Of a stretch of DNA of 27,354 nucleotides, positions 1-27,354 are shown piece by piece. The notes beneath the pieces were generated by a model. That model was not told the DNA's origin. It worked only from the letters and a program-made list of their open reading frames with translations, and ran no database searches. Made by a program: the position numbers and the translations under genes. Source of the stretch: a virus; the IMG/VR virus record IMGVR_UViG_3300009378_000046, positions 1-27,354 of that record; one strand, 5' to 3'. How positions within the stretch are numbered: the first letter of the stretch is position 1; every line of letters begins with the position of its first letter.

Positions 1-1
1 T

Positions 2-328
2 TGCGAAGGTGGGTGCAAGTGTCGGTTCGAACTGACCGCGTCCGAGCACATGCGCAAGTTGCTCGAGATCGGACAAGTGCCAGTCGAGCATCACGATGTG
101 ATCGAGGAAGCGTTCGAGAAGATGACCGACCCGCTGCTCGAGCAGATGCACAAGCTCACCGGGTTGCTCCAACGTCAGAACGCTGGATTCGCTCAAATGC
201 AGCAGCGTTTGAAGGAGATCGAAATCGCGTGCTTCAACCGGCAGTTGAACCGCAAGATGCTCGCTGCGATGATCGGCGAGATGATCGTTAAGACCGACGC
301 GAAGGGTCCGAAGTTGCTGATGGACTGA
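2..328 (+). CDS. Hypothetical protein, 5'-truncated
   Basis: The frame is open from base 2 with no stop, so the true start lies upstream of the window. The first internal ATG is at 50. The first residues read C-EGG-C-K-C, a possible metal-binding cluster, and they continue smoothly into a helical, charged segment with many E, Q, K and M residues. The rest looks like a small alpha-helical or coiled-coil protein. No family is recognised. The stop overlaps the next ATG by one base (TGATG), so it is probably translationally coupled to the methyltransferase gene. It may begin at 50 as a 92-residue protein, but the uninterrupted upstream frame makes truncation more likely. Confidence 0.55.
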   Translation, partial: CEGGCKCRFELTASEHMRKLLEIGQVPVEHHDVIEEAFEKMTDPLLEQMHKLTGLLQRQNAGFAQMQQRLKEIEIACFNRQLNRKMLAAMIGEMIVKTDAKGPKLLMD

Positions 329-885
329 TGTACAAGCATTTGCCCAATACACGTTTCGACGTGATTCTCATAGACCCGCCTTGGCACTACTACGGGAGTA
401 GTACTAAGGACGGGGCTGCAGGTAAACACTACAAGTTGCTGAACGACGCTGCACTCGCGCAACTTCCTGTCATAGACCTATTGCATGCCCCTGGTGTTGT
501 TTTCTTGTGGGCTACCGGACCGCGTCTTGACGCTGCTATCAACCTTCTGCACGAGTGGGGACTCCACTACAGAGGAGTAGCGTTTGTTTGGGTCAAGACG
601 CGAAAGGATGGCAAGATCATCAACGGACAAGGCGTGCGACCGTCTATTGTTAAACCTACTACTGAGTTCGTCTTAGCCGGTTCGCTCGCTAAAAAGGGCA
701 GACCGTTGTTGATGATGGACGAAAGCGTCGGCCAAGTAGTGTGCGCACCAAGGCAGGCTCATTCACAAAAGCCGGAGGAAGTACAAGCACGGATCACAAA
801 GCTCTTCCCGCTTGACGACAAGCTCGAGCTATTTGCGCGTCGTCGAACCGACGGTTGGACATGTTGGGGAGACGCGCTGGACTGA
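328..885 (+). CDS. MT-A70 family N6-adenine methyltransferase
   Basis: This is an S-adenosylmethionine-dependent methyltransferase of the MT-A70 family, which methylates the N6 amino group of adenine in DNA or RNA. The catalytic DPPW motif is at residues 16-19, directly after the first strand (FDVILI). The conserved downstream blocks follow: an FLWATGP strand, a KPTTEFVLAG segment and a C-terminal HSQKP segment leading to LELFARR and GWTCWGD, the usual MT-A70 order. At 185 residues it is the normal size for phage members. Both ends are coupled to neighbours by TGATG junctions. Phages use such enzymes to mask their own restriction sites or alter expression. The target sequence cannot be read from the gene, and no cognate nuclease with an obvious partnership is next to it. 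Confidence 0.9.
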   Translation: MYKHLPNTRFDVILIDPPWHYYGSSTKDGAAGKHYKLLNDAALAQLPVIDLLHAPGVVFLWATGPRLDAAINLLHEWGLHYRGVAFVWVKTRKDGKIINGQGVRPSIVKPTTEFVLAGSLAKKGRPLLMMDESVGQVVCAPRQAHSQKPEEVQARITKLFPLDDKLELFARRRTDGWTCWGDALD

Positions 886-1208
886 TGTACTACTTCTGCT
901 ACCACGGCGATGCGGATGCGGGACGACCTTGTCCGCATTGCCGGCACACGTTCTCAAGCGAACAGCTCGAGAAGTACGACGAGAATTGCGATCATCAGTG
1001 GAGTGAATCCGGCTTTCCTGTCTGGGTGTTTGAATGCGAGGTGTGTCACGCGCTAGCAGCGACGACTTGCCCGCACGTACTCACAATCGACTTGCCCACA
1101 TCGTGGGCGAACGTCACTCAATGCGCGTTTTGCAAGAAGGAACTTGCAATCGATACGCTTGGTGACCTAGCAGAGAGAATCGCAAATGAAGACTTGGGAG
1201 AAGTTTAA
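885..1208 (+). CDS. Zinc-ribbon-like protein with three CxxC motifs
   Basis: A 107-residue protein of unknown role. The start at 885 is chosen because it overlaps the methyltransferase stop (TGATG); an earlier GTG-type start inside that gene is less likely. Metal-binding pairs are visible as CPHC (residues 16-19), CEVC (51-54) with C62 and H64 following, and CAFC (80-83), so it could hold two zinc ions. There is no signal peptide or membrane segment. The small size and position in a run of accessory genes suggest a nucleic-acid or protein adaptor, but this is inference. Its 3' end overlaps the next gene by 23 bases. Confidence 0.7.
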   Translation: MYYFCYHGDADAGRPCPHCRHTFSSEQLEKYDENCDHQWSESGFPVWVFECEVCHALAATTCPHVLTIDLPTSWANVTQCAFCKKELAIDTLGDLAERIANEDLGEV

Positions 1209-1392
1209 GAAAGAGCGTGATCATGCGCGTGCTGAGTGCGAGGTTCTGTCTCGCGACTTGCAGAACGCAAAGCTCGCGTTGCTTAAGAGTCAAGAGCGCG
1301 TGCAGCAGCTCAAAAAGCAGCTTTCTGAAGCGAACGGAGCGCTTAGGCAGGAGCGAAGCAAGATCACGTCGATCAGGACACTCTTGGGATGA
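1186..1392 (+). CDS. Small coiled-coil protein
   Basis: A 68-residue protein that is almost wholly a predicted coiled coil: a continuous heptad-like run of K, E, L, Q and A residues from about residue 5 to 55 with no prolines. It starts inside the zinc-protein gene and ends overlapping the ATG of the nuclease gene, so it is embedded in the same operon. No family is recognised. Coding support is the tight overlap at both ends plus the clean heptad pattern. The function is unknown. Confidence 0.6.
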   Translation: MKTWEKFKKERDHARAECEVLSRDLQNAKLALLKSQERVQQLKKQLSEANGALRQERSKITSIRTLLG

Positions 1393-1700
1393 AAGAGTCT
1401 GCGCTTCAAACCCGTGTGATGCGTCAATTGCGCGCTCGAGGTGCGCTCGTGTTCAACGTCCACGGACACGGGATGCAAGAGCCGGGATGGCCCGATTTGT
1501 ACGTTGCACACGTGCGATGGCAGGGCTGGGTTGAGTTGAAAGTCGAAGGGCGCAAGCTCGGGACCGCTCAACGGATCATCATTCGGCGTTTAGTCGAGAG
1601 GGGAGTAAACGTTTCCGTCGTTCGGGACGACTGCTTGGTCGACATCGTTGAATTTCTCGATGCGCGAAGAGTGACTGTAAATGAACTTCGCGCAAATTGA
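1389..1700 (+). CDS. VRR-NUC-like (PD-(D/E)xK) nuclease
   Basis: A 103-residue single-domain nuclease of the VRR-NUC type. The layout is visible: an N-terminal glutamate (E3) in a helix beginning ESALQ, a GWPDL motif with D36, and an ELK motif with E49 and K51, followed by an LGTAQR helix typical of the family. Known members cut branched or structured DNA and occur widely in phages near replication or packaging genes. Here it closes the first gene cluster, overlapping the coiled-coil gene by four bases (ATGA). The biological substrate is not evident. Confidence 0.8.
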   Translation: MKESALQTRVMRQLRARGALVFNVHGHGMQEPGWPDLYVAHVRWQGWVELKVEGRKLGTAQRIIIRRLVERGVNVSVVRDDCLVDIVEFLDARRVTVNELRAN

Positions 1701-1945
1701 CACATTCGCAACTGGGCAAGTTTCGGGGCTGAACGTTGCGAATCTGCTATTCCCACACCCCAGTACGGTCCCCGAAACGCCGGTGCACGAACCGACAATA
1801 GATATAAGAGTAAATACAGCATGGACTTATGTTATATATGTATTATTCTATATGCTCCTCGTGCACGTACCCGGAGGGGGGTATACCCCCTTGGGGGAAA
1901 AGCAGATTCGCAACGTTCAGCCCCAGGATTAGCCCAGTTGAAACC
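1701..1945. promoter_or_regulatory. AT-rich intergenic control region
   Basis: This 245-base gap separates the nuclease gene from the HTH gene, the longest non-coding stretch in an otherwise overlapping gene set. Bases 1798-1858 are strikingly AT-rich (runs such as TTATATATG and TATTATTC) against a GC-rich background. A weak sigma70-like pair can be drawn as TGGACT (1822-1827) and TATTCT (1844-1849) with a 16-base spacer. The palindrome cluster at 1877-1897 follows. An ORF from 1681 to 1932 crosses the gap and encodes one hydrophobic segment, but it has no SD and I do not call it a gene. The region most likely holds the promoter of the downstream operon. Confidence 0.45.
1877..1897. repeat. 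GGGGGTATACCCCC palindrome with nested second inverted repeat
   Basis: Bases 1877-1890 are a perfect 14-base palindrome, GGGGGTATACCCCC. The CCCCC arm (1886-1890) is shared with a second inverted repeat, CCCCC-TT-GGGGG (1886-1897). It sits about 50 bases upstream of the HTH gene start and about 30 bases downstream of the AT-rich block, where an operator would be expected. G-run/TATA/C-run operators are known for CsoR/RcnR-type repressors, but no such gene is seen here, so a phage-encoded binder (perhaps the next gene) is the simpler inference. Confidence 0.5.
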
Positions 1946-2713
1946 ATGAGAAAAGACAGAGAAGAGTTCAGAAAGACCGTCGGAATGAACCCTGGTGGAT
2001 TCCCGCCCGGTCATCCCTTGTGGAAGCGCCCGATGTCGGGGAGCGCGCGTTGGCACTACTACAACGGTCGACGCGAAAAGCGTTTGGCGGCACTTAATGC
2101 GTTGAACTGGAAGTGTCCGCGCTGTAAGCAGTTCAAGCGCAACTGCCGCTCAACTGAATGGGTATGCGTTGATGCTAAGCGGTACATTTGCCGATCCTGC
2201 CACGTGTCGGAAGGCGATCCTCGAGGTGTCTCGACTCCGCGTTGGAAGTGGTCGCGGACTGTTCGCTACTGCCAGCCTGGTTCGATCCGTGTTTGGCGTC
2301 GACAACACAAGTTGACCATTCAACAAGTCGCTGCGATGTGTGGGAAGTCTCGAAGGCACGTGTATCGTGCTGAACGCGAGGGCGGGATGATCGACCTTCC
2401 GTGTGCTGTCTCGCTCAAGAAGTACGTCGCTCTCAACTTGCGCGAATGCTGCCGAAACCGCGGTTTAGGACCCATTGGAGTCGCTTCGCTCCTAAACGTC
2501 GGTCGATCCTCTGCTAACAGGATTCTGTCCGGTGAACAGGAAGTCGGCGCTGACCTTGTAGTGCTCTTGTACGAACGCTTGTCTCGAAGCGCGCGGAAGG
2601 AGCCTGAGAGCGAAAGTGAACTTTCCGCAGCCTTCAAGGCTTGGTGTGAGACCTCGAATCGGGATGCGCAATCGGACGAATCGTTCGCAGACTTTTTAGA
2701 AGAAGTCGTTTAA
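1946..2713 (+). CDS. Zinc-finger and double helix-turn-helix DNA-binding protein
   Basis: A 255-residue probable DNA-binding protein. The ATG at 1946 is chosen because the upstream in-frame extension runs through the AT-rich gap and the palindrome; there is no strong SD for any start. Paired cysteines C57/C60 and C82/C85 form a likely zinc ribbon. Residues about 112-145 look like an XRE-type HTH (WRRQHKLTIQQVAAMCG then SRRHVYRAE). Residues about 168-205 look like a second one (GPIGVASLLNVGRSSANRIL). The C-terminus is acidic. It lies directly before the packaging genes, so it could be a late-gene regulator or a DNA-recognition subunit of packaging. The family is not recognised and the regulator role is inferred from position and domains. 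Confidence 0.7.
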   Translation: MRKDREEFRKTVGMNPGGFPPGHPLWKRPMSGSARWHYYNGRREKRLAALNALNWKCPRCKQFKRNCRSTEWVCVDAKRYICRSCHVSEGDPRGVSTPRWKWSRTVRYCQPGSIRVWRRQHKLTIQQVAAMCGKSRRHVYRAEREGGMIDLPCAVSLKKYVALNLRECCRNRGLGPIGVASLLNVGRSSANRILSGEQEVGADLVVLLYERLSRSARKEPESESELSAAFKAWCETSNRDAQSDESFADFLEEVV

Positions 2714-2811
2714 ATCGGGCCCCGTAACGGCCGATCTTAAAGTGGGGAAATCTGCCCGGTCCTGGTAAAACGTCTAAGGCCTGCACCCATCCCCTTCGAG
2801 CCGTTGACTCA

Positions 2812-3609
2812 ATGCGCAATCCCTTCGAGACGTCCGCCGCCTGGTCTGCATCAGGCAGGCAGATCTTCGACGCTCCTCACGGAGTGCGCGGGTTCGTTCC
2901 GGGTCTCTATCGATGGCCTGTCTGGTGGAGCGTTCAACGTCAACCCGGAGTCGCACTCGCCCCCGAAGGCCATCACAGACGTTGCCAAGCGCGCCTCAAG
3001 AAGCGTGAGGAAAACCTGCAATGCCGTCAATGGGCGCTCACCGGTCGACGCTTTTGTCGAGCGCACGGTGGACGTGCACCGCGCACAAACGAGGCGCTTC
3101 GCATAGTGGGTTACTTCTCAAAGAACGCTGGTCCTGCACTCCAAGCAGCACTCGAACAAGCGCGCGAGGGAAGCCCGGATGAGCAATTGTCGCTGCTCGA
3201 GGAACTCGCGGCGTCCAGGGTGCTCGCAGGGGAGATCATGATCCGATTCGAGGCAGCGTGCCTCAATCCGGACAACAACGTCGATGACGACACGAAAGCG
3301 CTAGCGTTCGCAACGATGAAGAACGCTATCGATCACGTTACCGATATCGCAGTGAAGGCTGCAAAGGTGCGTGCCGCGTCCGAAGGCGTCGTTGACGTCG
3401 AAGCGCTCGGATACATCGTCAGTCAAATCTCCAGACTGGTCGAGCATCAGTGCGATGAACGGACAGCGCGTGCGCTTATCCCGCTCATCAAGCAAGTCCG
3501 CATGCCTGAGCAGCGCGGAAACAAGTCCGCGACCGCAGTCGCAGGGGACATCATCGAGGCTGTTGCTCAAATGAAGGCCGTCGGGGAGTCAGGTGAGCGT
3601 GAAGAGTAG
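2812..3609 (+). CDS. Putative small terminase subunit (CxxHGG type)
   Basis: A 265-residue protein next to the large terminase. Residues about 58-90 carry a cysteine/histidine module: RCQA, then QCRQWALTGRRFC, then CRAHGG. This pattern is common in proteins encoded immediately before phage large terminases. The remainder (from about residue 95) is alpha-helical, compatible with oligomerisation. The start is uncertain: the frame is open back to a TAA at 2725, no SD precedes ATG 2812, and the first 55 residues are low in recognisable features. The 98-base gap before it has no clear signal. It overlaps the large terminase by 17 bases. The small-terminase role is inferred from position and motif. 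Confidence 0.6.
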   Translation: MRNPFETSAAWSASGRQIFDAPHGVRGFVPGLYRWPVWWSVQRQPGVALAPEGHHRRCQARLKKREENLQCRQWALTGRRFCRAHGGRAPRTNEALRIVGYFSKNAGPALQAALEQAREGSPDEQLSLLEELAASRVLAGEIMIRFEAACLNPDNNVDDDTKALAFATMKNAIDHVTDIAVKAAKVRAASEGVVDVEALGYIVSQISRLVEHQCDERTARALIPLIKQVRMPEQRGNKSATAVAGDIIEAVAQMKAVGESGEREE

Positions 3610-4906
3610 TCTCCTCACTCCGCGCTGGACTCCGATGTTTGAGCACAAAGAGCAGTCCGCGATGATGGCGAGCAAAGCGCGCTTTGTATGCTCGAGCGCC
3701 GGCCGTCGAGGAGGCAAGAGCGAGCACTGGAAGCGTAGACTTGTCGAGCGCGCATGCGAGTTTACTCTCGAGCGCGGGCAGTTCGCTTACTGCGCGCCTA
3801 CGTACAATCAAGCGAAGAAGATCGCTTGGGACGACTTGAAGAAACTCGTCCCTCGGTGGATGCTTGCGCGCCCGCCAAAAGAGACAGAGCTCGAGATCGA
3901 ATTGATCAACGGCGCGGTCATCTGGGTCGTCGGAATGGATAAGCCTCAGCGCATCGAAGGCACGTATTTGGACGGGGTTATCCTCGACGAATACGGTGCG
4001 ATGAAGGCCAACGTTTGGGGTGCAACACTCAGACCTTGTTTGTCCACGCTCGGACGACCCGGATGGGCCGCTTTGATCGGCAAACCGTGCGGGCGCAATC
4101 ACTGGTACGACCGCTGCGAGAAGGCAAAGGACCTCGACGATTGGGAGCACTTCACTTGGCATAGCAGCACAGTCCTTCCGGCCGAGGAGATCGCGGCAGC
4201 GAAGGAAGATCTTGACGCGATGACCTTTAAGCAGGAGTTTGAGGCGTCCTTCCTCAACTTCACTGGTCGTGCGTACTACCCGTTCGATCGTACGATCCAC
4301 GGCGCCGACGTGAAGTACGATCCTAGTCTGGACCTCGTCTTTTGCTTCGACTTCAACGTTGAACCCGGCATCGCTGTCGTGGCTCAGGAGCAACAACACG
4401 AAACCTTAGGCCCAGTCACGGCGTGCATCGGAGAGGTCCACATTCCGCGGAACTCCACCACGCCTGCTGTGTGCCGAAAATTAGCCGCCGATTGGAGGCA
4501 TCACGAGAATGTACTCCGCTGCTACGGGGACGCTACCGGAGGCGCGCGTGGTTCAGCAAAGGTCGCAGGTTCAGATTGGGATCTCATCCGTGCAGTGCTT
4601 AAGCCCACCTTTGGCGAGCGCATGTTCATCGACGTTCCCCGCGCTAACCCCCCGGAGCGCGCGCGAGTCAACTCGGTGAACACGCGCTTGCTGACTGCGG
4701 ACGATCGCCCGCACATGCTCGTCAACGTCACCGCTTGTCCGATGCTTGTCAAGGACTTTGAAGGTGTTACGCTCCTCGAAGGCGGTAGCGGCGAGCTCGA
4801 TAAGAAGTTAGACTCCAAGCTCACGCACTGGTCTGACGGACTCGGGTACTACATCCACCGGCGCTTCCCCTTCGGAGCCGCCAGCATCAAGCAACAGGAG
4901 CTCTAG
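3593..4906 (+). CDS. terL: Terminase large subunit
   Basis: ATP-driven DNA packaging motor and headful or site-specific nuclease, docking on the portal. The ATPase domain shows Walker A GRRGGKS (residues 37-43) and Walker B VILDEY with D132 and E133. The RNase H-like nuclease domain follows: FCFDFN with D253, a YGDATGG segment with D313, and a C-terminal SDGLGYY segment with D415 are the expected acidic metal ligands. The 437-residue length is normal. The GTG start at 3593 is supported by GGGGAG about five bases upstream and lies inside the preceding gene. All catalytic residues appear intact, so the packaging enzyme should be functional. Confidence 0.93.
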   Translation: MSVKSSLLTPRWTPMFEHKEQSAMMASKARFVCSSAGRRGGKSEHWKRRLVERACEFTLERGQFAYCAPTYNQAKKIAWDDLKKLVPRWMLARPPKETELEIELINGAVIWVVGMDKPQRIEGTYLDGVILDEYGAMKANVWGATLRPCLSTLGRPGWAALIGKPCGRNHWYDRCEKAKDLDDWEHFTWHSSTVLPAEEIAAAKEDLDAMTFKQEFEASFLNFTGRAYYPFDRTIHGADVKYDPSLDLVFCFDFNVEPGIAVVAQEQQHETLGPVTACIGEVHIPRNSTTPAVCRKLAADWRHHENVLRCYGDATGGARGSAKVAGSDWDLIRAVLKPTFGERMFIDVPRANPPERARVNSVNTRLLTADDRPHMLVNVTACPMLVKDFEGVTLLEGGSGELDKKLDSKLTHWSDGLGYYIHRRFPFGAASIKQQEL

Positions 4907-5127
4907 TGCTGCTCAAATCGAAACGGTTCACGACTGGCATCATCGCGATCATCACGATGCTGCTCGTCGAGTTTCTCGGGATGGACGAGGCGATGGCCGC
5001 GGACTTGACCGAGAAGGTGTTCTGGCTCGCGATCGCAGTGATCGGCGGCCAATCCCTCACCGACGTCGCGTCCAAGGGCAAGACGTCTGCCAACCACCCC
5101 GGAGGTGCCGATGAGACTGCTCCCTAG
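4906..5127 (+). CDS. Small two-helix membrane protein, holin-like
   Basis: A 73-residue protein starting with GTG in a TAGTG junction with the terminase stop. Two hydrophobic stretches are visible: residues about 9-24 (TTGIIAIITMLLVEFLGM region) and about 38-52 (VFWLAIAVIGG), with positive charges at the N-terminus (KSKR) and a polar tail. Size, two membrane segments and a following spanin-like gene fit a small holin. Other small phage membrane proteins look the same, so the holin call is an inference from topology and neighbours. Confidence 0.5.
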   Translation: MLLKSKRFTTGIIAIITMLLVEFLGMDEAMAADLTEKVFWLAIAVIGGQSLTDVASKGKTSANHPGGADETAP

Positions 5128-5515
5128 TCTGGTCGTACTGACCCCGCTGCTTGGTTCGTGCTCGGTCGTCGATGCTGTCACCGGAGTGGCGCAAGCGAAC
5201 GAGCAGATTGCCATCGAGCAATCGCAGAAGGCTGATCTTCAGCAACGCGTTGACGAGCTCGAGGAGCAAAAGGCGACCGCTTCGCCGGAACGCATCCAGA
5301 AGCTCCAATCGCGCATTGACAGCCTTCAGGAGCGTATCGCTGAGCGTGATGCTGCGATCGCTGAGGCTGAGGAGCAACTCGCGGAGAACACTGCGATGAT
5401 TGACGTCGCTACTCCGCTTGTCCCTGGCGGGATGGGCAAGGTACTCGGAGCGCTCGCAATGGCTGCGGCCGCTGCTTACGGAAAATTCCAGGTGAGCAAG
5501 CGTGAACGGGGCTAG
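5111..5515 (+). CDS. Lipoprotein with coiled coil and C-terminal membrane segment, u-spanin-like
   Basis: A 134-residue protein. ATG 5111 is preferred to GTG 5105 because GGAGG (5101-5105) is then correctly spaced. The N-terminus is a lipoprotein signal (MRLLP, hydrophobic core, then LLGSC with the cysteine at about residue 17). Residues about 30-95 form a long charged coiled coil (QQRVDELEEQK and repeats of E, Q, R and L). Near the C-terminus, residues about 112-127 are a hydrophobic alanine-rich segment followed by a basic KRERG tail. Outer-membrane lipid anchor, periplasmic rod and inner-membrane helix in one chain is the unimolecular spanin plan known from phage T1 gp11, which has a similar length. 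Membrane fusion in lysis is inferred. Confidence 0.55.
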   Translation: MRLLPSLVVLTPLLGSCSVVDAVTGVAQANEQIAIEQSQKADLQQRVDELEEQKATASPERIQKLQSRIDSLQERIAERDAAIAEAEEQLAENTAMIDVATPLVPGGMGKVLGALAMAAAAAYGKFQVSKRERG

Positions 5516-5759
5516 TGAAGTGAGCACGAACGTGCGAAACTGGGTACCCATCGTGACACAGCTCGTGATCCTCGTAGTTGCGATCGCGATGGGTGCTGCA
5601 GTCATCAAAGCCGAAGTCACGCAAGCGAAAGCGGCGCAAGAGAAGCACGAGCTTCAACCCATGCACCCCGGGACGGATACTCGCTTTGACTCCATCGAGC
5701 AATCAATGGCGCGATTGGAGGAGAGGCAGTTGATGATCCTCGAGTGTCTGGGAAAATAG
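5502..5759 (+). CDS. Small single-span membrane protein
   Basis: An 85-residue protein with GTG start at 5502 (an in-frame GTG at 5520 is possible). One strong membrane helix covers residues about 14-35 (WVPIVTQLVILVVAIAMGA). It is followed by a soluble tail with a short amphipathic helix ending in MARLEERQLMILE. It overlaps the lipoprotein gene by 14 bases and is the third membrane protein in a row. An antiholin, holin or lysis accessory role is possible, as is a superinfection function. No family is recognised. Confidence 0.55.
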   Translation: MNGASEVSTNVRNWVPIVTQLVILVVAIAMGAAVIKAEVTQAKAAQEKHELQPMHPGTDTRFDSIEQSMARLEERQLMILECLGK

Positions 5760-5791
5760 AGCGGGTGGGAGGACCCGGTCTAAAGGACGAG

Positions 5792-5938
5792 ATGAACGAA
5801 CCCTACTACGAAACGACGGTGGAGCACGATGGTTTTACGACTATCGTGCGCACGTACTGTTCAGACGTACCCGACGACTTCGAGGGCACGTGCGCTGACT
5901 TTCACTTGCGCAAGATTCGAGAACTGATCGATGGCTAG
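5792..5938 (+). CDS. Small hypothetical protein
   Basis: A 48-residue ORF beginning MNEPYYETTVEH. ATG 5792 is chosen over GTG 5744 because AAGGA lies just upstream at a good distance. The protein has mixed polar and aromatic composition, two cysteines and no membrane segment. It ends inside the first codons of the portal gene, an eight-base overlap, which supports expression in the same operon. It may be a leader-type coupling ORF for the portal gene. The function is unknown. Confidence 0.45.
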   Translation: MNEPYYETTVEHDGFTTIVRTYCSDVPDDFEGTCADFHLRKIRELIDG

Positions 5939-7349
5939 ACAACTGACGACAGTCGGCGATCCGTCCCTAGCGTTCATTGACATGAGCGTGAACTGGCCTA
6001 TGCTCGCTGCACTCCGTGGAGGCACCTTTGCGATGCGCGCTGCGGACGAGAACTTTCTGCCTCGGGCCGAGGGCGAAAGCCGGTTGAAGTACGAGACGCG
6101 TCTAGCGAGTTCGTTCCTGTTTGAGGCCTACGACGATACCGTAGGTATGATTGCCTCACAGCCGTTCACCAAGCCTGTGAGCCTCCAAGGCCCCGATCTT
6201 CCGCAAAGAGTCTCTGAACTCTGGTCGAACATCGATGGCCGCGGAATGCGCATGACCGATTTTGCGTCTGCGCTCTTCGACGACATGGTTGATCGTGGTC
6301 TGAGCCACGTATTCGTTGACTTCCCGAACACCGGTGGTTCGCAGACCGAAGCGCAAGAGCGTCAGGGAGGCATCCGTCCGTACCTTGTGCACGTCAAGGC
6401 CGAGAATATGATCGGTTGGCGAACGCGCGTTGCGAACGGACAGACGATCCTCGAGCAAATTCGCTTTAGGGAGTGCACCGTCGAGCCTGATGGCGATTTC
6501 GGCGAGATGCCTGTTGAGCGCGTTCGAGTGTTCAACGCTGACGGCACGTGGGAAGTCTGGAAGCACGTCAAGGCGCATAAGGATAAGTGGGTGCTTGAGA
6601 ACAGTGGAGCGCACACGTTCAAAGGCATCCCCCTCGTGACTGTCTACTCTTCTCGCACCGGGTTCATGACCGCGAGTCCGCCACTCGAGAAGATTGCTTG
6701 GTTGAACGTTGAGCACTGGCAAAGCGCTAGCGATCAGCGGAACATCCTACACCACGTGCGCGTCCCCGTCTTCTTCCGTGCGGGCTTTACCGAGGAAGAG
6801 TTGGCCAAGGACGTCGTGCTTGGCGCTGGCACCGGCATCGGTTCGACTAACCCTGAAGCCACTGCGAAGTGGATTGAATCGCAGGGTAGCGGAGTCAAAG
6901 TCGGTGCTGACGACCTTCGCACGATCGAGCAGCGGATGGAAGTACTCGGTGCAAAGCCGTTCATGCCGACGCGGACCGGTTCAGTGACCGCGACTGCTCG
7001 CGTGATCGACGAGAAGAAGACGCATAGCAGCGTCCAGGCCTGGGTGCGCGCGCTAGAGATCGGTCTGCGCGAGACATTGGTCATTGCGGGTCAATGGGTC
7101 GGTGAGACGCTTGACGACAAGACGCAAGTCGCCGTGTTCAACGAGTTTACGCTCGCTACTCGCGCTGCTGACGACAACAAGACGCTCATCGAACTCTACC
7201 GCGAGAAGGGTATCGATCGCACGACGCTGCTCGAGGAGATGAAGCGCCGTGGTGTCCTCTCCGAACTGGTCGATCCTGCGCAAGTCAGCGACGCGGTCCT
7301 CGACGAATTGATGCAAGAGTTGGGAGGCGATCTTGGCGACAGCGAGTAA
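5931..7349 (+). CDS. Portal protein (DUF4055-like)
   Basis: Dodecameric portal that forms the DNA channel at one capsid vertex and seeds head assembly. The 472 residues fit a DUF4055-type portal: an N-terminal segment with FLPRAEGES and YETRLASSFLFEAY, a stretch ending TVGMIASQPF, a middle region with SDQRNILHHVRVPVFF, and a C-terminal helical part (RTGSVTATARVIDEKKTHSSVQ) typical of the crown and stem. Its place between terminase and the MuF-like gene is standard for portals. I am more certain of the portal role than of the exact family. The TTG start of the next gene lies 17 bases before this stop. Confidence 0.78.
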   Translation: MARQLTTVGDPSLAFIDMSVNWPMLAALRGGTFAMRAADENFLPRAEGESRLKYETRLASSFLFEAYDDTVGMIASQPFTKPVSLQGPDLPQRVSELWSNIDGRGMRMTDFASALFDDMVDRGLSHVFVDFPNTGGSQTEAQERQGGIRPYLVHVKAENMIGWRTRVANGQTILEQIRFRECTVEPDGDFGEMPVERVRVFNADGTWEVWKHVKAHKDKWVLENSGAHTFKGIPLVTVYSSRTGFMTASPPLEKIAWLNVEHWQSASDQRNILHHVRVPVFFRAGFTEEELAKDVVLGAGTGIGSTNPEATAKWIESQGSGVKVGADDLRTIEQRMEVLGAKPFMPTRTGSVTATARVIDEKKTHSSVQAWVRALEIGLRETLVIAGQWVGETLDDKTQVAVFNEFTLATRAADDNKTLIELYREKGIDRTTLLEEMKRRGVLSELVDPAQVSDAVLDELMQELGGDLGDSE

Positions 7350-9987
7350 GGTCGTCCAGAGCGTAAACGATGCTCTGCAGAGTCGTGCAATTCGACACGG
7401 CTTCTTCCTGTCCCGCGTAGGGAACGGGAACGCTGCTCGTATTGTCCGCATGCTCGAGCGGGATGTATACCCGAACTTGACCGCGCAACTGCTCGCTGGT
7501 ACCGCGAAGCACGCTGGCATCCCGATGAGCCGAATCACGCGTTTGAAGTCATACCAAGCGCTTATGGCCAAATCGGACACGATCATCCGAGACGGAATGA
7601 CCGCGGCCAAGCGTGCATTGACTACTGATTTGAAGGGACTGGCAGGCGTCGAGGCGAATTTCGCCAAGCGGGCCATCGCCGGGGAACTGGGAGTCTCGCT
7701 GGGGTTGATCGCACCGAACATTCCGATCCTCAATGCGATCGTGACTTCGCAACCGTTCCAGGGTCAACTGCTCGGTGAGTGGTTCTCTGGGCTGAAGACT
7801 GCTGCGCAAAGGCGCGTTCGCTCTGCGGTCAACATCGGGCTTGCGCAAGGCGAGTCGAACCAAGCAATCGCGCGTCGACTGAAGTCCGCGCTGAAGACGA
7901 CTTCCCGGCAAGCAACCACGATCGCGCGAACGGCGACGACGCACGTCAGCAACCAAGCGCGCGAAGCAACCTACAGTGAGAATAAGGACGTCGTTAAGGG
8001 CGTTCGCTATATCGCCACTCTCGATGCGCGCACGTCCGACATTTGCGCATCGCTGGACGGACGGGTATTCCCCGTAAACGAGGGCGAACGTCCTCCGATG
8101 CACCACCAATGCAGAAGCACGACGGTGCCTGTCCTTAAGAGCTGGAAGGAACTAGGTCTCCCGCTGAAAGAGGGGCAGCGGGGTTCTCGGGCTGCTAGTT
8201 CCTTCTGGCGCTCCACGCCCAAGAAGACGAAAGAGTTCTTCGCGAACCTCTCCGCTAAGGAACGGCGTGCGATGCGCTTGCGGTTAGAGGGCCAAGTACC
8301 TGCAAAGCAGACCTACGGCACCTGGCTCCGAAGCCAAACTGCAGCGATGCAGAACGAGGTACTTGGCACGCGTCGTGGACTGATGTTCCGGCAAGGACGC
8401 ATCGGTGTGAAGGACCTCGTCAATGCTGAAGGACGCACTCTTACGCTCGCCGAGCTCGAGGCAGCCGAGATGCGCATTGGGTCGTCCTTCGGTGGCTCCA
8501 AAATGCGTGTTCTGTACACCAAGGGCGACTTGGCCGCGTTGGATGTCGTTCCTAGTTTGGACCGCACGCTTGCGATGGACAAGTACAAGCGAGCAGCGAC
8601 CCTCGTTGACGGAGACCCTGCTGCCGCAGTCGCTTGGTCGGGTAAAGGCGCGCAAGTCGAACTCGCCTCTGTGCAATTCGTCGAGAGCGCGCAAGTGCAA
8701 GCGGCAATGGACCGGAGCCTGATGTGGGCGCTTGACGACGCGCTTCGCACGGGCAAGACGATGATCTACTCCGGCACCGACGATGCGATTTTCAAGTACC
8801 TTGTCGATCACGGATTCGACGCTGGCGCGTTCCGTCAACCGACGATGAGCGCGCTCGACATCATCAAACTCCGCACCAAACTCTCTGCGAAGTACGGAGT
8901 CAAGGACTTCCCGCAGCGACTTTGGCACAAGTCGCTTGGTGGTCCTGGTCGTGTCGTCAAGCCGAAGCCGAAGCCGAAGCCCACACCGAAGCCGGAGCCG
9001 AAGCCTGCTCATAAGAAGCGCGTGGTCAAGCCGGATCCGGAACCGTATTACCCGGACAACAGGCGCGCAGTCCTTGAAGCACGCGAAGCAGAGTCCGCTA
9101 CGCATTCATTCCTTCCAAACCCTGCGTCACCGAATGTGAAAACCCTACTCGCTGAGTTCGAAAAACTCAACGTGCAAGGGCTCGATAGGATTAACGAGCG
9201 CATTCAAACGATCGCACGAAAGCAGCGGGACATTTACCGCAAGACGCAGGACTACATGCGTCACGGCGGTCAAGAAACGGCGCCAGAGTACAAATTGTTC
9301 CAACGTAAGCGTACCCAACTCGCTGCAGACATGAAGGAAGCAGAGCAAGCGAAGGAGACTGTTACCAACGCGGCCAACAAAGTCTTCCACGAAGCGATGT
9401 TGGTTAAGGATCCGGTTACGATCGAGTTGAAGTTCGCTAACGCGGTGGCGCCGTGGGAGCAAAGTCAAGCGCTCGAGGCAGCGAAGTTCATGGGCGACCG
9501 TCTAAGCGCTAGCACGTTCGGGACAGACAAGATAACGATCAAGGTCGCAAGGACTCGTAGGAGCCGTTCGTCCTATACCCCTGGTAGGTTGACGATCAAC
9601 ATGGCGCTCCATGCCCCTACGAAGACTTTTGTCCACGAACTCGCGCACGCGCTTGACGACACGTTGATACTCGGTGCGCGGAAGGTCGGCGCGCCTAACT
9701 CACCGATGAACATGGACGCCATTGCTTTCCTGAAAAGGCGCACGGCAGGTGAACAAGTACAGAAACTGCGCGACATCACCGGCATTAGCGGATACGCGCG
9801 ATCCGAAGTCGCGTGGAAGGACGACTTCATCGAGTACTACATGGGTCGAGACTATCGCGGTCAAGCAACTGAATGCTTTTCGATGGCCGCTGAGATGTTG
9901 TTCACGGACCCGGCGAAACTCGCGAGACTTGACTCCGACATGTTCGAATGGATGATTCGTCACTTCCAGGGGTTGCCGCCGCAATGA
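7333..9987 (+). CDS. MuF-like head protein fused to a C-terminal HExxH metallopeptidase domain
   Basis: An 884-residue composite. The TTG start at 7333 is fixed by GGGAGG five bases upstream. Residues about 1-375 are a Mu gpF/SPP1 gp7-type head morphogenesis protein, with LDARTSDIC (230-238) and PPMHHQCRS (254-262), then the usual YGTWLRSQ and LTLAEL segments. Residues about 380-535 are a separate domain with a faint acetyltransferase-like pattern (speculative). Residues 543-558 are a KPKP linker. Residues about 590-884 end in a zincin-like domain: VHELAHALDD (H768, E769, H772) and, 75 residues later, ATECFSMAAE, giving E847 as probable third zinc ligand. MuF proteins enter the capsid, so the peptidase is probably virion-borne cargo or an injected effector. 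Maturation protease is the alternative. Confidence 0.85.
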   Translation: MATASKVVQSVNDALQSRAIRHGFFLSRVGNGNAARIVRMLERDVYPNLTAQLLAGTAKHAGIPMSRITRLKSYQALMAKSDTIIRDGMTAAKRALTTDLKGLAGVEANFAKRAIAGELGVSLGLIAPNIPILNAIVTSQPFQGQLLGEWFSGLKTAAQRRVRSAVNIGLAQGESNQAIARRLKSALKTTSRQATTIARTATTHVSNQAREATYSENKDVVKGVRYIATLDARTSDICASLDGRVFPVNEGERPPMHHQCRSTTVPVLKSWKELGLPLKEGQRGSRAASSFWRSTPKKTKEFFANLSAKERRAMRLRLEGQVPAKQTYGTWLRSQTAAMQNEVLGTRRGLMFRQGRIGVKDLVNAEGRTLTLAELEAAEMRIGSSFGGSKMRVLYTKGDLAALDVVPSLDRTLAMDKYKRAATLVDGDPAAAVAWSGKGAQVELASVQFVESAQVQAAMDRSLMWALDDALRTGKTMIYSGTDDAIFKYLVDHGFDAGAFRQPTMSALDIIKLRTKLSAKYGVKDFPQRLWHKSLGGPGRVVKPKPKPKPTPKPEPKPAHKKRVVKPDPEPYYPDNRRAVLEAREAESATHSFLPNPASPNVKTLLAEFEKLNVQGLDRINERIQTIARKQRDIYRKTQDYMRHGGQETAPEYKLFQRKRTQLAADMKEAEQAKETVTNAANKVFHEAMLVKDPVTIELKFANAVAPWEQSQALEAAKFMGDRLSASTFGTDKITIKVARTRRSRSSYTPGRLTINMALHAPTKTFVHELAHALDDTLILGARKVGAPNSPMNMDAIAFLKRRTAGEQVQKLRDITGISGYARSEVAWKDDFIEYYMGRDYRGQATECFSMAAEMLFTDPAKLARLDSDMFEWMIRHFQGLPPQ
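8959..9006 (+). repeat. Lys-Pro repeat linker in the MuF fusion
   Basis: Forty-eight bases of AAGCCG-type repeats encode sixteen residues alternating lysine with proline, with one Thr and one Glu substitution. Such chains are stiff and exposed. The tract cleanly divides the capsid-associated part of the protein from the peptidase part, as expected for a modular fusion whose C-terminal cargo can be exchanged. Confidence 0.85.
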
Positions 9988-10226
9988 TCGTTGTCTTCGT
10001 ACTCGGGCATACTGCGTTCGTGGAAAACGGTGTGTGGACCACACAAGACGCTGGCGAACAGGCGGAGTTGAATGCCATCGAAGCAACGCGTGTCCGAGAG
10101 AACTACCAAACGCATGTCGACCTCGATCGACAAGCCGCAGACTACCTCATCGACCAATACGGAGCGGAACTGGTCGATGATTCCCTTCACACTCCGCCGA
10201 CCTTCGACAAAAACGTCATTTACTAG
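9984..10226 (+). CDS. Small acidic protein downstream of the MuF-peptidase gene
   Basis: An 80-residue protein whose ATG overlaps the stop of the MuF fusion gene (ATGA), so its translation is tightly coupled to it. The first ~14 residues are hydrophobic (MIVVFVLGHTAF). The rest is acidic, with a helical AELNAIEATRVREN region and an LDRQAADYLIDQYG stretch. No family is recognised. Genes in this position after MuF-type toxins often encode immunity proteins, so that is one possibility. A minor head protein, or an assembly-specific inhibitor of the peptidase, are others. Function is inference only. Confidence 0.6.
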   Translation: MIVVFVLGHTAFVENGVWTTQDAGEQAELNAIEATRVRENYQTHVDLDRQAADYLIDQYGAELVDDSLHTPPTFDKNVIY

Positions 10227-10243
10227 CGGGAGGCTAGAGACGC

Positions 10244-11041
10244 ATGCCTAGACTGAAAGCAATCCTGACGAGCAAGCCGGACGACGCGCTTGTTGGTTAC
10301 TACACCGAACAAGAGGACGGGACGTTCCTCTTGAACGTCGATCCTGTGAACGGCTTTGCACTCGAGAACGTGGAAGGCCTGAAGACCACCTTGTCGGACC
10401 GTCAGGAACGGCATCGGACGGCGACTGCGAAGGTGACTGCGCTCGAGACGCAAATCGATTCGCTGAACGAGAAGCTCGAAGGTCTGAGCGATGCGAAGCC
10501 GGACGAGAAGCTCAAGGCGAAGTTGGAAGCCGAACGCGATCAACTGATCCAGAAGCACACCAACGAGCTGAACGAGCTCAAGGGCAACCTGAAGAAGAGC
10601 GACGGTCTGCTCCGGAAGTACGCGCTCGAAGCGCGCGCTGACGCTGCGATCGCTGTGCACGCTGCAGACGCGAACGCCGGAAAGCTCCTGCGTCCGCACG
10701 TGCTTTCACAACTGGACATGCGGACTACCGACGCAGGTGACGTCGAGGTGTTCGTACGCGGCGCGGATGGCAATCCGCGTCTGTCCATGCAATCGGGCCA
10801 GAACGGTCCGATGAGCGTCGAGGAGTACGTCGAGTCGATGAAGACTGACGACGCCTTTGCGCTGGCTTTCAAGGGTTCCGGCGCATCAGGGTCTGGTGCT
10901 GCGGGCTCGTCTGGCGCGGGAGGCGCTGGAAGCAACGGCAATCACGTCATCTCGGCGGAAGACGCTCGAGACACCGGGAAGTACCGTGCTGCGAAGGAAC
11001 AAGCCGAGAAGGCGGGCCGCCAACTCGTCATCGCTGACTAA
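10244..11041 (+). CDS. Capsid scaffolding protein
   Basis: A 265-residue protein just before the coat gene. Residues about 45-125 are a long coiled coil with many K, E, L and D residues (LSDRQERHRTATAKVTALE and onward), followed by a conserved-looking mixed region (KLLRPHV, SVEEYVESMKTDDAFALAFKG). A glycine/serine-rich hinge lies at about residues 205-232, and the chain ends in a short charged tail. This is the architecture of phage scaffold proteins of the Gp20/siphophage type, which line the procapsid and bind the coat through the C-terminus. GGGAGG at 10228-10233 lies ten bases before the ATG. No protease domain is visible, so the scaffold probably exits or is cut by another enzyme. Confidence 0.8.
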   Translation: MPRLKAILTSKPDDALVGYYTEQEDGTFLLNVDPVNGFALENVEGLKTTLSDRQERHRTATAKVTALETQIDSLNEKLEGLSDAKPDEKLKAKLEAERDQLIQKHTNELNELKGNLKKSDGLLRKYALEARADAAIAVHAADANAGKLLRPHVLSQLDMRTTDAGDVEVFVRGADGNPRLSMQSGQNGPMSVEEYVESMKTDDAFALAFKGSGASGSGAAGSSGAGGAGSNGNHVISAEDARDTGKYRAAKEQAEKAGRQLVIAD

Positions 11042-11079
11042 CCAACCACATCCACAACCAAGCATAGGAGAAGCCTACC

Positions 11080-12222
11080 ATGGCTAACACTCTCGGGGTT
11101 TACAACCCGGTGTTCTACGCGCAAGAGGCCCTGATCCAGCTGGAGCAGGCCTTGGGGATGGCGGGACGGGTCTACATGGGGTACGACGAAGAGCGTCGTG
11201 CCTTTGGCAAGGGTGAGACCGTCAACATCCGCCGTCCTTCCACCTTCACTGCGGCTGACGCGCCGGCGACTGCTGCTGACATCACGACCGAAACGGTCGC
11301 CATGACCTTGAACTACTGGCGGGAAGTCAAGTTCAAGCTCTCGGACAAGGAGCTCACCTTCACCGGCGAGCGCATCATCAACGACCACATTCGGCCCGCC
11401 GCTTACGCGCTCGCCGATGACATCGACACGAAGCTCTCGCTTCTGTACAAGGATGTCCCGTGGTTCGCTGACCTCGGAGGCACTCCCGGTGTCTCTGACA
11501 TCACCGGTCAGCAGCAGATCCTGTTCGACAACGCGGTCCCGCAGGACGATCTTCACATGATGATCGATGGCAAGACGCAAAACAGCTTCCTGCAGCTGTC
11601 TGCGTTCAGCCAGCAGCAAGGCGCGGGAGACGCCGGCGTTGCTACCCAGCAGCGTGGTACTCTCGGCACCAAGTTCGGCTTCGAGGTGTTCGCGAACCAG
11701 AACGTCCAGACCCACACTCCTGGTGTGAGCGCGGACGCGGCTGGTGCTGTGAACGGTGCCGGCGCTGTCGGCGACACGACTCTCGTGGTCGATGCGTTCG
11801 AGGCTTCCGGTACCGTGAAGGCTGGCGACATCCTGACCTTGACTGGGTACACCCAGAAGTACGTGGTCACGGCAGATGCCACCTTCTCGTCCGGTGCGGC
11901 GACGTTGAGCATCAACCCGCCGCTGAAGACCATCGTGGCCGACAACACCGTTGCCACGCTGGATCTCGACGCCACGAACGTCAAGCAGAACCTCGCCTTC
12001 CACCGCAACGCTTTCGGTCTCGTGACTGCGCCCCTGTCGGACGCTGCTCGCGAACTGGGTGCCAAGGTGGCGACGATCCAAGACCCGGTCACCGGGTTGG
12101 CTCTGCGTTCTCGCATCTACTACGTCGGCAACTCCTCGGAGGTGCACGTCGCCATCGACGTGCTGTACGGCGTGCAGACGCTCGATCCCAACCTCGCCTC
12201 GCGGCTCATGTCGCCTGTGTAG
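11080..12222 (+). CDS. Major capsid protein, P22 coat-like
   Basis: A 380-residue coat protein with an HK97-type fold. The N-terminal half (YNPVFYAQEALIQLEQ, then GETVNIRRPSTF, FKLSDKELTF and LADDIDTKLSLLYKDVPW) matches the P22 gp5-type family. Residues about 220-300 form a beta-rich insertion (GDTTLVVDAFEASGTVKAGDIL, then TATL and SINPPL) typical of the extra domain of this family. The C-terminal part returns to the shell domain. AGGAGAAG lies well placed before the ATG. A stable UUCG hairpin begins 16 bases after the stop. As the main shell protein it should be the most heavily expressed gene here, and its GC-ending codons look somewhat more uniform than those of its neighbours. Confidence 0.82.
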   Translation: MANTLGVYNPVFYAQEALIQLEQALGMAGRVYMGYDEERRAFGKGETVNIRRPSTFTAADAPATAADITTETVAMTLNYWREVKFKLSDKELTFTGERIINDHIRPAAYALADDIDTKLSLLYKDVPWFADLGGTPGVSDITGQQQILFDNAVPQDDLHMMIDGKTQNSFLQLSAFSQQQGAGDAGVATQQRGTLGTKFGFEVFANQNVQTHTPGVSADAAGAVNGAGAVGDTTLVVDAFEASGTVKAGDILTLTGYTQKYVVTADATFSSGAATLSINPPLKTIVADNTVATLDLDATNVKQNLAFHRNAFGLVTAPLSDAARELGAKVATIQDPVTGLALRSRIYYVGNSSEVHVAIDVLYGVQTLDPNLASRLMSPV

Positions 12223-12237
12223 GCCAACTTCGCTACT

Positions 12238-12259
12238 GAGGGGGCCTTCGGGTCCCCTC
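12238..12259 (+). terminator. UUCG-loop hairpin after the coat gene
   Basis: A nine-base-pair stem (GAGGGGGCC against GGTCCCCTC, one G-U pair) closed by a TTCG tetraloop. There is no following U-run, so it is a weak terminator, pause site or mRNA 3'-end stabiliser. It ends about 21 bases before the ATG of the next gene, leaving room for AGGAGA. Confidence 0.7.
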
Positions 12260-12280
12260 TCCCTCTGACCAGGAGAAACA

Positions 12281-12526
12281 ATGACCAAGTGCATCGAAAT
12301 GATTTACGGTCCGAACCGTGAGATGGTCGCTGAAGGTGAAGTCGAGGCGCGCCTCATCGCAGGGTGGATCCCCCGGTTCCAAAGCGAACTCAGCGCTTTG
12401 CGCGGTGAAGAGAACGCCGACAACGACGACGCCGACAACGACGACGCCGAGAACGACGACAACGACAACGACGACAACGACGACGCCGAGGAGGGCGCGG
12501 AAGACGATGAGCAAGAAGACGGTTGA
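12281..12526 (+). CDS. Small acidic protein with Asn-Asp-Asp repeats
   Basis: An 81-residue protein starting at an ATG with AGGAGA about five bases upstream. Residues 1-42 are ordered-looking (MTKCIEMIYGPNREMV, then WIPRFQSELSALRG). From about residue 44 the chain is almost only N, D, A and E in NDD/ADNDD repeats, hence extremely acidic. Possible roles are a capsid-associated acidic protein, a decoration or linker protein, or a DNA mimic. It overlaps the next small ORF by 20 bases. The repeat tract is likely to change length quickly. No family recognised. Confidence 0.65.
   Translation: MTKCIEMIYGPNREMVAEGEVEARLIAGWIPRFQSELSALRGEENADNDDADNDDAENDDNDNDDNDDAEEGAEDDEQEDG
12412..12490 (+). repeat. 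GACAACGAC-type tandem repeat inside the acidic gene
   Basis: An imperfect microsatellite-like tract of GACAACGAC and GACGCC units, all in frame, encoding the NDD/ADNDD repeats. In-frame units mean that slippage lengthens or shortens the acidic tail without breaking the gene. Confidence 0.8.
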
Positions 12527-12659
12527 AGTCATCGGAGGACCCGGGATCATCGTGATCGAGGAGCGCTTGCTGAAGCGCTACCAGACTCGCGGTTACGAGC
12601 TCGTCAAGAAGAGCGCAAGCCCGAAGCCGGTTGCGAAGCCGACTCCGGTCACGGAGTAG
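12507..12659 (+). CDS. Small basic hypothetical protein
   Basis: A 50-residue ORF beginning MSKKTVEVIGGPG. The ATG at 12507 lies inside the acidic gene; an in-frame extension back to 12318 would run through the repeat tract in another frame and is rejected. The first 35 residues resemble a compact domain with GGPGIIVIEERLLKRYQTRGYE. The tail is rich in K, P and S. Its basic charge contrasts with the acidic upstream protein, so the two might bind each other. That is an inference from charge and overlap only. The hairpin at 12670 follows its stop. Confidence 0.55.
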   Translation: MSKKTVEVIGGPGIIVIEERLLKRYQTRGYELVKKSASPKPVAKPTPVTE

Positions 12660-12669
12660 CCGGAACGCT

Positions 12670-12689
12670 GGGGGTCCGACCGGGCCCCC
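12670..12689 (+). terminator. GC-rich hairpin before the 156-residue head gene
   Basis: An eight-pair stem (GGGGGTCC against GGGCCCCC, one U-G pair) with a four-base loop. No U-run follows. It is placed like the hairpin after the coat gene and is followed by the same CCCCTCT-like stretch and an AAGGAGAAA SD. Confidence 0.65.
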
Positions 12690-12707
12690 TCTACCAAGGA
12701 GAAATTG

Positions 12708-13178
12708 ATGGCCTTCACAAAAGTACAACAAGAGTTGACCGCTGAGATGCGGGAGCGCGGAGTCCCGGCGCCGTTTACGGTTTCGGATACCGGCTTGAAC
12801 GTTTCTGACAAGCAGTTCGCGGTCGAAGATCAGTTCGGTGGCGATGCGGTCATCGAAGTTCAAGGTGTTCGTATCGAGTACGTTGCCGACGCAACTGCAG
12901 GTGCGCGCGGATTGTCCCTCGAAGTCAAGGACGCGTCCGGCGATGTCATCATGAGTTTCGCACTCACCGAGACCGCCAACCTCACCGCAAGCGTCACGCG
13001 GAACTTCGAAGTTGCTACCGGTCTGAACGCGCAGACTGCGATCTCAACCAGCGTGGTCGAAGGAATGCCGGCGCTCGTCCTGCATGCCGGTCAAACGTTC
13101 CGCGTGTATGACGCAAACGCGGTTTCGGCCGAAGCCGACGACATGATCGTCCACGTAAGAGGCGTCCAACACCAGTAA
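12708..13178 (+). CDS. Hypothetical head protein, possible decoration protein
   Basis: A 156-residue protein. ATG 12708 is used rather than TTG 12705 because AAGGAGAAATTG places the SD correctly. It is beta-rich (VIEVQGVRIEYVADAT, SLEVKDASGDVIMSFALTE, ALVLHAGQTFRVYDAN) with a short helical N-terminus (TKVQQELTAEMRERG). There are no cysteines or membrane segments. Its strong SD, the preceding hairpin and its position just after the coat gene suggest high expression and a virion role such as capsid decoration. No family is recognised with confidence. Confidence 0.6.
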   Translation: MAFTKVQQELTAEMRERGVPAPFTVSDTGLNVSDKQFAVEDQFGGDAVIEVQGVRIEYVADATAGARGLSLEVKDASGDVIMSFALTETANLTASVTRNFEVATGLNAQTAISTSVVEGMPALVLHAGQTFRVYDANAVSAEADDMIVHVRGVQHQ

Positions 13179-13181
13179 GCG

Positions 13182-13712
13182 ATGGCATTCTCCTTCGTCG
13201 TTGAAACCGGCTCTGGATCCGCGACTGCTACGTCCTACGTGGCTTTGGCGGACGCGGAGCAGTACGTCGATAACCTCGGAGACCATACGCTCTGGGACGC
13301 GGAGACGGACAACAACAAGCAACTTGCGCTCATGCAAGGCACGCGTTTCTTGGACGCCAAGTACGGCACCAATTGGCGTGGAACGAAGGGCAGTTCGACT
13401 CAAGCGTTGAACTGGCCCAGAGCGGACGTGCTCGACCCGGACGGGTTTACGCGCAGTGCATCAGCGATTCCGCAAGAACTCCAAGACGCGTGCGTCGAAG
13501 CGGCGTTGGACTGGCTCGACGGTTCGAAAGCGGACTTGACGCCTGACGTCTCCACCCCTACCGGGGACATCAAGAAAGAGTCCGTGCAAGTTGGCCCGAT
13601 CAAGATCGCAACCGAGTACGTTGGTTCTGGTGGGCGTGAGACTCGACGTGTGAAGATCGGCCGCCTGCTTGCTCCGATCATCACTTCAGGTTACCAAGTG
13701 ATTCGCGGATGA
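13182..13712 (+). CDS. Head-tail connector protein (DnaT-like/gp6-like)
   Basis: A 176-residue protein of the type often labelled DnaT-like in phage annotations and acting as a head-tail adaptor. Visible family signs are an N-terminal FVVETGSGSATATSYVALADAEQYV, a LALMQGTRFLD helix, a WRGTKGSSTQALNWPRADVLDPDG segment and an IPQELQDACVEAALDWL helix. Despite the DnaT-like label, no replication role is implied. It starts three bases after the previous stop and overlaps the next gene by ATGA. The order portal, coat, this gene and three small connector genes is typical of siphophage heads. Confidence 0.75.
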   Translation: MAFSFVVETGSGSATATSYVALADAEQYVDNLGDHTLWDAETDNNKQLALMQGTRFLDAKYGTNWRGTKGSSTQALNWPRADVLDPDGFTRSASAIPQELQDACVEAALDWLDGSKADLTPDVSTPTGDIKKESVQVGPIKIATEYVGSGGRETRRVKIGRLLAPIITSGYQVIRG

Positions 13713-14077
13713 CCACTGCACTCGATACCAAGATCGCAGCGAAGGTGCTAACGGTCCTCGCTACGTACGGAGTCAACCTTACGCTGTACGAGGAGACGGA
13801 CTATACCTACGATGAAGCGACCGGTATCGGTACAAGCGCGAGCCCGAATTCAAGGATCGTGAAAGCGACTCCCTTGCAGTCGTTTGATCGTAAACTGATC
13901 GATGGTGATGTAGTGCGGATCGACGATGCGTTGACGTACATCGCAGGGACAGTAGCACGTGAGCCTGAAATTGGAATGAAGGTGACCGTGAACGGCGAAA
14001 ATTGGGACGTAGTTGCAGTACGTCCGATCCTGTCCGGTGACGATACTGCACTCTATGAATTGCACTTGCGTCGATGA
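13709..14077 (+). CDS. Probable head closure (stopper) protein
   Basis: A 122-residue protein in an ATGA junction. The second half is a small beta-barrel-like sequence (KLIDGDVVRIDDALTYIAG, MKVTVNGENWDVVAVRPIL, ALYELHLRR) seen in stopper or head completion proteins that close the portal channel. The N-terminal part contains a helix and a variable loop (DYTYDEATGIGTSASPNS). Identification rests on size, fold-like pattern and position between the adaptor and the gp10-like gene. Confidence 0.6.
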   Translation: MTTALDTKIAAKVLTVLATYGVNLTLYEETDYTYDEATGIGTSASPNSRIVKATPLQSFDRKLIDGDVVRIDDALTYIAGTVAREPEIGMKVTVNGENWDVVAVRPILSGDDTALYELHLRR

Positions 14078-14439
14078 GTACAAACGTCAAAGCATTCGTA
14101 ACTGCGGTTAACAAGTTCAGCGAGGACTTGAAGCATGACAAGTTCGTTGCTTTCCAAAAGCGGATTGCGTTCGAACTGCTCTCACGCACAGTGCTCAAGA
14201 CGCCCGTCGACACTGGTCGTGCACGCAATGCTTGGCAACTCGCGATTGGTAAAGTCCCGCAAGGCGAAACGCCTTCCGAAAGCGCAGGACAAGCGCTTGC
14301 TAGACTGAAGTTCGGTCAGACGATCTTCCTGGCCAACAACGTGCCGTACATCATCCTTCTCGAGCATGGGCACTCAGCGCAAGCGCCGAGTGGAATGCTC
14401 GCCGTGTCGATCGAAGAAGTGAGGGCAATGTTCCCGTGA
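14074..14439 (+). CDS. HK97 gp10-like neck/tail-joining protein
   Basis: A 121-residue protein with the familiar features of the gp10-like family: an early helical region (FAFQKRIAFELLSRTV), the TPVDTGRARNAWQLAIG signature, then NNVPYIILLEHGHSAQAPSGMLAVSIEE near the C-terminus. The VDTGRARNAW plus PY...LE.G.S combination is the diagnostic part. The ATGA overlap with the previous gene and GTGA overlap with the next mark a tightly coupled connector block. Confidence 0.8.
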   Translation: MSTNVKAFVTAVNKFSEDLKHDKFVAFQKRIAFELLSRTVLKTPVDTGRARNAWQLAIGKVPQGETPSESAGQALARLKFGQTIFLANNVPYIILLEHGHSAQAPSGMLAVSIEEVRAMFP

Positions 14440-14849
14440 CATTCGAAGCAGTTGCAAACACGATTCGATCGCGCTTTGAGGCGCAAGTGGCAGTCGCGGA
14501 ATCGCTGACCACGCAGTACGACAATCAACGTCTGCCCGACAACGTGGACGTAAACTCGGCCTGGTGCCGATTCGCAATCAAGCTCGGTGATGGTCTACTC
14601 ACCGAGATCGGGGGCTCAAAGACGCATCGCTACCCTGGTGTAGCAATCGCTCAGCTTTTTGTTCCGATCCATCACGGTGACCGCGAGGGTCTTCGGTTGG
14701 CCGACGTCATCAAGACGGCCTTCCGTGCAGTCACTGTTTCCGGCGTAACGTTTCGGACGCCGTCGGTTAACAACTTAGGACTCGAGACCGAGAAAAAGTG
14801 GTGGCAGATTAACGTCTCCTGCCCGTTCTACTTCAACGAAATCCAGTAG
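14436..14849 (+). CDS. Probable tail terminator protein
   Basis: A 137-residue protein with a GTG start overlapping the previous stop (GTGA). The pattern is an N-terminal helix (FEAVANTIRSRFEAQV), a central beta region (WCRFAIKLGDG, GVAIAQLFVPIHHGDREGLRLADVIKTAF) and a C-terminal WWQINVSCPFYF strand. This fits DUF4128-like or lambda gpU-like terminators that cap tail tube growth. Its place immediately before the tube gene supports the role. Confidence 0.65.
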   Translation: MTFEAVANTIRSRFEAQVAVAESLTTQYDNQRLPDNVDVNSAWCRFAIKLGDGLLTEIGGSKTHRYPGVAIAQLFVPIHHGDREGLRLADVIKTAFRAVTVSGVTFRTPSVNNLGLETEKKWWQINVSCPFYFNEIQ

Positions 14850-14860
14850 GGGAACAAAGC

Positions 14861-16030
14861 ATGTCCGATTCAAGCCAAGTGGCAATGCGGTTCTGGGAGG
14901 AGGCCACATACGGTGTCGTCTCGGGATCGCCCACGTTCACGTCTCTGCGCTTTACCGGGGAGTCTCTCGGTATGGACACCACGATGGTGGAAAGCGCTGA
15001 GATCACCGGCGACCGTAACGTCGCCGATCACATCCGCACGAGCGTGCGAGAGGCTGGCGATGTCCAGTTCGAACTCTCGTACAGCGCGTACGATACCTGG
15101 CTGATGTACCTGCTGCAATCCGCAGCGTGGTCTTCGGCGGTGACGGTGCTCTCTGCCGGTTCTGCGTCCGTGGTCGCGGCCACGAACAAGTTCACCCACG
15201 CTACGGCTTGGACCGCGACGCCTACGGCGAACATGTGGATCAAGACGAGTGGCTTCTCCACCGCCGCGAACAACGGCTACTGGAAGGTCGCAAGCGCTGA
15301 CGGCACGAACATCACGGTCACCGAGACCGGCGTGCTCGTTGACGAAGGACCGACTGCCAGCGTCACGATCACACAAGGCGCGCAGATCGTAAGCGGTTCG
15401 ACGTTCAACTCGATCGCGATCGAGAAGGAGTTCCAAGACCTGAGCAACGAGTTCGCGCTGCTCACTGGCTTGGGCATCGACACCTTCGCGCTGAACGAAG
15501 CGGCCGATGGCCTTGTGACCGGCTCGTTCGGTCTGGTCGGGAAGAGCGAAACCTCGCAGACGGCGACGTCTGGCGATGGCAGTCCGACTGCTGCGCCGAC
15601 GAACGACCCGATGAACGCGACTGACCACATCGTCAAGTTGCTCGTCAACAACGTCGACACCGGTCACACGGCGTTCGCGATGAACTACAACAACAAGCTC
15701 CGGACGCGGCTGCAAGTCGGCACGCTCGGTGCGGTCAGCATCGGCTCTGGAACGATCGGACTCGCCGGAACGTTCCAAGGCTACTTCACGTCGAAGACGG
15801 TCATCGACTACTACATCGCCCAGACGGAACTCCCGTTGGCGTTGGTGTTGGAAGACGGTGCCGCTTCGGCAAACGCTTACGTCTTCGACATGCCTGCGGT
15901 CAAGCTCACGGCCGGCAAGCGCGTCGCAGGTGCGAAGGATCAGGACGTTCTGCAGGACATGGGATACGCCGCAAAGGCTGACGCGACGGAGGACATCATG
16001 ATGCGCGTCGTTCGATTTCCCGGCTCCTGA
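14861..16030 (+). CDS. Major tail tube protein
   Basis: A 389-residue tube subunit. The N-terminus has the tail tube hallmarks RFWEEATYG, SLGMDTTMVESAEITGDRNVADHIRT and REAGDVQFELSYSAYD. Residues about 90-170 form a threonine/serine-rich beta insertion (VVAATNKFTHATAWT, then NGYWKVASADGTNITVTE), which may project from the tube as a decorative domain. The C-terminal half returns to the tube fold (DTGHTAFAMNYNNKLR, GTIGLAGTFQGYFT). A strong hairpin and SD module follow the gene, as with the coat gene, fitting high expression. Confidence 0.83.
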   Translation: MSDSSQVAMRFWEEATYGVVSGSPTFTSLRFTGESLGMDTTMVESAEITGDRNVADHIRTSVREAGDVQFELSYSAYDTWLMYLLQSAAWSSAVTVLSAGSASVVAATNKFTHATAWTATPTANMWIKTSGFSTAANNGYWKVASADGTNITVTETGVLVDEGPTASVTITQGAQIVSGSTFNSIAIEKEFQDLSNEFALLTGLGIDTFALNEAADGLVTGSFGLVGKSETSQTATSGDGSPTAAPTNDPMNATDHIVKLLVNNVDTGHTAFAMNYNNKLRTRLQVGTLGAVSIGSGTIGLAGTFQGYFTSKTVIDYYIAQTELPLALVLEDGAASANAYVFDMPAVKLTAGKRVAGAKDQDVLQDMGYAAKADATEDIMMRVVRFPGS

Positions 16031-16051
16031 CGGTGACGCTTGATCCACGGT

Positions 16052-16078
16052 TTGGTGGGCTCGGGTTGAGTCCACCAA
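16052..16078 (+). terminator. Eleven-pair hairpin after the tail tube gene
   Basis: A stem of eleven pairs (TTGGTGGGCTC against GAGTCCACCAA, one G-U) with a GGGTT loop. It is followed by CCCCTCT and then AAGGAG before the next ATG. There is no U-run, so attenuation or transcript stabilisation is likelier than full termination. Confidence 0.7.
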
Positions 16079-16108
16079 TCCCCTCTAACTCCGGGAAGGA
16101 GAACACAA

Positions 16109-16513
16109 ATGGCTAAGTTAAGCACCCTACGGATCGACGAACAGAAAGCAGTGGACGGAGTTTGGGTTCCGTTCTCTGAAGACATCGAGCTGAAGATCGC
16201 GCGCATCGGTAACCCCAAGTACCGTGAGTACTCCTCGCGGCTGATGCAACCCCACCTCAAGGGTACGCGCGCTCAGATGCTCGCCGATGACAGGATCGAA
16301 AAGGTGACCAAGCCCGCGGTCGCCAAGTACGTTCTTGTCGGTTGGAAGAACATCCAAGACGAGGAGGGGAACGACATCCCCTACTCTGTCGAGCAGTCGC
16401 TGGAATTCCTGCGCGATCCGCAACTCGCTGACCTTTACGAGTTCGTGATGGTCGTGGCTGGAAACGCCGGCAACTTCCGTGCCGAAATGATGGAGGAGTC
16501 CGCGGGAAACTGA
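16109..16513 (+). CDS. Tail assembly chaperone, unshifted G-like product
   Basis: A 134-residue protein analogous to lambda gpG. It binds the tape measure protein during tail assembly and is normally absent from the mature virion. GGAAGGAG precedes the ATG. The sequence opens with a conserved-looking MAKLSTLRIDEQ, followed by a helical body (RVYREYSSRLMQ-like and VEQSLEFLRDPQLADLYEFVM). It ends with GNFRAEMMEESAGN and then TGA, placed directly after the slip heptamer. Position between tube and tape measure is the classical location. Confidence 0.8.
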   Translation: MAKLSTLRIDEQKAVDGVWVPFSEDIELKIARIGNPKYREYSSRLMQPHLKGTRAQMLADDRIEKVTKPAVAKYVLVGWKNIQDEEGNDIPYSVEQSLEFLRDPQLADLYEFVMVVAGNAGNFRAEMMEESAGN

Positions 16514-16857
16514 AATCGGTCCTCGAGTGGGAGCTTGACTGGGGAGCGCACGCAAAGCGTCTCGCCAGTTGGGCTGCTCGGGGACATAAGGTCCAATTCC
16601 TGGAAGACAAACCGTGCTTGCACTTCGACCTCATCGACGTTTGGCGTTGCTTCATTCAGTTGAATCAAGCGCGCGATACGATCAACGGGCTCGCTCCTCT
16701 GCGTGTCTCGGAGATCGCCGCGTGGTTGAACGTCTACGCAGTCGAAGCCGTCGAGCAGCGTGCGTACTACTTCGAGTTGGTTCAGAGTTTGGACAGCACT
16801 TGGCTGAGATGGGCGCGCAACAAGGAACAAGATGGCGACTCTAGTAACCGCGATTGA
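16109..16857 (+). CDS. Tail assembly chaperone, -1 frameshift GT-like fusion
   Basis: The longer product joins bases 16109-16510 to frame -1 from 16510 to 16857, giving about 249 residues. The second frame is open from 16432 to 16857 but has no ATG or GTG and no SD near its start. Its first weak start is TTG 16618, inside the domain. It encodes LKSVLEWELDWGAHAKRLASW and then HFDLIDVWRCFIQ, RVSEIAAWLNVY and RAYYFELVQSLDSTWLRW, a helical T-like domain. It ends 26 bases inside the tape measure gene. Production of the fusion at a fixed ratio is known to be needed for tail assembly in lambda-like siphophages. Confidence 0.78.
16504..16545 (+). other. Programmed -1 frameshift site GGGAAAC with downstream stem
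   Basis: Bases 16504-16510 read G GGA AAC in the upstream frame, the textbook X XXY YYZ heptamer. The zero-frame stop TGA follows at once (16511-16513). Nine bases on, a stem can be drawn by eye: TCCTC (16520-16524) with GGGGA (16541-16545), extended by AGT/ACT after a one-base bulge. This spacing is right for a stimulatory structure. Confidence 0.8.
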
Positions 16858-19800
16858 CGCACGAGGTGCGATAGCCGGCAGCGCTCAGTTCACGGGGGCT
16901 GCGGGCAGGATGAATACTGCTGCGTTAGCAGCCTCTGGAGGCGTAAACAAACTCAACGCGAGCACTGCTGCGGCCGGTGCAACTGCTGGTATCGCCAAGA
17001 AGGCGATGATCGGCCTTGTCGGTGCTTTCGTTGGGTTTGCTGCGGCTGCGTCTGCAGCGCGGACAATCGCTGAGTTTAGCGATTCAATGGCGACGTTGGA
17101 AGCAGTCTCAGTTACTGCGAATGTTGCCCTCGAACGACAAGCCGCTGTTTTTGGTGAACTTCGCCAGAAGGCGCTAGACCTCGGCGCAACTACAAGGTAT
17201 ACTGCGAGTGAGGCTGGCGAAGGTCTTCTGTTCCTGGCTCGTGCCGGCTTTACAGCAGAAGAGCAACTAGCGTCAATCGACGCAACGTTAGCGCTTGCTA
17301 GCGCGGGTATGCTCTCGCTTGGCGAAGCGGCCGACTTCGCGTCCAACATCGTGATGCAGTTCAGCCTCGCGGCGAGCGAGACTGAGCGCGTTGCGGACGC
17401 ACTTGTGAACGTCAGCAACCGGGCGAATACCAACGTTCGCCAAATGGCCGAAGCGATGAAGTTCGCTGGTCCGGTTGCCGGTGCTTTGGGCATCTCACTC
17501 GAGACTGCTGCCGCGTCTGTCGGCGTGTTGGGCGATCGCGGCATTCAGGCAAGCATGGCGGGCACTAATTTGCGCGGCACAATGCTTGCACTCGCCGCAC
17601 CGACCAGTAAGGCAAAGGCCGCATTCGACACGCTTAAGATCAGCCTCGAAGACGTCGACCCTGCGCGTCGCAGTTGGATCGAGATTTGGGAGACTTTCGC
17701 TGGTGCATTTGACGATCTAGCGGTCAGCGCCGATCGCGCTGGTCTTGCGAATGCGATCTTCGGTCGTCGGAATGTCGCCGGCGCGTTGATTCTGTCCGAC
17801 TCGACGGACCGAATGCGCGAACTCGTGCAAATCCAAGAGGAACAGCGTGGAGCCACGTTGGCGCAAGCCGAAGCAATGGAAGACACGCTTGGTGGCGCAT
17901 TCAGACGCTTGCGCTCTGCAACTGAAGCGTACACGCTTTCGATTGGTGATGCTGGTCTCGGTGGCGGACTCCGTTCAGTCGTCGAAACGATGGCACAAAT
18001 GTTCCGCGTGATGAGCGGAATGGACGGCGCAGTCGATGACGCAAACGCAGCGGCGGTGGCTCTGGCGAGCACTATTCACAGTTTGGTCGCTGCGCTAGTC
18101 ATCGTCGCCGGACTGAAGGTCTCTGCGATGATCGTCGCTTGGGGAGTCCAACTCACAGCGACGAACGTCGTCTTTGCGACTACTGCGCCGTTGATCGGAA
18201 ACATTACTGTCGCTACGACCGGTTGGGCAGTTGCTTGGCGTGGACTGAATGCTGTGATGGTCGCGCATCCGATCCTCGCTGCTGTCGCTGCGATTGCTGC
18301 GCTAACGACTGCGGTCACGCTGATGGGACGGCGCACGGAAGAGCAAATCGCGAGACAGAAGCGCCTGCGAGAAGAGTTTAACCGCCTCCAGTCTGAAGAG
18401 TCTGCGCGTCGACGCAACATCGCGATCACTAACCGAGCGACTGAAGTTGGCGACACTGAAGCACTCGTCGACTCGTCGATGGGCAAGCTCCGAAAGCTGG
18501 TCGAACTGTCGCTAGAACTGCGCCAAGGCGCTGCAGAGAACCTCTCGTCGTACGAAGCGCGTCTTGCGCGGATTTTGGCCGGCGACTTGCCTGGGCTGCA
18601 AACGACAACCGGGTCCGATCGCGCACAAGCGTTCCTCCAAGCGCGTCAGCAACAGCAACGGACGCAAGCGCAAATCGACCTTGACAACCTCGTCGCTGCT
18701 CGAATGCAAAGCGATCCGACGCTTGGAACGCCTGAGCGTGCGGAAGCGATCCAAGTCATCGAAGATCGTATTGCTGAACTGCGGCTTGAGCTCGAGGCAT
18801 ATGCGTCAGCAAGCGATCAAGCAGCGAACTCGACTATTGCTGTTTCGGACGCGTTCAGCAATGCGCGAATCGCATTGGAGTCCTACTTGAGTGGTCTCGA
18901 GCTCGAGGCGAAACTCGCCGGGATGTCTAAGGAGGAGCAAGAGCTCACGATCGCTACTCGCGAGGCGGGTAGGAAGTCGTTGGAGGCGTACGGATTTGAC
19001 GTCATCAAGTTCGCAACGGCGATGGCACGCGCTGCGGACGCGGTACGAGAGCGTCAAAAGGCTGAAAAGGACCTTGCAGACTCGAATGCCGCGATCGAGC
19101 GCGATAAGCAAGCCACAGAGTCTCTAAACGCGTATATCGAGACTCTGCGAGCAGAAAATGAACTGCTCAGCATGGACGCGAAAGACCGTGAACTGGCGGC
19201 TGCTGAACGGCATGCGCAAGCGCTTGCTGGTGAGCAAGAAATCAAAACAGAACTTGCGCTGATTCGCGAGCTGATTCGCGAGCGACAACGACTGCGTGAG
19301 GAGCAAAAGGCACCGACGCCGGATACTCCTGAGCGCATGTCGTTCGACGAGAAGCGTGCGGAGCGGGCGCAAACAAGGCTCCATCGGCTGAATGAAGAGC
19401 TCGCAACGCAGTTCGCGCTCATCAGTAAAACCACTGAAGAGAAGGAGCGAGCGCGCGCCGTTGACGAGTACAGACTGCAAGCGCAACTAGCCGGAATTGA
19501 GAATGTCGAGGCCGAAACGGAGGCGTATAGTCGGCTGTACGAAGAACTTCAGCGCTTGCAACTCGTCGAAGAGACTGCGCGTACGATTTCAGCAGACGCT
19601 GCGTCGTCGATTGCGGACGTTGTCTTCCAAGTCGAAGACCTTAGTGAAGCGTGGGAAAACTTTGCTCGGGCGACTGCTCGGACGTTCTTCGATCAAGCGT
19701 TCACGAAGCCGCTGACCGATCAACTTACGGACGTGTTGGTCAAGGACGCAGAGAAGCCGGAAGCGCAAGTCGATCCGACTGCTTTGCTTCTCGAGAAGGC

Positions 19801-20269
19801 TGGCACTTCGCTGAACACTGCAGCACTGACGCTTGCTGGTGCGATGTCCGCAGGTGCAGCGGAATTGACTGCTGCAGCGCTTGCACTTAAGGCCGCTGCT
19901 GCGAGTTCGTCGTTCGCTCCACCGACGCCTGGAGTTCCTGCTGTCGAAAGCGCGCAGGGTAACGTCTTCATGAACGGAGCACCGTTGACGTTCTTTGGTC
20001 AGGGCGGTCTCATCGATGAAATGGGCATCTTCCCGCTCAAAAACGGAGGTATTGGCATAGCAGGCGAAGCGGGCCCGGAAGCCGCGATGAAAGTCGCTCG
20101 CATGCCTAACGGCGACTTGGGCGTGCAAGCGTCTGAGTCTAGTGGTTCGCGCGGCATCACAGTTCAAGGACCTCTCCTCGTCGTGCAAGCGAAGGACGCT
20201 GATAGTTTCCGACGCTCACGAGTCCAAATTCAAGACGACTTGCGTCGTGTAACCACCTGGCTCAGTTAA
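16832..20269 (+). CDS. Tape measure protein
   Basis: An 1145-residue protein that sets tail length and is ejected with the DNA. AAGGAACAAG precedes the ATG. Residues about 70-330 match the phage tail tape measure core (TP901/PhageMin type): FSDSMATLEAVSVTAN, AGFTAEEQLASIDATLALASAG, QMAEAMKFAGPVAGALG. Hydrophobic segments lie near residues 52-75 and about 410-500, probably for membrane passage. Residues about 600-960 are long coiled coils. The C-terminus holds the typical GGLIDE and GIAGEAGPEAAMKVARMPNGDLGV motif. From its length, a tail roughly 170 nm long would be expected by the usual rule of about 1.5 angstrom per residue. Confidence 0.9.
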   Translation: MATLVTAIDARGAIAGSAQFTGAAGRMNTAALAASGGVNKLNASTAAAGATAGIAKKAMIGLVGAFVGFAAAASAARTIAEFSDSMATLEAVSVTANVALERQAAVFGELRQKALDLGATTRYTASEAGEGLLFLARAGFTAEEQLASIDATLALASAGMLSLGEAADFASNIVMQFSLAASETERVADALVNVSNRANTNVRQMAEAMKFAGPVAGALGISLETAAASVGVLGDRGIQASMAGTNLRGTMLALAAPTSKAKAAFDTLKISLEDVDPARRSWIEIWETFAGAFDDLAVSADRAGLANAIFGRRNVAGALILSDSTDRMRELVQIQEEQRGATLAQAEAMEDTLGGAFRRLRSATEAYTLSIGDAGLGGGLRSVVETMAQMFRVMSGMDGAVDDANAAAVALASTIHSLVAALVIVAGLKVSAMIVAWGVQLTATNVVFATTAPLIGNITVATTGWAVAWRGLNAVMVAHPILAAVAAIAALTTAVTLMGRRTEEQIARQKRLREEFNRLQSEESARRRNIAITNRATEVGDTEALVDSSMGKLRKLVELSLELRQGAAENLSSYEARLARILAGDLPGLQTTTGSDRAQAFLQARQQQQRTQAQIDLDNLVAARMQSDPTLGTPERAEAIQVIEDRIAELRLELEAYASASDQAANSTIAVSDAFSNARIALESYLSGLELEAKLAGMSKEEQELTIATREAGRKSLEAYGFDVIKFATAMARAADAVRERQKAEKDLADSNAAIERDKQATESLNAYIETLRAENELLSMDAKDRELAAAERHAQALAGEQEIKTELALIRELIRERQRLREEQKAPTPDTPERMSFDEKRAERAQTRLHRLNEELATQFALISKTTEEKERARAVDEYRLQAQLAGIENVEAETEAYSRLYEELQRLQLVEETARTISADAASSIADVVFQVEDLSEAWENFARATARTFFDQAFTKPLTDQLTDVLVKDAEKPEAQVDPTALLLEKAGTSLNTAALTLAGAMSAGAAELTAAALALKAAAASSSFAPPTPGVPAVESAQGNVFMNGAPLTFFGQGGLIDEMGIFPLKNGGIGIAGEAGPEAAMKVARMPNGDLGVQASESSGSRGITVQGPLLVVQAKDADSFRRSRVQIQDDLRRVTTWLS

Positions 20270-21252
20270 TGTCCTTCCACGAAGACCGATTCCCGACAGA
20301 CATTTCGTACGGCTCGCGCGGCGGACCGGGCTACAGCACGTCGATCATTGGACTCGACAGCGGACAAGAGGTTCGAGTCGCTCGCTGGTCGCAACCGAGG
20401 CACCGTTACAACGCTCGGTATGGCATCCGTTCGCTTGCGAACATGAATGCCGTACTCGAGTTCTATCACGCACGTCAAGGGCCGACGCACGGATTCCGGT
20501 GGAAGGACTTCATGGACTTCACGACGAACGCTGACCACCGTAGCGAAGAGGCGTGGAATGACCAAAGTCTTGGAGTCCTCGCCTCCGGAGCCACGATGCA
20601 ACTTCGTAAGGCCTACACTAGCGGCCCAACGACGCGCTATCGGAACATCACAAAGCCGGTCAGTGGCACTGTCGTCGTCGGTTGGGATGACGGGGATGGA
20701 CTTAGCGAGAAGACCGAGACGACGGACTGGACGGTCGACACGACGACCGGTATCATCACGATTACAGCAGGCGCGCTTGCTGGTGCGACAGGCAAGACGA
20801 TCTACGCCGGCTGTGAATTCGACGTTCCGGTGCGCTTCGGTGAAGAGATCGATGCAATGTTTCCGATCAACATGCCGTCGTACGACTCTGGAATCGTCCC
20901 AGACATTCCGATCGTCGAAGTAAAGGACTCGACCGTCCACAGCGCCGACTTCAACTACGGCGGGTCGACGCGTTACACCGCAGCCGGTGCACATAGTCAC
21001 GCTGCTTCTGACGGTCGTGTGATTGTCTGTGCGCCGTCAGGCGCTGACAACATGGACATTAACCTTCCGAGCTTGACGAATAACTACCAACTCGGCGGTC
21101 CGTGGTTTTATGTCATCCATGCCGGAGGTACAGGAACTGTCACTGTTTACGAGGATGCTGTATCGGTGATCGCACTTGCGCAAAACGAAGCGTGCGTGAT
21201 TAACTGTATCATCGACTCTGGTGGTTCGCGGGAATGGAGGGCGTGGGGTTGA
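20269..21252 (+). CDS. DUF2460 tail protein (GTA gp12-like) with extra C-terminal domain
   Basis: A 327-residue tail-tip protein. Residues about 1-205 are a DUF2460 domain: FPTDISYGSRGGPGYST, RVARWSQPRHRYNARYGIR, FYHARQGPTHGFRWKDFMDF, and near the end VRFGEEIDAMFPINMPSY. This is the distal-tail component next to the tape measure in gene transfer agents. Residues about 215-327 are an additional beta-rich domain containing GGSTRYTAAGAHSHAA and QLGGPWFYVIHAG. The same pattern recurs in the next gene product. The ATG overlaps the tape measure stop (TAATG). Confidence 0.82.
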   Translation: MSFHEDRFPTDISYGSRGGPGYSTSIIGLDSGQEVRVARWSQPRHRYNARYGIRSLANMNAVLEFYHARQGPTHGFRWKDFMDFTTNADHRSEEAWNDQSLGVLASGATMQLRKAYTSGPTTRYRNITKPVSGTVVVGWDDGDGLSEKTETTDWTVDTTTGIITITAGALAGATGKTIYAGCEFDVPVRFGEEIDAMFPINMPSYDSGIVPDIPIVEVKDSTVHSADFNYGGSTRYTAAGAHSHAASDGRVIVCAPSGADNMDINLPSLTNNYQLGGPWFYVIHAGGTGTVTVYEDAVSVIALAQNEACVINCIIDSGGSREWRAWG

Positions 21253-21662
21253 TCGATAAGCGCACGCACTTTGGGAGCAGTACAGCGCACATCGCATTGA
21301 CTGGTGCGCACACAGCCTCCAGCCCGTACGAGCTCGAGAGCCTCGGCGCGTGGAACTTTTATCGCGTTTGGCAATTCGCGCCGACTGCGGTGAACACGTA
21401 CATCCTGCTACCGGACGCGCGTCTTTGCGACCTAGGCGGACCGATCTTCTACATGCGGAACACACACGCGACTAACAAGGTGCACATCGGCGCGTGGGGT
21501 CCCGGTCCGTTTTACCCGACGTCTTTTGCGACGATCAAGGGAACCGGTGTGGCCGCTGAAAATGAGATGATGCTCGTGCTAGAAGCGAATGCCATCGGCG
21601 CTGGGACTTGGCACGCGCTTAGCATGCAAGCAAGCGGATTGACGCTTCGAGGGACATCCTAA
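21249..21662 (+). CDS. Tail-tip protein paralogous to the C-terminal domain of the DUF2460 protein
   Basis: A 137-residue protein. I choose TTG 21249 because GGAGGG lies seven bases upstream and the start overlaps the previous stop as TTGA; ATG 21234 and GTG 21243 are alternatives. The sequence contains SSTAHIALTGAHTASSPYE, LLPDARLCDLGGPIFYMRN and ENEMMLVLEANAIGAGTWHALS. These align in order with elements in the preceding protein's last 110 residues. It probably forms a small beta-sandwich carbohydrate-binding or trimeric tip domain. No family is recognised beyond the internal similarity. Confidence 0.65.
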   Translation: MIDKRTHFGSSTAHIALTGAHTASSPYELESLGAWNFYRVWQFAPTAVNTYILLPDARLCDLGGPIFYMRNTHATNKVHIGAWGPGPFYPTSFATIKGTGVAAENEMMLVLEANAIGAGTWHALSMQASGLTLRGTS

Positions 21663-22612
21663 TGTCACACGACGTTGGAAACGCACGGCAAGCGCTCTTA
21701 GACGCAGACATGCACCGGCTTGCACGGTGCTTCCGCATCTTGCGTTTAGACGGCACGTACTTCCGAGTTACTGACCACGACGGTAGTCTGACTGTCCCAG
21801 AAGGCTACATTGATGGCCTTACGGACGTGTTCGATAACGAGTACACCTACAGTCCGTTGGACGGTTGGGACGCATCGAATCAACGCGCAGAGTCAGCGAT
21901 GAAGCGTAGCAACGTCGAGTTCCTCGGCGCGATTGGCGGGTCGATTGTTACGCAGTCTGACTTGCAAGCCGGCCTATGGCTCGACGCAGCCGTCGACATG
22001 ATGATTCTCGATTGGGAATACCCTTGGATGGGGCCAATCGTCTGGAAGCACTACCGCCTCGTTGACTTCAAGAATAACGGCGAAGTCTGGGCAGCGCAAT
22101 GTGAGAATCGAATGGGCGAGTTGCACCGAAAGGTCGGCAAAGTCTACTCGAAGACATGCTGGCACGCGCTCGGCAATTCTCGATGCGGCGTCAACGCTAA
22201 CGATCCAAACGTTACGCAGTTCAATTGCACGGTCACTGAAGTGACTGACAATGCGAACTTCCGCTTCGAAGGCACAGGCGGACACACGCCTGAGGACCAA
22301 GTCGACGACTTCTTCAACTTCGGACAAGTCAAGTGGGCGAGCGGCAACAATGATGGTCGATCTTACCCCGTCTACGACTCGTTCGTCAAGACCGGTTCCG
22401 ACCCGGGTACGTCGGACGACGCACGTCTTGTCTTGCAAATCCCGTGTGCAGCGACCGTCCAAGTAGGCGATACGTTCTCGCTTTACGTTGGATGCGATAA
22501 GACCTCTCAAACTTGCGTCGATAAGTTCAGCAACCTCAACAACTTCGGCGGTCAGCCGCAAATCCCAGGCACAAGCGCGTTGGTGAAAACGGGGAGCGAA
22601 GTTGCCCACTAA
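21662..22612 (+). CDS. DUF2163/BR0599 tail hub protein (GTA gp13-like)
   Basis: A 316-residue hub protein. The N-terminal two thirds read as DUF2163 (CFRILRLDGTYFRVTDHDGSL, DGWDASNQRAESAMKRSN, ENRMGELHRKVG). The C-terminal part carries the BR0599 cysteine pattern: KTCWHALGNSRCGV, then FNCTVTEV, and YVGCDKTSQTCVDKFSNLNNFGG with QIPG. In gene transfer agents the equivalent hub is a metal/Fe-S-bearing component of the tail tip. It overlaps the next gene by 11 bases. Confidence 0.85.
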   Translation: MSHDVGNARQALLDADMHRLARCFRILRLDGTYFRVTDHDGSLTVPEGYIDGLTDVFDNEYTYSPLDGWDASNQRAESAMKRSNVEFLGAIGGSIVTQSDLQAGLWLDAAVDMMILDWEYPWMGPIVWKHYRLVDFKNNGEVWAAQCENRMGELHRKVGKVYSKTCWHALGNSRCGVNANDPNVTQFNCTVTEVTDNANFRFEGTGGHTPEDQVDDFFNFGQVKWASGNNDGRSYPVYDSFVKTGSDPGTSDDARLVLQIPCAATVQVGDTFSLYVGCDKTSQTCVDKFSNLNNFGGQPQIPGTSALVKTGSEVAH

Positions 22613-23051
22613 CGGAGATCTTGTTGCTGCCGCTGTGCTGACGCAAGTCGGCGTGCCGTTCTTCCCGCAAGGACGTCAAGCCGATAAGGGCCTAGATTGC
22701 GTCGGATTGACCCTAATCGGCGCTTTAGGAGCCGGTCTGGAGCTCGAGCACCCGAACGACTACAGCATTTCGCGAGGCGACTACTCCGCGACTTTGCTCG
22801 AGTACGCTCGACGCCACTGTACTCCAATCGAACAGCACCCGTCTGTTGGTGATTTGGTGCTCTTCTCAGTCGAAAAACCGGACGAGCCTAAGCACATTGG
22901 AGTGCTCGTCGAGTCAGACGTTGACGAAGTCCCGTTTTTCTTTGTCCACGCGGCCCCAAGGCATAAGCGAGTGATGCGCGATCCGCTTGACGAGCGTTGG
23001 CGCAAGTACGTCCACAGTTTCTGGAGGTTCAAATGGCAACAATCGCACTAG
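22602..23051 (+). CDS. NlpC/P60 tail peptidase (GTA gp14-like)
   Basis: A 149-residue cysteine peptidase that cuts peptidoglycan stem peptides during DNA entry. The TTG start is preceded by GGGGAG. C33 in the LDCVGLT motif is the nucleophile and H98 in KHIGVLV the probable base; H116 (FVHA) may be the third polar residue. The DYSISRGDYSATLLEYARRHC and SVGDLVLFS segments are characteristic of the phage cell wall peptidase group. It sits between hub and gp15-like genes as in GTAs, so it is a virion-associated hydrolase and not the lysis endolysin. Confidence 0.88.
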   Translation: MPTNGDLVAAAVLTQVGVPFFPQGRQADKGLDCVGLTLIGALGAGLELEHPNDYSISRGDYSATLLEYARRHCTPIEQHPSVGDLVLFSVEKPDEPKHIGVLVESDVDEVPFFFVHAAPRHKRVMRDPLDERWRKYVHSFWRFKWQQSH

Positions 23052-24742
23052 CAGCAGCCTCGGGCTTCGAAGTCGGAACGGCCGGTTACGCATTCGCTGC
23101 GATGATGGGCTCGATCATCGACCAAGCGTACACCTTCCCTGCGCTTTTCCCCGCAGACCCGATCGAGGGAATGCGTGTTGGCGAAGTGCAAGTGATGGGC
23201 GCGGATGAGGGAATGCCTGTCGCTAAGTGCTACGGCGCGCAAGCGAAGGTCGGTGGGCAGATTATCTGGGCCGGTAAACTCGAAGAGCGCCAAACGAGTA
23301 ACCACAGCGGTAAGAACACCAACCGCATTGAGTACACGTACTACGCTGACTGCGCGATCGCGATCTGTCGAACTGCTGGCACTGCGTTGGACAAGGTAGA
23401 GCGCATCTGGGCCGACGAAAAACTCGTTTACCACAACCCGGATATCTTCACACCGGTAGTGGCTACGGGGGACGGCACCGGGATGATGGTTAACGCGTGG
23501 ACAACGGGTTGGTTGTTCTTTGACCCGGTGGTCAACTCGACTGTGATCGCTGACGTTTACGATAAGTACAGTGTCGGGTCGAAACTCACGCTCGCGGGCT
23601 TCACCAACTCCGAAAACAACTTCTCGAATGTTGAGATCATCGAGAAGCGAAAGGAGCGCTTCTTTGCGCACCCGTACTCCGACTACCGCGACCTCTTTGC
23701 GTTCCGACTTTCGCGAGTCGGTGTTGATGAATGGACTCTTGGTACGTACCCGAACTACGGGCCGCACGGAACAACGAACGTTATCACGTTCACGGAGACC
23801 GTCGGTAACGGCTGGAAAAACAACATGCAAAGGGCCGGAGTCCCCGACCTGAACCTCGGCGATCAAACGACTCCGTGGGCGCATATGGCCGCTATCTCGG
23901 GCATCGGCAACGTTCCGGCGTTTAAGGATCTGGCGTACATGGGGTGCGATAGTCTTGCGCTTGAGGACTACGGTGTCCGCATTCCTACGTTCGCTTTCTT
24001 GGTGACGAACAACAGCCAGAACACCGTTGGCGATGTGCTCGACGACATTCTCGCCGACACTGGACTCCCTTCGTCAGTGTTCGATACGACAGGAGTATCG
24101 ACGCAAACGGTCCTCGGCTACACGATTAAAGGGCCGACAGAGACCGTCAAGAAACTCCAACCTCTGCTCGTCGCCTTTGACATCGTGGCTCAAGAGCGCG
24201 GAACGACATTGCTGTTCACGGATAGGAGCGCAGTTGATACCGTAACCATCGACGCGGACTATTTGGGCGCAGTGTCAGGCGACACGAACGAGACTAGTGG
24301 CGGCGTAGAAATGCAGGAGGTGCCGGTTAACGAACGCCTCGGCGAAGTCACCGTGTCCTACATCAACGCTGACGACGAGTGGCAAGCCGGGTTGGCTCGA
24401 GCCCGTGCGTGGACGCAACCGAACTCAACTCCAGGGCTAAATGCGCGCGAAACACCGGATCGGTGGACGAGCAAGTCGATTAACCTTTCGAACATGACGC
24501 TCGCAGAAGCAAGCGCTGACGAAATCGCAAACCGGCTGCTTTGGACTTCGTGGGCTGACTCGATTCGGTTTAAGTTCACGTTGCCTCCGCGCTACTTAGC
24601 CCTGCAAGAGTGTGATCGCGTGAACTTCACAGCAAACGGCGTGAACTACAACGCGATCGTGCATCGCGTAGACGTAGGCGCTGACTACCTCATCGAAGTG
24701 GAGGCCGTTCTCGACGTCGCCGTCGACCAGACGTTTAGTTAA
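23033..24742 (+). CDS. Tail tip protein, N-terminal part of a gp15-like host-specificity protein
   Basis: A 569-residue protein. ATG 23033 is chosen over 22997 because GGAGG (23023-23027) is correctly spaced. The N-terminus (GTAGYAFAAMMGSIIDQAYTFPALFP) and the early block (GMRVGEVQVMGADEGMPVAKCYG, QIIWAGKLEE, IEYTYYADCAIAICR, IWADEKLVYHN) are those of GTA gp15/phage tail protein 3-type hubs. Later blocks (YMGCDSLALEDYGVRIPTF, and ERLGEVTVSYINADDEWQAG) continue the family. The large TIM-barrel insertion found in many relatives is absent. The protein ends where the longer relatives go on; the remainder is in the next gene. Confidence 0.75.
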   Translation: MATIALAAASGFEVGTAGYAFAAMMGSIIDQAYTFPALFPADPIEGMRVGEVQVMGADEGMPVAKCYGAQAKVGGQIIWAGKLEERQTSNHSGKNTNRIEYTYYADCAIAICRTAGTALDKVERIWADEKLVYHNPDIFTPVVATGDGTGMMVNAWTTGWLFFDPVVNSTVIADVYDKYSVGSKLTLAGFTNSENNFSNVEIIEKRKERFFAHPYSDYRDLFAFRLSRVGVDEWTLGTYPNYGPHGTTNVITFTETVGNGWKNNMQRAGVPDLNLGDQTTPWAHMAAISGIGNVPAFKDLAYMGCDSLALEDYGVRIPTFAFLVTNNSQNTVGDVLDDILADTGLPSSVFDTTGVSTQTVLGYTIKGPTETVKKLQPLLVAFDIVAQERGTTLLFTDRSAVDTVTIDADYLGAVSGDTNETSGGVEMQEVPVNERLGEVTVSYINADDEWQAGLARARAWTQPNSTPGLNARETPDRWTSKSINLSNMTLAEASADEIANRLLWTSWADSIRFKFTLPPRYLALQECDRVNFTANGVNYNAIVHRVDVGADYLIEVEAVLDVAVDQTFS

Positions 24743-24743
24743 C

Positions 24744-25769
24744 ATGGCTCAACTACACGAGAAGATCTACGACGCACCGGCACCGATCCTAGAGATCGTC
24801 GATGTTGGTCCGCTCTTCCCTGGACACGAGCAAACGCCTGGTGTCTACCTTTGTGCAGAGCAGCCGAACATCACCGCTGACCACACGAAAGCAACGCCGC
24901 CGGCAATCGTCTATCGGAGTTTCGATGAGGGGACGAATTGGGACCAAATCGCCGTTCTGGATCAAATGGTCGAGCATGGGCTGCTTGGACCCGCGGAATC
25001 CGACACGATTGTCCCGTCAGTCGGCCACCTCAAGACGCAAAGCGCAACGCTACCATTCGGGTGGGATACTGCGAGCGAACTAGACGTAACGTTCGCGAAG
25101 TCCTATACGCCCGAGACTGCGCCAGAGCTTGAAGTGCTTAATGGCGCGAATCGTTTGATCGTCGGTAAGGAGGTGCTGCAGTTTAAGACAGCGACGCTTG
25201 ACGAAGCAGCGGTAAACGCGTACACGCTCACAAACCTCTTAAGAGGCACACAAGGCTCCGAAACGGTGCTTTCGGAGCTCACGGCGGGCGATCGCGTGCT
25301 TGTCGTGTCTCCGGACACCTTCCACTTCCTTGCGCTCAACCCCGCGGACGTCGGGACGACCCTCTATCTGAAGGTTGTGTCGCCCGGTCAAGCATTGTCG
25401 GACGTCGCGCAGATCACGCACACAGTCGAAGCGCTAAACGTCTCTCCGTGGGGGCCGGCGACTGTGGCTGGAAGCCGAGATGGGAGCAACAACCTGACGA
25501 TCACGTGGAATCGACGCACGCGGGCGACCGTTCGGGCGTTTGGGGTGCAAGGAAGGCCTCTATTCGAGGATTTGGAGACGTACGAAGTCGACATTTACGA
25601 CTCCGTACCTGCTGTCGTGCGCACAATCACAGTGACCACTGAGTCAGCAAGTTACACAGCAGCCCAACAAACAACCGATGGACTCACACCAGGCGATCCG
25701 GTCAGCCTCAGAGTCTACCAAACATCGCGTCTGACTGACCGCGGACGCCCTGCAATCGCAACTGTCTAA
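24744..25769 (+). CDS. Tail tip protein, C-terminal part of a gp15-like system
   Basis: A 341-residue protein whose ATG lies two bases after the previous stop. It contains the block YTLTNLLRGTQGSE and later ITWNRRTR, both usual in the C-terminal half of gp15-type proteins. A fibronectin-like C-terminus (SPWGPATVAGSRDG, EVDIYDSVPAVVRTITV) completes it. The two genes together look like one longer protein divided in two. No frameshift motif is seen at the border and the new start is in frame 3 while the previous gene is in frame 2, so I read it as real gene fission. Confidence 0.7.
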   Translation: MAQLHEKIYDAPAPILEIVDVGPLFPGHEQTPGVYLCAEQPNITADHTKATPPAIVYRSFDEGTNWDQIAVLDQMVEHGLLGPAESDTIVPSVGHLKTQSATLPFGWDTASELDVTFAKSYTPETAPELEVLNGANRLIVGKEVLQFKTATLDEAAVNAYTLTNLLRGTQGSETVLSELTAGDRVLVVSPDTFHFLALNPADVGTTLYLKVVSPGQALSDVAQITHTVEALNVSPWGPATVAGSRDGSNNLTITWNRRTRATVRAFGVQGRPLFEDLETYEVDIYDSVPAVVRTITVTTESASYTAAQQTTDGLTPGDPVSLRVYQTSRLTDRGRPAIATV

Positions 25770-26443
25770 TGACGACCACTCCGAACCTAACGCTTCCGCT
25801 GCTCACGCCCGGTCAGACCAATGCCGAGGCAACGTTCAACACTGGTCAGCGCGAAGCAGACGCGCTCATCAACCTCAAAGTCGAGTCTGACGCGCTCTCT
25901 GCGCCTCCCGGCGGCGAGTCTGATGGCGAAGCATGGATCTTGTCTGCAAGCGGTACGGGTGCTTGGGCTGGATTCGCTACGGGATCGATCGCGTTGTACC
26001 TCAACAGCGCTTGGACGAACAAGACACCGCAAGGCGGACAGACAGCTTTCGTCGTCAACAAGAAGGCCATGTACTGCTACTCGAGCGTTGAGTCGCTTTG
26101 GTATCCGGTACAGCCGCGTTGGGACACGAGCGAGTACTGGACTGGTCGGTACGGAAGCAACGGAACGAAACTCTATCGCAAGTGCTTCGACCTCGGCGCG
26201 CTTCCGAACAACACGACCGCGACGACCGCGCACTCGATCACGAGCTTGGACATCAGCGAGCACGTCGAGACCGAGTTGAGTTTCCAAGACGGGTCGAAAC
26301 TCTATGGCGGCGAAGCGGCGTTCGTGACTGGAGGCGCGATCCTCGAGATTTGGTTGGACACGACCAACATCAACGTGAAGGACAACGCTAATTTGTCGAC
26401 GTACAGTGCGAAACTCGCAGTCACTTACGAGCGAGACGGTTAG
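25769..26443 (+). CDS. DUF2793-like tail tip or fibre protein
   Basis: A 224-residue protein starting in a TAATG junction. Residues about 1-105 match the DUF2793 pattern: LTLPLLTPGQTNAEATFN, LKVESDALSAPPGGESDGEAWIL, and GTGAWAGFATGSIALYL with a WTNKTPQGGQTAFV segment. Residues about 110-224 are a distinct beta-rich domain (EYWTGRYGSNGTKLYRKCFDLGALP, then IEIWLDTTNINVKDNANLS) likely to be the exposed receptor-contacting or capping part. It is the last gene of the tail module and is followed at once by a hairpin. Confidence 0.75.
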   Translation: MTTTPNLTLPLLTPGQTNAEATFNTGQREADALINLKVESDALSAPPGGESDGEAWILSASGTGAWAGFATGSIALYLNSAWTNKTPQGGQTAFVVNKKAMYCYSSVESLWYPVQPRWDTSEYWTGRYGSNGTKLYRKCFDLGALPNNTTATTAHSITSLDISEHVETELSFQDGSKLYGGEAAFVTGGAILEIWLDTTNINVKDNANLSTYSAKLAVTYERDG

Positions 26444-26459
26444 CGCCAAAACATTGGCG
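26444..26459 (+). terminator. Short hairpin right after the last tail gene
   Basis: A perfect six-pair stem (CGCCAA/TTGGCG) with an AACA loop, starting one base after the TAG stop. It lacks a U-run, so it is a weak terminator or processing site closing the tail operon. Confidence 0.5.
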
Positions 26460-26481
26460 GGGACTGAGTGGCCGCGTCGGC

Positions 26482-26490
26482 GTAAAATAC
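26482..26490 (+). promoter_or_regulatory. GTAAAATAC promoter-like box, copy 1
   Basis: The nonamer GTAAAATAC occurs here and again at 26788. TAAAAT (26483-26488) would serve as a -10 box and puts +1 near 26494-26495, exactly at the GTG of the next gene, so its mRNA could be leaderless. No consensus -35 is seen at 16-18 bases. Confidence 0.5.
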
Positions 26491-26494
26491 CGAT

Positions 26495-26722
26495 GTGGCC
26501 ACTCTGCTGACCTTCCACCGCATCGCCGATGCGCGCGCTTACGCCCGAGCAATCGGACGTCCGTGGGCCGAGATGGAGTACGTCCTGATCGCGCGCCGAG
26601 TTGAGACTGGGACTCAATCTCAAAGAGCAACCGCGATGCGCGGAGAGGTGGTCCTGGCCCCAAGCAAGGGCGAAACGGAGCGCGAGTCGCTGTGCATCGC
26701 TGTTGCGTCCCTAAGTCCTTAG
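26495..26722 (+). CDS. Small hypothetical protein, possibly leaderless
   Basis: A 75-residue ORF from GTG 26495. No SD precedes it; the promoter-like box lies directly upstream, which is why a leaderless start is considered. The sequence (FHRIADARAYARAIGRPWAEMEYVLIARRVE) has a helical N-terminus, followed by a basic and polar C-terminus. The stop codon lies inside the left arm and loop of the long hairpin. No family recognised. It is outside the tail operon, in what may be the start of a different transcription unit. Confidence 0.5.
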   Translation: MATLLTFHRIADARAYARAIGRPWAEMEYVLIARRVETGTQSQRATAMRGEVVLAPSKGETERESLCIAVASLSP

Positions 26723-26740
26723 AAACAAAGGACTTAGGGA
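26708..26740. terminator. Perfect 13-pair inverted repeat
   Basis: TCCCTAAGTCCTT (26708-26720) and AAGGACTTAGGGA (26728-26740) pair perfectly around AGAAACA. The stop codon of the preceding small gene overlaps the loop. No U-run follows on either strand. It could be a bidirectional stem-type terminator, a transcript stabiliser or a protein binding site. Confidence 0.65.
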
Positions 26741-26787
26741 AATTCAAAGTTCTGGAAAATTATCCAGTTTTGGCCTCTCCGGCTGGT

Positions 26788-26822
26788 GTAAAATACAACG
26801 TGTGTGCGTCAAACCGACGCAC
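26788..26822 (+). promoter_or_regulatory. GTAAAATAC box, copy 2, with 5' leader hairpin
   Basis: GTAAAATAC (26788-26796) repeats copy 1. With TAAAAT as -10 the transcript would start near 26801. Directly there, GTGCGTC-AAACC-GACGCAC (26804-26822) makes a perfect seven-pair hairpin, which would cap the 5' end of the mRNA of the next gene. Upstream lies a small inverted repeat, CTGGA...TCCAG (26752-26767), a possible operator. Confidence 0.5.
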
Positions 26823-26841
26823 CCTACCAAACAGAGACAGC

Positions 26842-27072
26842 ATGAACAAAACCGAACGCACCCTCAAGATCACCGCGCAGCAGGAAGACCTCCTGGCCGA
26901 GATCGAAGCGCTTGACGAGCTGATCGAGGAGTACGAGAGCGAGATCGAGGATGCCGAAGAGAACGACGCCGAGCCTGAGTCGGCCACGATCTACCGGGAC
27001 CTCGAAGTCGCCAAGGAGGACCGCGACGACTTCATCAACGAACTCCCCGAAAGGCTTCGTCCTGCCGCCTAA
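26842..27072 (+). CDS. Small acidic coiled-coil protein
   Basis: A 76-residue protein starting MNKTERTLK. ATG 26842 is chosen because the longer frame from 26692 would read through the hairpin and the promoter-like box. Residues about 12-45 are a strongly acidic coiled coil (EDLLAEIEALDELIEEYESE), followed by a second helix and a short basic tail. There is no clear SD; ACAGAGACAG lies directly before the ATG and reappears before the next gene. No family recognised. Confidence 0.6.
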   Translation: MNKTERTLKITAQQEDLLAEIEALDELIEEYESEIEDAEENDAEPESATIYRDLEVAKEDRDDFINELPERLRPAA

Positions 27073-27103
27073 CAGCAACAGAAACAGCAACAGAGACAGA
27101 GAC

Positions 27104-27354
27104 ATGACTTACGCCTACACCGTCAAGAACATCAGCACCAACAAGCGCCTCTCCGAGGAGACGGAATGCTTCAGCCTCGACCTCTTCAAGGGTCGGACGA
27201 AACTCGGAGACGTCTCCAACCGCGGATGCGGAGGCCCCAACGAGTGGGGACTCAAGCACGAAGACGCCGACGCCTTCCTCGCGTGGGCTGAGGTGGAGTT
27301 GAAGGCGCAGATGGAAGCCGTCGAGAAGTCGTGGGGCTTCAAGTGCGAGCACGA
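27104..27354 (+). CDS. Hypothetical protein, truncated by the window end
   Basis: An open frame from ATG 27104 to the end of the window, at least 83 residues with no stop. It begins MTYAYTVKNISTNKRL and contains KLGDVSNRGCGGPNEWGLKHEDADAFLAW. The preceding leader is a purine-rich CAACAGAGACAGAGAC repeat almost identical to that upstream of the previous gene. Codons end in C or G more regularly than in the tail genes. The family is not recognised. The gene is credible because of its codon regularity and the shared leader. Confidence 0.6.
   Translation, partial: MTYAYTVKNISTNKRLSEETECFSLDLFKGRTKLGDVSNRGCGGPNEWGLKHEDADAFLAWAEVELKAQMEAVEKSWGFKCEH

Follow-up and report, generated by a model that had tools for sequence, protein, structure and literature searches.

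A possible read-through switch with a promoter-like box in a start-codon hairpin at the end of a siphophage-like tail operon

The window analyzed here is the whole linear virus record IMGVR_UViG_3300009378_000046 (27,354 bases), whose plus strand carries one siphophage-like late operon with genes for an MT-A70 methylase, a DUF4055 portal protein and a P22-type coat protein and a tail region with gene-transfer-agent-like parts (i.e., Rcc01698_C and DUF2460). The last tail gene, at 25769–26443, encodes a DUF2793 protein (Pfam match, 8.5e-17), and the record has a single boundary between the tail genes and the genes that follow. Unless stated otherwise, all features of the window described below are on the plus strand. 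The contig also encodes an HTH_3 protein (1829–2713; family match, 1.7e-7). A search for tRNAs found none, and Rfam gave no match at gathering score. We noticed that the long C-terminal part of the Phage Mu F-like head protein encoded at 7333–9987 contains HELAHALDD, which is presumably a zincin-protease-like motif.

Three small open reading frames (ORFs) lie beyond the DUF2793 gene: a 75-codon ORF with a GTG start (26495–26722), which is separated by non-coding gaps of 51 nt and 119 nt from its upstream and downstream neighbors, respectively, a 76-codon ORF (p76; 26842–27072) and an 83-codon ORF that is cut by the contig end (p83; 27104–27352). Their coding scores, computed with a model that was evaluated on its own training genes, were 0.113, 0.532, and 0.425, respectively. 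True frames had a mean score of 0.299 per codon and a 5th percentile of 0.099, and wrong frames had a mean of -0.334, a 95th percentile of 0.001 and a maximum of 0.259. The 75-codon ORF is thus at the low edge of the range of true genes and is a probable gene; its first 25 codons are gene-like (0.128), while its last 12-codon windows score negative. Its GC content of 64% is equaled or exceeded in 5 of the 350 overlapping contig windows, and no homologue was found in the phages, plasmids, viral contigs, related loci and protein families searched. Matches to p76 in phages, viral contigs, related loci and protein families were no better than weak, as were those to p83 in the same collections and in plasmids, the best being the distant matches to LR756511 (E-value of 5e-4) and L154 (27%). 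Two other candidates were rejected, as a minus-strand ORF at 26421–26747 scored -0.368 and an upstream extension of p76 from 26692 was non-coding (-0.316).

An earlier start in the frame of the 75-codon ORF is barred by an in-frame TAA within the promoter-like box described below. No Shine-Dalgarno sequence is visible before GTG 26495, and the in-frame ATG at 26573 could serve as an alternative start of this gene. We also observed an ATG at 26493 that is out of frame, shares bases with the GTG (i.e., ATGTG) and opens a five-codon frame that ends with TGA (26493–26510). The leaders of p76 and p83 (26830–26842 and 27071–27103) have in common AACAGAGACAG just before the ATG, and the gap between p76 and p83 is a run of AACAG-type repeats with no clear Shine-Dalgarno sequence.

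Each of the two non-coding gaps contains the box GTAAAATAC. As the earlier note had reported, both copies are exact (copy 1 at 26482–26490 and copy 2 at 26788–26796) and have GG-x upstream, which is GGC for copy 1 and GGT for copy 2. The core TAAAAT (26483–26488 and 26789–26794) is found at only these two places on both strands of the contig, each just upstream of an ORF. By convention, TAAAAT as positions -12 to -7 of a promoter places GTG 26495 at +1, and by the same standard spacing the RNA from copy 2 would start near 26800–26802. The -10 hexamer alone matches TATAAT at 5 of 6 positions. Sigma-70 promoters have -35 and -10 hexamers 16–18 nt apart, and the promoter scan listed neither copy among its sites; by eye, the best -35 candidate of copy 1 is poor (GGGACT, 3 of 6), and none was seen for copy 2 (at most 1 of 6 at 16–18 nt). 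The T4 late promoter, which is read by a phage sigma factor, has the sequence TATAAATA; the box of the window, GTAAAATAC, is not a late promoter of the T4 kind.

The exact 9-mer is expected 0.013–0.031 times under Markov models. Allowing one mismatch leaves the number of matches at 2, where 1.42 would be expected; this is not unusual, as 43 of 100 shuffles gave as many. Shuffling of the two gaps (51 and 119 nt) produced a shared exact word of at least 9 nt 57 times in 2000 and a match at 11 of 12 positions, as seen between the two copies, 2 times in 500. The repeat of the box is moderately beyond chance for these two gaps, with its significance judged post hoc. Across the whole contig, 208 overlapping rows of 12-nt pairs within 320 nt were alike at 11 or more positions, of which 14 were A+T-rich. 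The box is not supported as a promoter motif common to a phage group, as 4 occurrences of the 9-mer in 150 related loci compare with an expectation of 4.7; it should be noted that most of these loci were fetched by portal or tail gene and need not include the operon boundary.

Further analyses revealed that copy 1 is at the loop of a 15-pair RNA hairpin (26466–26504) with two G-U pairs and a 9-nt loop (26481–26489), whose arms are GAGTGGCCGCGTCGG (26466–26480) and CCGATGTGGCCACTC (26490–26504), and that the 3′ arm includes GTG 26495. The earlier note had overlooked this start-hiding hairpin around copy 1, and its finding changes the mechanism proposed. The stem is the longest of the contig, stems of at least 15 pairs occurring on average 0.125 times per shuffled contig, and the predicted fold of 26460–26510 has a free energy of -29.9 kcal/mol (z of -6.2) that none of 200 shuffles reached. 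The contig has 15 TATAAT-like sites (at least 5 of 6 matches), and none of them except copy 1 is surrounded by a stem longer than 7 pairs; for copy 2, the best such stem reaches 7 pairs.

The predicted cost of opening the start region was computed alike for 25 starts, i.e., those of 22 selected ORFs and the three small ones, taken as the listed first codons, some of which are possibly wrong. In the read-through RNA, the region of GTG 26495 (-6 to +8) is the most closed of the 25, with an opening cost of 19.1 kcal/mol, and the next has a cost of 13.4 kcal/mol. For the GTG codon alone, the cost is 11.3 kcal/mol in the read-through RNA, compared with 0.1–5.5 kcal/mol for the other 24 starts. In an RNA that starts at 26493–26495, this cost is reduced to 2.0 kcal/mol, so that the GTG in its own RNA would fall within the ordinary range. 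In RNA started at 26495, the codon is still mostly paired, with an unpaired probability of only 0.26.

Four other hairpins are found between the tail gene and p76. Directly 3′ of the tail gene stop codon is a 6-pair hairpin (26444–26459; -8.2 kcal/mol and z of -2.6 for 26440–26465). The perfect 13-pair inverted repeat that the earlier note had placed between the two boxes was recovered as a Watson-Crick hairpin over the stop codon of the 75-codon ORF (26708–26740; arms 26708–26720 and 26728–26740; -21.1 kcal/mol and z of -5.7 for 26700–26748); it is the longest stem without G-U pairs and the sole such stem in the contig, and 40 shuffled contigs contained none. A weak 5-pair hairpin followed by TTTT (26752–26771; -7.3 kcal/mol and z of -2.2 for 26745–26775) is absent from the terminator-scan list. 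The perfect seven-pair leader hairpin noted previously 3′ of copy 2 is present at 26804–26822 (arms 26804–26810 and 26816–26822). None of the hairpins of the region has a full U-tract, and the scan for intrinsic terminators listed no terminator-like site on the plus strand within 26443–26842. The proposal that this region ends the tail operon and launches a new one is thus borne out in part: the DUF2793 gene ends at 26443 and is followed by new co-directional genes and by boxes placed like -10 elements, but the terminator that an operon end could imply is not seen. We also observed that TCCAG at 26763–26767 can pair with an upstream CTGGA or partly with CTGG at 26783–26786, so that two mutually exclusive small hairpins are possible within 26752–26786 in read-through RNA, and that TTATCCAG is located at 26760, which we take to resemble a DnaA box.

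Relatives were sought with the portal and tail proteins in viral contigs and in genomes, the latter giving one weak match (L158). A single close relative covering the boundary was found, L089, with identities of 64% in the 581-residue tail protein and 71% in the DUF2793 protein; L155 (43%) ends inside the tail protein, short of the boundary. According to the ORF list of L089, its DUF2793 gene is followed by ORFs in the opposite orientation, and the end of the first of these is only a few bases away from the DUF2793 stop codon. In MW202621 and MW202657, two phages that are more distant, the tail genes likewise run up against an operon on the other strand. None of the three thus has an arrangement like that of the window, with its co-directional small genes. 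Neither the box, nor a comparable geometry of box, hairpin and start, nor a homologue of any of the three small ORFs was found in L089.

Based on these features, we tentatively propose, with somewhat less than even confidence, that the boxes act as -10 elements in a pair of promoters where the tail operon ends, that the gene behind copy 1 is silenced on read-through RNA and that copy 2 starts a new operon. RNA polymerase would use copy 1 to transcribe a small, GC-rich and moron-like added gene (26495–26722). Late read-through RNA from the tail genes would fold the 15-pair hairpin, which would hide the GTG and keep the gene silent, while the RNA from copy 1, with its +1 at or beside the GTG, would lack the left arm and may be translatable, possibly as a leaderless message. 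A leaderless start at 26495, as suggested before, fits this geometry. The 13-pair hairpin may bound the 75-codon gene at its 3′ end. Copy 2 would start the next operon, whose mRNA would begin with the 7-pair stem-loop, probably for protection of the 5′ end, followed by the open ATG of p76; this ATG (26842) has a predicted opening cost of 1.85 kcal/mol and is the easiest to open of the 25 starts scored. Points in favor of the proposal are the restriction of TAAAAT to the two boxes, the stability and rarity of the 15-pair stem, the closed GTG and the open ATG of p76, the coding scores of the three small ORFs and the likeness to T4 described below. The use of the boxes as promoters is the weakest link in the proposal, and further points against it are the codon that stays mostly paired in its own RNA, the overlapping ATG 26493 and the alternative ATG 26573, the low-edge coding score of the 75-codon ORF and the absence of the box, the geometry and the small ORFs from L089. 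The narrower idea that a -10 element in a hairpin loop acts as a one-piece switch appears unlikely. In such a switch, the loop carried by read-through RNA would silence the gene, while initiation at the box would drop the left arm and give a leaderless message with a 5′ GUG; the geometry of T4 would then have been reached independently, with leaderless instead of Shine-Dalgarno translation.

The switch is best regarded as a sequence-based hypothesis from a single genome and as a variant of a geometry known in phage T4. For T4 e, soc, 49, and I-TevI, among others, a hairpin covers the initiation region in RNA started far upstream, and its left arm is missing from RNA made at a nearby late promoter (PMC2988022; PMC3014915). 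As in the gene e type so described, a -10-like box lies just upstream of a small gene in the window, a strong hairpin is predicted in the read-through RNA and any RNA started at the near box would lack the left arm; a stable hairpin over the initiation region of upstream-started RNA, which characterizes gene e and I-TevI, is found here by prediction only. There are also differences. What is hidden in T4 is the Shine-Dalgarno sequence and/or the AUG, whereas in the window the GUG is in an arm, TAAAAT is at the loop and the RNA would be leaderless; and the silenced read-through RNA is early or middle in T4, whereas it would be late tail RNA here. A 5′ GTG has been described as sufficient for leaderless translation in mycobacteria and as giving under 10% activity in E. 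coli (PMC4633059). The weakness in E. coli counts against the leaderless reading. A limited literature search returned no paper on phage leaderless late-promoter hairpins at start codons. If true, the proposal would mean that read-through start-hiding, best known in T4-like phages, has arisen elsewhere as well and can operate with leaderless messages, so that a gene acquired downstream of a strong late operon could keep its own timing. A -10 element in a hairpin loop with a start codon in the 3′ arm would be the signature to look for in other phages.

A rather unlikely alternative, in our view, is that only copy 2 acts as a promoter and its leader hairpin is protective, whereas copy 1 is a mere hairpin loop that shares the 9-mer by chance and the 15- and 13-pair hairpins are elements for processing, stability or weak termination. 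Shared 9-mers do arise in the shuffled gaps, the loop position by itself would explain an A+T-rich stretch, and stems that are the longest of their kinds in the contig stand at both the start and the end of the ORF. This reading has to set aside the rarity of the 11-of-12 match, the restriction of TAAAAT to the two boxes and the predicted +1 that falls exactly at the GTG. The 5′-terminal stem-loops of ompA and papA protect mRNA (work cited in PMC3997798); the leader of copy 2, whose predicted RNA would begin 2–4 nt before the 7-pair hairpin, resembles them in layout only.

The boundary could also be a moron-like cassette or another recombination junction, where some signals are left over and read-through control is lacking, which we regard as quite unlikely. 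The term moron originally meant a complete transcription unit added to a genome, according to the SPP1 paper (PMC6316719). Its odd composition and the hairpin at its stop codon make the 75-codon ORF moron-like: it is a small gene that follows a structural gene and has a promoter-like box before it and a hairpin after it, with hairpins on both sides, and it is absent from the same place in one close relative (L089). In the window, however, the hairpin lacks a U-tract, the promoter is putative and the read-through hairpin falls outside the moron definition; the cassette would also leave the register of hairpin, box and start codon unexplained. Still less probable is a DNA operator, in which a repressor, perhaps the phage HTH protein, binds the 15-nt dyad and blocks the copy 1 promoter. 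The center of the dyad does coincide with the -10 element. Two of the 15 pairs are G-U, however, which are fine in RNA and mismatched in a DNA dyad (87% complementary), and the operator reading is not helped by the short best stem around copy 2.

Returning to the proposed switch, the hairpin-box-start geometry was scanned for in 156 sequences (the window and 155 loci). Stems of at least 9 pairs gave 27 rows, some of which repeat one place and one of which is the window. Other stems of at least 13 pairs are in L054 (15 pairs, A+T-rich), L032 (14 pairs) and L051, L071, and L149 (13 pairs each); that of L032 has TAAAAT and an ATG at the stem end and is terminator-like by eye. No relative of the hairpin-box element of the window was recognized by eye among the stems scanned in the 155 loci.

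Homology of the copy 2 leader to two promoter-leader cassettes of L089 is unproven, as the alignment scores were equaled in 449 and 107 of 2000 shuffles, and 199 and 23 of 7704 sliding pieces of L089, pieces over the leaders included, scored as high. The two cassettes, on the minus strand at L089:13317–13415 and L089:15417–15515, are 91% alike over 99 nt, and each consists of TTGACC-17-GATAAC (by eye), a small hairpin and an ATG before a different gene. The copy 2 leader and the L089 cassettes have the same layout, i.e., a -10 element, about 10 nt, a hairpin, about 20 nt and an ATG.
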